A stretch of 61,509 nucleotides of DNA from Flavobacteriales bacterium (GCA_029245065.1 JAQWQB010000018.1:1-61509); one strand, 5' to 3'; positions 1-61,509 are shown, numbered from the stretch's first letter. Made by a program: numbers and translations. Notes: generated by a model from the sequence alone, not told the origin.

Positions 1-238
1 AACCAGTAAACACAGATGAGTCAGGCAATGAAGCGAGGTATTCAGGGGAATTATCGCCGTAATTGTTCTTCATCCAAGTCGTGTATTCTAGCCAGTTGAA
101 CGTAGTAATTTCAGTCTGATCAAAGAAAAGGGAATCCGAAACCTCTACAGTTCCAGGTGGACGGAAACCTGGTTTTTTCACAACTGAAAACGCCAATAGA
201 AAGAAAGCAGCTATGAGGCCAATACAAAGTCTGAACAT
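1..238 (-). CDS. SUMF1/formylglycine-generating-enzyme-like protein, 3' part outside window
   Basis: Reading the minus strand from an ATG at 238 gives 79 codons that run off the left edge. The product begins with a hydrophobic signal or anchor stretch (about residues 3-18) followed by a PPGTVEVSDSLFFDQTEIT-type segment and a WLEYTTWMK motif. That pattern is typical of the start of the SUMF1 (formylglycine-generating enzyme, EgtB, GldK-like) fold, where a toleration of 'D-x-T-E-I/V-T' opens the domain. No lipobox cysteine is visible, so it is not an obvious GldK lipoprotein. The conserved core and any catalytic residues lie outside the window, so activity cannot be judged. Family assignment rests on this short segment only. 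Confidence 0.6.
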   Translation of the reverse strand, partial: MFRLCIGLIAAFFLLAFSVVKKPGFRPPGTVEVSDSLFFDQTEITTFNWLEYTTWMKNNYGDNSPEYLASLPDSSVFTG

Positions 239-533
239 CAGTAAAAATTTAAGGTTAAATGTAACAGAATGATCTGCCATTTGGAAAGATGCTCGAAGAA
301 CAATTAGGTTACATCCATTGGGGAAACAATTGTCAAGCGCAAATCAAACCGTTACGTTCACAAAGTTGATGTTGAGCGGGTTGAAACAGGGGCGATCTTT
401 GCACAGGGAAGGTGCTGGTCGACTACCTAAGGTAACGGGTCCGCGAAACACCTTGCAGCATACCATTTCATCTTAAATTCGAACGTTCTTTATAGCGTGA
501 GGTGGGTAGCCCCATCAATAATACTGATAGCAT
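239..533. other. Gene-less stretch between divergent genes
   Basis: I see no protein-coding frame, tRNA or convincing hairpin here. It separates the divergent SUMF1-like gene and the metallo-hydrolase gene and presumably carries both promoters, but no clear TTTG / TAnnTTTG pair was found. Confidence 0.4.
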
Positions 534-1634
534 ATGTTTTGGCTTTTACTTGTTCTTTTTGTCGTTTGCATCGCCTTTCTGGCCTTTTTGTACCTGAACC
601 CTCATTTTGGTGGGACGGTCAGTGCTACGCGGAAATCGGCTTACAGCAAATCGAAGCACTGGAATGGGAAGGTGTTCGAAAACATTGTAGAGACCACCAT
701 GGACGTCAACCTGAAAACAATGCCAAAACTCTTGAAGGCACAATTTACAGATAGAGAAGTGCGAAGTCCAATTGCACCAATTCCAGTGATACCGTTTGAG
801 CAAAAGGCGTTTGATGAAGGAAACGGGCCGAAATTCATTTGGTACGGACACTCGGTACTATTGCTGAAACTAAACGGAAAGAACATACTCATTGACCCAA
901 TGCTTGGGCCTGATGCGGCGCCCATCGCTCCTTTTCCCACGAAGCGCTTTTCTGAGGACACGTTAGAGGTAATTAACGCGTTGCCGCCAATAGACTTGAT
1001 GCTCATGACCCACGATCATTACGATCACTTGGATTTGGCAAGCATGCGGAAACTTAAATCCAAGGTGTCAACAATTTACGCTTCACTTGGCATACGTAGA
1101 CACCTGGAAAGGTGGGGTTTTAAGAACCACACTATCCGTGAATTTGATTGGTGGGAAAAAGCAACTTTTGGTGAAATCGAAATTACATTTACTCCGAGTA
1201 GGCACTTTTCCGGACGTGGTTTGAGTGATCGAGCGAAGTGTTTATGGGGAGGCTGGGTGTTCAAATCTCCTGATTACAGTGTTTACTGGAGCGGTGACGG
1301 AGGTTATGGAGCGCATTTCAAGGAGGTTGGAAACAAGCTAGGACCGTTTGACTGGACCTTCATTGAATGCGGACAATACAATGAACTTTGGCGCCAGATT
1401 CACCTACATCCGGAAGAGTCTGTTCAAGCGTCGTTGGATGCGCAATCAAAAATAGTTACACCAGTTCACTGGGCTGGCTTTGCGTTGGCCCTTCACCCTT
1501 GGAAAGAGCCAATTGAGCGTTTTACGCGTGAAGCCAAAAGCAAGTCGTTAGCAGTGCACACACCGAAAATTGGTGAATTGGTAGACATGAAGCAGCGCGG
1601 ACCAAGCACAGATTGGTGGGCAAAATTAGATTGA
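534..1634 (+). CDS. Metallo-beta-lactamase fold hydrolase (UlaG / NAPE-PLD-like), membrane-anchored
   Basis: A 366-residue protein with an N-terminal membrane segment (residues 2-21) followed by a metallo-beta-lactamase domain. The metal-binding signature THDHYDHLD lies at 159-167 (H160, H162, D164, H165), followed by SRHFSGRG and a WSGDGG segment, as in the UlaG / N-acylphosphatidylethanolamine phospholipase D branch. Family members hydrolyse phosphodiester or ester bonds with two metal ions, usually zinc; the substrate here cannot be told. The start ATG at 534 was chosen because it opens the hydrophobic anchor. The last 9 bases overlap the convergent DUF547 gene. Confident in fold, not in substrate. 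Confidence 0.85.
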   Translation: MFWLLLVLFVVCIAFLAFLYLNPHFGGTVSATRKSAYSKSKHWNGKVFENIVETTMDVNLKTMPKLLKAQFTDREVRSPIAPIPVIPFEQKAFDEGNGPKFIWYGHSVLLLKLNGKNILIDPMLGPDAAPIAPFPTKRFSEDTLEVINALPPIDLMLMTHDHYDHLDLASMRKLKSKVSTIYASLGIRRHLERWGFKNHTIREFDWWEKATFGEIEITFTPSRHFSGRGLSDRAKCLWGGWVFKSPDYSVYWSGDGGYGAHFKEVGNKLGPFDWTFIECGQYNELWRQIHLHPEESVQASLDAQSKIVTPVHWAGFALALHPWKEPIERFTREAKSKSLAVHTPKIGELVDMKQRGPSTDWWAKLD

Positions 1635-2336
1635 TGAAGCCGCGAAGGACGCTTCGTTGAAATTGGAAAGGTCTTCGTCCCAGTTGTAAGGGGCAAACGT
1701 TAATTTCATAGCAGACACATCCTGATTCAAAGCCTCTTTGATCAGATGGTTGACGCCTTTTCGTTTGCCAAAATCGGCCCAATACCATTTGAAAAGCGTA
1801 CTGACAGTTACTTCGTTTTTCTCTTCTGAAATGGTTGTTTCTGAATCTAGAAAACTCAATGTTGCTATAGACAGCTGCTCATCAATATTTTCATGGTTGT
1901 AATAAGAAATGGGGGGGCAGCTTTTTGCCCCGCAGTTTAAGGCAAAGTGCAATCGAAAATCCAACTGCTTCACCGCTAATTTCCTGATGTGTTTCCCCAC
2001 GAATAATTGCGGCAAAAACCCAAGACTATACTTGTACCTAAACCGTCGTAAAATGCCATGTTCAATATCGTCAAGGCTGAAAGAAATCCCCGCTATTTGA
2101 ATCATCTTTGAAGTGTAAATTTTGGGTTTTACACTTCCGCGTTGGCGAAGTAATAAGAAATAGGAATTGTAAATATTGATCCAAAAAGCCTTCTTCTCGT
2201 TGTCTTCTTGAAGCTCTTGAAAGAGTTTTTGAGACGAGTAAGCCGCCAAATCCCTTTCCAATGAAGTACTATTCTTGTTGGTCTTTACGGTCAGCAAAAG
2301 TCGCTCTGCCAATCCGTTGAGGTGTTCAATGCTCAT
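1626..2336 (-). CDS. DUF547 domain protein
   Basis: The 236-residue product carries the hallmarks of DUF547: KKAFWINIYN at about 48-57, an FxYKYSLGF segment near 100-107, and HFALNCGAKSCPP at 130-142 with its conserved Asn-Cys-Gly and Ser-Cys-Pro-Pro. The function of DUF547 is not established; it occurs in many bacteria and plants. No signal peptide or membrane segment is visible, so it is probably cytoplasmic. It converges on the metallo-hydrolase gene with a 9-base overlap, and sits just downstream (same strand) of the small membrane protein gene, so co-transcription with that gene is possible. Confidence 0.8.
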   Translation of the reverse strand: MSIEHLNGLAERLLLTVKTNKNSTSLERDLAAYSSQKLFQELQEDNEKKAFWINIYNSYFLLLRQRGSVKPKIYTSKMIQIAGISFSLDDIEHGILRRFRYKYSLGFLPQLFVGKHIRKLAVKQLDFRLHFALNCGAKSCPPISYYNHENIDEQLSIATLSFLDSETTISEEKNEVTVSTLFKWYWADFGKRKGVNHLIKEALNQDVSAMKLTFAPYNWDEDLSNFNEASFAASSI

Positions 2337-2386
2337 TACACAAAAAAGGTCTGGAGAGCTCAGGAAAGCAGAGGATAGGTGATGAT

Positions 2387-2587
2387 TTAATTTTTTCGCT
2401 TGCTAATGCCTAAAACCGGGTACATCGGACAGAAACCAATGGCACTCGTCACAAGATATAATATCCCTAATCCAATTAGCGCGAAAGCGACGGTACCGCT
2501 AATAACGTTTGTAAAGTAAAGCACAAGGATCAATAAAGCGACTAGCGTGCGAATCAATCGATCCCAAATGGCCGTGTTTTTTTTCAT
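2387..2587 (-). CDS. Small DUF2892 / YgaP-like inner-membrane protein
   Basis: A 66-residue protein starting at the ATG at 2587, with two hydrophobic segments (about residues 10-27 and 31-50), the second ending in GFCPMYPVLGISKRKN. The N-terminal NTAIWDRLIR and the GFCPMYPVLG box are typical of DUF2892 membrane modules, which occur alone or fused to rhodanese domains (YgaP). The role of the solo form is unknown; some sit beside sulfur or metal-stress genes. A longer frame starting upstream would read through the preceding microprotein in another frame, so the internal ATG is preferred. Its start overlaps the stop of the microprotein (ATGA), implying translational coupling. Confidence 0.8.
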   Translation of the reverse strand: MKKNTAIWDRLIRTLVALLILVLYFTNVISGTVAFALIGLGILYLVTSAIGFCPMYPVLGISKRKN

Positions 2588-2691
2588 AACATCGTTTTTT
2601 GGTATAAGTACATAATGAGCAGGGTAAAGAAGATACCCAATACCGCACACGAGACACATGCGAGAACCCATTTAACGTATTTCTGACTCAT
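2584..2691 (-). CDS. 35-residue single-span membrane microprotein
   Basis: An ATG at 2691 opens a 35-codon frame ending in TGA at 2586-2584, overlapping the DUF2892 start by ATGA. The product is MSQKYVKWVL followed by a continuous hydrophobic stretch to about residue 30 and a short basic end (QKTML), i.e. one predicted transmembrane helix with two cysteines (12 and 15). I do not recognise a family. Support comes from the overlapping start-stop arrangement with a real gene, a plausible membrane topology and lack of any competing frame. It could also be a leader peptide that only couples translation. Confidence 0.5.
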   Translation of the reverse strand: MSQKYVKWVLACVSCAVLGIFFTLLIMYLYQKTML

Positions 2692-2722
2692 AGCAACTGT
2701 AATGTAAAAAATTTAAAGAAGA

Positions 2723-2755
2723 TAGCCCTTGTTTTGTTCTGCTAAACAAGGGCTA
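2723..2755 (-). terminator. Hairpin terminator after the small T9SS gene
   Basis: Perfect 12-bp inverted repeat TAGCCCTTGTTT / AAACAAGGGCTA with a 9-nt loop, 20 nt downstream of the minus-strand stop at 2776. The U-rich tract that follows on the minus strand is broken (TCTTCTTTAAATTTTTT), so termination may be moderate. Confidence 0.65.
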
Positions 2756-2775
2756 AGTGTCTGTAAATTAGCTTG

Positions 2776-3468
2776 TCAGTTCTTTACAAATCGAACTGAA
2801 GGACCTCTATTCAATTGAACGAAATAGATTCCGGTCTCCCAAGAAGCAATGGCAATGGTAGTAGAAGATAGTTGGTTCGACTGGAACACAACAGCACCTT
2901 TTGCATCTAGGACACGCACTTCGTCGGCAGCAGTAACTCCTTCAAGTTGTATGAAAGTAGAAGCTGGGTTTGGGAATACATTCACACGAACCTTTTCAAG
3001 GTTGATTGTGCTGGTAGAAGAGTCAGTAGAGCGCTCATAAGTGAAGCCACCTTCACCTCCACCGCCTCCACTGGCCCAGTAGGTCATTTTGATATCAATG
3101 TAAATGTCATCTAAAATCAGGTGCAACACCATGTCTGCATTTACGGTTGAAGGAGGGTTGGATCCGTTGGTATTTTCCCATGTGTCGAATGTCAACGTTT
3201 CAATATCAGCTGTTGTACCAAACGCCCATTCTGTGTCCATCGGACTTGCAAAATCAGTGTAAGTTGCTTCACTAGCAATATTGAAGAGACCTTGGTTATC
3301 TGCTCTTGTAATGTGAACATTGTCAGTCAGTTGGTCCTGGTTGGCATCCAAAGTCCAATCAGCAGCATCAGCTTTGTCAAAGGTCATGGTTGGTCCTGTC
3401 CAAATGGTTTGTGCCGAAGCAGAAAGTCCTACCAAAAGAGTAAAAAGGATAAGTGTAAAATGTTTCAT
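2776..3468 (-). CDS. Small secreted protein with T9SS type A sorting domain
   Basis: A 230-residue protein. The ATG at 3468 is chosen over the longer frame because it starts a clean signal peptide (MKHFTLILFTLLVGLSASAQ). The C-terminal ~75 residues form a T9SS type A domain: VNVFPNPAS..., then a strand rich in V/I and ending GIYFVQLNRG...VRFVKN. The middle (residues 21-150) carries no family I recognise; it is rich in Thr/Asp/Trp and ends in a Gly-rich linker (WASGGGGGEGG). The protein is expected to cross the outer membrane through T9SS and be released or anchored. A monocistronic unit: hairpin terminator downstream, likely promoter upstream. Confidence 0.8.
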   Translation of the reverse strand: MKHFTLILFTLLVGLSASAQTIWTGPTMTFDKADAADWTLDANQDQLTDNVHITRADNQGLFNIASEATYTDFASPMDTEWAFGTTADIETLTFDTWENTNGSNPPSTVNADMVLHLILDDIYIDIKMTYWASGGGGGEGGFTYERSTDSSTSTINLEKVRVNVFPNPASTFIQLEGVTAADEVRVLDAKGAVVFQSNQLSSTTIAIASWETGIYFVQLNRGPSVRFVKN

Positions 3469-3495
3469 GCTTTTCGTGTTTGTATAGTAGAAGGT

Positions 3496-3523
3496 CGAAA
3501 TTAATCGAGCCCGCCTTACCAAA
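3496..3523 (-). promoter_or_regulatory. Probable Bacteroidota-type promoter for the small T9SS gene
   Basis: On the minus strand TTTG (3523-3520), 16 nt, then TAATTTCG (3503-3496), close to the phylum consensus TTTG / TAnnTTTG with one mismatch, about 27 nt before the ATG at 3468. Confidence 0.4.
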
Positions 3524-3629
3524 CATCACGTTTTCGTACAACTATTAACATTGCATTTTTCATACCTATTCCTACAAGGTATGCAATTTGAATAGTGCAA
3601 TTTGTAAGTTGCATCAAAGAGTCAATAAA

Positions 3630-4169
3630 ATGAAGGGTATTGTTTTTACTGAGTTTCTAGAAATGGTCGAAAAGGAATTCGGCTATGAAACGATCGATCA
3701 AATTCTGGAAGATAATGAGCTTGCTTCAGGCGGGGCATACACCTCGGTTGGAACATACAATCATGCAGAAATGATTGATTTACTGGGCAGTTTATCAGCC
3801 ATATCCAAGCAAGAAGTGAGTGCTTTACTTCATGCTTTTGGCAGGTATATCTTCGACACTTTTCTCAAAGGATATCCTCAGTTTTTTGAAAAATGCGCCC
3901 ATGGATTTGAGTTTTTAGAATCCATTGATGGCCATATCCATGTGGAAGTGAAGAAGCTCTACCCGGATGCGATGTTGCCCAGGTTTGAAACAACAATTAA
4001 TGGGACTGAAATGGCTATGAACTATTATTCAGACAGAAGATTTTCTGACTTCGCTTCAGGCCTCATTGAACGCACCATGGAGTACTATGGGCACGGTTTC
4101 AGCATGCAAAAAGAACTGATGAACCAAGAAGGTTCAGAAGTGAAATTCACCCTCAAAGTGGCAGAGTGA
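3630..4169 (+). CDS. H-NOX haem-nitric oxide/oxygen sensor protein
   Basis: A 179-residue stand-alone H-NOX (HNOB) protein. Visible family marks are the likely proximal haem ligand in GHIHVEVKKLYPDA (H104, possibly H102), LPRF just after it, and the propionate-binding Y-x-S-x-R motif as Y132-S134-R136 (YYSDR). In known systems H-NOX binds NO (sometimes O2) and controls a partner kinase or cyclase encoded next to it. Here the histidine kinase gene overlaps the stop codon (GTGA), strongly suggesting a dedicated pair. The ATG at 3630 is chosen because family members start MKGIVF...; the frame upstream adds 14 unrelated residues. Cytoplasmic. Confidence 0.93.
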   Translation: MKGIVFTEFLEMVEKEFGYETIDQILEDNELASGGAYTSVGTYNHAEMIDLLGSLSAISKQEVSALLHAFGRYIFDTFLKGYPQFFEKCAHGFEFLESIDGHIHVEVKKLYPDAMLPRFETTINGTEMAMNYYSDRRFSDFASGLIERTMEYYGHGFSMQKELMNQEGSEVKFTLKVAE

Positions 4170-6664
4170 ACGAAGAAGTTGAACGACTTAAGAGAAGGCT
4201 AGAAAGAGAAATAAAAGCCCGTAAGCAGGCTGAAACAACTCTTGAAGTGAAAGCGCGTGATTTGTTCAACGCGAATGAACGCTTGATGCAGCTGAACAAT
4301 GAGCTAGAGCATCAGATCTCTGCCCGAACCTTCGAACTTGAAAAGAGTGAAATACGGTATCGGCAGTTGGTAGAAAACGCCAGTGACATCATCTACAATA
4401 TTTCTGAAACTGGCGAATTCCTCTACATGAATGCCATTGGTATCAAGGCGTTTGGATACGCTGAAGAGGAAATTATTGGCGCCAACTTTTTGACATTCGT
4501 AGCACCAGAAAGCAAAGAACAAACAGCAAAGCACTACGCAGAGTTGGCATCTGAACTCTGGCAAAATGATTATTACGAATTCTCAGTTCTTTCCAAAGAA
4601 GGAGAAACCTATTGGATAGGACAAAGTGTTACCCTTAACACAAAAGAAAATGGTGAGTTGTTTTTCTCAGCCATTGCCAGGGATATCAGTGAACGAAAAA
4701 AGGCGGAAGCGAAATTAGAAGATGCGCAAAAGGCACTCGAAAAGAGCGAAGTCAAATACCGAAGTATTATTGAGAACATGGACCTCGGACTCATGGAGGT
4801 GGACTTGGACGGAATCATCACCAGGGTGTATGAGAAATTCAATGAAATGACAGGGTATAGAGGAGACGAACTCGTTGGGAAAATAGCTAAGGACGTTTTT
4901 ACCACGCCTGGTTATGAGGACGTTGTAGATGAAAATATAGAGGGGCGAAAAAAAGGAGAAATAGGAGTTTACGAGATAAAAATCCGAAAGAAAAACGGAG
5001 AACACCTGTGGGTGATAATTAGCGGGGCGCCTTTTTACGATGAAAAGGGGAATGTGATAGGCTCCATTGGTATTCATTACGACATCACCGAACGAAAGCA
5101 GATGCAACTTGACCTGGAAAAGGCCAAACGCGAGGCTGAGGAAGCTCAAGAAGCAGAGCAGTTATTCCTGGCAAGTATGAGCCACGAAATCAGAACTCCC
5201 CTCAATGTCATGATAGGCATGAGTCACTTGCTTGAAGACACCCCCTTAAGTGGAGCACAATCAGATTTCTTAAGCGTTATGAAGACTGCATCCAATATGC
5301 TGAAGCACCTCATTTCGGACATCCTCGACCTGTCCAAAATTGACGCGGGCAAAATCAGTCCAACAACATCTTCTGTTGACCTGGTTGAATTGTGCAAAAG
5401 CCTAATTACTACGTTCAAAGTGAAGTCAGAAAACCACGATGTTGAGTGGATATGTGAACTTGACTCGTCCCTTGACCACAATTACCTCACTGATGCTCAA
5501 ATGTTGAATCAAGTGCTGATTAACCTCCTTTCCAATGCAGATCGGTTCACCAAAAAAGGGCAAGTCTCTTTAAAGGTGTTTGTTGCGAAGAAAAGTGAGC
5601 ACACGGACCTCATTCGTTGGGAAGTTTTAGACACAGGCATTGGGATACAACAACAAGATATCGCTGTTATTTTTGACCGTTATCGCCAAGCAAACAACAA
5701 CATCTCCAATGAATATGGCGGCACCGGCCTAGGGCTTGCGATTTCCCAAAAACTACTTCACCTTCTAGGGGGTGAAATTGTTGTGGAATCCCAACTAGGA
5801 ATTGGGTCTTCCTTCCAATTCGAGCTGGAACTCGAAAGACGTGAATCGACTAATTCAAATGCTAAAAATGCGTTTGCCACGCTCAATGAGATTAGTGGTC
5901 ACGGGCACAAAGTCCTCGTAGTTGAAGACAATAAAATGAATGTAAAGTACGTGGGAGCGTTGCTTGAAAAATGGAATTTCGAGTTTGATCACGCGGCCAA
6001 TGGAAAAGTAGCATTGGAACTCTTCGAGCCAGAAAAGTATGCACTTATATTAATGGATTTGCAGATGCCAGAGATGGATGGCTTCGAAGCAACAAAAGAA
6101 TTGAGAAACCTACCTGGAGGGACAGATTTACCTATCATTGCTTTAACCGCATCAACCTTTATCAGCAAGAAAGAATCAGCATTGCCGCTGGGAATGACAG
6201 ATTTCCTGTGCAAGCCTTTCACGCCAGATCAATTCTCCACATTGCTGAGCAAATACATAGAGGTTGAAGACCAAATGACAACAAAACAAGCGGTGCTCGA
6301 GTACCATATATCATTGGATGGGGAATACCTGAACGACGCATATGGAGGTGACCTCGAACACACCGTGGAAATGATGTCGCTCTTCCTTGACGTCTTACCA
6401 GATGGAATGAAAAGGCTTGAGGAATCGGTAGCAAAGGAAGATTTTAAAGGTATTCAGCAACAGAGTCACCGGATTAAGCCGACATTTACCATGGTCGGTC
6501 TCACACCGCTGTCTTCATTGACGAGGGAAATAGGACAAGCGGCGAAACAGAATGATTTTTCCGATGTAGAAAGAGGGTTTAGAGAGCTCCAAAGACGAAT
6601 TGAAGAATCGCTGCCTATCATTAGAGAAGAGATTATCCGAATAGCAAAAGAATTGAAATCATGA
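4166..6664 (+). CDS. Hybrid sensor histidine kinase, H-NOX-associated (PAS-PAS-HisKA-HATPase-REC-Hpt)
   Basis: An 832-residue kinase starting at GTG 4166, overlapping the H-NOX stop. Order of parts: N-terminal coiled coil (1-62, charged heptads ending in ISARTFELEKSE), PAS 1 (about 62-178), PAS 2 (about 192-312), HisKA with phospho-acceptor H340 in SMSHEIRTP, HATPase_c (NLLSNADRFTKKG, DTGIGI, GGTGLGL), receiver with D631 (LILMDLQMPEMDG) and a C-terminal Hpt domain with H768 in QQSHRIKP. No membrane segment: a soluble kinase. The layout allows a full phosphorelay H340 to D631 to H768 to the next gene's receiver. The coiled coil plausibly docks H-NOX; this is inference. The stop overlaps the next start (ATGA). 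Confidence 0.93.
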   Translation: MNEEVERLKRRLEREIKARKQAETTLEVKARDLFNANERLMQLNNELEHQISARTFELEKSEIRYRQLVENASDIIYNISETGEFLYMNAIGIKAFGYAEEEIIGANFLTFVAPESKEQTAKHYAELASELWQNDYYEFSVLSKEGETYWIGQSVTLNTKENGELFFSAIARDISERKKAEAKLEDAQKALEKSEVKYRSIIENMDLGLMEVDLDGIITRVYEKFNEMTGYRGDELVGKIAKDVFTTPGYEDVVDENIEGRKKGEIGVYEIKIRKKNGEHLWVIISGAPFYDEKGNVIGSIGIHYDITERKQMQLDLEKAKREAEEAQEAEQLFLASMSHEIRTPLNVMIGMSHLLEDTPLSGAQSDFLSVMKTASNMLKHLISDILDLSKIDAGKISPTTSSVDLVELCKSLITTFKVKSENHDVEWICELDSSLDHNYLTDAQMLNQVLINLLSNADRFTKKGQVSLKVFVAKKSEHTDLIRWEVLDTGIGIQQQDIAVIFDRYRQANNNISNEYGGTGLGLAISQKLLHLLGGEIVVESQLGIGSSFQFELELERRESTNSNAKNAFATLNEISGHGHKVLVVEDNKMNVKYVGALLEKWNFEFDHAANGKVALELFEPEKYALILMDLQMPEMDGFEATKELRNLPGGTDLPIIALTASTFISKKESALPLGMTDFLCKPFTPDQFSTLLSKYIEVEDQMTTKQAVLEYHISLDGEYLNDAYGGDLEHTVEMMSLFLDVLPDGMKRLEESVAKEDFKGIQQQSHRIKPTFTMVGLTPLSSLTREIGQAAKQNDFSDVERGFRELQRRIEESLPIIREEIIRIAKELKS

Positions 6665-7353
6665 ATTGCATCATTGTAGACGACGAAATAATGGCGAGAA
6701 CGTCATTGGAAAAATTTTGTAAGCAAACGCCCAACTTAAAGGTCCTGCAGGTATGCGAAAGCGCTGAAGAAGCACTTGAGCAGCTCAAGGCGCACCAGGT
6801 AGACTTGATTTTTCTAGACATCGAAATGCCCGGGATGACAGGGCTGGAACTGCTAGAGGTGCTTCCCTATATGCCGAAAGTTATTTTCACTACTTCGAAC
6901 AAAGAATACGCTTTTGAAGCGTTTGAATACGATGTGACTGACTTTCTTAAGAAGCCGATCAGGCTCTCCCGATTTGAATTAGCTGTAGAAAAGGCTATAA
7001 ACCGGGTAGGGAAAATGAACGCCGCCCTTGAAGCAAGTGTTCAAGAAGAAATCTACTTAAGGGAGAAAAAGCGCATTGTTCGCGTTCCTTACAATCAAAT
7101 ATGGTATTTCGAAAACGTTGGCGATTACGTCAAGGCCTTCACAGATCATGGCCCTCTAGTATTCCACTTCACCATTAAAATGCTCGAGACTAAGTTAACC
7201 AATCCACGGTTTTTGAAAGTACACAGAGCATTCATTGTAAACATGTCTAAGATCCAAGACATTCAAGAAAACTCTTTGGTAATTCAAGACAAGGTCATTC
7301 CTGTTAGTCGAGCGCATAAATCTGCTGTGATGAGTGCCATAAACCTACTTTAG
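6661..7353 (+). CDS. LytTR-family response regulator, output of the H-NOX circuit
   Basis: A 230-residue protein: receiver domain (1-120; acidic pair DDE at 7-9, phospho-acceptor D53 in IFLDIEMPG, Lys in FLKKPI) and a LytTR DNA-binding domain (about 130-228; YFENVGDYVKAF, FLKVHRAFIVN, VIPVSRAHK). LytTR regulators bind direct-repeat promoter elements. The start ATG overlaps the kinase stop (ATGA), so H-NOX, kinase and regulator form one transcription and translation unit. The likely flow is NO/haem state to kinase to Hpt to D53 to transcription. Target genes are unknown; the neighbouring ars operon points the opposite way. Confidence 0.92.
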   Translation: MNCIIVDDEIMARTSLEKFCKQTPNLKVLQVCESAEEALEQLKAHQVDLIFLDIEMPGMTGLELLEVLPYMPKVIFTTSNKEYAFEAFEYDVTDFLKKPIRLSRFELAVEKAINRVGKMNAALEASVQEEIYLREKKRIVRVPYNQIWYFENVGDYVKAFTDHGPLVFHFTIKMLETKLTNPRFLKVHRAFIVNMSKIQDIQENSLVIQDKVIPVSRAHKSAVMSAINLL

Positions 7354-7603
7354 CCTGTTCTGAACCAATTATCAAAACCTTCAAGCCAAACATCGAAAAA
7401 CACCCCGCTTTCCCAAATAGAGTGTCATCTTTAAGCCGGCTTTGCAGTTTATAGATCCTCTTCATTGAGGTGAGCGCTTTTTTATTTCATCTTCATCTTT
7501 AAGAAATGCTTTGGAAAAATCGAATGATTTGACCAAAGAGAATGCGTAGACCAAGATTAGTATAGGATTGGTTAAACAGCTGCAGAATAATGGCTAACTA
7601 AGC
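7354..7603. other. Gene-less stretch after the H-NOX operon
   Basis: No coding frame of note on either strand. A weak 4-bp stem CCTC/GAGG near 7458-7471 is followed by TTTTTTATTT and might end the H-NOX transcript, but it is too short to call. The structured segment described next begins at about 7604. Confidence 0.35.
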
Positions 7604-7747
7604 AAAGGAGTGACGTGGTAATCACTCTGGAACCAAGGGCTGTCAATCGGCCTAATGGTCTTTCTTCGGAGAGGCAACGAGAAGTCGTTGACAGTTACAA
7701 CGTTCCCTTAGCTGTTTGAGAGAGACAGTTGAGGGAACTCTTGGTTT
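7604..7747 (+). ncRNA. Candidate structured RNA (nested inverted repeats), class unknown
   Basis: No protein gene fits, yet inverted repeats nest: hairpin GAGTGA 7608-7613 / TCACTC 7622-7627; outer helix AACCAAG 7631-7637 / CTTGGTT 7740-7746; inner helix CTGTCAA 7640-7646 / TTGACAG 7688-7694; a 7-bp hairpin 7658-7675 capped by a UUCG tetraloop (C7664, G7669 closing); and a 14-bp hairpin 7702-7715 / 7725-7738 with two G-U pairs. The UUCG loop and the G-U pairs of that hairpin favour the plus strand. On the minus strand the same DNA would be the 3' end of the ars transcript, where the 14-bp hairpin could stop transcription. I do not recognise an RNA family; it is not tmRNA, RNase P or SRP RNA by eye. 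Confidence 0.4.
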
Positions 7748-8780
7748 AAACGGTACGGTACTTTTTCCGCAACCAGAAGGCCACCCGAACTAGAAGAATA
7801 AGCGCTGGAACCTCTACCAACGGCCCAATAACTCCTACAAATGCTTGTCCCGAATTGATGCCAAAAACAGCAATGGCTACGGCAATAGCTAATTCGAAAT
7901 TATTTCCCGCAGCAGTGAACGCTACCGCAACTGTTTTGTCATAAGTGGCGCCCTTGGCCTTCGACATGAAGTACCCAATAAGGAACATCAGAATGAAGTA
8001 AATCAACAGCGGGATAGCAATCAGCAACACGTCAAATGGAATTTCAACAATCATTTGCCCTTTCAAAGAGAACATCACAATGATGGTAAACAGAAGCGCT
8101 ATGAGGGTAAGGGGCGAAATAAAAGGAATGAAGGTGTTGTTGTACCAGTCTTCGCCCTTCATTTTTACTAGCACCATTCGTGTCAAAACGCCTAATGCAA
8201 AAGGAATCCCCAAATAGATTAAAACGCTCTCGGCAATGGTAGAAATGGGAATGGCTATGGCCGCACCTTCAAGCCCAAAATAGGGCGGAAGCACGGTAAT
8301 GAACAACCAAGCGTAAAAGCTATAGGCAAACACTTGAAACACACTATTTAAAGCAACTAAACCTGCTCCGTACTCTTTGCTTCCCTCAGCTAAGTCGTTC
8401 CAAACCAACACCATAGCAATGCATCTGGCAAGACCAATGAGAATGAGTCCAACCATGTACTCAGGGTAGTCATGAAGAAAAATCAACGCAAGGGCAAACA
8501 TCAAAACAGGTCCAATTAACCAGTTCAATAGGAGTGAAACCGACAAGAGTTTGGTGTTCTTAAAAATGGAAGGGAGCAATTTGTAATTCACCTTCGCCAA
8601 GGGCGGAAAGAGCATGAGGATAAGCCCAATTGCGATTGGAACATTGGTTGTTCCATAGTTGAAGGAATCAATAAATGTGGGGGTGGACGGAATGAAATAC
8701 CCAATGGCAACACCAATTGCCATGGCTATAAAAATCCACAGCGTAAGGTAACGATCTACAAATCCTAGTCTCTTTTTCAT
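7746..8780 (-). CDS. acr3: Arsenite efflux transporter, ACR3 family
   Basis: A 344-residue polytopic membrane protein with about ten hydrophobic segments. Family landmarks are the conserved cysteine C120 in [16 protein letters not shown], the VALNSVFQ segment, and [15 protein letters not shown] followed by [13 protein letters not shown]3 carriers expel arsenite (and often antimonite) using the proton motive force. Last gene of the arsR-DUF6428-arsC-acr3 operon; its ATG overlaps the arsC stop (8777-8780, ATGA). Normal length for the family. The stop codon abuts the 3' arm of the structured region at 7604-7747. Confidence 0.93.
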
Positions 8781-9394
8781 CTCGAAATCTTTGTTGAGAG
8801 GTACGTAAACACAACGTTTAATTCAGCCCCAATAAGCAAGGCGGTTTTACGGTATTCTTCTGCGGCTTGAGGAGTGTCGTCAAAACGCTTTGGATCTTCA
8901 AATGGAAGGGCAATTCTAAGTATTGCTCCTGGGATAAACGGACAATTCTGTTCAGCATGTGAGCAAGTCATAACGGCTACTAAATCTTCTTGTGGGTTGA
9001 AGGAATTATCCCATGTTTTTGAAAACATCTTGTATCCTTCAGCACCTGAAGAGACGTGCAGACGCGTGAACTCTTGCGTTTCATCAACAAGAAAACCGAG
9101 CTCTTGCAACGCCACTTTAGATGAATGGAAAAAAGCAGTTGCTTCCGTTCCTCCTGAAGACGAGGTCATGTTCAGATCAAACTTTTCGATAAAGGCATGA
9201 CCCCATGCTTCAGCCAGTTGACTTCGCCGTGAATTGTGGGTGCATATAAAGTTCAGATGAGGTGTCTTTCCCGCATCCAACAAGGGTAGAATACCTTCAG
9301 AAAGTTGCTCAAGGGAGGCCAGGCGTTCCGCAGATATAGTCACTTCAGCAAAGCGCGCTATGGTGGCCTCCAAACCGGTTAAGAGTGCTTTCAT
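8777..9394 (-). CDS. arsC: Arsenate reductase, thioredoxin-coupled LMW-phosphatase type
   Basis: A 205-residue protein with the phosphatase P-loop C-x5-R as CTHNSRR (C51-R57) and the redox pair CSHAEQNC, the three cysteines used by thioredoxin-coupled arsenate reductases to turn arsenate into arsenite. There is a ~45-residue N-terminal extension absent from classical ~140-residue ArsC; such longer forms, often labelled protein-tyrosine phosphatase, are common in Bacteroidota. The start at 9394 is chosen because it lies one base past the upstream gene's stop; the earlier start would overlap it. Cytoplasmic, working with Acr3 encoded next. Confidence 0.9.
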
Positions 9395-9395
9395 T

Positions 9396-9875
9396 TTAGC
9401 AACAGCCACCACCTGGTGTACAGCAGCTATCGCCCGCTACTGTTTTTGCCAAGTCATTCAACGCCACTTTGGCCTTTTGAATTGGGATACCACAGTTCTC
9501 TTCTGCCAAACAAGCCGTTTGTGTCTTTGTAAGCTGGAAGTGGTCGCCATTGTGAGCCAAGTTGTATTTTCCAATGGTGTCTGATTGGTATTCAACTTCA
9601 ATTTCAAGGTCGCCAATGGAGAGCTTTTCTTCAGATAAGTTGACGATTGAAAGAAGCTTTTCGCTTTTCAACCGATGATGTAAATCTACAGAGTACCACA
9701 ATTGGAGATTGATTTTATGCTCTTCGCGAACCGTACCTCCACAATCGATGAAATGCTTGTTAATGACACCCACTTCAGTAATGTGGAAATGAGCTGGAAT
9801 GAACGAGCCGTTCGGCAGCTGAAACTTCAATTTTGAAGTCTGTTCTAACAACACCTTAAACGCAGATAATTTCAT
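9396..9875 (-). CDS. DUF6428 family protein of the arsenic operon
   Basis: A 159-residue soluble protein encoded between arsR and arsC. The sequence (LPNGSFIPAHFHITEVG near the start, then CGGTVREEHKINLQLW) matches the small family labelled DUF6428, found repeatedly in ars operons of Bacteroidota. The C-terminus is cysteine-dense: CLAEENCGIPIQKAK and a final DSCCTPGGGCC, a tail that could bind trivalent arsenic; that is inference. The function is not known; arsenite chaperone or sensor are guesses. One base separates its stop from arsC. An ArsR-like operator lies 12 nt upstream of its start. Confidence 0.8.
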   Translation of the reverse strand: MKLSAFKVLLEQTSKLKFQLPNGSFIPAHFHITEVGVINKHFIDCGGTVREEHKINLQLWYSVDLHHRLKSEKLLSIVNLSEEKLSIGDLEIEVEYQSDTIGKYNLAHNGDHFQLTKTQTACLAEENCGIPIQKAKVALNDLAKTVAGDSCCTPGGGCC

Positions 9876-9886
9876 GTGATTTTAAT

Positions 9887-9902
9887 ATTGCAATGTGACG
9901 AT
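9887..9902. promoter_or_regulatory. ArsR-like operator upstream of the DUF6428 gene
   Basis: ATTGCAATGTGACGAT, 14 of 16 bases identical to the operator before arsR (10273-10288), in the short gap between arsR and the next gene. It suggests an internal, separately repressed promoter. Imperfect palindrome. Confidence 0.5.
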
Positions 9903-9919
9903 GATTCGAATAAATTTTT

Positions 9920-10252
9920 TTAGCAGCATGAAGAAGGATTATCAGAAAACTGACTGAAAAGGTGTGAAAACAACGACTGAATTTCACTCCACCGTTGCGG
10001 GTTGATGCAATAACTCATTGATACACCCTCTATCGTGCCCTGGATGATGCCAATGGATTTCAGCTCTTTCAAATGCTGACTAATTGTGGCCTGAGCAAGA
10101 CCAATTTCATCAACTAAATGACTATTAATACAAGAGTCGGTCTTTAACAAGTGCTGAATAATTGCCACGCGTGCAGGGTGCGAAAAGCACTTCGCTACAG
10201 TGGCAAGTTCGTTCTGTTCAACAGAGTATAAAGACGTTTTTGTGATTCCCAT
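9920..10252 (-). CDS. arsR: ArsR-family transcriptional repressor
   Basis: A 110-residue winged-helix protein. The recognition region LVDEIGLAQATISQHLKELKSIGII (about 46-70, shown in part) is typical of ArsR/SmtB repressors. It lacks the classic ELCVCDL arsenic motif; instead it has C22, C41, C82 and a terminal C109-C110 pair, so the arsenite site must be of a different layout, possibly including the tail. First gene of the operon; an ArsR-like palindrome lies 21 nt upstream of the ATG and overlaps a TAATATTG element resembling a -7 box, as expected for autorepression. Confidence 0.9.
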   Translation of the reverse strand: MGITKTSLYSVEQNELATVAKCFSHPARVAIIQHLLKTDSCINSHLVDEIGLAQATISQHLKELKSIGIIQGTIEGVSMSYCINPQRWSEIQSLFSHLFSQFSDNPSSCC

Positions 10253-10272
10253 TAACGGTCATTAATTGATAC

Positions 10273-10288
10273 ATTGCAATATTACGAT
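10273..10288. promoter_or_regulatory. ArsR-like operator upstream of arsR
   Basis: ATTGCAATATTACGAT, an imperfect palindrome (6 of 8 half-site bases symmetric). The minus-strand reading contains TAATATTG, one base off the Bacteroidota -7 element TAnnTTTG, so a bound repressor would block the promoter. Confidence 0.6.
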
Positions 10289-10304
10289 GAAAAAACAACA
10301 TGAC

Positions 10305-11546
10305 CTAATTTTTCCATGGAACGGAAGTAGGAGTGTGTGATGTGTTGAAGTAGATGAGCGCGTCATAAGTATCTCCGAGTACCAGCGACATGGTGGTTGG
10401 TACATCTGCGTTGAAAGACTCCCCTGCATCAGTTCGAATGGTGTGCTCGTTTCGCAAATCGGAACGTAAACCACTCGTTTTATTGAGGTTTGAGCGCACA
10501 TCGACCAAAAGAAAAGGACGTTCTGTGGCAATGAATGCGTTGGTCCAGAAAGACGTATCGCGCTCTGAAATAGCAAAATTCTCAAACCCATCTGGTCCGA
10601 AAGAGCCAAACGTCCCTTTGTTAAAGGTGAAACCAACGGAATAGTAGGCATCCCCAAACCACCTGGAAAGATGAGTTCCAAGAACAGCGTAGTTGCTCAT
10701 GGGTGCATTCCGCGCAACATGACCATTGTGCGCCCAAAGTACAATTCTACCATCGATGCCAAATTCATCCAACACCCACAGCACGTTGCGAGACGAGAAC
10801 TGGTCGCGTAGTTCAACTTTCAACGAAAAATCATCTTGCGAAACATAGGTTGCGTACTGACGGAAAATCTCAAGCATGCGGTAGGCCACACCAAGTGAAG
10901 ACAATTTAGCAGAGGCAACGGTGCGTTTGGGCAAGAGGTCTTCCAGTTCCAAGAACAATGACCAATACGCCTTTCGATCTGCTGAACTGTGATTGTAAAA
11001 AGCAATGGATGGCACTTCGTGATGAAGAATGGAGTCAAGGACGGCACTTTTTAGTCCCAGTTCGTCCAAAAATGATTGCATCCACGTTAAATTGTGATTA
11101 ATAGCGGTCATTTCCATCCCAGCCAATTGAAACGGTTCCTCAGCTGTCAGGTTGTAGTCGTGAATAGACTTCAACAGCCTTTTGAACTCCTCTGTTCGGT
11201 ACGTGAACCATCCTGATGAAGCAATAAGGGAATCCAGATTTCCTTCGTTGTATGTGACATACCTGTTCCATAACAACGCCTGTCCGAAATCCACTTCCAA
11301 GACAAGCGCATTAAACCCTTCTTCAATCAGTTGTTGAATTAGGGTGAATTTAAGGTCATAACACTCTTTGGTATAATGGGTAGATTCTCCGAGCCCTACT
11401 ATTGTGGCCGACTGAATGCGCTCACTGAAGCTTCTTTTTAAGTCAACATCATCTGTTGTGCTGAAAGGAATTAGCAAAGGGGTGTCTTGTGACAGACCCG
11501 TTGTCAGAAGCCCAATAGAAAAAAGCATGAATAGCAGTCTCTTCAT
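10305..11546 (-). CDS. Erythromycin esterase-like secreted protein
   Basis: A 413-residue protein with a signal peptide (about 1-19, ending TTGLSQ) and the erythromycin-esterase (Ere / succinoglycan biosynthesis) fold marks: GLGESTHYTKE (E54, H57), ALVLEVDFGQALLWNRYV, and a VLWAHNGHVARN segment around 265-277. Ere enzymes open the macrolide lactone, but many relatives with a signal peptide have no known substrate, and this one is a divergent chromosomal homologue, so antibiotic resistance should not be assumed. It reads away from nothing obvious; 18 bases separate it from the upstream same-strand carboxypeptidase-regulatory gene, suggesting co-transcription. Confidence 0.8.
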   Translation of the reverse strand: MKRLLFMLFSIGLLTTGLSQDTPLLIPFSTTDDVDLKRSFSERIQSATIVGLGESTHYTKECYDLKFTLIQQLIEEGFNALVLEVDFGQALLWNRYVTYNEGNLDSLIASSGWFTYRTEEFKRLLKSIHDYNLTAEEPFQLAGMEMTAINHNLTWMQSFLDELGLKSAVLDSILHHEVPSIAFYNHSSADRKAYWSLFLELEDLLPKRTVASAKLSSLGVAYRMLEIFRQYATYVSQDDFSLKVELRDQFSSRNVLWVLDEFGIDGRIVLWAHNGHVARNAPMSNYAVLGTHLSRWFGDAYYSVGFTFNKGTFGSFGPDGFENFAISERDTSFWTNAFIATERPFLLVDVRSNLNKTSGLRSDLRNEHTIRTDAGESFNADVPTTMSLVLGDTYDALIYFNTSHTPTSVPWKN

Positions 11547-11564
11547 GCTTAAATGTAAGAAGAA

Positions 11565-12293
11565 TCATCTCTTTCGAGTAAACGGCTTGGTAAGTCGGTA
11601 CCAAATACGCTTCGTCCGGCTTACTGGAGTAACATGGAAGGCGATGATATCTATGTCCTCGCTCGAAAAAGTAGTATCTACCACAATTTCATCTCTTCCC
11701 ACAGGTAACCCTACAATGCGTTTAGTAGTGTAGCCAATAGAAGAGAACTCCAATTCGTCGTTAGCTGTTGAGGTTGAATCATCTAGCGAAATGGTAACTT
11801 CATATTTTCCATCAAAGTCCGTTATAGCTCCTGTTTGTCTCGTTATCAAGTGAACGTTCACAAAAGGAATGGGTTCTCCTGTTTCTTCATCAGTTACTGT
11901 ACCTCTGATGGTACACAAACGAAGTGGTGAATCAGCAGGTTCTACGGGTTGCTCTACAATCAGCGTATCGGGACAGTGGGCCTCAATCAAAGGGGTTGGA
12001 CTGAAAGTAGCGAAAGAAGGAGTTACCGAGAGCAACAAGGAAGCAACCGCGGCGACGGCTTTCGGATTGAAGCCTAGGTGCGGCGCTTGGTGTCCCCAAT
12101 GATCTAATTGTTTTTGCGTGTACAAGCCGCACAAGGAATGGTTGTTCTCTGCCTGCAAAGACGAAATCTCCTTCCATGATTTCCCGGTAAAATCAATGAT
12201 TTTCTTTTCACAAGAGCTACAAACCCTTCCTCCGGGAACTTCATTCATTCGAAGCCAGTCTTGCTGGCAGTACTGTGGTTTAGGAGTATTCAT
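11565..12293 (-). CDS. Membrane protein with cysteine box and carboxypeptidase-regulatory-like domain
   Basis: A 242-residue protein in three parts: an N-terminal box with two cysteine pairs (C9; GGRVCSSCEKKIIDFTG; CGLYT) seen in many Bacteroidota proteins, a hydrophobic segment near residues 75-95, and a carboxypeptidase-D regulatory-like beta domain (RGTVTDEETGEPIPFVNVHL, GAITDFDGKYEVTI, SSIGYTTKRI). Such domains anchor or extend surface and TonB-linked proteins. The N-terminal box may bind metal or haem; unknown. No T9SS tail. Ends close to the start of the downstream Ere-like gene. Confidence 0.7.
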   Translation of the reverse strand: MNTPKPQYCQQDWLRMNEVPGGRVCSSCEKKIIDFTGKSWKEISSLQAENNHSLCGLYTQKQLDHWGHQAPHLGFNPKAVAAVASLLLSVTPSFATFSPTPLIEAHCPDTLIVEQPVEPADSPLRLCTIRGTVTDEETGEPIPFVNVHLITRQTGAITDFDGKYEVTISLDDSTSTANDELEFSSIGYTTKRIVGLPVGRDEIVVDTTFSSEDIDIIAFHVTPVSRTKRIWYRLTKPFTRKR

Positions 12294-12339
12294 AAGTACG
12301 TTTATGAATGAGATGCGTCAACGAGGGTATTTCCACAAC

Positions 12340-12804
12340 TCAGTGCTTGTTTTCCCATTTGGCTAGCAATGCATTGGTTTGGGCATTTAGTTTTTTCTTG
12401 AAGAATCCCGTCCCGCCTAATAGCGCACCTTTGAAACCAAGTGCTTGTTTCGCCCACTTCTGAAGGTCGAAGGTATCCACGTGCTTGATGATTAATCCGT
12501 CTTTGAATTCAAACGCCGCATCGATCTTATTGTGCACCTTCCTTCCGGTTTGGCTGAATTCGTATTTCGCCTCCCAATGGGCTTTTCCAGACGTATTATC
12601 ACTCATAATTCCTGAATAGGTCACCTGAAAGTCTTTACCACGCTGACTTTCACACAACATTCGCCACATGTTTTTCGCTTTTTCGCCCTTCAACACGCCA
12701 AAAGCAGGATCTTCAAACACAACATCAGAATGATAGCAAGCGGCCATTGCTTCTCCATCTACTGCTTCAAAAGTGGTATAAAACTGTTCAATTATCGACT
12801 TCAT
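12340..12804 (-). CDS. NTF2-like / SnoaL-like fold protein
   Basis: A 154-residue soluble protein opening with IEQFYTTFEAVDGEAMAACYHSDVVFEDPAFGVLKG, the usual start of NTF2-like (SnoaL, nuclear transport factor 2) proteins, followed by ...HWEAKYEFSQTGRKVHNKIDAAFEFKDGLI... The fold forms a cone-shaped pocket used for isomerases or for binding; no catalytic residues can be named. Divergent from the MmcQ-like gene. No sign of secretion. Confidence 0.8.
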   Translation of the reverse strand: MKSIIEQFYTTFEAVDGEAMAACYHSDVVFEDPAFGVLKGEKAKNMWRMLCESQRGKDFQVTYSGIMSDNTSGKAHWEAKYEFSQTGRKVHNKIDAAFEFKDGLIIKHVDTFDLQKWAKQALGFKGALLGGTGFFKKKLNAQTNALLAKWENKH

Positions 12805-12893
12805 GAAGAAAAGGTACTGTTATTTATTCGTTGAATAGATATGGTTTTAAAAGGGCGAAAGGAGTTATCTTTCAACTTCAATTTTGCTTGTCC

Positions 12894-13244
12894 ATGAATA
12901 TTGAATCATATAGAGACTTTTGCATTCGTATGCACGCGGTGACAGAAGAATTCCCTTTTGATAATAAAACGCTGGTTTTCAAGGTAGCGGGAAAGATGTT
13001 TGCACTTACAGATGTAGATGAATTTCAAAGCATCAACTTAAAATGTGACCCCGAAATTGCCATTGAACGAAGAGGTGAGTATCCGGCAGTGCAAGCTGGT
13101 TACCACATGAATAAAAAGCATTGGAACACCGTTACAATAGACGGAAGCATTGCAGACAAGGAACTTGAGCAATGGATTGTTGAAAGCTATGACCTGGTAG
13201 TCAGTGGATTAACAAAGAAACAAAGGGAAGAAGCAGGATTTTGA
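12894..13244 (+). CDS. MmcQ/YjbR family protein
   Basis: A 116-residue protein starting at ATG 12894 (MNIESYRDFC). Recognised by TEEFPFDNKTLVFKVAGKMFAL, KCDPE, and the GYHMNKKHWNTV segment typical of the MmcQ/YjbR fold, a double-wing DNA-binding-like fold whose role is largely unknown. The longer upstream frame adds 21 residues unlike the family and was dropped. Cytoplasmic; 45 bases before the next same-strand gene. Confidence 0.85.
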   Translation: MNIESYRDFCIRMHAVTEEFPFDNKTLVFKVAGKMFALTDVDEFQSINLKCDPEIAIERRGEYPAVQAGYHMNKKHWNTVTIDGSIADKELEQWIVESYDLVVSGLTKKQREEAGF

Positions 13245-13289
13245 ATTCTTTGGTTGAAAGATTCTACTTTTGCATCAGAAAGCCTGAAC

Positions 13290-14117
13290 ATGAACGGCAC
13301 ATTACATCAAATAGCACAAGAGTTAGCAGCGGCGCTGGAACGCCTCGAAAAGGGGGACCTCCAACTGGAAGAAGTGGGCCCGCTAACCGACCAGGCTCGT
13401 GAATTGTACGAGCGCTTGGTTGCTTTGCGCTACGTGGCAATTGAACGCCTTGTAAAGCCAAGTGAAGGGAAAGAAGGCGCCTTCCGATTAAATGACATCC
13501 ATCCCAATCAAACGTCGCTCATTGATGCTATCGAAGAGGTGAGCAAGTTGGAAGATGTAAAGAAAGAGCCACAGGTAATACAAGAGCAATTGTTCGCCCC
13601 TGTTTTTGATGAAGTAGAGGAAGAGGTTGAAGACGTAGAGCCGGAACTTGATGTAACAGCACCTGAGCCAGAAGAGCCGTTGGTTTTTGATGAGGAAACC
13701 AATGAGGAACCTGAAGTTGACCCGGAAACGGAAGACGAAAAGGAGCCAGAAGCAATCGAAGAGCAAGAGGAAGAACCCCAGGAAGAAGAGCCTCCTGTGT
13801 CTGCTGAGCCAATAACCGAGTCGAAACACGCGTTGCAGCAAGACCAGGACGATTCGTTGGCACAAAAGCTCAGAAAGACGCCCATTGACGATTTACGAAA
13901 GGCGATCGGCCTTAATCAAAAGTTCTTACTGATCAATGAATTGTTCGGTGGGGATGCAGATACGTATAACGCATCAGTAGATCAGCTAAATGGCTCGTCT
14001 AATTTTTCGGAAGCATCAAATTGGATTGACGCTGAATTGCGCGGACAGTTCGAATGGGACAATGAATCAACTACTGTTCAAGAGTTTTTGGACTTGGTAG
14101 AAAGAAGGTTCTTATGA
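13290..14117 (+). CDS. Acidic, coiled protein of unknown function upstream of rsmI
   Basis: A 275-residue protein starting at ATG 13290. Residues 1-60 form a predicted helical coil (LAAALERLEKGDLQLEEVG), then an Asp/Glu/Pro-rich disordered stretch (about 105-195), then a folded C-terminal domain (DDLRKAIGLNQKFLLINELFGGDADTYN..., residues ~205-275). The C-terminal domain resembles conserved hypothetical proteins of Bacteroidota; I know of no function. Its TGA overlaps the rsmI start (ATGA). The long antisense frames opposite the acidic stretch arise from its biased codons. Confidence 0.75.
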   Translation: MNGTLHQIAQELAAALERLEKGDLQLEEVGPLTDQARELYERLVALRYVAIERLVKPSEGKEGAFRLNDIHPNQTSLIDAIEEVSKLEDVKKEPQVIQEQLFAPVFDEVEEEVEDVEPELDVTAPEPEEPLVFDEETNEEPEVDPETEDEKEPEAIEEQEEEPQEEEPPVSAEPITESKHALQQDQDDSLAQKLRKTPIDDLRKAIGLNQKFLLINELFGGDADTYNASVDQLNGSSNFSEASNWIDAELRGQFEWDNESTTVQEFLDLVERRFL

Positions 14118-14806
14118 GCAAATTGACCTTGGTGGCCACGCCAATAGGCAACTTGGCTGATATTTCTTACCGAGCAGTTCAAGTATTAAAAGATGCGTCG
14201 GTCATTCTGGCAGAAGACACCCGCACAAGCGGAAGACTCATGCAAGAGTATGAGATCCCCACGCAGATGCGCGCGTTCCATGCACACAACGAACACAAGT
14301 TATTAGATCGAACCGTGAGCGAGATTGCTAGCGGTGTGGAAATGGCGCTGATTAGTGACGCGGGTACTCCTGGAATTTCCGACCCTGGATTTTTGCTTGC
14401 TAGAGCGTGCATTGAAGCAGGTGTACCTGTTGAATCATTGCCTGGTGCCACGGCATTTGTGCCTGCATTGGTCATGAGTGGGATGGCTCTTGACCGGTTT
14501 GTTTATGAGGGGTTTCTCCCACACAAAAAGGGAAGACAAACCCGTATCAAAGCCATTGCTGAAACAACGTGCACAGTGGTGCTTTACGAATCGCCTCACC
14601 GGGTCATCAAGCTGGTAGATCAGTTAACGGAATTCTGTGGTGAAGAACGGCGAATTAGTACCAGCAGGGAAATCACCAAACTGCATGAAGAGACCTTCAG
14701 AGGTACGCTTGCAGAGGCAAAAGTTCATTTCACTGAGAAAGCACCCCGTGGGGAGTTTGTAGTTGTTGTTGAAGGGGTCAATGCGGCTCAGAAAAGCAAG
14801 CGATGA
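14114..14806 (+). CDS. rsmI: 16S rRNA (cytidine1402-2'-O)-methyltransferase
   Basis: A 230-residue enzyme of the SAM-dependent tetrapyrrole-methylase fold. Family marks: LVATPIGNLADISYRA at the start, AEDTRTSGRL, ALISDAGTPGISDPG and VLYESPHR. RsmI methylates C1402 in the 16S decoding centre with S-adenosylmethionine. Translationally overlapped with the preceding acidic-protein gene. The last 19 bases overlap the convergent radA gene. Confidence 0.95.
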   Translation: MSKLTLVATPIGNLADISYRAVQVLKDASVILAEDTRTSGRLMQEYEIPTQMRAFHAHNEHKLLDRTVSEIASGVEMALISDAGTPGISDPGFLLARACIEAGVPVESLPGATAFVPALVMSGMALDRFVYEGFLPHKKGRQTRIKAIAETTCTVVLYESPHRVIKLVDQLTEFCGEERRISTSREITKLHEETFRGTLAEAKVHFTEKAPRGEFVVVVEGVNAAQKSKR

Positions 14807-16146
14807 ACATCGCCAACTTTTTCAACGCCAATCACTTCTAAATCACCGTACTTCTTTTTGATATTTCTGTTGTAAGCAGAAACAATCATCCGTTTGAAGC
14901 CCATTTTTTCAGCCTCGGCAATCCGCTGTTCAATGCGTGATACCGGACGAATTTCTCCAGATAAACCAATCTCACCGGCGAGGGCAGTATCTTGAGATAA
15001 CGGCAAATCGAGGCTACTGCTCAAGCAAGCCGCCACAACGGCCAAATCCAACGCAGGGTCTTCAACACGCAATCCGCCAGCGATGTTTAAGAAGACATCT
15101 TTCATGGCCAATTTGAAACCGCATCGTTTTTCTAACACGGCCAACAACATATTTAGTCGCCTCATGTCGTAACCAGTTGCTGACCGTTGAGGCGTTCCAT
15201 ACACAGCAGAACTAACAAGCGCTTGAATCTCTAATAAAATAGGCCGCATTCCTTCCATGGAGGCTGCTATGGCAGAACCGCTCAAAGAGGGATCTTTTTC
15301 GCCAATGAGCAACGCAGACGGGTTTAGTACAGCGTGCAATCCATCGCCAGCCATTTCGTAGATACCCAATTCGTGTGTGCTTCCGAACCTGTTTTTCACG
15401 GTGCGAAGAATACGGAAGGCGTGGTATCGATCGCCTTCAAACTGAAGAACGACGTCTACCATGTGCTCCAACACTTTTGGTCCGGCCAACGCGCCGTCTT
15501 TGGTAATGTGTCCGATCAAGAAGATGGGAATGTGCTTGGTTTTTGCAATGGCCAGAAGATCTGCGGCAGTTTCTCTTATTTGACTAACGCTCCCAGGAGA
15601 AGACTCAAGAAGAGGAGTATGAAGCGTTTGAATGGAGTCAACAATCACCAAATCTGGTTTGACCGCATCTACTTGCTCTTTGATGATTTGCATGTTTGTT
15701 TCAGGAAGCACGAAAAGAGATTCGTGCAGTGTTCCAATGCGTTCTGCCCGCATTTTGATTTGCTCTGGGCTTTCTTCACCACTCACATAAAGCACTTTTC
15801 CTTTGGTAAAGCCCATGGCGGTTTGAAGCAACAAAGTAGACTTACCAATGCCTGGTTCACCGCCACAAAGCATAAGGCTTCCGGGAACCAACCCTCCTCC
15901 AAGAACACGATTCAGCTCACTGTCGCCAAGTTCAACACGCACACCAGTGGTGCTAGAGAATTCAGCAAGAGGTGAGGCTGTTTGCTGGTTCGAAGGAACG
16001 AGCGACCTACGGGTGTTTTTAGTTTCTGGAAGTACTTTTTCCTCAACGTATGTATTCCATTCATTGCAAGACGGACATTTACCTATCCATTTTGCGGAGG
16101 TAGCACCGCACTCTTGACATACATATTGGGAGCGTTCTTTTGCCAT
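14788..16146 (-). CDS. radA: DNA repair protein RadA
   Basis: A 452-residue protein: a C4 zinc finger (C10, C13, C24, C27), a RecA-like ATPase (Walker A GEPGIGKST at 96-104, RadA-specific TVKNRFGST motif) and a Lon-protease-like C-terminal domain. RadA is a branch-migration helicase acting on recombination intermediates. The ATG at 16146 is used because family members begin MAK...; the longer frame adds residues from the intergenic terminator. It lies just past the terminator of the upstream T9SS gene, so it needs its own promoter. Confidence 0.96.
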   Translation of the reverse strand: MAKERSQYVCQECGATSAKWIGKCPSCNEWNTYVEEKVLPETKNTRRSLVPSNQQTASPLAEFSSTTGVRVELGDSELNRVLGGGLVPGSLMLCGGEPGIGKSTLLLQTAMGFTKGKVLYVSGEESPEQIKMRAERIGTLHESLFVLPETNMQIIKEQVDAVKPDLVIVDSIQTLHTPLLESSPGSVSQIRETAADLLAIAKTKHIPIFLIGHITKDGALAGPKVLEHMVDVVLQFEGDRYHAFRILRTVKNRFGSTHELGIYEMAGDGLHAVLNPSALLIGEKDPSLSGSAIAASMEGMRPILLEIQALVSSAVYGTPQRSATGYDMRRLNMLLAVLEKRCGFKLAMKDVFLNIAGGLRVEDPALDLAVVAACLSSSLDLPLSQDTALAGEIGLSGEIRPVSRIEQRIAEAEKMGFKRMIVSAYNRNIKKKYGDLEVIGVEKVGDVHRLLF

Positions 16147-16157
16147 AATTGAAACTA

Positions 16158-16185
16158 AAAACGGGGCTCCTATGAGCCCCGTTTT
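16158..16185 (-). terminator. Strong intrinsic terminator of the large T9SS gene
   Basis: Perfect 12-bp inverted repeat AAAACGGGGCTC / GAGCCCCGTTTT, 4-nt loop; on the minus strand followed by U-rich sequence, 24 nt after the stop at 16209 and before radA. Confidence 0.85.
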
Positions 16186-16208
16186 CAAAGATATAAGTTC
16201 TTTTCTGA

Positions 16209-19200
16209 TTAACGCAGAAGTGTAACTGTACCGTTGTAATCTCTTCCGTTTGGAAGAACCAATACGTACCAGTACGTTCCGTCAGCTTGGTCTTGACCTC
16301 TCCAGTCTCCTGACTGATAGTCAGCGCTTTCATAAATCAAGTTACCCCATCTGTTGAAGATGCTCAGTTGAACATCATTATACACGTCAAGTCCTTCAAT
16401 TGAGAAGGTAACGTTATCTGCATCACCGTTCGGGGTGAATACGTTCGGGATGGTAATCTCACATGGATCAATGATTACTTCGAATGAAGCAGATGCTGAA
16501 CCACATGGGTTAGTAGCCGTTCCGTTGAGTGAAAGTGTTTGTCCCCAACAATCTTGAGAAAGTTGAGATGACACTAAATTCAAGTCATCGTTTCCAGAAA
16601 GGAAAGTAGTCTCACCAGCGCAGTTCACAGACCACACCCATTCGAATGCTTCACCAGCGTTCAAAGAGAATGTGTTGGTGATTTCAGGGCAAAGTGTAAT
16701 GAGTTCCTGAGGTGAAGGGTTGGCAACTGGGTTAGTACCGAAGTATACTTGTCCTTCAAACGTTTCAGTGTTACAGTTTCCTGGATCAGTAATAGTAGCA
16801 GAGAAACCACCGTTATCAGCTGGTGTGAAGACGTTTGAAATACCTTCCGTACCATCACTCCATATAACAGTCCAATCATCATTTGTTCCGTTTGCGAAAA
16901 TGGTCGCTTCGTCTTGGCCATCACAATAGATATTGATCAGCGGGAATGGATCGATGTCTCCAGCGATTGAAACCTCAGCACACGTTTCTACTCCGCCAGG
17001 GAAACATTCGTTGCTCACCGTTACGCAGTAGGTACCTGTTGTTGCTGCGTCCACTTCAGGGTCGTTTGATAAGAAATCACCGTTAATTGTCCACTCGTAA
17101 TCAATTCCACCAGCATTGTCAGCAATCGGATCCAAAGGAACAACACCACCATCACAAAGAATGGCATCTTCTAGTGCAATAACTTCTGGTTCGAATTGAG
17201 CCAAAATAGTGAAGCCAGCGTCATCAGAACCACACTCGTTGGTAATGGTTACCGTCAAGTTGAGGTCTTGCGGAGTATTGTAGCTATATGTGTTTTCAAG
17301 CACATCGTCAACTCCCGGACTTGGCCAATCAATTGTGGCGGTTCCACCAATGTCGGTAATCGTTGCTTCAACAAAAGCAGCCTCATCACCACAGAGGATG
17401 AATTCATCAGTAGTCAATGTAATAGAAGGTGCACTTGTGAACACGACTTCGTATTCGAACGTCTGACCACATGCATCTTCCGTAAACTGAAGCGTGTAAG
17501 CTCCATATTCACACGGTGTAAACTCGGTGTCGAACTGTGTGATGTCAGAGAATGCACCAGGACAATCAGGACCGTCAATAATAGACCATGTTCCGAAAGC
17601 TGGCTCAGAAGCACAACCAGCAGGCTCACTCCAAAGGGTTCCGTCAGTCAGGTTATTCAAGATGAAGTTGTTTTGATTTGAACAGTTGAACCCTTGAATG
17701 GTATTGTTCTCGTCTCCGTCTCCAGAAGAAACGTACACGATTTCAATATCGTCATCCGCTTCAATGTCAATTGTTTCAATTTGAACAAGACCACCTGAAG
17801 TGAAGATGCCAACAGATACACCGTTCACAAAGACTTCAATGAAAGCACCGTTCCAACCAGCGTCATCAGAAGATAACAAGTAAAGAGTCAATGCTCCTTC
17901 AGCTGGGTTAGAGAATCCACCTTCAAACGTAATAGGGTCGAGGTTGTCACAGTAAACACCAGACTGCTCATCTTCAGGGATGAATGGGCTAATATTGTCA
18001 ATGACGAATACACGTTGAGCGAAACAACCTGTTGCCATTTCTGCAAGAATTCGGTACACACCTGGTCCCATTGTGGCACAGTCACCATCTCCTTGAATAT
18101 CATCTATAGTTCCACCGAGGTCGTTCCAGTTTTCGTCCCATTGGTAACCAACGTATTCTAATTCTTCAATTTGGTCTGGATCAACACAAACTGTAGCTAA
18201 TTCATCGTAGCAAACCGGGTTCGGTTCAATGTTAATGTCTACCAACTCGAATGGCGTCACATCCAATTCGAATTGAATTTCCGCTTCGCATCCTTGGAAG
18301 CCAGCTGTTAATGTGAGCAACCCAGCAGTGTTGACGTCACATTCCTGTGTATCGCACCCTGTTGACCAAGTGTACGTATCAAAGCCATCAGAAGCGACCA
18401 ACGAAGTAGATTGGCCAGCGCAGATTCCCAAGTCTCCAGAAATGGTTAATTCGGGAAGCTCAACATTGATGACGTCAAAAACGTAATTGATTTCGGTAAC
18501 GCCTTCTGGCTCACCAGTATCTGTTGCTGTGAAAGTAATGGTGTTAATTCCTAGGTAATCAGTTGAACCAACGAACCCACCTTCAAAAATAGCTACCGCA
18601 CCGTTTTGTTGGTTGTCTATGAACAAGCCGTCAAGGTCTCCAGAAACTTCAATAGAAACGTTCTGGTTGGTTTCTGGTGGAAGGAAAGAAATGTCAATTG
18701 GCACCGTATCGTTCAAACAAACGGTAATGGTATCACACGCCAACGCCGAAGTTGAAATCGGAGGGGTGTTGTTTTGACCAGAAGTAGCCGTGTTGAAGTT
18801 GAATACTTTATCTGTTAGCCAGAAAACACCATCTTGTTCCTGAGGAGTATCTCCGTAGGGTCCGTTGTAGTTTGCGTTCAATAGGTTGAATCGCCCGTAT
18901 TGGATATTTGAACCTGTTGTAGAACTTTTATCAGCTCCAACATTCCCAGGGTTAGGCCCTAGAGTACCACCAGAACCACCTACATCACCGTGTGCCCACT
19001 GCATAGATTGGTAGCAAAGCTGTACGTTGTTTCCATCAGGAAGAAGCTCTCCGTCTTCAGGTGTGAATAGGATTTGGAAGGTATTTGTCTTGTCGGCATG
19101 ACTGTTGAAATAACCTACTTCGATGAAGTTTACATAAACACCTTCGGGCGTTACTTTGTACCAAATCTCTCCTGATTCTCTGATATCAATATCAGCCCAG

Positions 19201-19769
19201 TATCCTGCAATTTGGTCGTAGGTAGCTCCTGGGAATTCTTCAGGTGTCCAGTCAATGTAACCAGCACCGAACGAAACAGTTCCTTTCGAGTTGATGTAAA
19301 ATGAGTTGAAAAGCTCACCGTAGTGGTTGTGAGACCATCCGTTCAATCCAATTGGTCCAAGCCATGCATCAACATCGGCACCAGCACCTCCGGTTTCATC
19401 CCAATCCGTAGTATTAATCTGTGTGTAAGTTTCGTCTGGCTCAACCCAGCAATCGCAATCACCAGCAGCTAATTGACGTGCATACACACCATTTTGTCTT
19501 CTTTCAGCACGAATTTCTGAAGTTGCAGCTTTGTGTTCTGCCACAATTCTGCGTGCTTCTCCTTCGTCATATTGATCCCAAGCGCGCATCACTTCCCATT
19601 CAGCTCGTGACATATTTCGCACTGCTCCTTCAAAAGAGTTGTACTTATCAATGATTTGTTCTGCGGTAAGTGAAGAGGTGGTAACATCCTCATTAAGAGA
19701 AACTTGTCCATTTGTGCTCATCGCCAAACAACAGAAAGCGAAGAGTAAAAAGAGGGTATTTTTCATCAT
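16209..19769 (-). CDS. Large secreted protein with nidogen-like domain and type B T9SS sorting domain
   Basis: A 1186-residue protein with a signal peptide (about 1-22, ending STNG|QVS), a nidogen-like (NIDO) domain roughly 110-310 (FNSFYINSKGTVSFGAGYIDW, QIAGYWADIDIRESGEIWY, FQILFTPED), several Ig/cadherin-like beta repeats with regular cysteines, and a C-terminal CHU_C domain (IPNVFTPNGDADN..., IFNRWGNLIYES, DGTYWYVL). It should be exported by T9SS and attached at the cell surface; adhesion is plausible but unproven. Lies 91 bases downstream of the membrane CTD protein and ECF sigma genes on the same strand, and is followed by a strong terminator, so the three may share a transcript. Confidence 0.88.
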   Translation of the reverse strand: MMKNTLFLLFAFCCLAMSTNGQVSLNEDVTTSSLTAEQIIDKYNSFEGAVRNMSRAEWEVMRAWDQYDEGEARRIVAEHKAATSEIRAERRQNGVYARQLAAGDCDCWVEPDETYTQINTTDWDETGGAGADVDAWLGPIGLNGWSHNHYGELFNSFYINSKGTVSFGAGYIDWTPEEFPGATYDQIAGYWADIDIRESGEIWYKVTPEGVYVNFIEVGYFNSHADKTNTFQILFTPEDGELLPDGNNVQLCYQSMQWAHGDVGGSGGTLGPNPGNVGADKSSTTGSNIQYGRFNLLNANYNGPYGDTPQEQDGVFWLTDKVFNFNTATSGQNNTPPISTSALACDTITVCLNDTVPIDISFLPPETNQNVSIEVSGDLDGLFIDNQQNGAVAIFEGGFVGSTDYLGINTITFTATDTGEPEGVTEINYVFDVINVELPELTISGDLGICAGQSTSLVASDGFDTYTWSTGCDTQECDVNTAGLLTLTAGFQGCEAEIQFELDVTPFELVDINIEPNPVCYDELATVCVDPDQIEELEYVGYQWDENWNDLGGTIDDIQGDGDCATMGPGVYRILAEMATGCFAQRVFVIDNISPFIPEDEQSGVYCDNLDPITFEGGFSNPAEGALTLYLLSSDDAGWNGAFIEVFVNGVSVGIFTSGGLVQIETIDIEADDDIEIVYVSSGDGDENNTIQGFNCSNQNNFILNNLTDGTLWSEPAGCASEPAFGTWSIIDGPDCPGAFSDITQFDTEFTPCEYGAYTLQFTEDACGQTFEYEVVFTSAPSITLTTDEFILCGDEAAFVEATITDIGGTATIDWPSPGVDDVLENTYSYNTPQDLNLTVTITNECGSDDAGFTILAQFEPEVIALEDAILCDGGVVPLDPIADNAGGIDYEWTINGDFLSNDPEVDAATTGTYCVTVSNECFPGGVETCAEVSIAGDIDPFPLINIYCDGQDEATIFANGTNDDWTVIWSDGTEGISNVFTPADNGGFSATITDPGNCNTETFEGQVYFGTNPVANPSPQELITLCPEITNTFSLNAGEAFEWVWSVNCAGETTFLSGNDDLNLVSSQLSQDCWGQTLSLNGTATNPCGSASASFEVIIDPCEITIPNVFTPNGDADNVTFSIEGLDVYNDVQLSIFNRWGNLIYESADYQSGDWRGQDQADGTYWYVLVLPNGRDYNGTVTLLR

Positions 19770-19808
19770 GCCGATTATTATTTCAGGTCTCTATTTCAAT
19801 AGTATAAT

Positions 19809-19852
19809 CACGAATTTTCCTGATTCGTGTGTTTTCAAGGCTAGCAAATATA
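19809..19852 (-). promoter_or_regulatory. Possible internal promoter and leader hairpin before the large T9SS gene
   Basis: On the minus strand TATATTTG (19852-19845) matches the -7 element TAnnTTTG exactly, but no good -33 TTTG lies upstream. A 7-bp hairpin CACGAAT / ATTCGTG (19809-19829) follows. It could give separate control of the substrate gene. Confidence 0.35.
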
Positions 19853-19860
19853 AGGTTTAC

Positions 19861-20955
19861 TTAATTACGCTGTAAGAATACCTTTCGTTGCTTGTTAATG
19901 TTTTCACCAAATTGAGTCTTCCCAGACACTTTTAAGATGTAATCACCTCGTTGGGCGGGTTCTCCACCAAATACATTTCCATCCCATCCAATGCCGTCTC
20001 CAACTTGTTCAAAAAGCAATTTTCCGTCCAACGAATAGACTTGCATGCTTAAAATTGTAACGTTCTGCGAACGCTCAGCGGGGTTCAAGAAATCATTGTA
20101 CCCATCTCCGTTTGGTGTGAAGGTGTTGGGCAAAATGAGTAAAGCCGGTTTTCGAACTGTCAAGGTTAATTCATCCAATTTCGAAAAGCCTTTTTCGTCC
20201 GTCACATTTAACATGATGTCGTAAACACCTTCTTCTTCGAATTGATGTACCGGGCTCATTTCATAACTCGTTGTGCCATCTCCAAAAATCCAGAAGTAGG
20301 CAGCTCCTTGCTTGAAATCAGGTGTAAATGTTATGATGAAGTCTTCAAAAGGGTCTTCTGCTGTGGTAAATGAACCCGTTAAATCTGGATTGATAACAGG
20401 AGTGGCCGCTTCTTCTTCTTCCAGGGAGACCTCAACAGAGTCTTCTTGAACGGGCTCCTCGAGCACTTCAGCGCCGTTTTGTACAGCAATTTCAGCTAAT
20501 CCGTTGAGTGGAAGATCAGTTTGAACAGCAGTTGCTTCCCACTCAATGGTATCAGCAATTGGGTCTTCATTGATTTCCGTTTTTACGCGAGATGTTGTTG
20601 TAGTTGTAGCGCTTGTTCCTTCAGAGGAAACAGGTGTCTGCTCATCCAACGGACTAGGCGTTTGAGGCGCCGTTTCTGGAGAAATCTTTTCTGGTTGCAC
20701 CACCACCGTTTGTTCTTGAGGAGGTGTGTTGCCTTTGATGAATACTACAACGGCTGTTGAGATTCCAATTACTGCAGTAGCAATGGCTGCCCAACCCACG
20801 GCCCCTAGTTTGAAACCAGACGCAGCGGCAACAGACCCAGCCCCGGCAGCGGGCAAAGCACTTTGAATCCCTTGCCAAATGGCAGGGTCCACCGGTGCGC
20901 TCGCCTGGTGCATTTTCTCACTGAGGAGGTCTTGTATGCGTTTATCTTCGTTCAT
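19861..20955 (-). CDS. Single-pass membrane protein with PKD and CHU_C-type T9SS domain, in anti-sigma position
   Basis: A 364-residue protein encoded directly after the ECF sigma factor, overlapping it by 14 bases. Residues 1-48 are cytoplasmic-type (MNEDKRIQDLLSEKMHQ...DPAIWQGIQ, a layout like anti-sigma factors), 51-73 are one transmembrane helix, ~75-185 a Pro/Thr/Glu-rich periplasmic linker, ~190-265 a PKD domain (FWIFGDGTTS, VHQFEEEGVYDI), and ~270-364 a gliding-motility-associated CHU_C domain (PNTFTPNGDGYNDFLNP). There is no cleavable signal peptide, so the T9SS-type tail would be held in the periplasm. A role as anti-sigma sensor of T9SS status is inference; gene order is what supports it. 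Confidence 0.8.
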   Translation of the reverse strand: MNEDKRIQDLLSEKMHQASAPVDPAIWQGIQSALPAAGAGSVAAASGFKLGAVGWAAIATAVIGISTAVVVFIKGNTPPQEQTVVVQPEKISPETAPQTPSPLDEQTPVSSEGTSATTTTTSRVKTEINEDPIADTIEWEATAVQTDLPLNGLAEIAVQNGAEVLEEPVQEDSVEVSLEEEEAATPVINPDLTGSFTTAEDPFEDFIITFTPDFKQGAAYFWIFGDGTTSYEMSPVHQFEEEGVYDIMLNVTDEKGFSKLDELTLTVRKPALLILPNTFTPNGDGYNDFLNPAERSQNVTILSMQVYSLDGKLLFEQVGDGIGWDGNVFGGEPAQRGDYILKVSGKTQFGENINKQRKVFLQRN

Positions 20956-21487
20956 CACGTTGTTCGATCGCTTCGAGCTCATTTCTTAATTGAATCTTTG
21001 CTTTGTGGAACTGGGTTTTAGAGGTGCTTTCGGAAATACCGAGTTGTTGAGCAATCTCTTTGTGGCTGTAGCCTTCAATGGCAAACAGGTTGAATACCGT
21101 TCGGTAACCTGTAGGTAGCTGTTGAATCAATTGCATGATATCTTCAGCGGCCAGTTTGGCGAAAACATCAAATGTTGAGGCAGTAGCCATGACATCGTCG
21201 TTTATTTCCTCGTTGAAGCTGTGTTTTTTCTCCTTCCTTAAATGAAGTAAGGCAGAGTTAACCACTACTCTTCGAATCCATCCGCCAAGAGCGCCATCAC
21301 CCTTGTATTGTTCCAGTTTTTCAAAGACCCTAATAAATCCGTCTTGCATCATATCTGCCGCATCAGCGCCATTACCAGCATACCGAAGGCACACGGCCAT
21401 CATTTGTCCAGAAAACTGATCGTACAATTCACGCTGAGCCTTTCGGTCATTTCCAATGCACGCTTTGATCAGTTCTTCTTCAGACAT
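20942..21487 (-). CDS. ECF-type RNA polymerase sigma factor
   Basis: A 181-residue sigma-70 family protein of the ECF type, with region 2 (LYDQFSGQMMAVCLRYAGNGADAADMMQDGFIRVFEKL) and region 4 (LPTGYRTVFNLFAIEGYSHKEIAQQLGISESTSKTQ) and no regions 1 or 3. It would direct polymerase to a small regulon, normally held off by a membrane anti-sigma encoded next to it; here that next gene is the CHU_C-tailed membrane protein. Divergent from lepA. Targets cannot be read off directly. Confidence 0.93.
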   Translation of the reverse strand: MSEEELIKACIGNDRKAQRELYDQFSGQMMAVCLRYAGNGADAADMMQDGFIRVFEKLEQYKGDGALGGWIRRVVVNSALLHLRKEKKHSFNEEINDDVMATASTFDVFAKLAAEDIMQLIQQLPTGYRTVFNLFAIEGYSHKEIAQQLGISESTSKTQFHKAKIQLRNELEAIEQRDERR

Positions 21488-21627
21488 AGGATTTGTGAGT
21501 ATATGATACCTCGTGGGATTTAAAAGTTGCCTGCTTTTTTAATTCTGCAGAAAAAAGTTGTCCAAAGATGGAGAACATTCAAGGTTTGTCGCAAATTATT
21601 CACGGGTTAACGCTATTTTTGCTCCTT

Positions 21628-23415
21628 ATGGAGAATATTCGAAATTTCTGCATCATTGCACACATCGACCACGGGAAGAGTACGCTTGCTGATCGATTGC
21701 TGCAAACTACAGGAACAATTTCCGACAGGCAGTTGCAAGAGCAAACGCTTGACGACATGGATTTGGAGCGTGAACGAGGCATCACAATTAAAAGTCATGC
21801 CATTCAGATGGCCCACAAGCATGAAGGCACTGATTACGTTTTAAATCTAATTGACACTCCGGGACACGTAGACTTTTCTTACGAAGTTTCCAGGTCCATT
21901 GCGGCGTGTGAAGGAGCATTACTCATTGTAGATGCCTCCCAAGGAATTGAAGCGCAGACGATTTCGAATCTATATTTAGCACTAGAGCACGATTTGGAGA
22001 TCATCCCCATCTTGAATAAAATGGACTTGCCAAGTGCAGATCCGGAAATGGTGACGGACCAAATCGTTGACCTTATTGGGTGTGACCCAAGTGATGTTAT
22101 TCCTGCAAGTGGAAAAACAGGACAAGGAGTTGAAGACATACTTAAAGCAATTGTTGACCGTGTACCAGCACCAAAAGGGGATGTGAACGCTCCGTTCCAA
22201 GCCATGGTTTTTGATTCGGTATTCAATTCATTCAGAGGAATCATTGCTTACTTCCGTGTGTTGAATGGTCAAATTCATAAGGGCGAAGCGGTAAAGTTCA
22301 TCAATACAGGCAAAGAGTACCACGCTGATGAAATTGGTGTGTTAGGACTTGACCTCATTCCGAAGAAAACACTGTCAGCCGGAGATGTTGGATACATTAT
22401 CTCTGGAATTAAGAACGCCAAAGAAGTAAAAGTTGGAGATACACTCACGGTGAAAAGCAGACCTTGTACTACGGCGGTAAAAGGTTTTGAGGACGTAAAG
22501 CCAATGTTTTTCGCTGGAATTTATCCGGTAGACACCGAAGATTACGAAGAGCTTCGTTACTCCATGGAGAAACTTCAGTTGAACGATGCTGCACTCGTTT
22601 TCGAACCAGAATCTTCAGCAGCACTTGGATTTGGGTTCCGTTGCGGTTTCTTGGGAATGCTCCACATGGAGATTGTGCAGGAAAGATTGGAACGTGAATT
22701 TGACATGACGGTCATCACTACGGTGCCTAACGTGTCTTACTTCGCCACAGACAAGAAAGGAGAGGAACTGATTATCAATAACCCGAGTGATATGCCTGAC
22801 CCGTCCAAATTGGACTTTGTGAAGGAGCCATTTATCACGGCGCAAATCATTTCGAAAAGTGAATACGTTGGGGCAATTATGACCCTTTGCATTGAAAAAC
22901 GAGGGTTGTTAAAGAACCAAGTCTACCTCACAGCAGATAGAGTAGAGTTGACGTTTGACATGCCACTAGGAGAAATTGTATTTGATTTTTACGACAAGTT
23001 GAAGTCTGTTTCTAGGGGGTATGCAAGCTTCGATTATTTCGCTGCAGATTACCGCGAATCATCGCTTGTTAAGCTAGACATTCTGCTCAATGGAGACCAA
23101 GTTGACGCCCTTTCAGCACTTATTCACCGCGATCACGCTTTCGAACTAGGAAAGAAGATTTGTTTGAAGTTGAAAGAGTTGATTCCACGACAGCAATTCA
23201 TGATTGCCTTGCAGGCAGCTATTGGGGCGAAAATCGTGGCGCGTGAAACCATCAAGCCTGTCCGAAAGGATGTAACGGCGAAGTGTTACGGTGGAGATAT
23301 TACGCGTAAAAGAAAGCTTCTTGAAAAGCAAAAGAAAGGAAAGAAGAGAATGCGTCAGGTAGGAAATGTAGAAGTTCCTCAGGAGGCCTTTTTAGCTGTA
23401 TTGAAGCTGGATTAA
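21628..23415 (+). CDS. lepA: Elongation factor 4 (LepA)
   Basis: A 595-residue translational GTPase. The start ATG 21628 ([19 protein letters not shown]) gives the standard LepA N-terminus with the G1 loop at about 11-19; the longer frame adds 20 odd residues. [14 protein letters not shown], and the C-terminal LepA-specific [11 protein letters not shown] are present. EF4 back-translocates or remodels stalled ribosomes. A TATTTTTG element ends 7 nt before the ATG, so a very short leader is possible. Convergent with rlmN, one base apart. Confidence 0.97.
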
Positions 23416-23416
23416 A

Positions 23417-24475
23417 TCAGGCTGTTTTCTTAGCAATTTCATTCTTGTTGGCCAACTGGCCACATGCTGCGTCAATGTCTTTTCCGCGTGAACGGCGCAC
23501 ATTCACTACGAGGTTGCAGCCTTCTAAAAAATCCCTGAACGCATCTACTTTGGCAATGGACGCTTGCTGGAATTCCCCGTCGTCAATGGGGTTGTATTCA
23601 ATGATATTGATTTTACACGGAACGCTTTTACAGAAACGTGCAAGTTCTTTAGCATCCTCTATTCCGTCATTGAAATCTTTGAAGATGATGTACTCAAAGG
23701 TCACCCTAGACTTCGTCTTCTCATGAAAATAGCGCAACGCCTCAGCTAGCGAAGCAAGGTTGTTGGAATCATTAATATCCATGATCTTACTGCGCTTTTC
23801 GTCATTGGCAGCATGAAGCGAAAGCGCTAAGTTGAATTTCACATCGTCGTCTCCCAGTTTCTTGATCAACTTGGCAATGCCGGCCGTACTTACCGTAATG
23901 CGCTTTGGAGACATTCCCAAACCGGGGGTAGAAGTAATTTTTTCAATGGACGAGAGCATGTTTTTGTAGTTCAACAAGGGCTCTCCCATTCCCATATACA
24001 CAATGTTAGACAGTGGAATGTCATAACGCTCTTTAGATAGCTTGGCCAAGTAGGCAACCTGGTCGTAAATCTCTCCAGCCTGGAGGTTTTTCATCAATTT
24101 GAGCTTTCCTGTAGCGCAAAACTTGCATGCTAAACTGCAGCCTACCTGAGATGAAATGCAAGCTGTCATACGTGATTTGGTTGGAATAAGTACCCCTTCA
24201 ACCACGCGAGATTTTTCAATTTCGAAAGCACACTTAATGGTTTTGTCAGAGCTCACCTGTTGCTCAGAACATTCTGCAGCATTGAGTGAAAACCACGCTT
24301 CTAAGTTTTCTCTGAGCCCCTTGCTCAAACTGGTCATTTGACTAAAGTCAGTGACACCGTGTGTCCACAACCACTCGTATACCTGCTTGGCACGAAACGG
24401 CTTTTCCCCTTTCTCTACCAAAGCGGCTTTGAGCTCTTCAAATGAAAGGTCGCGGATGTCAGTCTTTTTAACCAT
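23417..24475 (-). CDS. rlmN: 23S rRNA (adenine2503-C2)-methyltransferase / tRNA A37 methyltransferase
   Basis: A 352-residue radical-SAM enzyme. The cluster ligands are C113-x3-C117-x2-C120 (in VGCSLACKFCATG), preceded by IPTKSRMTACISSQ, and the second catalytic cysteine is C338 in AACGQLA. RlmN methylates A2503 of 23S rRNA and A37 of some tRNAs. The ATG at 24475 is chosen since the frame upstream is out of family. Tail-to-tail with lepA, leaving no room for a terminator between them. Confidence 0.96.
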   Translation of the reverse strand: MVKKTDIRDLSFEELKAALVEKGEKPFRAKQVYEWLWTHGVTDFSQMTSLSKGLRENLEAWFSLNAAECSEQQVSSDKTIKCAFEIEKSRVVEGVLIPTKSRMTACISSQVGCSLACKFCATGKLKLMKNLQAGEIYDQVAYLAKLSKERYDIPLSNIVYMGMGEPLLNYKNMLSSIEKITSTPGLGMSPKRITVSTAGIAKLIKKLGDDDVKFNLALSLHAANDEKRSKIMDINDSNNLASLAEALRYFHEKTKSRVTFEYIIFKDFNDGIEDAKELARFCKSVPCKINIIEYNPIDDGEFQQASIAKVDAFRDFLEGCNLVVNVRRSRGKDIDAACGQLANKNEIAKKTA

Positions 24476-24531
24476 GGTGCAAATATACAGCGAAGGAAGG
24501 TGGTAAATGCATTCAAATAGTAGGGACAAAA

Positions 24532-24561
24532 AAAATCCCTCCAAAATGATGAAGGGATTTT
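24532..24561 (-). terminator. Intrinsic terminator of the TonB-like gene
   Basis: 9-bp stem AAAATCCCT / AGGGATTTT with a 12-nt loop, followed on the minus strand by a run of eight U, 25 nt after the stop at 24586. Confidence 0.8.
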
Positions 24562-24585
24562 ACCGAAAAATGAGAAGGCCAGAGA

Positions 24586-24951
24586 TCATGTCTGTTGTTT
24601 GAAAACGAATTTGTAACGAATCGCTTGACCATCATTGTCGCCTGTATTGTCCAAGCGAATTTTCTTTAGCTTCTTCACCACGTAGTCCATCAATTCAGTG
24701 TTGCTAGACTCAATGCTCAAGATCTTTACTTTGCCAGAATTGTCGATTTTGAAGCTTACTTCAACAGTTCCTTGCATTTCTTGTCCAGCTGCGGCGCTTG
24801 GAAAGATCATTACACGGTCAACTGCTTTGCGAACGTAACGTTCAAAAGTAGTTTCTGACTTGTCTGTTGTGGGCTCAACACCGGTGTTAGCAGCGGAACC
24901 TTGAAGAACCATAACGGCGCTTAATAGGAAGGTAAGAACGAATGTTTTCAT
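24586..24951 (-). CDS. Secreted TonB C-terminal-like domain protein
   Basis: A 121-residue protein starting at ATG 24951 with a signal peptide (MKTFVLTFLLSAVMVLQGSA) and a TonB-C-like fold: GTVEVSFKIDNSGKVKILSIESSN, then a VVKKLKKIRLD helix and a final strand RYKFVFKQ. Solo domains of this kind are frequent in Bacteroidota periplasm; function unknown. Lies downstream of the LytTR regulator on the same strand, with a strong terminator after it. Confidence 0.75.
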   Translation of the reverse strand: MKTFVLTFLLSAVMVLQGSAANTGVEPTTDKSETTFERYVRKAVDRVMIFPSAAAGQEMQGTVEVSFKIDNSGKVKILSIESSNTELMDYVVKKLKKIRLDNTGDNDGQAIRYKFVFKQQT

Positions 24952-25049
24952 GATTGTGTGTTTGGAAGTAAGACGCGCAACTTTCAATGAAGTTACAGGC
25001 ACCCCTACCCAAAACAGGTCCAAATCCGTAAGCGGTAATTATCTGATGT

Positions 25050-25787
25050 TCAATGGTTCGTGGACCATAATTGTTGGAGATGCCGTTTTATTTGGTCTCT
25101 CCTTCGCACCGCTGTTTTCACTTCACTGCCGTCAATCATGACACAAAAATGCTGCTGAAAATTACATGTTTGAACCTTCCGAACATTCACCAAGTAGCTG
25201 TTGTGTACCCGACAAAAATCGGTGTCGTCTAACAATTGCTCCAGTGCTTTTAGGTTTTTGGAAACCACCAATCGTTCTCCTTTCGAAGTATACACCGTAG
25301 AATAACTCCCCGCGGCCTGGATATATAGAATGTCTTTGTGCGCAATGTAATGGAGCTGTCCTTTGGTAAACAACTCAATTTTCTTGTAATAACTCTTAGA
25401 ACGAAGTTCAGCCTCTGTTACCATTTTGTCTGAAAGCTTGTTTAAGCAAGAGTTTAAATCTGAAGGGTCCAAGGGTTTGAGTAGGTAGTCAAAGGCATCA
25501 CGTTTAATAGCATCTAATGCATAATGAGAAAACGTCGAATAGAAAATGGTGCGAAAGGAGGGTTTCTTAAACTTGTCAAGGAGATCTATTCCAGATCCGC
25601 CCGGCATGTGCATATCTAGGAAAACGACATCTGGGTTCAGTTTATCGATGAGCTGATAAGCTTCCGCCCCATTTGCGGCCTCACCAACGACATTGATGTT
25701 GGGATGATTGGTAGAAATTTGATGGTAAAGGAGTTCTCTGGCCGTAGGGTCATCATCAACGATGACCGTATCAATCTGCATTTTCAT
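25050..25787 (-). CDS. LytTR-family response regulator (orphan)
   Basis: A 245-residue protein: receiver (1-120; DDD at 11-13, D in VVFLDMHMPGGSG at about 56, Lys in YLLKPLD) and LytTR domain (about 145-240; DILYIQAAGSYSTVYT, DFCRVHNSYLVN). No histidine kinase sits next to it, so its partner is elsewhere. It may share a transcript with the TonB-like gene 98 bases downstream. Two possible starts (25787 and 25781) differ by two residues. Confidence 0.9.
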   Translation of the reverse strand: MKMQIDTVIVDDDPTARELLYHQISTNHPNINVVGEAANGAEAYQLIDKLNPDVVFLDMHMPGGSGIDLLDKFKKPSFRTIFYSTFSHYALDAIKRDAFDYLLKPLDPSDLNSCLNKLSDKMVTEAELRSKSYYKKIELFTKGQLHYIAHKDILYIQAAGSYSTVYTSKGERLVVSKNLKALEQLLDDTDFCRVHNSYLVNVRKVQTCNFQQHFCVMIDGSEVKTAVRRRDQIKRHLQQLWSTNH

Positions 25788-26003
25788 ACGAAGTAGTATT
25801 AATGTAAGTAGTTCGAAGCCTGGCAGAATCAGAGAATGTAGACCTCAGGAACAAAAGTGCTTATTCTCTTTGAATCGTTTTAAGAAACTTTTCAAATGGT
25901 ATACCTATTAATAGATTCGGCGGGAAAAAGAAAATATTCGGTTTCGTGTAACAAATTGAAACAGCAGTGCGTCACACAGTTGAACACACCAATAAGAGAT
26001 GAT

Positions 26004-26846
26004 ATGAAAAAGTTAATGATATTATGCGCTTGCCTCGTACTAGGAGTAGTGGCATTCGCTCAAGAGGAAACCACTCCTGACGCTAACGAAGCTAAATCAG
26101 ATACTACTCGTGTTCGTCTTGGAGACTTAGATGTTACCATTGTAGATAATGACGAAGGCGAAGAGGGCGAAGAAGGCGAAGACGAAGGGTACAGCGACTC
26201 TGAATTAAAAAGCGAATTGACACACTGGGGAGGAATTGACCTAGGAGTTAATATGCTCTTGAACAAAGACGGAGGCACAGACCTAGGTGCAGATGCTGAC
26301 TGGTTAGACATTGATGAGGCCCGTTCCCTGTCTTGGAGCTTTAACATTTACGAGCAGAAAATTAGAATCGTTAAAGACTACGTAGGGTTGATCACCGGAG
26401 TTGGAATCACGTACAATAGTTATGGACTTAAGAACAATGTTTCAGTGCTGTCGAACAGTGATAGCACCTACGCGGTGACTGTTCCTGACAGTTTGTACAC
26501 TTTTGACAAGAACAAAATTAGAACCACTTACGTGAAGGTTCCCCTCATGCTAGAATTCAATACAAGCAGTGATCCAGACCGTACATTCCACCTTGCCGCA
26601 GGAGTTGTTGGCGGTGTGAGAATTGGTTCTATCACAAAGCAAGAATTTAAGGTAGACGACGCAAAACACAAGAACCGTGTTAAAGACGACTTTAACTTTA
26701 GTCCACTGACATTGGATGCGGCAGTAAGAGTTGGATATAAAAACTTAACCCTCTTCGCAAATTACGGATTGACGCCGTTGTTTGAAGATGAGAAAGGGCC
26801 GGAAGTTTATCCGCTAACGGTAGGAGTTCAAATTCTACCGTGGTAA
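26004..26846 (+). CDS. Outer-membrane beta-barrel protein
   Basis: A 280-residue protein starting at ATG 26004 with a signal peptide (about 1-18, ending VVAFAQ), an acidic linker (GEEGEEGEDEG near 55-65) and a domain of alternating strands with aromatic girdle residues (WGGIDLGVNMLLN, YVKVPLMLEFNT, FHLAAGVVGGVRIGS, LTLDAAVRVGYKNLTLFANYGLTPLF), ending in a short strand, as in PorT/OmpA-like small barrels. Role unknown. An intrinsic terminator follows. The earlier frame start is rejected because the signal peptide starts at 26004. Confidence 0.8.
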   Translation: MKKLMILCACLVLGVVAFAQEETTPDANEAKSDTTRVRLGDLDVTIVDNDEGEEGEEGEDEGYSDSELKSELTHWGGIDLGVNMLLNKDGGTDLGADADWLDIDEARSLSWSFNIYEQKIRIVKDYVGLITGVGITYNSYGLKNNVSVLSNSDSTYAVTVPDSLYTFDKNKIRTTYVKVPLMLEFNTSSDPDRTFHLAAGVVGGVRIGSITKQEFKVDDAKHKNRVKDDFNFSPLTLDAAVRVGYKNLTLFANYGLTPLFEDEKGPEVYPLTVGVQILPW

Positions 26847-26882
26847 CGAAGCTTGAATAAGCACAAATACAGTATCAGGTGG

Positions 26883-26924
26883 TCACCCCTGGAAGAATGG
26901 CTTCTTTCAGGGGTGATTTTTTTT
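26883..26924 (+). terminator. Intrinsic terminator after the outer-membrane protein gene
   Basis: Stem TCACCCCTG / CAGGGGTGA (26883-26891, 26908-26916), with a GAAG/CTTC inner pairing, followed by eight T. It also abuts the end of the minus-strand pseudogene. Confidence 0.85.
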
Positions 26925-28624
26925 AGTTCGCGCACTCCATTCCGTATTCAGCCATCAGTAACAGCAGATCAGAGGTATTCACAAACCCGTCTTCATTGAT
27001 CTCAGCAGCACATCCAAGAATATTGAGGAAAATGCAACTTCCATCGTCCATTGTGGCATCCGGGTTGTAATTGGACGCGCTAAGTTCCATACACCCAAAA
27101 CAGGAGTCGAAATCGCAGCTGGCATCATCATCTGTTGCATGTTCGTCATAATTGCAAGCATCAGGTGAAGTACAACCGGGCACTTCGAAGGCATCACAAA
27201 TTCCGTCCAAGGTATCTTGAATGCGAATGTCTTGCGCAGGGGCATTCCCGGTATTTTGAAAACGAATAAGGAATTCTTGTTCGGTTTCTTGGAGTAACAA
27301 GTGATCATCTGTATACCCAATTGGAAAGGCTTGTTTGTCGTTGGGGTCATACGCACAGGCAATTTCCATTTCCAGTGTTTGTTCGCCGTAGGCCACTTCT
27401 TGTCCTTGATAAAACCCGGTTACACGTGCATAGCTCGCAATGTACTCTCCAATAAAGTCAACCGTTGGCGTAAGGAGGTCAACATCGTAAAAGAACATTT
27501 GCCCGGGTAGGAGGTTTTCAAAACTCATGTAAACGGTGTTGCCATTCACCGAGTCAATGGGTGTTACTTCAGCATGTCCTTGAAACAACGGATCATACTC
27601 CAGCTCAACAATACCATCTATGGCTACGTTCCCCATGTTTCGGTAGCAGATAATGTGGTTAGACCAGTCGTTGCAAAGGAATCCATTGCCGTTCGGATAA
27701 ATGTCTACAAAGACATCAAATTCTGGGAATTCTTTGGCGACACCAAACTCAAGAGTTAGGTCGGTATCGGAAAGAGGGTCGAGGGTGATAGGGTTCGAGG
27801 TGCTGGAAAATGGGAATATTGGAGTAAGCTCAACGGAGAAAGTGAGGCTTTGTGATCCGGAATGGTCAAACGAGAACTCACCATAGTCGTTGGTGAAAAG
27901 AGTGACGCCAAGGGGCTCAATCATGATTTCTTGAGATGCCAACACGAACGAAGTCATCGTTATCAAAACTTCCGTCACCATCGTTTTCGAACCAGACAAT
28001 GTTATCATCTGATAAAGAAGAGGCAATAACATCTGGATGACCATCTCCATTTAAATCAGCGGTACGCACTGAGATGGCGTTTGAAATAGACGAACTTATC
28101 ACAATTTGGTCTGAGAAATTTCCGTCACCATCATTTTCGTATCAGGCAATTTTATCGTCATCTTGAGAAGAGGAAAGTACATCGATGTCCCCATCACCAT
28201 CTAGATCATCTGCAAATACTTCCCAAGGAGCTTCAACATTCGAAGTGATTAGGATTTCGGATGAGAAGTTTCCATCTCCATCATTTTCGTACCAATCAAT
28301 TCGGTCATCTAGAAGTGATGCCCTCAGAAGATCAACGTCTCCATCTCCATCGAAATCGGCAGGAACGATTGACTCTGCCAAAGCTGCGAAAGTTGAAATT
28401 TCTACAGGGGTAAAGGAACCATCCCCATTGTTCTCGAACCAATAGAGGAACCCTTCACCGGCATAATAGGTAACAAGGTCGATGAGTCCGTCGCCATTAA
28501 AATCAGCGCAACTTACTGTGCGTGGTGATTGAAAGGAGTCGTCAGCGATGTTCTCGGGACCAAATTATTGAGCAGAAACTGAAAAGGCCAAAAGAGCCAG
28601 AAAGAGAGAAAAGAGCGTTTTCAT
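26923..28624 (-). pseudogene. Decayed FG-GAP/VCBS-repeat surface protein gene with chimeric C-terminal part
   Basis: From an ATG at 28624 the minus strand reads a signal peptide (MKTLFSLFLALLAFSVSAQ) then TAA at codon 20 (28567-28565). The same frame goes on with FG-GAP/VCBS repeats (CADFNGDGLIDLV, PADFDGDGDVDLL, DDLDGDGDIDVL, TADLNGDGHPDVI), broken by TGA at 28144-28142 where family repeats have W in 'KIAWYENDGDG'. It stops at 27917, and a different frame (up to 375 codons, ending at 26923) then encodes a DUF7619-like domain (CAYDPNDKQAFP, FLIRFQNTGNAPAQDI), two DDGSC-type cysteine repeats and a dockerin-like end (EINEDGFVNTSDLLLLMAEYG), with an abrupt join after QDTLDG. Two stops plus a frame change mean a non-functional gene, unless the assembly is wrong. 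Confidence 0.85.
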
Positions 28625-28679
28625 CGTAGTTGGTTGAAGGAGAGGTGATTAAAGATAGGGTTTCTTTACCACACATTTC

Positions 28680-29399
28680 TCAAACCTCCTGAATAGCATC
28701 CTCCTCTATCAATTCCTCACCTCTATACTTCAACAATAACTGAACTACCGCCAACACATCTTTCTTGCAGTAAATTTCAATACGATCGAGGTCGCCCTCT
28801 TCATAATAAACACGAGCTACATCGCTGCCGTCAATGTCATCTTTGGGCGTGGGGATGCCGAAGAGCTTGGTGAGCACCTTAATGGAAGTGTAATTCTTGT
28901 AGTCTCCAAACTTCCACATCTCCATGGTGTCCAAGTGGTTCACTTCCCATGGCTTTTTGCCCGAGGTGTCCAATAGAAATGGAAGGGAAATACCGTTCAC
29001 AAGCATTCTCCGAGCAATGAATGGGAAATCGAACTCCTTGCCGTTGTGAGCGCAAAGCTGGTAAGACGGACCGTGAAAATGATTGTTCAACAAGTTGGCG
29101 AACTCATGCAAGAGCTGCTTTTCATCGTGTCCGTAAAAAGAAGTAGTGCGGTACCTGCGTTCTCCCTTAGACTGACGCAAATAACCCACCGTGATGCACA
29201 CAATCTTTCCGAATTCGGCATACACACCTGCGCGCTCGTAGGAGTCTGCTAGTTCAATGTCGTCTTTCTCTCGGAAGTAACGCGACTTCGCCTCCCACAG
29301 GCCTTTCCAGTCGTCATCAAGATCGTCAAACTGCTTTTCTCCGGGCACGGTTTCGATATCCAAAAAGAGGATATTCTCAAGGTCTAAATACTTTAACAT
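28680..29399 (-). CDS. 3'-5' exonuclease, DEDDy (PolB-like) family
   Basis: A 239-residue nuclease with the DEDD core: D14-I-E16 in LFLDIETV, a second Asp in AHNGKEFDFPFIARR, and the Tyr/Asp pair in IEIYCKKDVLAVVQL. This matches the predicted PolB-like exonucleases of Bacteroidota, stand-alone proofreading-type nucleases of unknown cellular role. Third gene of a tight unit: 5 bases after the unknown 134-residue protein gene, itself 1 base after the serine hydrolase gene. Cytoplasmic. Confidence 0.87.
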   Translation of the reverse strand: MLKYLDLENILFLDIETVPGEKQFDDLDDDWKGLWEAKSRYFREKDDIELADSYERAGVYAEFGKIVCITVGYLRQSKGERRYRTTSFYGHDEKQLLHEFANLLNNHFHGPSYQLCAHNGKEFDFPFIARRMLVNGISLPFLLDTSGKKPWEVNHLDTMEMWKFGDYKNYTSIKVLTKLFGIPTPKDDIDGSDVARVYYEEGDLDRIEIYCKKDVLAVVQLLLKYRGEELIEEDAIQEV

Positions 29400-29404
29400 A
29401 GCGT

Positions 29405-29809
29405 TTATTCTTTCACCACCCCTTGCTTGTCAATGAAAGGGATAGATATAAAGTTAGCTTCTGAAACGGAACCTGGCTCAAAAACATACTTTTTATCATA
29501 GAGAACTTTGTCAACGTAGTAACTGATCCAATATTGGTTGTTCAATTCAAGCGCTTCGCCCAAAAGTGGCTCAATAACAGTGGTCGTTAATGGGTCAATT
29601 CGTTCAATAAAACGACGTAATTCTGACGTCTTGGACTCTTCACCGTCTTTTATGCCATACCCGTTGGATCGAATGAGCACATTTTCCAAGGTATCTTCCT
29701 TCAAATTGATGAGGTAGGCAGTCCATTGCTTTTCTCCCTCTTCGTTCACTTCTTCAGTAATGGCTACTGAAACGCCGTCTACTTCTGGCTGATCGATGTC
29801 TTTGATCAT
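29405..29809 (-). CDS. Conserved protein of unknown function
   Basis: A 134-residue soluble protein with no signal peptide: VSVAITEEVNEEGEKQWTAYLINLKEDTLENVLIRSNGYG, then SSELRR-like helix and IEPLLGEALELNNQYWISYYV. It looks beta-rich and well folded. I cannot name the family; its tight setting between a serine hydrolase and an exonuclease gene (1- and 5-base gaps) suggests co-expression rather than a shared reaction. Confidence 0.75.
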   Translation of the reverse strand: MIKDIDQPEVDGVSVAITEEVNEEGEKQWTAYLINLKEDTLENVLIRSNGYGIKDGEESKTSELRRFIERIDPLTTTVIEPLLGEALELNNQYWISYYVDKVLYDKKYVFEPGSVSEANFISIPFIDKQGVVKE

Positions 29810-29810
29810 C

Positions 29811-30971
29811 TTACTTCGCTGCTAATTTTTGGGCCATTTCAACCCATTTTACTAAATCCAAGCTCATTTCATCCTGACGTGCATCGTCGCGTTCATGCCC
29901 TAAGCGAACAATTACTAACTCCTCGTCGGGCACCACAACAATATACTGGCCCCTCATACCACGTGCAGAAAAATGCCAAGGCTCTACAGACCTTGGGGCC
30001 AACCACCACTGCGCTCCGTAATGGTAAACCATGTTCCCTTCCTTGTCTTGTACAGATGCTGGAGCAATGCTGAGGTCGTACCACGTTCGGCTCAAGAGCT
30101 GGGTGTTGTTCCATTTTCCTTTGTGAAGCATGAGCTTTCCAATTTTTGCAAAATCCCGCGCTGTGGCGAAGAAGGCAGAAAAAGAAATCTCGCGCCCATT
30201 TTCACAGTCAAGCGCCCAATAGGCATCGTTTTCTGCACCTATTCGTTTCCAGAAATAAATACTAAACCATTCGGCCAAGGGCTTCTTGGTTTTCCTTGCC
30301 AAAAGCTCAGAAAGAATCAGCGTATTTCCGCCCTGATATTCCCATTGTGAACCCGGATAACCAGTAACTCTGTAAGGCTCGGTTTCTTCCCACACATTGT
30401 CTCCAAAGTACGTGCGCGCTTGGTAGCCAAATGGATTGGCATAGCTCTCACCAAAATTGATGTTCGAACGCATTTGCAACAACTGTTGAATCGTAAGGCG
30501 CGCATTCTGGCCTCCTGAAAAACGCGGTAGAATCTCACTAACGGGGTCCGCAGGTTTGAACCAGTTTCTATCTGCTGCAGCTCCTATAGCCATGGAAGTG
30601 AAACTTTTCGCCATGGAAAACGAATTCGACAGCGTTGTTTTTCCACCACCTTCGCCATAATACTCATAGAGAATAGAATCTTTGTGGATGACCAAAAAAG
30701 CAGTTGTTTCCAACGACTGCATGTAGTCCAAATCTGCGTCGTCAAGCTCAACGCCTAATCTCGAAGACATTGGCCAAGCTTGGGGCTCACCCATTTCCAC
30801 TTTGCGGACATCATGGTACTCGAAGTCATCAATGTCAGGCTTTGATTTTCCCCTGAGGTACGTAGATGGAAGTCCTTCAAGAATGTGTTCATTCCCTGTC
30901 AATAGAAGCAAGGCAATGGACCCCAACACAAGGATCAATACTATAGATAAAAGCTGTTTTAATTTTTTCAT
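29811..30971 (-). CDS. Serine hydrolase, beta-lactamase class C-like, membrane-anchored
   Basis: A 386-residue protein with an N-terminal membrane anchor (residues 7-24) and a penicillin-binding/beta-lactamase class C fold: S119-M-A-K122 (S-x-x-K) in NSFSMAKSFTS, WEYQGGNTLILSELL as the Y-x-N-like region, and a WWLAP...ARGMRGQYIVVVPDEELVIVRLGHERDD end typical of 6-aminohexanoate-dimer-hydrolase relatives. Likely a periplasmic esterase or amidase; not evidence of drug resistance. First gene of a three-gene unit; divergent from the TPR gene. Confidence 0.85.
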   Translation of the reverse strand: MKKLKQLLSIVLILVLGSIALLLLTGNEHILEGLPSTYLRGKSKPDIDDFEYHDVRKVEMGEPQAWPMSSRLGVELDDADLDYMQSLETTAFLVIHKDSILYEYYGEGGGKTTLSNSFSMAKSFTSMAIGAAADRNWFKPADPVSEILPRFSGGQNARLTIQQLLQMRSNINFGESYANPFGYQARTYFGDNVWEETEPYRVTGYPGSQWEYQGGNTLILSELLARKTKKPLAEWFSIYFWKRIGAENDAYWALDCENGREISFSAFFATARDFAKIGKLMLHKGKWNNTQLLSRTWYDLSIAPASVQDKEGNMVYHYGAQWWLAPRSVEPWHFSARGMRGQYIVVVPDEELVIVRLGHERDDARQDEMSLDLVKWVEMAQKLAAK

Positions 30972-31037
30972 GACGCACCCTTCATCACGAAGGTACTATT
31001 TGATAACCTTTTCATTCGCTTTTCAGTACAAGAAATC

Positions 31038-31877
31038 ATGCGCATACTGCCTTTTACTTTTTTTCTTTTGTCCTTAACAAGTTCGTTCCAATTGTGGTCT
31101 CAATCTATTGATGAGCTTAAATTGGCTTACGCCGAAGAGCGTTTCGAATGGGTTGTTGAGCAAACAAGTGAAGCAACCACTGCTGAGGAATTCTTACTTC
31201 ATGCAGATGCACATCATAAATTAGGACAGTTTGAACAGGCCATGGAGGCCTACCAGTTGGCGGAACAAAAGGGTATGAACTCCTTCGATTTCTTCATGAA
31301 CAGAGGAATTTGCGCATTTTCGCTCGGACAGTTTGAGCAAATGAGAAATGACTTACTGGAAGCAAAGTCCATTCGAGAAGATGCGCGTATTCCGTATTAT
31401 TTTGGGGCCATGGCGTACTTGGAAGAGCAACATAAACAAGCTGCCAATTACCTAAAAGACGCCATCGACTTGGACCCTACCTACATGGAAGCCCACTACT
31501 TACTTGGCGCTGTTTATTTGGAACAAAACAAGAACTTGAGTGCTGAATTGGCCTTCATAAAATGCATTGAACTTCGTCCGGATTTTCATCAGTCGAAAAT
31601 CAACTTGGCACTGGCTTACATAGAGCAGTTCAAGTTCCAAGAAGCGTTGGAAGTTCTGGAGAGGATTATTGAAAGCGCCGAAAAGACCGCGTTAGCAGAC
31701 GCCTATTACCAACAAGGGGTTTGCCGCTATCAAATGCATGATTCAGTTGGTGCCTGTGAATCTTGGACCCAGGCCGCAGCACTCGGGGATGAAGACGCAA
31801 CAAAGCACGTGGCTACGATTTGTGAAGGGAAGCAACGAAAACTTCGTCGCCGTAAAACGGTTCACATGGAATTCTAA
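31038..31877 (+). CDS. Exported TPR-repeat protein
   Basis: A 279-residue protein with a signal peptide (about 1-20, ending FQLWSQ) and five or six tetratricopeptide repeats (e.g. EEFLLHADAHHKLGQFEQAMEAYQLA; PYYFGAMAYLEEQHKQAANYLKDAIDLDP; AHYLLGAVYLEQNKNLSAELAFIKCIELRP, quoted in part), ending in a basic tail (RKLRRRKTVHMEF). TPRs mediate protein contacts in the periplasm; partner unknown. Convergent with lipB, overlapping by 4 bases. Confidence 0.85.
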   Translation: MRILPFTFFLLSLTSSFQLWSQSIDELKLAYAEERFEWVVEQTSEATTAEEFLLHADAHHKLGQFEQAMEAYQLAEQKGMNSFDFFMNRGICAFSLGQFEQMRNDLLEAKSIREDARIPYYFGAMAYLEEQHKQAANYLKDAIDLDPTYMEAHYLLGAVYLEQNKNLSAELAFIKCIELRPDFHQSKINLALAYIEQFKFQEALEVLERIIESAEKTALADAYYQQGVCRYQMHDSVGACESWTQAAALGDEDATKHVATICEGKQRKLRRRKTVHMEF

Positions 31878-32572
31878 GACGCTACAATATCAGCGTCAAA
31901 TAAGTTGGAGAGGTGCATTTTGAGCTTCTCTTTCACTTCCGACTCATCTACCTTTTCGCCCAATTCAAAAGCCATACTGGTAACCGCTTTGTCATCTATT
32001 CCACACGGAATAATCTTGTCGAAATAGCCAAGTTCTGTATTTACGTTCAGGGCGAAACCGTGCATGGTTACCCATCTGCTGCACTTAACGCCCAACGCAG
32101 CAATTTTACGCGGGTTATCAGTTCCTTTTCCAATCCAAACTCCTGTGAGTCCGTCAATGCGGTCTCCTTCAATCTTGTACTCAGATAGCATGAGAATAAT
32201 CGCCTCTTCCAAGTAGCGTAGGTATTTGTGGATGTCTGTAAAGAATTGATCTAAATCGAAAATGGGGTAACCAACCACTTGACCCGGTCCATGATAGGTG
32301 ATGTCGCCGCCTCGGTTGATTTTGTAATAGGAAATGTCTTGTTCTTTGAGCTGGTCTTGCGAAAGCAACAAGTTCGTTTCTTCTCCACTTTTGCCCAAAG
32401 TGAAAACAGGCGGATGCTCAACAAATAGTAAGTGGTTTTTGGGTTGAGGTAAGTCTTCCCCTTTGCGAATAGCAATCTTCCGATTCACCGATTCAGCAAA
32501 CAGCTCTTCCTGGTAGTCCCAGCAAGCTTTGTAATCGAAGTGACCGAGGTCTTGAAAGTGAATTTTCCGCAC
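31874..32572 (-). CDS. lipB: Octanoyltransferase LipB
   Basis: A 232-residue enzyme that moves octanoate from acyl carrier protein to lipoate-dependent enzymes. Family marks: RGGDITYHGPGQVVGYPI, GVWIG, and GFALNVNTELGYFDKIIPCGI with the catalytic Cys and downstream Lys (DDKAVTS). It starts at GTG 32572, overlapping the stop of the isomerase gene by one base (TAGTG), so the two are co-transcribed. Confidence 0.95.
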   Translation of the reverse strand: MRKIHFQDLGHFDYKACWDYQEELFAESVNRKIAIRKGEDLPQPKNHLLFVEHPPVFTLGKSGEETNLLLSQDQLKEQDISYYKINRGGDITYHGPGQVVGYPIFDLDQFFTDIHKYLRYLEEAIILMLSEYKIEGDRIDGLTGVWIGKGTDNPRKIAALGVKCSRWVTMHGFALNVNTELGYFDKIIPCGIDDKAVTSMAFELGEKVDESEVKEKLKMHLSNLFDADIVAS

Positions 32573-33555
32573 TAGAATTTGCTCAATTCGTTCTTTAAAT
32601 AATCGATTGATGTGATGATGACAGGGTCTACATCATTGACCTCAGCCAGACGAAGCGAGAGCCAGTCTCCAAGGTTAATGAGTTGAAAAGCACACTCTTC
32701 TTTGGTTGATCCTTGTGCGTTCACTTCTATGATTTCAGCTCCTTTTGAGGCGTAAATCTCTTTGGTGATATCCATGCGCTTCGCACTTCTTGGGTTGTCA
32801 TCTGAAGTACGCAACATCACAGCAACGTAGTCTGCGTTACCACTCTCCCAGCCAACCAACTCGTTGTGGTTCATTTCAGGATAAACATGGTGCCAACACA
32901 GCAATTTTGAATTCTCATTCAATTGTTGTCTCCATCGAATGGCAACACCTTCGTTGTTCAGTTCTGAGTACAGAATGATGCGCTTTCCATTCAACTGAGA
33001 AGTCATGCTTTCTGCTTCCTTCAGGATGTCCTCTTTGTTGGAACGAAGAAAAGTTCCCATGTGCTCGAATCGGGCGAAGAAGCCTTTCGGCGCAATTCCG
33101 TACGCCTCTAACATGCGCGCCAGAGAAATGGAAGAGTATCCGAATTGTGAACGCGGAGGGTTCCCTCCGGGAATGCGAATGATGTCCAGTTCATTGGATG
33201 TGGCCAAGTCTGTTACTTCGCCCCCAGAACTGATGCAGGCAATCATAGCACCTTTGTCAAGCGCTTGCTTCATAGCACTGACCGTTTCTTCTGTATTTCC
33301 TGAATAACTGGAAATGATCACCAAAGTAGTAGCGCTAACGAATGCTGGAAGAGCGTAGTCATTGTTCACGAACACAGGAACACGAGCGGACCCTTGAATC
33401 AGTTGTGACATGATTTTACCTCCAATACCAGAACCTCCTAGTCCAGAGATAACCACATTGTGAATGGGGTTTGAAGTACCCTTGATGGTAGTTGAATGAG
33501 CATTTTTCCAAGCTGCATCCAGTTGTTCAGGAAAGGCGTTGATCAGTTCGCGCAT
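32572..33555 (-). CDS. Bifunctional phosphoglucose/phosphomannose isomerase
   Basis: A 327-residue SIS-domain protein with VVISGLGGSGIGGKIMSQL, VIISSYSGNTEETVSA and the C-terminal LINLGDWLSLRLAEVNDVDPV typical of the short archaeal/Bacteroidota bifunctional PGI/PMI, which interconverts fructose-6-phosphate with glucose-6-phosphate or mannose-6-phosphate. The ATG at 33555 (MRELINAF) is preferred to a TTG six codons upstream. Followed directly by lipB. Confidence 0.9.
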   Translation of the reverse strand: MRELINAFPEQLDAAWKNAHSTTIKGTSNPIHNVVISGLGGSGIGGKIMSQLIQGSARVPVFVNNDYALPAFVSATTLVIISSYSGNTEETVSAMKQALDKGAMIACISSGGEVTDLATSNELDIIRIPGGNPPRSQFGYSSISLARMLEAYGIAPKGFFARFEHMGTFLRSNKEDILKEAESMTSQLNGKRIILYSELNNEGVAIRWRQQLNENSKLLCWHHVYPEMNHNELVGWESGNADYVAVMLRTSDDNPRSAKRMDITKEIYASKGAEIIEVNAQGSTKEECAFQLINLGDWLSLRLAEVNDVDPVIITSIDYLKNELSKF

Positions 33556-33598
33556 GACATCAATTTTGCGCAAAGGTACAGCAGAAGAAGTTAATTCC

Positions 33599-36500
33599 TT
33601 AACGGATGATATTTACATGACCCATGATGGTCTGATAGTCGGCACTTTCAGTAGAAGTAACCTCCAATTGCCACGTATACACACCATCTGGAACGTAGTG
33701 GCCTTGGCCTTGATGATTTCCTACCCATCCTTCACCTGGGTTGGTGCTTTCGAATACGGTTTCGCCCCATCTATTGAAAATACGGAAGTGGTAATGATCG
33801 AGCAGTGCACCGCTCACCACAGGGACAAAGATTTCATTCAACCCATCACCATCTGGGGTGAATGTGTTAGGAATGAAGACACTTAAATCAGGCGTCACCT
33901 CCAATGAAATCAAAAGCGTGTCAGTACAACCAAATTCATTTGTAACTACCAATTGAACGTCGTAAACGCCATCTCCAGGGAATTCATGTTCGAAATCAGG
34001 AGTTGTGTATAACCCGCCATCAGAAGTGGTATACTCCCAGTTATCAGCGCCAATTGAAGCGTCTGTAGCATAGATGTAAGGTATGCTCGTTGTTGGTTCG
34101 TTTGGCGCATAATTGAAATCTGCCACCGGCGAAGGGTTCACCTCCACAAGGTTCGGAATTCCGTAAGTGCCTGTGCAGCCTTCTTGACTAGTTACTGTGA
34201 GTGCAATATCAAAATAGCCTGGCTCGATGGCGTCGTAAGAAGGATTTTGCTCTTGGGAGAACAACTCGCCGTTTGCCGTCCATGACCACGTCACAATGTC
34301 TCCATTGTTAATGAATGAAAGGTCTTCGAACTCAATAAGTCCGCCAGAACAAGTGGTCGTAATTGCTGCACCAAAGGAAGCAATTGGATTGTCCAATACA
34401 GTGATATCTTGCGCTGAAGAAACAGAACAACCATCTGCACTGACTGCCGTCAAAGTAATGGTATAATCTCCAGGAGAGATGTAATCAAAGTCGAAGTCTG
34501 TGCTGGTCAGAACGCTACCATCTCCCGTTTGCCATTCGTATGAATCAATGGTTGAAGCGGGGATGGTGCTTTCATTCGGTATGAAAAGCGATTCAGTATG
34601 GCAGATATCTTCGGCACTGAAAACCACTTCTGGAATTGGGAACACTTCAATGTTTTGAGACAACACCCCTTCGCACCCCTCTGTTGTAGTAACTACAAGT
34701 TCTACGGTGTAATCGCCATAAACAGAAGTGTCAAATGAATTCGGGTTTTGGTCTTCCGAAAGCAACGTTCCGTTCACGCTCCATTCCCACGATGCGATTA
34801 CCTCGCCATCGGTCGTAGAAGCATCATTTAGTTCGAATGGCTCGCCTTCGCAAACGTCCTCTACAAGGAAGTCAGCAATCGGAGTGGTAAATGCCGTCAC
34901 CTGTGTTGCAATAACTTCTGCACAACCAGCGTCAGAAGTTACCGTTAATTCCAAGTCGAAGGTACCAGGTCCATCGGGTTGAATGGTTGCGTTTGGAGAA
35001 TCATTGATGAACTGATCACCATCAAACACCCAATCCCAATCGGTAATAGTGCCTTGGTCAATGGTAGAAGTGCTTGTAAGATCTACGGCTTCTTCCCAAC
35101 AGAAATCCTCTGACTCAAATGAAACTTGTGGTTGCGGATTTACCGTAATACTTCCATTGTCTTCTTCCACACATCCATTGGCATCGGTATATACATAGGT
35201 AATGTCGTATTCACCAAAGCCCACAGACGGACTAAATTCACTCACTACCTCATCGTTCATGATATAATCTCCACCAAGAGGGCTTCCTCCTGCTAGAATA
35301 GCCAGGTCAGCAGCTTCGCACAACGGATCAAATGCAGTAAGAGCCACTTCGGGAAGTGGATTGATGTAGACCTCAGCAGCGTCTGAATTCACACAGCCTT
35401 CATCGTCTACAAAGGTGTAAACAACGGTATAACTTGTTTCATCAGTCATGCTTGGGTCGAATGAAGTAGCAACAGCCCCTTCCACGGTATACTCACCAGT
35501 AGGGCCAATAGGGAGCCCCCCATCAAGAACAACAGGGTCTGTCTCAAAACAAACCTCGGCAGGAACTGCTAACGTGACATCAGGCAATTGATTTACCACA
35601 AATGGAATGGTCTGTTCGAAAGAGCAATCCTCGTAATTTCCTGTGACAACAATATCTGTGCTGGTTGGCGCCTGCAACCAATAAGTTTCATCAACAATTG
35701 GGGTGAAAAATTCTGGGTGACTAAGCTCATAGCTCGTTGCTCCAGTGAAAGACACTTGCGTGCTGTCTCCAAAGCAAATGGCAGTAACAGGAGTGATGTC
35801 GAAGGTGAACTCTTCCACCACAATTGGCACTTCGCACTCAATAAAGAATGGGCAGCCATTTTGATCTTCCATGATCAGTGAAGGGCAATATTCGCCCGGC
35901 TCGGCATAGGTATGCGAGGTCGTCGTGTTATTATCTGGGTCACCAAACCCATCGCCAAACTCCCAGAAATAAGTGAAGGTATCATCGTCTGTATTAAACG
36001 CTTCGAATGTGGTTTGGAAAGGAGCGCAAGAGATGTCGTCTAGTCCAATTTCGAACGGACCAATGATATTGCTAAAGTTGAAAATATCTGCAACCATAGT
36101 GGTGTCGTAACAACCAAGATCATTGCAAATCACCAGTTCAACGTCGTACACACCAATAGGGTAGGTGTGGAAAGTTGAAATACCAGATCCAAATTGGTCA
36201 TCTCCAAAGCTCCACTGGGAACAAGAAATAGTTCCCTGAGAAGTGTTTTCAAATTGAACCCCAAAAAGGCAGTTGTTAATCTGACTGTCAAATGTAAACT
36301 CAGCCATTGGACTGTTAATGTTTACAAGGTCATTTTGGCAACTAGTTTGTTGACACCCTTGTGCATTTTCGGCAGTCAGGCAAACACTGTATTGACCGTT
36401 TTCGTTGTAAAAGTGAAAGGCGTCTTCATCTGTACTCACGTTCTCAGCCCCTGATGCAGGATCGCCGAAATCCCAAGAATAGGTAAGATTGTCGCCAATT

Positions 36501-39250
36501 GAAAGGTTTTCTACTGTTAGGCTATCACCGGTACACAACGGGTTGAGAATCATGTTGAAATCGGGAATAGGCGGGGGTAGAAGGTCTAGAATGTGGGTTG
36601 CTTCAGACTGACAACCAAAAATGTCTTCAGCCGTGAAAGTCGCTGAGAATGCGGTATCCCAAGAAGGAGGAAGAAACTCGTGAATAGGATTCAATTCGTT
36701 CGAAGTCGTTCCGTCTGAGAACTCCCATGTGTAGGTGTCTAGGAAATTGCCAAGTGGTTGAAAGTCAATAATTACGGCGTCGCACCCTTCCACAACCACC
36801 GGGTCGAAATCGGCAAAAGTTAAATCGTTCCAGATGTAGACAGCATCCTCATAAACCGTAGTTTGAGAGCATCCAGAAACATCTGTCCCGTTCAGTGTGA
36901 TGTCATAATAGCCTTGGTTCTCGTAAGCAATGTCTGGGAAGAAGTTGGCTGCTAGTGAGAAAGTAGCATACGCTTGCGTTCCGTCTGGAAACGTAGTGGT
37001 GGCTTCCCATATGTTTTCGTCGTTCAAGACGCAATAGAGCGTTGCTCCATTTCCAAAATCAATGTTCCACTCCACGTAGTCTGCCGCGTCAGCTGTTGTG
37101 AAATTGGGCTCAAGAGGTGCGCAACCTTGCCATGGGTTCACAACCAAGTCAATGGGCTCCGTTTCTGTGACAACGGTGAATGTTCTATCGTCTGGACAGC
37201 CGGTTTCATCGTTGTATGCAATGAGTGTTACTACGTACGTGCCCGGCCCTGGATAAACGTGTGTTGGATTGAGATCGTTGTACACCAGTGGAGACCCATC
37301 ACCAAAATCCCAAACAAGCGAGTCAGCGACAATCGATTCATCAGTAAAGGTTACCAAGTTCAAATCAGCGCAATCTTGTTCGAATGAATACATGGCCACC
37401 GGTCCAGAGATGTACATGTAATCCTCTAGGAGCAGCAATGCGTTGCATGCCTGGTTATACACACTTAATGTCACATCAAAATAGCCGGTGTCTTGGTAAT
37501 CATGAATGATGCAGGAATCTGGAAAGCTCAACGTTTGCCAGCCGGTATTGTCTCCGAAGTTCCAACTGTATGAGGTGTTCTCCACCATGGAGGTGCAAAA
37601 TTCCACTGGTTCGCCAGCACAACCAATGGTGTTGTCAGCCATGAAATCAGAAACTACGTTTGGTTGAACCAAAATGGTTTGACTGGCATCAATGACGGAA
37701 GTACATCCGTTTTGTGTCGTAAGGGCCACTTGGATGGTATACTCCCCTGGCTCGGTATACGCATATAGTGGGTTTTCGCCAGTAGCGTCAATCACTCCAT
37801 CACCGTCAAAATCCCATTCGATGTCTATAATCGCTTCAACACTTTCAATCTGTACATTCGAAATCAGAACGGGCTCGTCGGTACAAATCACATCCGGATT
37901 GATAAAGCTGATCACTGGAGGGGCTATTTCAATAGCGTCTGACACACTTAGTGTGTCGCTACAACCATTGTTTGTATTCACAATCAGGTCTACAGAATAC
38001 AACCCGAAATCTGTGAAGGTGTAGGTCAAGTCTGTGTTCGTTCCGGCGCTAACACCGTCAATGAACCATTCATAATCCGTAATTCCTTGGCCGTTGCTCA
38101 GGTTATCAAAGTTAACCTCGAACGGCACCTGACACGAAGCGTTGTCATCAGCTAAAAAGTCAACCATGAGTGGAGCAAGCACCTCAATGTTCAATGAGCC
38201 GTCTGTTTGTCCTTCGCAGTTGTTAGAGTAGAACGCCGTCAGTACAGGATTGTAATTGCCTTCTGTTGTATAGGCATAACTAACAGAGGGGCCTGTTGCG
38301 TCTTCTATGCCATCTCCATCAAAATCCCAAGACCATGAAGTAGGTGCTGGTGTACTGGTGTCTTCGAAAATGATGCTGCCACCTGCACACAAAACTGTTT
38401 CAGAAGCCGTGAAAGAGGGAATAGGTGCAGAAATAATTTCAATGGTTTCACATTGCTCAGTGACACACCCGATGTTGTTTTCAACCGTTAGGCAGACATT
38501 GTAGCTGTCTAAATTGTTGAAGGTGTGGGAAACGTCAGATGGACCATTCGTTGATTGAGTCAACCCATCGTCGAAATCCCAACTGCAAGTAATTCCATCT
38601 CCTGAGGAGTTGTTCGTGAAGTCGATGATTGCTGGCGGGTTGCAGTCGTTGAACGTAGACGGCACAAATTCGGCAATAGGAAACGCATCACTCACTTCAA
38701 TCAAGTCAGGAATAGAAACGGCACTAAAACAGCCAAATTCATCTTCTATGGAGAGGATTGGCGTGTACGTTCCCGCGTTTTGGTAACAGTAGCTAGGGTT
38801 CTGGTTTGAATCGATGATTCCGTTTCCAAAATCCCATGACCACTCAATGATTTCACCTCCGTCGGTAGTTGTTTCATCAGAGAAGTTCACACAAAGCGGA
38901 TAGCATCCTGCCGTAACATCAGCAGATAAATTGGCTACCGGAGGAGCATGAACTGTGATGAAGTCCTCAATGGTCTGCGTTTCGCCACCGTCAATGGTGA
39001 GGGTCACATCATAGGTGCCGGGCATTGAGAAAATGTCAATATACTGCGAGGAACCAGAGGTAACAACACTAGCATCAGGGTAGGTGATGACCCACTCAAA
39101 TGTAGTAACCGTAGCAGGGTCAGGCGTATCTAGGGTGAGAATTACCGGCATAGGCGCGCACCCTTCAGTCTCGCTCGTGGAGAACGAAATTTGGGCCACT
39201 AGTCCGGTACTGACTAGTAGGAAAACCAATATGAATATGGCTCTTACCAA
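33599..39250 (-). CDS. Giant PKD-repeat surface protein with CHU_C T9SS domain
   Basis: A 1883-residue protein beginning at TTG 39250 (no ATG lies between the upstream in-frame stop and this codon) with a signal peptide ending near residue 20 (STGLVAQ). It carries well over a dozen PKD/Ig-like repeats marked by WDFGDG / WDFDGDG cores and NPxHxYxxxGxYxVxL-like tails, and ends in a CHU_C domain (IPNTFTPDGDGLNEIF, FNRWGETVFES, DGVYTWQLEV). Expected to be exported by T9SS and held on the surface; adhesion or gliding-related roles are possible. The gene stands alone between the isomerase gene and a degraded T9SS gene. Confidence 0.87.
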   Translation of the reverse strand: MVRAIFILVFLLVSTGLVAQISFSTSETEGCAPMPVILTLDTPDPATVTTFEWVITYPDASVVTSGSSQYIDIFSMPGTYDVTLTIDGGETQTIEDFITVHAPPVANLSADVTAGCYPLCVNFSDETTTDGGEIIEWSWDFGNGIIDSNQNPSYCYQNAGTYTPILSIEDEFGCFSAVSIPDLIEVSDAFPIAEFVPSTFNDCNPPAIIDFTNNSSGDGITCSWDFDDGLTQSTNGPSDVSHTFNNLDSYNVCLTVENNIGCVTEQCETIEIISAPIPSFTASETVLCAGGSIIFEDTSTPAPTSWSWDFDGDGIEDATGPSVSYAYTTEGNYNPVLTAFYSNNCEGQTDGSLNIEVLAPLMVDFLADDNASCQVPFEVNFDNLSNGQGITDYEWFIDGVSAGTNTDLTYTFTDFGLYSVDLIVNTNNGCSDTLSVSDAIEIAPPVISFINPDVICTDEPVLISNVQIESVEAIIDIEWDFDGDGVIDATGENPLYAYTEPGEYTIQVALTTQNGCTSVIDASQTILVQPNVVSDFMADNTIGCAGEPVEFCTSMVENTSYSWNFGDNTGWQTLSFPDSCIIHDYQDTGYFDVTLSVYNQACNALLLLEDYMYISGPVAMYSFEQDCADLNLVTFTDESIVADSLVWDFGDGSPLVYNDLNPTHVYPGPGTYVVTLIAYNDETGCPDDRTFTVVTETEPIDLVVNPWQGCAPLEPNFTTADAADYVEWNIDFGNGATLYCVLNDENIWEATTTFPDGTQAYATFSLAANFFPDIAYENQGYYDITLNGTDVSGCSQTTVYEDAVYIWNDLTFADFDPVVVEGCDAVIIDFQPLGNFLDTYTWEFSDGTTSNELNPIHEFLPPSWDTAFSATFTAEDIFGCQSEATHILDLLPPPIPDFNMILNPLCTGDSLTVENLSIGDNLTYSWDFGDPASGAENVSTDEDAFHFYNENGQYSVCLTAENAQGCQQTSCQNDLVNINSPMAEFTFDSQINNCLFGVQFENTSQGTISCSQWSFGDDQFGSGISTFHTYPIGVYDVELVICNDLGCYDTTMVADIFNFSNIIGPFEIGLDDISCAPFQTTFEAFNTDDDTFTYFWEFGDGFGDPDNNTTTSHTYAEPGEYCPSLIMEDQNGCPFFIECEVPIVVEEFTFDITPVTAICFGDSTQVSFTGATSYELSHPEFFTPIVDETYWLQAPTSTDIVVTGNYEDCSFEQTIPFVVNQLPDVTLAVPAEVCFETDPVVLDGGLPIGPTGEYTVEGAVATSFDPSMTDETSYTVVYTFVDDEGCVNSDAAEVYINPLPEVALTAFDPLCEAADLAILAGGSPLGGDYIMNDEVVSEFSPSVGFGEYDITYVYTDANGCVEEDNGSITVNPQPQVSFESEDFCWEEAVDLTSTSTIDQGTITDWDWVFDGDQFINDSPNATIQPDGPGTFDLELTVTSDAGCAEVIATQVTAFTTPIADFLVEDVCEGEPFELNDASTTDGEVIASWEWSVNGTLLSEDQNPNSFDTSVYGDYTVELVVTTTEGCEGVLSQNIEVFPIPEVVFSAEDICHTESLFIPNESTIPASTIDSYEWQTGDGSVLTSTDFDFDYISPGDYTITLTAVSADGCSVSSAQDITVLDNPIASFGAAITTTCSGGLIEFEDLSFINNGDIVTWSWTANGELFSQEQNPSYDAIEPGYFDIALTVTSQEGCTGTYGIPNLVEVNPSPVADFNYAPNEPTTSIPYIYATDASIGADNWEYTTSDGGLYTTPDFEHEFPGDGVYDVQLVVTNEFGCTDTLLISLEVTPDLSVFIPNTFTPDGDGLNEIFVPVVSGALLDHYHFRIFNRWGETVFESTNPGEGWVGNHQGQGHYVPDGVYTWQLEVTSTESADYQTIMGHVNIIR

Positions 39251-39494
39251 TGTATAGTCCGTTTAGATCGGTTTAGCATGTTATTAACAAAGTTAACACC
39301 CTGTTGTTAAAATGACGAAGAAAAAGGGGTGATAGTTGCTTGTTCTTCGACATTCAGACAATATTTAGACGCTTTTTCTCGTTATTCGTCACTTAAAAAT
39401 GCCAAATTCCTACAAAACAATTTCCTGTAACCTCTTGGAATTCAGCTAGAACCTGGAGTGGTAGCGGTATCTAGAGCAGATATAGGGGTATAAA

Positions 39495-39512
39495 AAAGGG
39501 CCGAAGCCCTTT
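39495..39512 (-). terminator. Intrinsic terminator of the interrupted T9SS gene
   Basis: 7-bp stem AAAGGGC / GCCCTTT with a 4-nt loop, then six U on the minus strand, 22 nt after the stop at 39535. That the terminator is intact fits a recently broken gene. Confidence 0.75.
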
Positions 39513-39534
39513 CATTTTTTTGATTATTTCTTCG

Positions 39535-42500
39535 TCAACGGATGATTACATCAATCACGATGGGTAGAAAATCATCTGGAGAAGTAATTTGCAAGTGATA
39601 AATACCAGGAGCGAGCTGATCATTCGCAATTCTCCAGGTGGTAGAATTCATGTTCTCCAAGTTTTCTACGAGCTTGCCTTGCGCATTGTAGAGCGCAATA
39701 TTCCAAGGGCCAGAATGACTCAGTTGAAGTGTAGAAGCGGAAGTAACCGGATTCGGATAAAACGTTGCTTGAATTCCACTCAGATTTGAAACACCCGTTG
39801 CCATAACAAAAACGCCATCAGAAAGGCCTGAACAGCCTACTGTATTGGTTATCTCAACACTGTATGTTCCGTCTTCAAGAACCGTGTATTCTACTTCGTT
39901 AGCTCCTTCAATAGCAGCGCCATTCAAGAACCACTGCCAAGCTTGTCCGCTCGTAGCTGTCAAGAAAACACCATCTTGCGTGAAGTTGGCATTCGGAACA
40001 TTCCACACGGTAACAGGCAGTGAAGTTTCTGTTTCACAAAGTGGGTTGGTGGCAACTAAACTGAGTGTGTATTCGGCGTTGTCATTTGGTACGAATTCTA
40101 GTAACTGTTCCGTCCCGATGATTTCGCCATCAAACAACCAGTTCCAAGTTTCAATATATGGAGCGGTAGCTTCCGCAGTTATGGTTTCGCCAAGACAGAT
40201 TTCTTCCGGTGCTATAAAGTTGGCTTCAGCGCCGCACTCATATATGGTATGAAAAACGGTATTTGTGACAATAGCAGGGTTTAGGTCGAAGAAAATATGA
40301 GCAGTATTCGTGATTTCTGTGCCTGCTGGTAATTCTTCAAGTGGTTGAATGGAGTAAAATACAGCGCCTATGCTTTCGTCAAATGACGTAGTTGAATCTG
40401 GTAGATTAATGTTCTCAAACAAGAAGGTCACTTCTCGCGTATCCCAATCTAAAGTCGTCACCACGTCATGGGTGCTTTCTTCAAATTGGAACGTACTTAG
40501 ATCTAGATTTACGTCCAATGTATCTCTTAACAGCACATCAGTTGCAGGTGCATTACCTGTATTTTGAAAACGAATTCGGTACCGGATTTCAGTGTCGTTC
40601 AAAATGAAATTGGGCTCTGCATAGCCTTCTGGTTCGGCAGCTTTATCATTGGGGTCATAAGCGCAGGTGACAATGTCTTCATCTATGAATTCACCATAAG
40701 CCACCACATCTTCTCCTTCGAATGCTGTTGCTGTGTATGTGTTGATGATGGTTTCTCCAATAAAATCTACCGACGGGCCTATTAAACCAATAGTTATGGT
40801 GAATGAAGAACCGGGAGCTAGGTCTTCGAAATTCCACGTCAGGGTATTGCCATCTGTCAAATCAGGGGTGTCGCCCCAAGTTTCAAATCCGCCGTAGGCC
40901 GGATCATAGGTTAATACCGCATTCCCACTTAACGGTGTGTTACCCATATTTTCAACGCTCATGAACACAAAATCGGTGGCTCCACTGCATGGAACACCTT
41001 CAAAAAAGGAAAATGATGTAATGGCAATTTCTTGGATGGCATCTTCGTTCGTCAGCCCAAAAGAAATTGGAGGGAAACCTATCCCATTGATTTCAAAGCC
41101 TTGTGATTCAGAAGTAGTAAAGGTTGGGAATTGGTCATTTGCTTCAACCGAAAGTGTGTACGAACCATTTTCAAGCTCTAGTAATTCGTAGTACCCATTC
41201 TCATCGGTAAAAATGGTTTGGTTGGTTGGTTCTAAAAGGATGGCGTAGTTCGGAAGTCCATAGTCAAACTCAGAATCGAATACACCATTCACATTGGCGT
41301 CATAGAACACATATCCGGAGACACCAATAAGGCACGAACCATCATCTTCCGTTGCTTGAGGGTTGTAGTTCGTGGCTAGTGGGTCAGTGCATCCGGAATA
41401 AATACACCCAAAATCAAATGTTGCTTCTGGGTCATAATTGTCAGCTTCCTCATCTGTACAACCAAGGTTGCAAGAGACACCTTCACCTACCTCAAATTCA
41501 ACAGGTATTAAGTCTATGAAAATATCGGCTCCTAGGCATTCAATTTGCAAGGTTTGCAGATCTTGCAAGAGCAGATTGAACCCTTGAATGAAATAAGTTC
41601 CTGGAGCAAGGCACATCTCATTGATTCCAAATGACATCCCATCTCCTTCAGCAGCAGAAGCCAAGGTGCCAGATGCCACGAAAGCTCCATCAGAGTCAGT
41701 GATTAAATAATAGCCTTCGAGCCATGCAAGTCCGAGGACATCTGTCATGGTTACTACAACCGTCTCATCTGTACATTCATATGAACAGGAACCGTCATCT
41801 TCTGTGGCAAGTATAAAGTAGTTGTAGGCGGAAGGGTCCATACATCCAGAGTACATACAAGAACCGTCATCTACGCCAGCTTCAGGGTCAAAGTTTGAAG
41901 CAAGTATATCGGTACATCCAAGGTAAAAACATGAACCGTCGTCTACGGTAGCAATTTCATCATAATTTTCCGCTAACGGGTCTGTACATCCAGGACAGTC
42001 ATTGCTGCATGAGCCATCGTCATAAGTCAATCCTTCTTGGTAATTGCAAAAGGCAGGGTCTGTGCATCCATAGCAGGATTCAAAGTTGCATGTGGAATTG
42101 TCCACATCTTCAGGATCCACATCTTCGGCATAATTACACGCCAAAGGATCATTGCAAAAAGTGTTGTCGAAGATGAGTCCAAGCATACTTCCATCAGCAT
42201 CAGAGCCATCTGATAAGCACTCAGAATTCCACATGTAGTTGATTACCTGCTCATTATCTCCCTCAATAAAAACCTGCAGGTTCAGTTTGAATGTCAGTGT
42301 TCCGTCAGTGGTGAATTGACCCAGAAGAATACTGTTTTCTGTACCTATTCCAGTCGCGGCTGCCTCAGGAACGATATAAACTGCCCCGTCTTCTACCAAA
42401 AGAGGCACTCCATTTTCAACCGAAAATGAATCGTCAAAAGGAATTCCAATACTGGATAAATAACCAAGTTGTGAGGCACCATCAGCATTGAGGTTATCAA

Positions 42501-42831
42501 CCCCAAGAGTTAACCAAGAATCGGCCTCAATTTCTGGGAATATCCCGAACAAAGAGGGATTAACTTCGGAGCCCAACACAGACCCAATGGAGGCATTATA
42601 AAACGAAGTGCTGGTTGAGATTTCCAGTGGACTGCAATCTAGTCCGAACAAGGCAATGATTTCATCTGTAGGATTCAGCATGTTCGCATAAACTCTGTAA
42701 GTCGTAGTTCCTTCAGGTTGAATAGAGGCTGGGTCCTGCAGTTCATAAGGAACAACATCTACGGAAACAAGTTACGCGTTCATGGCAAAGGTGACCGCCA
42801 GAAACGCGAAGAGCGTGAGAATGTTTTTCAT
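39535..42831 (-). pseudogene. Large T9SS surface protein gene interrupted by a stop at codon 20
   Basis: ATG 42831 opens a signal peptide (MKNILTLFAFLAVTFAMNA) followed at once by TAA (42774-42772), then the same frame runs open for 1078 codons to 39535. One base change would restore the expected Q (A|QLVSVDVVPYEL). The rest is intact: an N-terminal domain, about seven cysteine repeats (GCTDPLAxNYDPxATxDDGSC style), an SdrD/carboxypeptidase-like repeat (GYVFYDANVNGVFDSE), a DUF7619 domain (CAYDPNDKAAEP, RYRIRFQNTGNAPATDVLLRDTLD), Ig-like repeats and a T9SS type A tail (ATFYPNPVTSAS...GIYHLQIT). Starting at the inner ATG (42681) would give a protein with no signal peptide. Either a recent pseudogene or a gene read through the stop. 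Confidence 0.8.
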
Positions 42832-42931
42832 GATAAGGTAATCTAGTAATTCAGTTTTCAGGGCAGAAGTTAATGATTAAGAACGAATTGCCACTTAATG
42901 CGAAGAGAGCGTCACGAAGAGAAAAGGGTTC

Positions 42932-43366
42932 TTAACTGCCGGCTGTTGCAATACACTTCAACTCAATCGCAATTGGCGTCGGCAAGCTATCAATTGCAAC
43001 AGTGGTTCGGCAAGGCTGGTTGTCTTTGAAGTATTCAGCGTAAATTTTGTTGAAGGTCTTGAAGTCACGTTTCATATCAGTTAGGAAAACAGTCACATCT
43101 ACTAGGTTTTCCCACGAGCTGCCTGAAGCTTCTAAGACCATTTTCACGTTGTGGAAAACACTGTGAACTTGCGCCTCAAAATCAAATTCCTCAAAATTAC
43201 CGTTGTGGTCTAATTTAAGGCCAGGAACAGAACTGTCATGGGTATCAGACTTTGCCACTCGTGGGCCCACACCAGAGAGAAACAACAGGTTTCCAACTTT
43301 TCGTGCGTGAGGATAAAGCCCTACTGGCTTGGGTGCTTCAGATGCGTTGATGCGTTCGTTGCTCAT
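42932..43366 (-). CDS. RidA (YjgF/UK114) family protein, 2-aminomuconate-deaminase-like
   Basis: A 144-residue protein starting at ATG 43366. VGLYPHARKVGNLLFLSGVGPR at the N-terminus (quoted in part), the VFHNVKMVLEASGSSWENLVDVTVFLTDM core and the CRTTVAIDSLPTPIAIELKCIA end define the Rid family; the YPHAR...GVGPR opening is the form seen in 2-aminomuconate deaminases of tryptophan/kynurenine breakdown. No other kynurenine gene is nearby, so general enamine/imine hydrolysis is equally possible. Confidence 0.88.
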   Translation of the reverse strand: MSNERINASEAPKPVGLYPHARKVGNLLFLSGVGPRVAKSDTHDSSVPGLKLDHNGNFEEFDFEAQVHSVFHNVKMVLEASGSSWENLVDVTVFLTDMKRDFKTFNKIYAEYFKDNQPCRTTVAIDSLPTPIAIELKCIATAGS

Positions 43367-43528
43367 GATGGTTTTTTTGGTGCTGCAAGATAACAACTGA
43401 TGCGGAATTGGCACACTGTAAGACAATTCCCATAAGAGGGTGAGGTTCATTGACTACAACTGGTCAGAAAAATTGCTGCTAATCTTGGTTATTCAATCAT
43501 ACGTGCTAGCGTAGTTAAACTTACAGAC

Positions 43529-43609
43529 ATGATTCAAGCAATACGTCGTGCTGAGAACTGGTTTAATTCCAGTTTTGGTTGGTTTTTCACCAACGGAATG
43601 AAAAAATAA
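43529..43609 (+). CDS. 26-residue small protein candidate
   Basis: ATG 43529 to TAA 43607-43609 encodes MIQAIRRAENWFNSSFGWFF followed by TNGMKK. It is amphipathic and very aromatic (two W, four F), with basic ends. A strong terminator lies 27 nt downstream on the same strand, which would be odd for an empty 330-base gap. The sequence reminds me of tiny conserved Bacteroidota ORFs containing W-F-N...F-G-W-F-F-T-N-G, but I cannot verify that. It might be a membrane-surface peptide. No clear promoter was found. Confidence 0.5.
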   Translation: MIQAIRRAENWFNSSFGWFFTNGMKK

Positions 43610-43636
43610 TTTCACTAGTTAGTCCATTATAAACGC

Positions 43637-43672
43637 AAAACCCCTGTTGAATGAGAGATCAACAGGGGTTTT
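43637..43672 (+). terminator. Strong intrinsic terminator
   Basis: Perfect 14-bp inverted repeat AAAACCCCTGTTGA / TCAACAGGGGTTTT, 8-nt loop, then TTTGTTTTT on the plus strand. It follows the small ORF, and may also act for the minus-strand aminopeptidase gene ending at 43697. Confidence 0.85.
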
Positions 43673-43696
43673 TGTTTTTGGTGAAGACAGGTCCGA

Positions 43697-44983
43697 TTAA
43701 TTCATCAAGTCTTCAATTTCATCTGCTTCCAACGGAATATGCCCCATAAGGTCGCGGTAACCATCTTGTTGGATCACAATGTCGTTTTCCAATCGAATCC
43801 CAAGATTCTCTTCACGAATGTATATTCCCGGCTCAACGGTGAAAACATTGCCTTCTTGAATTGGCTCGTGCCAAGGGCCTACATCATGGACGTCAATGCC
43901 AATGAAATGGCTTGTTCCGTGCATGAAGTATTTCTTGTAGGCTGGCCAATCAGGATTTTGTTTCTCAACGTCGTGGCGGTCAATTAACTTCAAATTCAGG
44001 AGCTGTTCTGTCATGAGATCACCAACCTGCTTGTGGTACTCATGCAAGCTAACCCCCGGACGAAGCAAATTGCTGGCGTCTTTCATTACTGAAAGCACAG
44101 CGTTGTACACGTCTTTTTGACGATCGGTGAATTTGCCGCTAACAGGAATGCATCGTGTCATATCAGCTGCATAGTTCCCATATTCAGCTCCAACATCCAT
44201 GAGGATAACATCTCCTGCATTACATTGGGCATCATTTTCGATGTAATGCAGTACACAAGCGTTAAATCCGCTTGCGATAATTGGCGTGTAGGCGAATCCA
44301 CGCGATCCTTGACGCAAAAATTCATGCGCGAATTCCGCTTCAATTTCATATTCCATCACGCCCGGCTTCACAAATTTCAGAACGCGTTCAAAACCGTCTT
44401 TGGTAATGTTGCAGGCCTGCTGCATTTGTTCAATTTCTTCGTTGGCCTTCACAGAACGAATGCGGTGCATGATGGGAGCACAACGCTCGTAGTGGTAATG
44501 AGGGTAAGTCTTTCGAATGTGTTTAGAAAAGCGAATTTCTTGTGTTTCAACATCAATGTGAGCACGTGTATGCTCGTTGCTGTTGAGGTAAATACAAGAA
44601 GCCTCTGCAAGCAATGCATGAAGAATTCGCTCCATTTGAGACTTCCAGTATACGGTACGAACCCCAGAAACGCCAAACGCTTGTTCCTTGTTCAGCTTCG
44701 CCCCTTCCCAAATAGCAATTTCTTCATTGGTTTCCTTTAGAAAGAGAATTTCACGGTGCTTTTCCAAATGACTATCGGGAAACATGACCAATACACTTTC
44801 TTCTTGATCTACACCTGAAAGGTGAAAGATATCAGACGCTTGCTTGAACGGGAGGTGCCCATCAGCACTGGTTGGCATAATGTCATTGGAGACGAAAATG
44901 GCCAAACCGCCTGGCTTCATGTGCTTTGTGAAGTTTTTACGGTTGTTTATGTAGAGGTCGTTCGAAAGCTGTTTGTAACGCAT
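43697..44983 (-). CDS. pepP: Xaa-Pro aminopeptidase (aminopeptidase P family)
   Basis: A 428-residue M24 peptidase. The pita-bread metal ligands are visible: D in ILMDVGAEYGNYAADMTR (two Asp), H in HGTSHFIGIDVHD, E in VFTVEPGIYI and E in GIRLENDIVI. The first ~175 residues form the creatinase N-terminal domain. It removes N-terminal residues preceding proline; a two-metal (usually manganese) enzyme, cytoplasmic. Divergent from miaE, about 95 bases apart. Confidence 0.93.
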   Translation of the reverse strand: MRYKQLSNDLYINNRKNFTKHMKPGGLAIFVSNDIMPTSADGHLPFKQASDIFHLSGVDQEESVLVMFPDSHLEKHREILFLKETNEEIAIWEGAKLNKEQAFGVSGVRTVYWKSQMERILHALLAEASCIYLNSNEHTRAHIDVETQEIRFSKHIRKTYPHYHYERCAPIMHRIRSVKANEEIEQMQQACNITKDGFERVLKFVKPGVMEYEIEAEFAHEFLRQGSRGFAYTPIIASGFNACVLHYIENDAQCNAGDVILMDVGAEYGNYAADMTRCIPVSGKFTDRQKDVYNAVLSVMKDASNLLRPGVSLHEYHKQVGDLMTEQLLNLKLIDRHDVEKQNPDWPAYKKYFMHGTSHFIGIDVHDVGPWHEPIQEGNVFTVEPGIYIREENLGIRLENDIVIQQDGYRDLMGHIPLEADEIEDLMN

Positions 44984-45077
44984 AAATTGAAGTTTGCGCC
45001 AAGATACAAAGAAGGAATAGGCTGGGGTGTGGCGAAAAGGCCAAAAATCGTTTTTGATTGTTCCGTACCTTTGCGCT

Positions 45078-45677
45078 ATGGAAAAGAAGAAGGTTATGCT
45101 TGGGCTTCAGTTGCCTACCGATCCGCGTTGGGTAGATGTGGTTAAAATGAACATCGACGAAGTATTGACAGACCATGCTTGGTGCGAACAAAAAGCGGCA
45201 TCCAACGCCATTTCGACCATCGTTCGCTTTTCCGAACACGATGACTTGGTGGAAGAAATGACCCGCATTGCCTTGGAAGAAATGGAGCATTTTGGAATGG
45301 TTCACGCCAAAATCCAAGAACGTGGATTAATCTTGGGCCCAGAACGTGCAGACGCTTATGTGCGTGACCTCCTGGCCTTCACCAAAAGAGGAGGAAGCAA
45401 AACCAACCAATTGGTAGAGAAAATGCTCTTTTCAGCCATGATCGAGGCGCGCAGTTGTGAACGCTTTCGCCTGTTGAGTGAAGAGCTTCAAGACGAAGAC
45501 CTTTGTGCCTTTTACCATGAATTGATGATCTCAGAAGCGAATCATTACACCACTTTCATTGGCTTCGCGCGCAAGTATGGCGGCGATATTGACGTAGACG
45601 CCCGCTGGCAAGAATTCCTAGAATTTGAAAGCTCGTTGATGAGCAAGTACGGCAAGAAAGAAACCATGCATGGGTAA
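45078..45677 (+). CDS. miaE: tRNA-(ms2io6A)-hydroxylase
   Basis: A 199-residue di-iron hydroxylase starting at ATG 45078 (family start MLGLxLPTDPRW shortly after). WCEQKAASNAISTI and the EEMTRIALEEMEHF plus ...MISEANHYTTF motifs give the E...ExxH pairs of the ferritin-like site. MiaE hydroxylates the isopentenyl group at tRNA position 37 using O2, so it indicates oxygen use. The longer frame upstream adds unrelated residues. Confidence 0.95.
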   Translation: MEKKKVMLGLQLPTDPRWVDVVKMNIDEVLTDHAWCEQKAASNAISTIVRFSEHDDLVEEMTRIALEEMEHFGMVHAKIQERGLILGPERADAYVRDLLAFTKRGGSKTNQLVEKMLFSAMIEARSCERFRLLSEELQDEDLCAFYHELMISEANHYTTFIGFARKYGGDIDVDARWQEFLEFESSLMSKYGKKETMHG

Positions 45678-45711
45678 TTCCCACCAGTCTAGCTCATTTT
45701 AGGTCCCAAAA

Positions 45712-45739
45712 AAACGGGCCACCCTCAGGCAGCCCGTTT
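45712..45739 (-). terminator. Intrinsic terminator of the MAM-like T9SS gene
   Basis: 8-bp stem AAACGGGC / GCCCGTTT with a 12-nt loop that can pair further, then seven U on the minus strand, 37 nt after the stop at 45776; it may also stop miaE transcripts. Confidence 0.75.
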
Positions 45740-45775
45740 CAAAATGTGGTGTTCCGACTTGCGTCGTTGAATATT

Positions 45776-46600
45776 TTACTTTGTTACAAGAACACGCTCC
45801 TGGAAACGCTCTGTACCGTTCTCAACAGAGATCGTGTAAAGACCAGCTTCCAATAAGTCAGTGTTCAATGTGTAAACAGCATTGGTGATGTCAGACATAC
45901 GCTCTTGCATTACCATCTGTCCTGCTAGGTTGAAAACAGAAACAAGTGCATCTCCTTGAACAGTAGCACCAAACTGAAGGTTGATTACTTCGTTCGCCGG
46001 GTTAGGGAAAACAAGTACTTCCTTTTCGTGGTTCATTAATTCTGTAATGTCAGTAGCAACATCTCCATCAACAGTTAAAGCGAAAGCATCCATCAAGAAG
46101 TTTACAGAAACCCCTGTTGTTTGGTATCCTTCAATAGAAAGAGTGTGAGATCCACCATCTGCCCATGCAGAAACATCAAGAGTAACCTGCGTGTAGGCTG
46201 CCCAGTCTGCGAAATCAGCAGCAGAAGCACCCCATACGATGTCACCATCCATACGAATGAAAACAACGTCATCAGCTAGCGCGTCACCCGCTGTTGGGAT
46301 GAAGAACCAGAATGAAAGTTCTGCGTTGCTACCAGAAGGAACGTCGAATGTTTGAGAAAGAACTCCTGTTTCAGCAGCTGTTGCACCACCGAACCAAGCA
46401 TACCAGCTTCCTTCGTATGCAGCACAAGGGCCACCGCAAGTTCCACATAGGTCAACAATGCAAAGTGGTGTACCAAAGTTTGTACTCGCTTCTTCCCAAG
46501 TACCTCCCAAGGCACCTTCTTCAAAACTAGGGTCAACTAACTGTGCTTGAGCAGCACCAACAAAAAATAGAGATAGAATAAGTAGTGTAAAATGTTTCAT
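45776..46600 (-). CDS. Secreted jelly-roll protein with T9SS type A domain
   Basis: A 274-residue protein: signal peptide (MKHFTLLILSLFFVGAAQA), a domain of about 170 residues that resembles MAM/carbohydrate-binding jelly rolls (DPSFEEGALGG, GVLSQTFDVPSGSNAELSFWFFIP, WAAYTQVTLDVSAWADGGSHTL, VNFLMDAFAL), and a type A sorting domain (VLVFPNPANEVINLQF...GLYTISVENG...FQERVLVTK). Expected at the cell surface or in the medium. It has both a textbook promoter and its own terminator, so it is a monocistronic and probably well-expressed gene. Confidence 0.85.
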   Translation of the reverse strand: MKHFTLLILSLFFVGAAQAQLVDPSFEEGALGGTWEEASTNFGTPLCIVDLCGTCGGPCAAYEGSWYAWFGGATAAETGVLSQTFDVPSGSNAELSFWFFIPTAGDALADDVVFIRMDGDIVWGASAADFADWAAYTQVTLDVSAWADGGSHTLSIEGYQTTGVSVNFLMDAFALTVDGDVATDITELMNHEKEVLVFPNPANEVINLQFGATVQGDALVSVFNLAGQMVMQERMSDITNAVYTLNTDLLEAGLYTISVENGTERFQERVLVTK

Positions 46601-46631
46601 AATGTGTTTTTTAAATTTTTCCTTGAAAAAC

Positions 46632-46660
46632 CAAAGGTAACATCATCATGCAACTACAAA
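46632..46660 (-). promoter_or_regulatory. Consensus Bacteroidota promoter
   Basis: On the minus strand TTTG (46660-46657), 17 nt, TACCTTTG (46639-46632), an exact fit to TTTG / TAnnTTTG, 31 nt before the ATG at 46600. Confidence 0.7.
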
Positions 46661-46726
46661 ACACGGATTTTCTGAAGTTGTTGTAGTCTTACCGGTGGAT
46701 AGAAATACAACGCCTTCACCAGTAGC

Positions 46727-47614
46727 TCACCACGCACGCAAGCAACTACCCGTTGCCAACACCTGATCTGACTCTGAATGCAAGGCCAAGTCGCCACAAG
46801 AAATGTGTGCCGGGTTGAAGTAGTGACGCGCCAGTGTTTCCAGTGTAGAATTGGCCAATCCGCTATAGGTATTCATCACTACAAACCCCTCTTTTGAAAG
46901 CACTTGCGAAGTTGATTTCAATAGGTCATTGAGCTGGTCTTCCAACTTCCATTTTCCCTTTCCTTTTCCTGGTGTATTCCCAAAAGAAGGCGGGTCCATG
47001 ATGATTCCATCGTAGAAATTTCCTCGCTTGGCTTCACGCTGAACAAAGGTTAACGCATCTTCAACCACCCAGCGAATGTTATTCAAATTGGAACTTTCCA
47101 TGTTTTCGCGCGTCCAATTGACCACCTGTTTGATGCTATCAACATGGGTCACATTAGCACCTGCGCTGTTGGCAGCAAGAGAAGCTCCACCCGTGTAGGC
47201 AAAGAGGTTCAACACTTTCTTCGCCCCACCTTCAGCTCCCGTTTTTCCCTTCACCTGATCGTAAATGAACTGCCAATTAGCAGCCTGCTCAGGGAAAATA
47301 CCGACATGCTTAAATGAAGTCAACTTCAAGTTGAACCGCAATGTGGACTTTCGCACGTCATAGGCAATGGACCAATTGTTCGGAATCTCTTTGAACTTCT
47401 TCCACTTTCCAGAACGGGAGTCGGTCTGTTCAAACCGTCCGTGCGCAAGGCTTTTCCATTCCTTTGCCGACAATGATTTTGGCCAGATGGCGGTGACTTC
47501 CGGACGAATTAAAATGACGTTTCCAAAACGCTCTAATTTCTCTCCGTTGCCACTGTCTATCAGTGAATAGCTCTTCCACCCCTGCGGTTGAAAACGGGTC
47601 ATGTTCGATTCCAT
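46727..47614 (-). CDS. Class I SAM-dependent rRNA methyltransferase (RlmI/RlmK-like)
   Basis: A 295-residue enzyme. VLNLFAYTGGASLAANSAGANVTHVDSIKQVVNWTRENMESSNL (SAM motif I and II region, quoted in part), WVVEDALTFVQRE and the catalytic-loop IIMDPPSFG place it in the RlmI/YccW group that methylates 23S rRNA cytidines, though it lacks an N-terminal PUA domain. Starts at 47614 or 47602 are both possible. Divergent from rnr by 46 bases. Confidence 0.85.
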   Translation of the reverse strand: MESNMTRFQPQGWKSYSLIDSGNGEKLERFGNVILIRPEVTAIWPKSLSAKEWKSLAHGRFEQTDSRSGKWKKFKEIPNNWSIAYDVRKSTLRFNLKLTSFKHVGIFPEQAANWQFIYDQVKGKTGAEGGAKKVLNLFAYTGGASLAANSAGANVTHVDSIKQVVNWTRENMESSNLNNIRWVVEDALTFVQREAKRGNFYDGIIMDPPSFGNTPGKGKGKWKLEDQLNDLLKSTSQVLSKEGFVVMNTYSGLANSTLETLARHYFNPAHISCGDLALHSESDQVLATGSCLRAW

Positions 47615-47660
47615 GGGGCGAAAGGTAGTATTCTCGAAAGGATTGCCCAACTTGCAGGCC

Positions 47661-49799
47661 ATGGGAAGTAAGAAAAAAGGCAAACCAAATCAGTCTCGTA
47701 ACCTCCGAAAAGAGGTGTTACAAGTTTTTAAGTCGCAGCCAAGAAAACCAATGAACTACAAGCAAGTGGCTAGCTCATTGGGCGTTCATGATGACGCGTT
47801 GCGCAACCTAATCAGGGCAATACTGGATGAAGAAGCTGAAAAGGACAACCTAGAAGACATCGGCCGTGGGAAATTCGTATTCGCGCAGAAAACAGCGAAA
47901 CTCATTGAAGGACGAATTGAAATCACACGCCACGGAAGAGGGTTCGTTATTGTAGACGGACAAGAAACAGACATTCCCATCTCGAAAGGAGACACGAAAG
48001 ACGCCTTGTACAACGACATTGTTGAAATTGCCTTCAGCAAGTTTACCCGTAAGCCTAGAGCAAAAGTGGTACGTGTTGTCAAACGTGCAAGAGAGCAATA
48101 CGTATGCGTGCTCCAGCGCCAGAAAAACTTCGCCTTCGGTCTACCAACAGACCCTAAAATTCATGTTGACTTCTTCTTACCTCCTCATGAATTAAAAGAT
48201 GCCAAAGAAGGCGACAAGGTTGTGGTTGAAATTGCTTCTTGGGACGAAGGAGATGATAGTCCGGTTGGGCGCATTGACCGCGTTCTTGGTGAACAAGGAG
48301 ACAATGATGTGGAAATGCACGCCATTATGATTGAATACGGCTTGCCATATCATTTCCCTGAAGAAGTGTTGCTGGATGCTGACCGCATTCCGAAAGACAT
48401 TACCAAAGCAGAAATTAAGAAACGAAGAGACATGCGTGAAGACTTGACCTTCACCATTGATCCGCACGATGCCAAGGATTTCGATGACGCGCTGTCCTTG
48501 AAGAAGTTGGAAAACGGGAACTGGGAAATAGGAGTACACATTGCTGATGTATCGCATTACCTCCGTCCAGGAACCATTCTAGAAGATGAAGCGTATGAAC
48601 GCGCAACTTCTGTTTACTTGGTAGATAGAACGGTTCCCATGTTGCCTGAAGTGTTGAGTAATGAACTCTGCTCACTTCGCCCGAACGAAGATAAACTCTG
48701 TTTTTCAGCGGTATTTGAAATGACCGACGAAGCTGAAATAGTCAACGAATGGTTCGGGAGAACGGCCATTCATTCTGACCGTAGATTTACCTACGAAGAA
48801 GCCCAAGAAGTCATTGAAACTGGAAAAGGCGATCACTCAGAAGCCATTTTGACCTTGGATAAGCTGGCCAAAATTATGCGAGGCCACCGATTCGAAAAAG
48901 GAGGAATTGACTTCAACACGGAAGAAGTAAAATTCAAACTGGATGACGCCGGAAAACCAATTGGGGTGTATGTGAAGGTGATGAAAGACGCCAACAAACT
49001 CATTGAAGACTTTATGCTTCTTGCCAATGTGAAAGTGGCTGAGTTCATTGGCAAAGAGAAGAAGAAAAAGCCACCTACCTTTGTTTACAGAATTCACGAC
49101 AAGCCAGACTTGGATCGATTGAGAGATTTACGTGAATTTGCTGCCCGTTTCGGCTATGAAATGCCGCGTGTACATAAAGACAATGCTGAATTTGCCATTC
49201 GTGAACTACTCAAGTTGGTGGAAGGACAAGCCGAAGAGGTAATCATCAAAACCATGGCCATTCGTACCATGGCGAAGGCGGTTTACAGCACGGAAAACAT
49301 TGGCCATTACGGACTGTCGTTTGATTTCTATTCACACTTTACTTCGCCCATTAGAAGGTATCCAGATGTTATGGTACATCGGTTACTTCAGCACTACTTG
49401 GACGGAGGAAACAGTGTGGAAGCAGAGCTGTACGAAAAGAAATGCAGGCATTCATCGGAGTTGGAAAAGAAAGCTTCAGAAGCGGAAAGAGCCAGTATTA
49501 AGTTCAAGCAAGTAGAGTTCATGCTTTCCCGTGTTGGAGAGAACTTCATGGGAATGATTTCTGGCGTGACGTCTTGGGGAATTTATGTGGAAATCAAAGA
49601 CACCAAAGTAGAAGGAATGGTGTCTCTTGACTCCATGAAAGATGACCACTACCATTACGATGATGAGTTGAAGTGCCTAATTGGGAAACGATCAGGACAA
49701 GAATATCATTTTGGAGATGAGGTGCAAGTGAAGGTGGTAGGTGCTAACCTCCTCAAGCGCCAATTGGATTTCGAATTGAACAACGAAGAAACTCATTAA
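47661..49799 (+). CDS. rnr: Ribonuclease R
   Basis: A 712-residue processive 3'-5' exoribonuclease. Order: N-terminal winged helix (MNYKQVASSLGVHDDALRNLI), cold-shock domains, RNB catalytic domain with the acidic cluster in FTIDPHDAKDFDDALSL and a HYGLSFDFYSHFTSPIRRYPDVMVHRLL segment (quoted in part), and a C-terminal S1 domain (NFMGMISGVTSWGIYVEI). It degrades structured RNA. The ATG at 47661 is chosen to match the family's short lead; the upstream frame overlaps the divergent methyltransferase gene. Confidence 0.95.
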   Translation: MGSKKKGKPNQSRNLRKEVLQVFKSQPRKPMNYKQVASSLGVHDDALRNLIRAILDEEAEKDNLEDIGRGKFVFAQKTAKLIEGRIEITRHGRGFVIVDGQETDIPISKGDTKDALYNDIVEIAFSKFTRKPRAKVVRVVKRAREQYVCVLQRQKNFAFGLPTDPKIHVDFFLPPHELKDAKEGDKVVVEIASWDEGDDSPVGRIDRVLGEQGDNDVEMHAIMIEYGLPYHFPEEVLLDADRIPKDITKAEIKKRRDMREDLTFTIDPHDAKDFDDALSLKKLENGNWEIGVHIADVSHYLRPGTILEDEAYERATSVYLVDRTVPMLPEVLSNELCSLRPNEDKLCFSAVFEMTDEAEIVNEWFGRTAIHSDRRFTYEEAQEVIETGKGDHSEAILTLDKLAKIMRGHRFEKGGIDFNTEEVKFKLDDAGKPIGVYVKVMKDANKLIEDFMLLANVKVAEFIGKEKKKKPPTFVYRIHDKPDLDRLRDLREFAARFGYEMPRVHKDNAEFAIRELLKLVEGQAEEVIIKTMAIRTMAKAVYSTENIGHYGLSFDFYSHFTSPIRRYPDVMVHRLLQHYLDGGNSVEAELYEKKCRHSSELEKKASEAERASIKFKQVEFMLSRVGENFMGMISGVTSWGIYVEIKDTKVEGMVSLDSMKDDHYHYDDELKCLIGKRSGQEYHFGDEVQVKVVGANLLKRQLDFELNNEETH

Positions 49800-49817
49800 A
49801 ACCCACACACCTTTTGC

Positions 49818-49863
49818 ACCCACGAGCCTAGCTCGTGGTCTAACGACCCACCATGCTCGTGGT
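49818..49863. repeat. REP-like palindromic repeats
   Basis: CCACGAGC (49820-49827), 3-nt spacer, GCTCGTGG (49831-49838), then a second GCTCGTGGT copy at 49855-49863. Two adjacent units in the short gap after rnr resemble repetitive extragenic palindromes; other copies were not seen in this window. Confidence 0.45.
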
Positions 49864-49864
49864 T

Positions 49865-50932
49865 TCAATGAACCACCACAAACGGCTCCGGAATTTCAGC
49901 CCCTTCTATTTCAATGATAGCCGTATAATGCCCTTCGGCCCAGTTGGAAACATCTAGTATGTAATCAGGAACGGGTGTTTCAAATTCTTTTTCGAAGACA
50001 ATCTTTCCCAAGCGGTCAAAGACTGAAAAACGCAAAATAGATTGATTGGCTGTTAGTTGAATGCGCTCATTCGCTGGATTCGGAAACAGCGCCAGGTCGT
50101 CATCCCTTGAAGCCAACCGCATGGAGTACATCTTAGACAACGCTCCTTCGCCCTCCACATCTTCTACAAAAGTAAATGCCCCATCTCCCAACTGATGCAC
50201 GCCTTCTACTTGAGTAGTGGGGAAGTCGTAAGTGGTAAAAGGTTGATTTAAATCGGCGTTAACGAAGGTCGTCATAGAGTTGTTGGAACATAGGTGCAGC
50301 AAATTAGCACCCCAATTCAAGTTAGCGCCAGTCACCCACGCGTCAAGCTGCATGCTGTCTTGGAGCATGGCTAGTTGCGCACCTGTTTCGTTGGGGAGCA
50401 CATAATGCTTGGCGAAATTCTGTCCGCTATGGTCTTTTGAATACAGGTGAATTTCGTCCTTCGCCACCACAAAAGCTTCGCAGTCAAAATTCCCTGTTTC
50501 GTTGAAGGGCATAGACGGTAGTTGATCGCTGTATGTGAACCGAATGGAGTCCATTTCAAGCGGAATGCCTTCCAAATAGTGAGGGAGAATGTTGTTGATC
50601 CTGTAAATAACCATGGTGTCACGGTCGCTGAAATTGTTCCCGATGTCACCGATATAAAGTCGCCCATCAACGTCTAGCTGCATCTCTTCCCAATCCCGAT
50701 TGACCAGCGTAGGGAGGGTGATACTTCCTTGCAAATATCCTTGATAGTCAACAACGTTGATTTGAGGTTCATTCCCGCTGTCCCCAATGACTAGAAATCC
50801 CATTGATTGGATGAAAACTACCCCAGATACCTCGCGAACATCTCCTTCGATTTCTCCGAAATAAGTGAAGACCGTTTCTTGCGCAAAGAGGTTCCAAGGA
50901 AAGCAAAGCACAAGAATCCACAAGGTTCTCAT
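49865..50932 (-). CDS. Secreted beta-propeller-like protein with T9SS type A domain
   Basis: A 355-residue protein with a signal peptide (about 1-17, ending PWNLFAQ), a domain with repeats of the SdiA-regulated/propeller type (EVSGVVFIQSMGFLVIGDSGNEPQINVVD; WEEMQLDVDGRLYIGDIGNN, in part; FDCEAFVVAKDEIHLYSKDHSGQNF), and a type A tail (LALFPNPANERIQLTA...). Function unknown. Its ATG overlaps the stop of the upstream CotH-like gene (ATGA), so the two surface proteins are made together. Confidence 0.8.
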   Translation of the reverse strand: MRTLWILVLCFPWNLFAQETVFTYFGEIEGDVREVSGVVFIQSMGFLVIGDSGNEPQINVVDYQGYLQGSITLPTLVNRDWEEMQLDVDGRLYIGDIGNNFSDRDTMVIYRINNILPHYLEGIPLEMDSIRFTYSDQLPSMPFNETGNFDCEAFVVAKDEIHLYSKDHSGQNFAKHYVLPNETGAQLAMLQDSMQLDAWVTGANLNWGANLLHLCSNNSMTTFVNADLNQPFTTYDFPTTQVEGVHQLGDGAFTFVEDVEGEGALSKMYSMRLASRDDDLALFPNPANERIQLTANQSILRFSVFDRLGKIVFEKEFETPVPDYILDVSNWAEGHYTAIIEIEGAEIPEPFVVVH

Positions 50933-53346
50933 AGCTTAACGAAGCGTTTGGTGCGCTTCCCAAGTTCAGAAACAACTTCAAAGAGGTATACCCCGGCAGG
51001 AATTGCTGTGAGGGCTAAGTTAATGAGGTGTTCCCCTTCGTTATGGAAGAGCTCCCGATCAAGTATCAGTTGCCCTTGCGGGGAATAAATCCGGACATGG
51101 GTTGTTCCGCTAGCTCGGTATGTTCCGTTCAAGTAAGACTCGGTCGGATTCGAGAAAAAGACAATGTCTTCCGCTGAGGCATCTTCAAAAACAGCCGTAA
51201 TGGTTCCCGAGGAAGGGAAGTTCTTGGTGATGCCTAAAAACTGGCCGTCTTCAACAGGACCCGCGCTGTAATGCCAATTCAAGAAACGTTTCCCAGGCGC
51301 GGGAGTAACCGATAAATCAATGGCGTTTCCATTGAAATAAATGCCACTAAAAGGAAGTTCAGGCGTGAGTGTATTGAGTTGAATTTCACCAGACCATTCA
51401 GGATAAACATCGAAAATGAGTTCCACCGGTCCTTCCAGTTCATAGAGGTCAGTAATTTGTGAACGCACGAAATCGTGACGAACAGGGTAAAAGCCAGGGA
51501 TAAGCTCTGTTGTATGCTCTTCGTACACTTCCAATGAGCCGTTCCACCGGTTGAAATGGGCTTCCATATCGTGTTCATACAAGTTGGCGATGGAGTCTTG
51601 AACAGCAGCAAGGTGTTCTCCATTCAGCCTCGTATTCATATAGTCTGCAAAGCGGTTGATGAACTGCCGTTTGAACTCCTCATTTTCCATGAGGTTGATG
51701 AACATTTGGGAATTGATGGCCCACGATTTTTCGCCATAGACCCAATCAAAAATATCGAAATCGTAAGTGAGGAAATAGTACAGCAACAAGGTAGTGTCCA
51801 AGTCATACAGCACATAGCGCCACTTGCCTTCCGTAATGGACGGCTTCCAATACTTGATGTTATTGGCTGGCCAATCAGGGTTTCCAGAGAAAATTTCCAA
51901 GATGAAATAATCCATGTAGCTATTCATGTCGATCTGACTAGCTACGTAATCAAAGTTCTCCTGAATGCTAAGATCTTCGTCGAAGATAAAGTTCTTGAGC
52001 GGGTCGAAAACGGTGGAATCACCAATGAACCCGTGGTTTTCCTTTTCCATCACAATCAGCGAATCGGGATCGGCCCCATTGCTTGCTGCGAAATAGGTTG
52101 GACTCACTTTTTCACGAATATTCATGATACCCCAGTATTCTCCGTTGATGTACACAATGGTTGGCTGGAAGCCGAAGCGATCAATATCAAAGTGTTCCAA
52201 GGCGGCCACTTCATGCCAATAGGCATCGCGGTAATTGGCCATCAGAAAGTCTGCTCCACTGTTACGCAGCACCCAATGATTGAAAAACGTCTCTTGCGGC
52301 TTGGTGGCAAAAACAGGATATTCTATGAACTCCTTACCATACTTTTCTTTTGCTGTAAGGCGAAGCGGTTTTTGGTCTTGCGTTCGCGAACTTTTCCCGC
52401 CATGTATCTCAACGCCAACGGTTTGATTGACCACGCGTTCGCCATCAACAAAATATTCCAAGGACGCTGGGATTTCGATTTCTTTCCAAAAGTTCGCCCC
52501 AAAAAAAGGATACTCAGGGTCGGCATCGGGCCCCATAGAATGAAGTCCAATTTCTTCGTCAAAAAACAAATACGGATCTACACCAAGGCAAAGTATCGGG
52601 AGCTCATGATCTGGCGCAATAATGTAGGATGCTCCTACCACTTCCGATGGAAGGTAATTGGGCTGTTGAGCTCTTGCGTGAATTGAAGTAGTGGTAGAAA
52701 CCAAGATTTCATCGGTTACCAACTGCATATCTTCGAAAAAGAAAGAGCCATCGGTAGCAACGTAAAGTGCATTCCCATTCGCATCAAAATCGACCTCAAT
52801 GGCATTGTCATAAATGCCAGGCTCAACAATAGCTACGGGAGGTTCTGAATAACCCAAATAGGGCGTTTGGTCATTTTCAGCTCCGGCTGTAAACAGGTCA
52901 AAATACCGATAGTCGTTGTCAATGCTTGAATAACCGTAACTGTCGTTTTGGCGAAGTGTAGGTACTTCCACATCCTGCGCCAAACCATTCTGTTCGTGCA
53001 TCAGGTACAAGGTTTCACCCTGACTGCTGACAGCAAAATTGAAGTGGAAATCGCTTTGTTCTTCATCCCCTTCTGCGAAGAAAACAATGTATTCATCTGG
53101 TCCGAGGTCAAGGTCTGGAAGTTGCCACTTGAAAAGGTCGGTCACCTGATCACTCAGATAATAGTCATCTAATTCTACCGCTTCGCTTCCCGTATTGTGG
53201 AGTTCTATCCAATCTGGCGTGCGTTCAAAAGCGTCTTCCAGCATGCTATTGGTGCTAGAAACCTCATTGATAACCAACTGTGCCGACAAATCAAGTGTCC
53301 AACAGCAGGAAAGCGCGAATAACAAAAGGATTGATGGCCTCAACAT
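50929..53346 (-). CDS. Secreted CotH-kinase-domain protein with lamin-tail domain and T9SS type A domain
   Basis: An 805-residue protein: signal peptide (ends TLDLSAQ near 23), a lamin-tail domain (LVINEVSSTNSMLEDAFERTPDWIELHNTG, residues ~24-115, in part), an Ig-like linker, a CotH kinase domain (about 260-560: VEIHGGKSSRTQDQKPLRL, LRNSGADFLMANYRDAYWHEVAA, YINGEYWGIMNIREKV, and the metal-binding WRYVLYDLDTT), and a type A tail (IVFFSNPTESYLNGTYRAS...GVYLFEV). CotH proteins phosphorylate other proteins outside the cell in spore-formers; this organism is not one, so the target is unknown. Overlaps the propeller-like gene downstream, a natural candidate partner. Confidence 0.88.
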   Translation of the reverse strand: MLRPSILLLFALSCCWTLDLSAQLVINEVSSTNSMLEDAFERTPDWIELHNTGSEAVELDDYYLSDQVTDLFKWQLPDLDLGPDEYIVFFAEGDEEQSDFHFNFAVSSQGETLYLMHEQNGLAQDVEVPTLRQNDSYGYSSIDNDYRYFDLFTAGAENDQTPYLGYSEPPVAIVEPGIYDNAIEVDFDANGNALYVATDGSFFFEDMQLVTDEILVSTTTSIHARAQQPNYLPSEVVGASYIIAPDHELPILCLGVDPYLFFDEEIGLHSMGPDADPEYPFFGANFWKEIEIPASLEYFVDGERVVNQTVGVEIHGGKSSRTQDQKPLRLTAKEKYGKEFIEYPVFATKPQETFFNHWVLRNSGADFLMANYRDAYWHEVAALEHFDIDRFGFQPTIVYINGEYWGIMNIREKVSPTYFAASNGADPDSLIVMEKENHGFIGDSTVFDPLKNFIFDEDLSIQENFDYVASQIDMNSYMDYFILEIFSGNPDWPANNIKYWKPSITEGKWRYVLYDLDTTLLLYYFLTYDFDIFDWVYGEKSWAINSQMFINLMENEEFKRQFINRFADYMNTRLNGEHLAAVQDSIANLYEHDMEAHFNRWNGSLEVYEEHTTELIPGFYPVRHDFVRSQITDLYELEGPVELIFDVYPEWSGEIQLNTLTPELPFSGIYFNGNAIDLSVTPAPGKRFLNWHYSAGPVEDGQFLGITKNFPSSGTITAVFEDASAEDIVFFSNPTESYLNGTYRASGTTHVRIYSPQGQLILDRELFHNEGEHLINLALTAIPAGVYLFEVVSELGKRTKRFVKL

Positions 53347-53487
53347 AATTCGTTTTAATCGGGTGTAAAAGGTACAGATAGATTCGTGTAAACCCTAACC
53401 AATCAACAGATGCTTGGGCTGTGAGTTCTGTCCTTTACAGACATTTTAACGGTAAAATCGGTATTTGAAGTAACAGAAGGATCACAA

Positions 53488-53515
53488 AAAGGGGAAAACA
53501 TCCGCCTTCCCCTTT
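53488..53515 (-). terminator. Intrinsic terminator of lysS
   Basis: 9-bp stem AAAGGGGAA / TTCCCCTTT with a 10-nt loop and a U5 run on the minus strand, 28 nt past the lysS stop. Confidence 0.75.
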
Positions 53516-53543
53516 CTACTCATACTTTTTCTAGAATGGCAGA

Positions 53544-55244
53544 TTAAACCACTTCAACACTTAGATTGTCATCCACCTTCGTCACTTTCGCAACGCCATG
53601 TTTCGTGAGCCCTTTGATTCCTTTGTCCCATTGCTTGTTGGACAATCCAGAAGCCTCTTTCAACGTGCCCAAGGCCATTTTCGTTTCCTTCGTAAGGATA
53701 TCGAAAATCAATTGCTCGTTCTCCGTTAATTCCGGTCCAGCCTCTTCGAATTTTTCTGGTCGCATTTGCGGGAAAAGCAATACTTCTTGAATAGACTCGT
53801 TTCCGGTCATCAACATCACCAAGCGGTCAATTCCAATTCCCATTCCAGATGTTGGAGGCATTCCGTACTCCAATGCACGAAGGAAATCTTGATCAATGAA
53901 CATGGCCTCATCATCACCTCTGTCCATCAGTGCTACTTGCTCTTCAAAACGTTCACGCTGATCAATTGGGTCATTGAGCTCGCTGTAAGCATTCGCAATC
54001 TCTGTCCCGTTAACCATTAACTCAAAGCGTTCAGTAAGGTCTGGGTTGTCGCGGTGTGTCTTACACAATGGAGACATTTCCTTCGGATAGTCAGTAATGA
54101 AGGTTGGTTGGATGTAGTTCTTCTCGCACTTTTCGCCAAAGATCTCATCTACCAACTTTCCTTTCCCCATGGAGTCGTCTACCTCAATATCCAACGACTT
54201 ACAAGCCTCCTTCAACTGCGCCTCGTCCATCCCGGTGATGTCAACACCTGTATGATCAAGAATTGCCTGTGTCATGGTCACGCGTTTGAACGGACGCTGG
54301 AAATTGATGGTTTTTCCACCAAACTCAAGGTCCGTCTTTCCGTGTAAGTCAACGCAGACTTTTTCAATCATCTCTTCCGTGAAATCCATCATCCAGTTGT
54401 AGTCTTTGTAGGCAACATAGATCTCCATCACGGTGAACTCAGGGTTGTGCGTTCGGTCCATTCCTTCATTTCTGAAGTTTCGAGAGAACTCATACACCCC
54501 TTCGAAACCACCTACGATGAGGCGCTTCAAGTACAACTCGTTAGCAATTCGCAAGTACAGCGGAATGTCCAACGCGTTGTGGTGCGTTATGAACGGACGT
54601 GCAGCAGCACCTCCTGGGATGGCCTGAAGAACAGGCGTGTCTACTTCAAGGTAGTTGTGCTTATTGAAGAAATCGCGCATGGTTTGAACCACGCGACTTC
54701 TAGCAATGAAGGTATCACGAACCTGGTCATTGACCACCAAATCCACATAACGCATACGGTAGCGCAACTCAGGGTCTGTAAACGCATCGTGTACTTGCCC
54801 GTCGTCATCTGTCTTCACAATTGGCAAAGGCTTCAACGACTTGCTGAGCACGGTCAATTGATTGATTTCAACCGATTTCTCACCTGTCTGTGTAATGAAG
54901 GTTTTGCCCTCAACACCAATGAAATCGCCATGGTCAAGCAGTTTTTTGAATACCGTATTGTAAAGCACTTTGTCTTCGCCTTCACAGAGAACATCACGAT
55001 TGATATAGATCTGAATACGACCTGAACTGTCTTTCAATTCTGCGAAAGACGCCTTACCCATAATCCGTTTACTCATGATTCTACCTGCAAGTTTGACCTG
55101 TTTCCCTTCCTCGAAAGAAGTGGTCAGATCGTTTGCTAAATGGGTGGCCTCGTAGGCCGCCGCCGGGTAGGGGTCAATGCCAAGGTCGCGCAGTGCTTGC
55201 AGCGAATCTCTTCGGCCTTGCTCTTGTTCAGAAAGATTTTGCAT
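53544..55244 (-). CDS. lysS: Lysine--tRNA ligase, class II
   Basis: A 566-residue synthetase: N-terminal OB anticodon-binding domain (VKLAGRIMSKRIMGKASFAELKD, in part), class II motif 2 FRNEGMDRTHNPEFT and motif 3 GMGIGIDRLVMLMT. A ~60-residue C-terminal extension follows motif 3 (ETKMALGTLKEASGLSNKQWDKGIKGL), longer than in E. coli LysS and seen in some Bacteroidota. The ATG at 55244 (MQNLSEQEQ) is preferred to a TTG four codons earlier. Confidence 0.95.
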   Translation of the reverse strand: MQNLSEQEQGRRDSLQALRDLGIDPYPAAAYEATHLANDLTTSFEEGKQVKLAGRIMSKRIMGKASFAELKDSSGRIQIYINRDVLCEGEDKVLYNTVFKKLLDHGDFIGVEGKTFITQTGEKSVEINQLTVLSKSLKPLPIVKTDDDGQVHDAFTDPELRYRMRYVDLVVNDQVRDTFIARSRVVQTMRDFFNKHNYLEVDTPVLQAIPGGAAARPFITHHNALDIPLYLRIANELYLKRLIVGGFEGVYEFSRNFRNEGMDRTHNPEFTVMEIYVAYKDYNWMMDFTEEMIEKVCVDLHGKTDLEFGGKTINFQRPFKRVTMTQAILDHTGVDITGMDEAQLKEACKSLDIEVDDSMGKGKLVDEIFGEKCEKNYIQPTFITDYPKEMSPLCKTHRDNPDLTERFELMVNGTEIANAYSELNDPIDQRERFEEQVALMDRGDDEAMFIDQDFLRALEYGMPPTSGMGIGIDRLVMLMTGNESIQEVLLFPQMRPEKFEEAGPELTENEQLIFDILTKETKMALGTLKEASGLSNKQWDKGIKGLTKHGVAKVTKVDDNLSVEVV

Positions 55245-55621
55245 GAATAAATTCAATTATGTTTAACCCGCGAAATTAGCAATTTATCGAACGCGCAAGG
55301 AGGATTCACCACTTCCTCACCCGAATAGCGGCTTTATTCATTTTCTGAAGAACGCCTCAACGGTTTAAGCCGCATAGTGGCGTACAAAGTCTTTCAAAGA
55401 AAAAAATGAATTAAGCCTTCGAAACACCAAACAAGAGTAATTTATACTAGACTCCTGACTTTACGGAAGGATGGCTCCACCTTTCCCTTCGAGAGCCTTA
55501 GGGTCCATGCACAAAAAAAGGTGGAAAAAGTAAAAAGGAATTACGACCATCAACTTATCCATTACGAATACAAAATGCTCGCAGTTTAGACCCTTGTAGT
55601 TATTACATTCGCAAGGTGGAA
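55245..55621. other. Gene-less stretch between lysS and the nuclease-helicase gene
   Basis: No supported gene. A minus-strand frame at 55461-55562 (33 residues, MDKLMVVIPFYFFHLFLCMD...) has a hydrophobic stretch but no other support. The segment probably holds the two divergent promoters; none matches the consensus well. Confidence 0.35.
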
Positions 55622-58600
55622 ATGCAGCCCCAACATACCATCTATTACAACTTGCTAATCGAAGCGCAGGAAATTCTTGAAGCGGATAGAGCTGACATTG
55701 CTGCATTGGCATTGTTTCGGAATTTGAAGTTCATCACCGCTGACGCCTTAACGGGTTCAGGTGTGCGTTTCCCAGGGTTTTTCGCCCGATTGGATTACCT
55801 GTTGAGAACCCATGAAAGCGACCGACCCGTGCGTTATTTTATGCATCAATTCAGAGCGAATCACGGCAGGAGAAGCGAACATGAATGGACAGATGAAAGT
55901 GTGCGGGAAGCCATTTCTGCTGTAGCGCAATTCATTCATGACATCACCAACATCCCGATTCCCGAAACGGTGACGTTACGAGACCTGCGGTTGCCACCAA
56001 GAATGCCATCCAAAGGGAAGAAATTCTATAAGTCGTTACAAGCGGTGTTGATTTCCAAAATGAATGGCGAAATGGTCGTACACATCGACCTAGAAGGGAC
56101 TTCCCAAGCAGCGATATTGCTTCCGAAAGAAGGAGTCGATCAAAAAACAGCGTTTAATTGGATGGACGAACAGACGCAGTTGAGCTTGGTAGATGCTGCC
56201 ATTTGGGGCGATGAAGAGGAACGGTTTGTTGAAGCCAGATTAGTGGTGTTGGAACCAGATTACCTGGTAGACGTTTCTCCTCTTGCCGAATGTTTTCGGA
56301 CCCTTGCCATGACCACCATTGCCAATCATGCGCTGTATTTCGTCAATCGATACAAGGTCAAAACAAGCTCTGAAGCACTGTTTCAAGGAAACTTGTCGAA
56401 TTACTTTCTGGACGAACTGATTCACACCACCGATTCAACAGCGCAGTTTAATGACCTGTTCAAAGCATCATTTGGCTTGTTCCCCATGGAGTACTTGTTG
56501 TTATTCCCTGACGATACTTCGCTTGTTCAGTTCATGAAAACAAGGGCGAAAGTGCAACACCGCCATTTGGTGCGAGTGGTGAACAATGATTTGCAACGCC
56601 TACGTCCACAGGTTGTTGCAGACGAAACGCTCCTTGAACCAACGTACATGTCGCCAGAAATTGGTATTCAAGGAAGGCTGGATTTGCTTCACCAGAATGG
56701 CCCTACTACCACCATCATTGAATTGAAGTCTGGAAAGCCGCCGTGGCCTCCTGAAGACCACGACGCCGTTGCAGTCAATCACGCTACGCAGGCACGTGTT
56801 TATCGGATGCTATTGCATCAGGTAGACAAAATTTCGAATGATGCGATACGGGTTTACTTGCTTTATTCATCAAGCGAACGTGAGGGCACAAACCTTCGCT
56901 ATGTAACGCACCTCACCTCTCAGGAGCAACGAATTATCGACGTGCGAAATGCCATTGCATTAACGGAGAAAGCATTTGCAAGCGTGAACGATTTGAAGTC
57001 CTTGGAGGCCATCATGCGTCAGTGGACATTGAGTTCGTGCGGCCTTTCATCTGACGCGCGTATCCCCGGGTTTTTCCGTGAGCAATTTGAACACTTTCAA
57101 GGAGCACTCAATGGCTTGAGTCCTGTGGCGAAAGACTACTTTTTGGCAGCTACCGCTTTTATTTCGCGAGAGCAATGGGAAGCAAGAATGGGCGATGGAA
57201 AAACGCGCCGAGGGCATGCCGGACTGTGGCAAAAGGCAACCGACGATTTTCAAGATCCTGACCGTCTATTTCCGTTACAGATTTCACAAAACTTCATTGA
57301 TACCAATGAGCCATGGATGGAGCTACGGCTAACAGAAGGGGATCCGGGATTGTTCAACTTCCGCATAGGAGACATTGTTGTTCTATACCCTGCAGATGGC
57401 CCAAATGCGTTGCCAACAGACCAGCAAATTGTCAAGTGTTTTATCAAGAAGGAGTTGAATGCCGAAGGAGTGCTTCAGCTTGGGTTTAGGTACGCACAGA
57501 AGAACAAGAAGTTATTTCAAGGGGTCGCGAACTGGGCCATTGAACCAGATTACATGGATCAATTGTTCCAAGGTATGCACCGAGAAGTTTTCGCTTTTTC
57601 TGCTTCGCAATCGCGCATGAAGAACGTGTTACTAAGCGAAGAAGTGCCCAAAGAACCGGCCTCGAATGAAGACTTGAACGTGGCTATTCAAGTACAACTA
57701 TTGCCAGAAAGTGAAGAAGAATTGCGATTGCTTTTGATTAAAGCCCTTGCTGCACCAGATTTCTTTCTGTTGGTGGGCCCTCCGGGAACGGGTAAGACCA
57801 ATTTATTCTTGCGCCATTTTGTTGCTGCAACTCAACAAGCACCGAAAGAAACCGTATTGCTTTTGGCCTACACCAATAGAGCTGTAGATGAGATTTGTGG
57901 CGCGGTGTCTGAGGCGTTGACGCGGAAAGACGACTTTTTACGCATCGGAAGCAGCCATTCCTGCGACCCAGCTTACCATCAACAATTATTGCAAAATCTG
58001 GCGAAACAGGCCTCCAACCGCGAAGAATTGAAAGAGCTTATTGCGAAGCGGTCAGTTGTTGTTTCCACCGTGGCGAGCATATTGAACAGGCCAGATATTT
58101 TCAAGCTGAAAGACTTCGACAGGATAGTTGTTGATGAAGCATCGCAGGTGTTGGAACCGATGTTGGTGAGTATATTAAATAGGGCGAAACGATTTGTGTT
58201 GATCGGCGATCAAAAGCAACTTCCCGCGGTGGTGCAGCAACAACCCATGCCAGACACCTTGATTCCAGATTCATTGCGAAACATTGGTTTAACGGACTTT
58301 AGAAACAGTCTTTTTGAGCGATTAATTGCACAGTTTGCGAAGCGAATAGACCTCTGGGGAACACTGACTCACCAAGGAAGGATGCACCCATCGATTTCTC
58401 AATTTGTAAATGCGCAGTGGTACAAAGGGGCGCTTCGAACCGCGCAGCTCTCGCATCAAAATGAGCAGGAAAAGCTACCGAACTGCGCACATGCCTTGTT
58501 TGCTCAACGGGTTGTTTTTATTGATATCGAGAACGCCAATTTCCAACGGCCAAAAAGCAATCAGGCAGAAGCGGCGGTTGTTGTAGATATTGTTCGCACT

Positions 58601-58999
58601 ATTTTAAGTCAACAGGCGGGCATAGAATCGAGCGAGATTGGAGTGATATCTCCTTACCGCAGCCAGAACGCCTTGATTAAATCGCTGTTACGCAAAAGCT
58701 CAATCGCCGGTGCTGAAAACATCATGGTAGATACGGTTGAACGGTTCCAGGGAAGTCAACGAAATTTCATTATTTACAGCGCTACTGTGCAGTCGTTGGC
58801 ACAATTGGCGTTCTTAGCAGAGAGCACTCACTTGGGGTCTGATGGCATTGAGGTAGACCGCAAATTAAACGTTGCGTTTACCAGAGCACGCAAGCATTTC
58901 ACGCTAGTTGGAAACGGGGAACTACTTGCTGAGAACCGTCATTATGGGGCGCTCATTTCATACGCAACCAAGCTATCAATGGAAAATCATCCACTTTGA
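55622..58999 (+). CDS. Dna2-like PD-(D/E)XK nuclease-SF1B helicase
   Basis: A 1125-residue protein. The N-terminal half carries a PD-(D/E)XK nuclease core (GIQGRLDLLHQ near 348-358 with its Asp, and TTIIELKSGK near 363-372), the C-terminal half an SF1B helicase (Walker A VGPPGTGKTN near 719, DRIVVDEASQ near 836, GDQKQLPAV, VDTVERFQGSQR near 1041, LNVAFTRARKH). The layout resembles Dna2 and Cas4-helicase fusions; the iron-sulfur cysteines of Dna2 are not evident. A role in processing replication or repair ends is likely. ATG 55622 is preferred to the GTG two codons before. Alone, no operon partner; a tRNA follows. Confidence 0.85.
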   Translation: MQPQHTIYYNLLIEAQEILEADRADIAALALFRNLKFITADALTGSGVRFPGFFARLDYLLRTHESDRPVRYFMHQFRANHGRRSEHEWTDESVREAISAVAQFIHDITNIPIPETVTLRDLRLPPRMPSKGKKFYKSLQAVLISKMNGEMVVHIDLEGTSQAAILLPKEGVDQKTAFNWMDEQTQLSLVDAAIWGDEEERFVEARLVVLEPDYLVDVSPLAECFRTLAMTTIANHALYFVNRYKVKTSSEALFQGNLSNYFLDELIHTTDSTAQFNDLFKASFGLFPMEYLLLFPDDTSLVQFMKTRAKVQHRHLVRVVNNDLQRLRPQVVADETLLEPTYMSPEIGIQGRLDLLHQNGPTTTIIELKSGKPPWPPEDHDAVAVNHATQARVYRMLLHQVDKISNDAIRVYLLYSSSEREGTNLRYVTHLTSQEQRIIDVRNAIALTEKAFASVNDLKSLEAIMRQWTLSSCGLSSDARIPGFFREQFEHFQGALNGLSPVAKDYFLAATAFISREQWEARMGDGKTRRGHAGLWQKATDDFQDPDRLFPLQISQNFIDTNEPWMELRLTEGDPGLFNFRIGDIVVLYPADGPNALPTDQQIVKCFIKKELNAEGVLQLGFRYAQKNKKLFQGVANWAIEPDYMDQLFQGMHREVFAFSASQSRMKNVLLSEEVPKEPASNEDLNVAIQVQLLPESEEELRLLLIKALAAPDFFLLVGPPGTGKTNLFLRHFVAATQQAPKETVLLLAYTNRAVDEICGAVSEALTRKDDFLRIGSSHSCDPAYHQQLLQNLAKQASNREELKELIAKRSVVVSTVASILNRPDIFKLKDFDRIVVDEASQVLEPMLVSILNRAKRFVLIGDQKQLPAVVQQQPMPDTLIPDSLRNIGLTDFRNSLFERLIAQFAKRIDLWGTLTHQGRMHPSISQFVNAQWYKGALRTAQLSHQNEQEKLPNCAHALFAQRVVFIDIENANFQRPKSNQAEAAVVVDIVRTILSQQAGIESSEIGVISPYRSQNALIKSLLRKSSIAGAENIMVDTVERFQGSQRNFIIYSATVQSLAQLAFLAESTHLGSDGIEVDRKLNVAFTRARKHFTLVGNGELLAENRHYGALISYATKLSMENHPL

Positions 59000-59054
59000 T
59001 GGCTGGGGTATTGTATCATTCGCAGTTATTGTAGTTCTTTGCAGTTCGAAAATT

Positions 59055-59128
59055 GCGCCTATAGCTCAGTTGGTTAGAGCGCCGGACTCATAATCCGTAG
59101 GTCCCAGGTTCAAGCCCTGGTGGGCGCA
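59055..59128 (+). tRNA. tRNA with CAU anticodon (tRNA-Met elongator or tRNA-Ile2)
   Basis: A 74-nt cloverleaf: acceptor GCGCCTA / TGGGCGC, D arm GCTC-AGTTGGTTA-GAGC, anticodon CAT at 59089-59091, T arm CCAGG-TTCAAGC-CCTGG, discriminator A; CCA is not encoded. The anticodon stem has a C27-U43 mismatch. It is not an initiator (normal 1-72 pair). Pairs C4-G69 and C5-G68 resemble E. coli Ile2 determinants for lysidine formation, but the gene cannot be assigned to Met or Ile2 with certainty. Confidence 0.9.
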
Positions 59129-59130
59129 CA

Positions 59131-59168
59131 AAAAAACCCCGAAACGCACAGGCATTTCGGGGTTTTTT
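59131..59168. terminator. Bidirectional intrinsic terminator
   Basis: Perfect 14-bp repeat AAAAAACCCCGAAA / TTTCGGGGTTTTTT with a 10-nt loop and T/A runs at both ends, between the tRNA (+) and the envelope protein gene (-), whose stop codon overlaps its edge. Confidence 0.9.
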
Positions 59169-59988
59169 AATGGCTAATGATTCGATCGTTGCCTAATCTA
59201 TCTTTTCGCAAAAAGGGGAAGTAGCTCATTCGAACGGCAAAGCTGTTGGCTGAAGAGATGAAATACGATTTCCCTCCGTATACAGTGTGAGCGCCAGCAC
59301 CCAATCGTAACTCCAATCCTATAGCGAGTGGTCCGGCATGGACTTGTACGCCAACAGGCACTTGGACGCGGGCAAAGCCAGAATTCTTGGACGCGAATGA
59401 CTCTGTAATGCTCTCTATTTCCTCAACATCTGCCAATTCAGGAATGTCTTCGTTGGTATACATAGCAGCATTTCGAATGCGTAATAGCTCAGAGTTGAAT
59501 GTGGTTCCAAGAACCGCTCCTACTCCGCTGTAAATAGAGAACCGCTTCCCTTGTTTTCGCCAGATAACCGTGGCGTCACCCGCAATTTCATTGTCAACTA
59601 AACAGAAAACCAAATGCTCGCGGTAAGTTCCTTGATCAACTGCTTCCTCGAAATCGTAGCTCACCATGGCTTCACGATCGAATAGCATCCTCGTTCCAAC
59701 ACGCAGTTCTCTGCTCACGCCTCTGGAATTGATTTGATCTCCACCAAATGTAAAATCAACATTCAATGTGGCCGCCCATAATTCGCTGTAAGGGGAGTAT
59801 TCATATTTGTCCAAGTCCACGTTGAAAATTTCATCGTCCAGTGAATACGTGCGCATCCAATCGAGAGAAATGTTTTCAATACGGTCCGTGTGGGTTCCTA
59901 ATCCTAGAGAGACTTCAGTGAGTGCTCTGGATTGGGCGAATGCCGAAGTGCTTAAAGCAACAGCGCAACATGCTAGAAATAAACGCAT
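59167..59988 (-). CDS. Exported outer-membrane barrel-like protein of unknown function
   Basis: A 273-residue protein with a signal peptide (about 1-18, ending STSAFAQ) and alternating beta strands (ELWAATLNVDFTFGGD, RELRVGTRMLF, RFSIYSGVGAVLGTTFNS, RVQVPVGVQVHAGPLAIGLELRLGAGAH in part), ending near an aromatic strand (SFAVRMSYFPFL). This suggests a small outer-membrane barrel; I recognise no family. Monocistronic, with a terminator directly at its end. Confidence 0.75.
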   Translation of the reverse strand: MRLFLACCAVALSTSAFAQSRALTEVSLGLGTHTDRIENISLDWMRTYSLDDEIFNVDLDKYEYSPYSELWAATLNVDFTFGGDQINSRGVSRELRVGTRMLFDREAMVSYDFEEAVDQGTYREHLVFCLVDNEIAGDATVIWRKQGKRFSIYSGVGAVLGTTFNSELLRIRNAAMYTNEDIPELADVEEIESITESFASKNSGFARVQVPVGVQVHAGPLAIGLELRLGAGAHTVYGGKSYFISSANSFAVRMSYFPFLRKDRLGNDRIISH

Positions 59989-60073
59989 AATGAGAGTTTT
60001 GATAATTTAAAGTTACAATGGTAGAGCAACTTTTTCCAACGGTAGAATAGGTCAACTGTTGGAACTACAACGA

Positions 60074-60292
60074 CTACTCTTCGAGGGGTCCTATCCCTTC
60101 TCGAGCAGCTTCACACTCGTTGCAATAGGTTTTCCCGTCGCAACCTAAGAACCCGGGACAATCAGCTGTACAAGGCCCGTCATGCACTAAATTTTCGTTG
60201 AAACAAGGGTGTTCTTCCCCATACTTCGTACAAGAAGCGGCTGCAACTAAGGCAAGAACAACAATGAAAGAACATATAATTTTCATCCGCAT
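60074..60292 (-). CDS. Small lipoprotein with Kazal-like cysteine motif
   Basis: A 72-residue protein with a lipoprotein signal (hydrophobic 5-20, lipobox AAAS|C) and a compact cysteine domain: CTADCPGFLGCDGKTYCNEC, then EAAREGI. The C-x-C-D-G-K-T-Y-x-N-x-C spacing matches Kazal-type inhibitor domains (usual form CGxDGxTYxNxCxA). It could bind a protease at the outer membrane, but a reactive-site loop is not clear, so inhibition is inference. Two starts (60292 and 60286) are equivalent. Confidence 0.75.
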   Translation of the reverse strand: MRMKIICSFIVVLALVAAASCTKYGEEHPCFNENLVHDGPCTADCPGFLGCDGKTYCNECEAAREGIGPLEE

Positions 60293-60401
60293 GATTCGAT
60301 TCTGCCAGTAAGTAACGATGCTTTTTTGATTGTATTGCTACGAAATTGAAGGGAATATTGCAGGTCTATAGAAACAACGAGTTCAATGAAAGTTGACACT
60401 A

Positions 60402-60980
60402 TCACCCCCCTTTCGGAAATACCCCTAAATACACCAAACCATTCGCTCGTTTGCTTCCAGGTAATGCAAGCCGATCGCGCTGTACATTAATGGGCGCATT
60501 GGCATATTTCACAAAATTGGGACCAACGCCTGTAGGCAACAAAATGGCCTCCACCGCACCCTGTGCTACTAAATCTTCAGCGAAGGTAGTTTTGGATGCC
60601 CCGCGTTCTGTATACATGTAAAACAACTGGCCGTTTGAATGCTGAGCCAACGCATGACGAAATTCAATCTTGGGACTTTTGTACGCTTGGTTGTTGCCAT
60701 CAGCCACTAACCGATTCACCATGGACTCTTCGCTCCAAAGAATAACTAATTGATCCATGGATTGCTGAACTGCCCCGTCTGATTTCACAGCAACCAATAA
60801 AGAAGGTTCTCGATCTGTTGGGAAGCTGTCGAGATCACCGCACATGCCACCATGATTTCCCCATTGAAAGAGTTTATAATCCACACCACTCTTGGAATGA
60901 ATGTCTTCAATTGAGGTACTTGGTTCTGTAGAACAAGAAAGGATCAGAATACTACAAAGCAGGGGAAGAATCAGTCGCAT
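60402..60980 (-). CDS. Lipoprotein of unknown function
   Basis: A 192-residue lipoprotein (signal MRLILPLLCSILILSC, lipobox LILS|C). The mature part (KLFQWGNHGGMCGDLDSFPTDREPSLLVAV, in part, then IEFRHALAQHSNGQLFYMYTERG and ALPGSKRANGLVYLGVFPKGG) has no family I recognise. Its first 29 bases overlap the end of the upstream M23 peptidase gene, implying translational coupling and perhaps a linked envelope role. Confidence 0.6.
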   Translation of the reverse strand: MRLILPLLCSILILSCSTEPSTSIEDIHSKSGVDYKLFQWGNHGGMCGDLDSFPTDREPSLLVAVKSDGAVQQSMDQLVILWSEESMVNRLVADGNNQAYKSPKIEFRHALAQHSNGQLFYMYTERGASKTTFAEDLVAQGAVEAILLPTGVGPNFVKYANAPINVQRDRLALPGSKRANGLVYLGVFPKGG

Positions 60981-61509
60981 AATCTGTTGGGGGAGTCGTT
61001 ATGAAAAGAGAATCAAGCGTCGAAATGGCCTTTAAGTAAGTGTCCATTTCTGCTTCGCTAATTGGCTCGGAAGGCGGAAAATCTTCACGTAAATGATCAA
61101 CCTGTTTGCCGTTTTTCCAAAAGCGGAAACAAACGTGCGGACCGGTAGCTAGACCAGTGCTCCCAACATACCCAATGACATCACCCTGCTGCACATGGTC
61201 TCCTACTTTTGCAGCCCTTTTGCTCATGTGCAGGTACTGCGTTTCATACGTTGAGTTGTGGCGAATCTTTACATAGTTCCCGTTTCCTTTTGTGTAGCCA
61301 GACTTGGAAACCGTTCCATCACCAACAGCGAAAATAGGTGTGCCATGTGGCGCCGCATAATCGGTTCCAAGATGCGATTTGTAGCGCTTCAATACCGGAT
61401 GAAAACGTTTACCCGTGAACCTACTTGAAATGCGAGAATACTTCACTGGGGCTTTTAAGAACGCCTTCTTCAAGCTCTCCCCTTTTTCATCGTAATAAGC
61501 AGAAACGGT
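60952..61509 (-). CDS. M23 family metallopeptidase, 5' part outside window
   Basis: The frame is open to the right edge (61509); the visible 185 residues form the LytM/M23 domain: SRISSRFTGKRFHPVLKRYKSHLGTDYAAPHGTP with the H-x3-D zinc ligands, NGNYVKIRHNSTYETQYLHM, and GPHVCFRFWKNGKQVDH. The usual H-x-H is H-V-C here, as in several Bacteroidota relatives. The family cleaves peptidoglycan cross-bridges or stem peptides. The TTG at 61473 in the visible part is not the real start; reading continues upstream (SAYYDEKGESLKK). A ~20-residue C-terminal tail follows the domain. Confidence 0.88.
   Translation of the reverse strand, partial: TVSAYYDEKGESLKKAFLKAPVKYSRISSRFTGKRFHPVLKRYKSHLGTDYAAPHGTPIFAVGDGTVSKSGYTKGNGNYVKIRHNSTYETQYLHMSKRAAKVGDHVQQGDVIGYVGSTGLATGPHVCFRFWKNGKQVDHLREDFPPSEPISEAEMDTYLKAISTLDSLFITTPPTDYATDSSPAL

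Follow-up and report, generated by a model that had tools for sequence, protein, structure and literature searches.

A predicted anti-sigma factor with a divergent T9SS type B sorting domain-like tail, encoded in a putatively autoregulated ECF sigma operon of a Flavobacteriales bacterium

The window analysed here, a stretch of 61,509 nucleotides from a Flavobacteriales bacterium, contains on its minus strand the genes of an ECF sigma factor, a single-pass membrane protein and a large T9SS type B substrate, all three at the positions given in a preliminary description of this DNA. The genes and the features within and around them are as follows.

20942-21487, minus strand: ECF sigma factor gene (181 aa; Pfam Sigma70_r2 and r4_2)
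19861-20955, minus strand: putative membrane-anchored anti-sigma factor gene (364 aa; single TM segment, PKD and CHU_C-like tail)
16209-19769, minus strand: T9SS type B substrate gene (1186 aa; NIDO domain, NRWG-containing CHU_C tail)
20821-20955, minus strand: codons 1-45 of the membrane protein, putative sigma-binding domain (profile test against 1560 shuffles; AlphaFold2)
19864-20136, minus strand: codons 274-364 of the membrane protein, CHU_C/TIGR04131-like tail, in which SLDG (residues 308-311) replaces the NRWG Arg-Trp
21505-21529, minus strand: predicted ECF-type promoter CAACTTTT-N12-GTATC, ending 17 nt ahead of the sigma ATG
19845-19852, minus strand: TATATTTG, which fits the sigma-A -7 box TAnnTTTG and lies after the anti-sigma stop, ahead of the substrate gene

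The 14-base overlap reported earlier between the sigma and membrane-protein genes holds for translation of the latter from the ATG at 20955, with which the starts of the orthologues agree; an alternative in-frame ATG upstream, at 20982, would give an overlap of 41 bases. The membrane protein was also said to end in a PKD and a CHU_C domain, and Pfam matched both: PKD_4 at residues 206-267 scored 44.8 bits and CHU_C at residues 274-344 scored 36.2 bits (cut-off 27), while the NCBIfam model TIGR04131 ("T9SS type B sorting domain") was weakly over its cut-off (38.6 versus 35). About 55 mostly polar residues precede the one TM segment, at about residues 56-73, which is the first hydrophobic segment of the protein; a cleavable Sec signal peptide is absent, as judged from the sequence. 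An AlphaFold2 model built from an 18-row alignment contains helices at residues 3-17 and 24-33, the TM helix at 56-73 and disorder at 35-203. In this model the short N-terminal domain is predicted with moderate confidence (pLDDT 65-67) and the tail forms two beta domains with pLDDT around 90. The disordered tether between membrane and tail (residues about 74-203) comprises ~130 residues, and the median tether length was 126 residues across those CHU-type proteins in which a PKD could be placed. The end domain thus consists of PKD and CHU_C with Ig-like beta-sandwich folds and includes no outer-membrane beta-barrel; sequence and fold searches of the PDB returned matches to Ig-like folds and to the tail of a grappling-hook protein only.

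A search of 60 relatives found full-length homologues of the membrane protein in a wide range of genera. At all 27 of the loci with a full-length homologue, which were picked blind to their neighbours, the gene stood directly behind an ECF sigma gene, and this adjacency is therefore more than chance; the gap between the two genes ranged from -43 to +4 nt, and they usually overlapped. The preliminary description had made its proposal depend on conserved co-occurrence across Bacteroidota, and for the sigma/membrane-protein pair such co-occurrence was found without exception. A wider set gathered with a sigma profile contained 77 loci with a CHU_C-tailed partner in 14 family-level groups, a count of unnamed groups only. 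The home genome itself encodes one more CHU_C-tailed pair (L223), and barrel-type and short partners as well.

These three kinds of sigma partner, namely CHU_C-tailed, outer-membrane beta-barrel and short, appear to have a common N-terminal domain. Several of the barrel-type proteins exceeded the OMP_b-brl cut-off and the others were assigned to this class by their length and C-terminal aromatic residue; the short class had no recognised domain in the one member scanned. When a profile built from residues 1-45 of the CHU-type proteins was applied to the other partners, 13 of 19 barrel-type and 46 of 56 short-type proteins outscored every one of 1560 shuffled decoys. Trp27 is a conserved residue of this domain. 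The domain occurs in tandem, with two to three copies, in some proteins and families. Head type was strongly clustered on the sigma tree, the CHU type requiring 4 changes as against 49 in shuffles. Independent origins of the CHU_C head, suggested by these roughly four changes, were considered and dropped, as a tree with one CHU clade also passes (p-AU 0.34).

The architecture resembles that of Dma, which, as far as the description in PMC13088901 goes, is composed of an N-terminal domain, a TM segment, a long disordered tether and an outer-membrane beta-barrel end. Both systems, by that description, have an adjacent sigma gene, an N-terminal domain, a single TM segment, a long disordered tether and a separate extracytoplasmic end, whereas the end of the protein studied here is a PKD followed by a type B CTD-like domain instead of a barrel. 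Given the homology of its N-terminal domain to the corresponding domain of outer-membrane beta-barrel partners within this sigma subfamily, the best reading of the membrane protein is that of a Dma-like anti-sigma factor fitted with another head, Dma being known here by its description. Members of the Dma family bind and inhibit cognate sigma factors of group ECF21; the sigma factor studied here is, from its model scores, of the ECF type and not FecI-like.

The sigma protein scored above the TIGR02937 cut-off (NCBIfam) and below that of the FecI-like model TIGR02985 (95.4 versus 126.4 bits). In combining an ECF sigma factor with a membrane-bound regulator the pair is similar to the FecI/FecR systems of Bacteroidota, but it differs from them in this low FecI-like score and in its partner, in which no FecR domain was matched by Pfam. 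Upstream of 65 of the 76 CHU-type sigma genes we found the motif CAAC-N16-NN[AG]TC with fixed spacing, against 1.8% in shuffles, mostly 14-20 nt ahead of the start codon. Each of two near relatives has the strict motif only once in its genome, namely at the sigma gene. Because this conserved form of an ECF promoter stands ahead of the sigma gene itself, we infer that the sigma operon is autoregulated. A comparable flavobacterial ECF sigma/anti-sigma pair behind its own ECF-type motif is the SM6 system of F. psychrophilum (THC0290_1774/1773), whose motif also stands at the GldN and PorU genes (PMC9723704); the -10 part of the SM6 motif is a CGT box, whereas that at the CHU-type sigma genes is mostly NATC. 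The membrane protein had been noted to occupy the place of an anti-sigma factor. Given the invariant adjacency and overlap, the N-terminal domain common to other sigma partners and the autoregulatory ECF-type promoter, it is very probably the cognate anti-sigma factor, as far as sequence comparison can tell.

The tail of this putative anti-sigma factor departs from secreted type B tails at one site. In a common profile alignment, the Arg-Trp of the NRWG motif was present in 46 of 49 other type B tails and in none of 76 anti-sigma tails (Fisher p about 5e-31, a value that ignores relatedness), while the anti-sigma tails keep FTPNGDGxND, WDG and GxY. Although the comparison tails were gathered partly with profiles that contain NRWG, a reverse search with a profile of the anti-sigma tails, which is not selected for NRWG, gave the same result (46/49 versus 0/76). 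One of the three other tails without Arg-Trp (L018) belongs to a protein that starts with a sequence like the anti-sigma domain. Within the home genome, Arg-Trp was found in 37 of the 39 other CHU_C proteins, with the residues of one protein (L276) scored by eye, and one more has Lys-Trp; both anti-sigma tails (n=2) lack it. In the model of the membrane protein the site forms the turn between strands 299-307 and 313-318. What had been called a CHU_C sorting-type tail is therefore a type B domain, but a divergent one that lacks the Arg-Trp of NRWG. Set beside T9SS type B CTD substrates such as SprB, the membrane protein has in common with them a C-terminal domain over the curated TIGR04131 and CHU_C cut-offs and most of the signature residues, and it is set apart by an inner-membrane TM segment, a predicted cytoplasmic N-terminal domain and the lack of both a cleavable signal peptide and the Arg-Trp.

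In the type B domain of SprB, secretion was blocked when any one of five conserved motifs was mutated (PMC12618676), and NRWG is presumably one of these five. Because the Arg-Trp is lost and the SprB motif mutants were not secreted, the anti-sigma tail is probably not exported, although the remainder of the signature that it keeps could retain some interaction with the T9SS, even export. On the best reading, what was once a T9SS type B sorting domain has here become a tethered sensor. Its non-export would fit a tethered pseudo-substrate and, equally, a periplasmic sensor without any role in the T9SS.

We consider it fairly probable that the locus encodes an autoregulated ECF sigma/anti-sigma pair in which the tail serves as a non-exported, tethered sensor head, with sigma binding, the periplasmic position of the tail, and sensing and release as its predicted parts. 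Judging from homology and gene order, the N-terminal two-helix domain would hold the sigma factor at the inner membrane. The single TM segment and the disordered tether would place the folded PKD and CHU_C-like tail in the periplasm, and the tail, derived from a sorting domain, would stay there unexported as the sensor head. A partner bound to the tail or lost from it would then set the sigma factor free, probably via cleavage of the anti-sigma factor, and the sigma factor would raise expression of its own operon.

What the tail would sense may be the secretion machine itself. The tail could dock on the translocon, on a PorP/SprF-like shuttle or on GldM as a non-exportable pseudo-substrate, so that competition from real substrates or a stalled machine would shift its occupancy and release the sigma factor; we offer this as a tentative alternative. 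That a T9SS sorting signal has been copied into an export-incompetent form which, tethered to the inner membrane, serves as a pseudo-substrate, reads type IX occupancy or health and relays it directly to an ECF sigma factor, is rather doubtful. The retained part of the type B signature, the conservation of the CHU_C head over the 14 family-level groups, and the binding of type B domains by PorP-like proteins (PMC9143113) are in favour of such a gauge, and in Porphyromonas gingivalis the CTD protein PorA acts upstream of PorXY-SigP (PMC7712824). Like that system, the pair described here links an ECF sigma factor to a CTD protein, there in T9SS regulation. SigP is activated by the response regulator PorX (PMC4800418), whereas here the sigma factor is encoded together with a membrane protein that has its own CTD-like tail, a difference in layout that the preliminary description had rightly pointed out, and no T9SS regulon was found. 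Loss of the Arg-Trp, on the other hand, may end recognition by the T9SS altogether.

The distribution of the T9SS among genomes bears on this gauge with little power. SprA was found in 191 of the 198 genomes of a class sample, which leaves too little variation for co-occurrence to serve as a test of the link, and this approach was set aside. Four seemingly reliable, high-quality genomes without SprA have only barrel-type or other non-CHU partners. Another genome (G117) combines a CHU tail with absence of SprA, which is likely an assembly gap because its congeners have SprA; a further genome without SprA (G239) is 56% complete. The partner types in SprA-lacking genomes thus fit a T9SS link, though weakly.

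The promoter motif gave no indication of a wider regulon. It had been proposed that the sigma factor tunes production of surface proteins, but the one site at which the strict motif recurs is that of the sigma gene itself; its matches elsewhere are mostly inside genes. No T9SS gene or regulon was found behind the strict motif, a search that promoters with a looser motif would escape, and this also speaks against the T9SS gauge. Prediction of a regulon with the loose motif was abandoned, as the home genome yielded 33 matches against 29 in the control. Two intergenic motif matches in the home genome, one ahead of a gene for a 119-residue secreted protein (L184) and the other ahead of a gene for a Kazal-repeat protein with a type A-like tail (L210), are recorded as leads only.

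The likeness to Dma raises the further idea of an anti-sigma factor that spans both membranes, in which the T9SS would carry the tail outwards and a PorP/SprF-like protein would retain it on the cell surface, the N-terminus remaining in the inner membrane. A secreted domain would then take over from the Dma barrel as the anchor in the outer membrane. The order of parts in Dma, which according to the available description ends in association with the outer membrane (PMC13088901), would agree with such an arrangement, and a tether with a median of 126 residues could span the periplasm if extended. We nevertheless regard it as unlikely, in view of the absence of Arg-Trp from all 76 tails, the block of secretion by mutation of any of the five type B motifs (PMC12618676) and the gene maps, in which the gene directly after the anti-sigma gene is never porP/sprF-like.

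The downstream gene encodes a protein with an N-terminal hydrophobic signal sequence (by eye), a NIDO domain and a CHU_C domain of 65.7 bits (Pfam), and it also exceeds the TIGR04131 cut-off (NCBIfam). If the three genes formed one regulatory module, as was first suggested, the ECF sigma factor would mainly drive this substrate, and in keeping with that, 21 of the 23 scored home-family loci have the NIDO substrate gene following the sigma and anti-sigma genes. The substrate gene is, however, absent behind the pair in two genomes of the home family and adjoined it in no scored locus of families f2, f3, f4 and f10, and in some other Flavobacteriales MAGs (L059-L062, L064, L069) related or other large secreted proteins lie downstream of the pair. 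TAnnTTTG, the sigma-A -7 box of Bacteroidota (PMC9723704), follows the anti-sigma stop in 17 of 18 family loci with the substrate gene and in 0 of 9 loci without it, while no ECF-type motif was found ahead of the substrate gene in the window. Because it has this promoter-like box of its own, the substrate gene need not depend on the ECF sigma factor, although read-through transcription could bring it under partial control. A module centred on the substrate is thus improbable. Of the proposed trio, the sigma/membrane-protein pair stands as the core unit, and the substrate gene, which does not hold up as a general part, appears from these comparisons to be a lineage-specific neighbour.

That the membrane protein is simply a T9SS substrate or adhesin whose start is atypical and whose place beside the sigma gene is due to chance agrees with its database name and is most improbable in the face of the 27/27 adjacency, the shared N-terminal domain and the missing signal peptide and Arg-Trp.

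In the literature searched, with the founding description of Dma outside its scope, we came across no anti-sigma factor that bears a type B CTD. New here are the loss of the NRWG Arg-Trp in anti-sigma tails and the separate promoter-like motifs of the sigma and substrate genes. The database name of these proteins is "T9SS type B sorting domain-containing", so that probable anti-sigma factors of a widespread class are being counted among secreted surface proteins. The two can be separated by a simple rule that combines gene order, the N-terminal domain and the absence of the Arg-Trp. The family would comprise anti-sigma factors with differing periplasmic ends, whether barrel, CHU_C or short. 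If the CHU_C-like tail reads the state of the T9SS, transcription would receive direct feedback from a secretion machine; otherwise the tail would still be an export signal that has been turned into a fixed sensor head.

A second pair of a sigma factor and a CHU_C-tailed protein was found in the home genome (G000), and the ECF-type promoter motif also has a match elsewhere in this genome.

C97:3566-4093 (loci L223 and L295), second sigma/CHU_C-tailed pair
C127:18142-18166 (locus L210), motif match 25 nt ahead of a gene for a Kazal-repeat secreted protein

The CHU_C-tailed partner consists of 434 aa, its tail likewise lacks the Arg-Trp residues of type B tails, and an ECF-like site (CAACC...CGTC) lies upstream of the pair. 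The Kazal-repeat protein, whose T9SS tail is type A-like, is encoded by a possible member of the regulon. In the window, a short inverted repeat (CACGAAT-N7-ATTCGTG, 19800-19835) was noticed by eye between the TAnnTTTG box and the start of the substrate gene.

Two other regions of the window were recorded.

7746-10252, ArsR-like regulator, reductase-like protein and transporter
11565-12293, CarbopepD_reg-domain protein with a Cys-rich (CxxC) N-terminus and a hydrophobic segment

The former, judged by its sequence alone, looks like an arsenic-resistance cluster; the latter resembles the putative anti-sigma factor in fusing an envelope domain to a cytoplasmic-looking N-terminus.

In some Flavobacteriales, the N-terminal anti-sigma-like domain is repeated in tandem ahead of the TM segment.

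L061:5098-6285, L148 and L064, three copies
L059, L060, L062 and L140-L143, two copies

With such repeats, two or more molecules of the sigma factor may be titrated.
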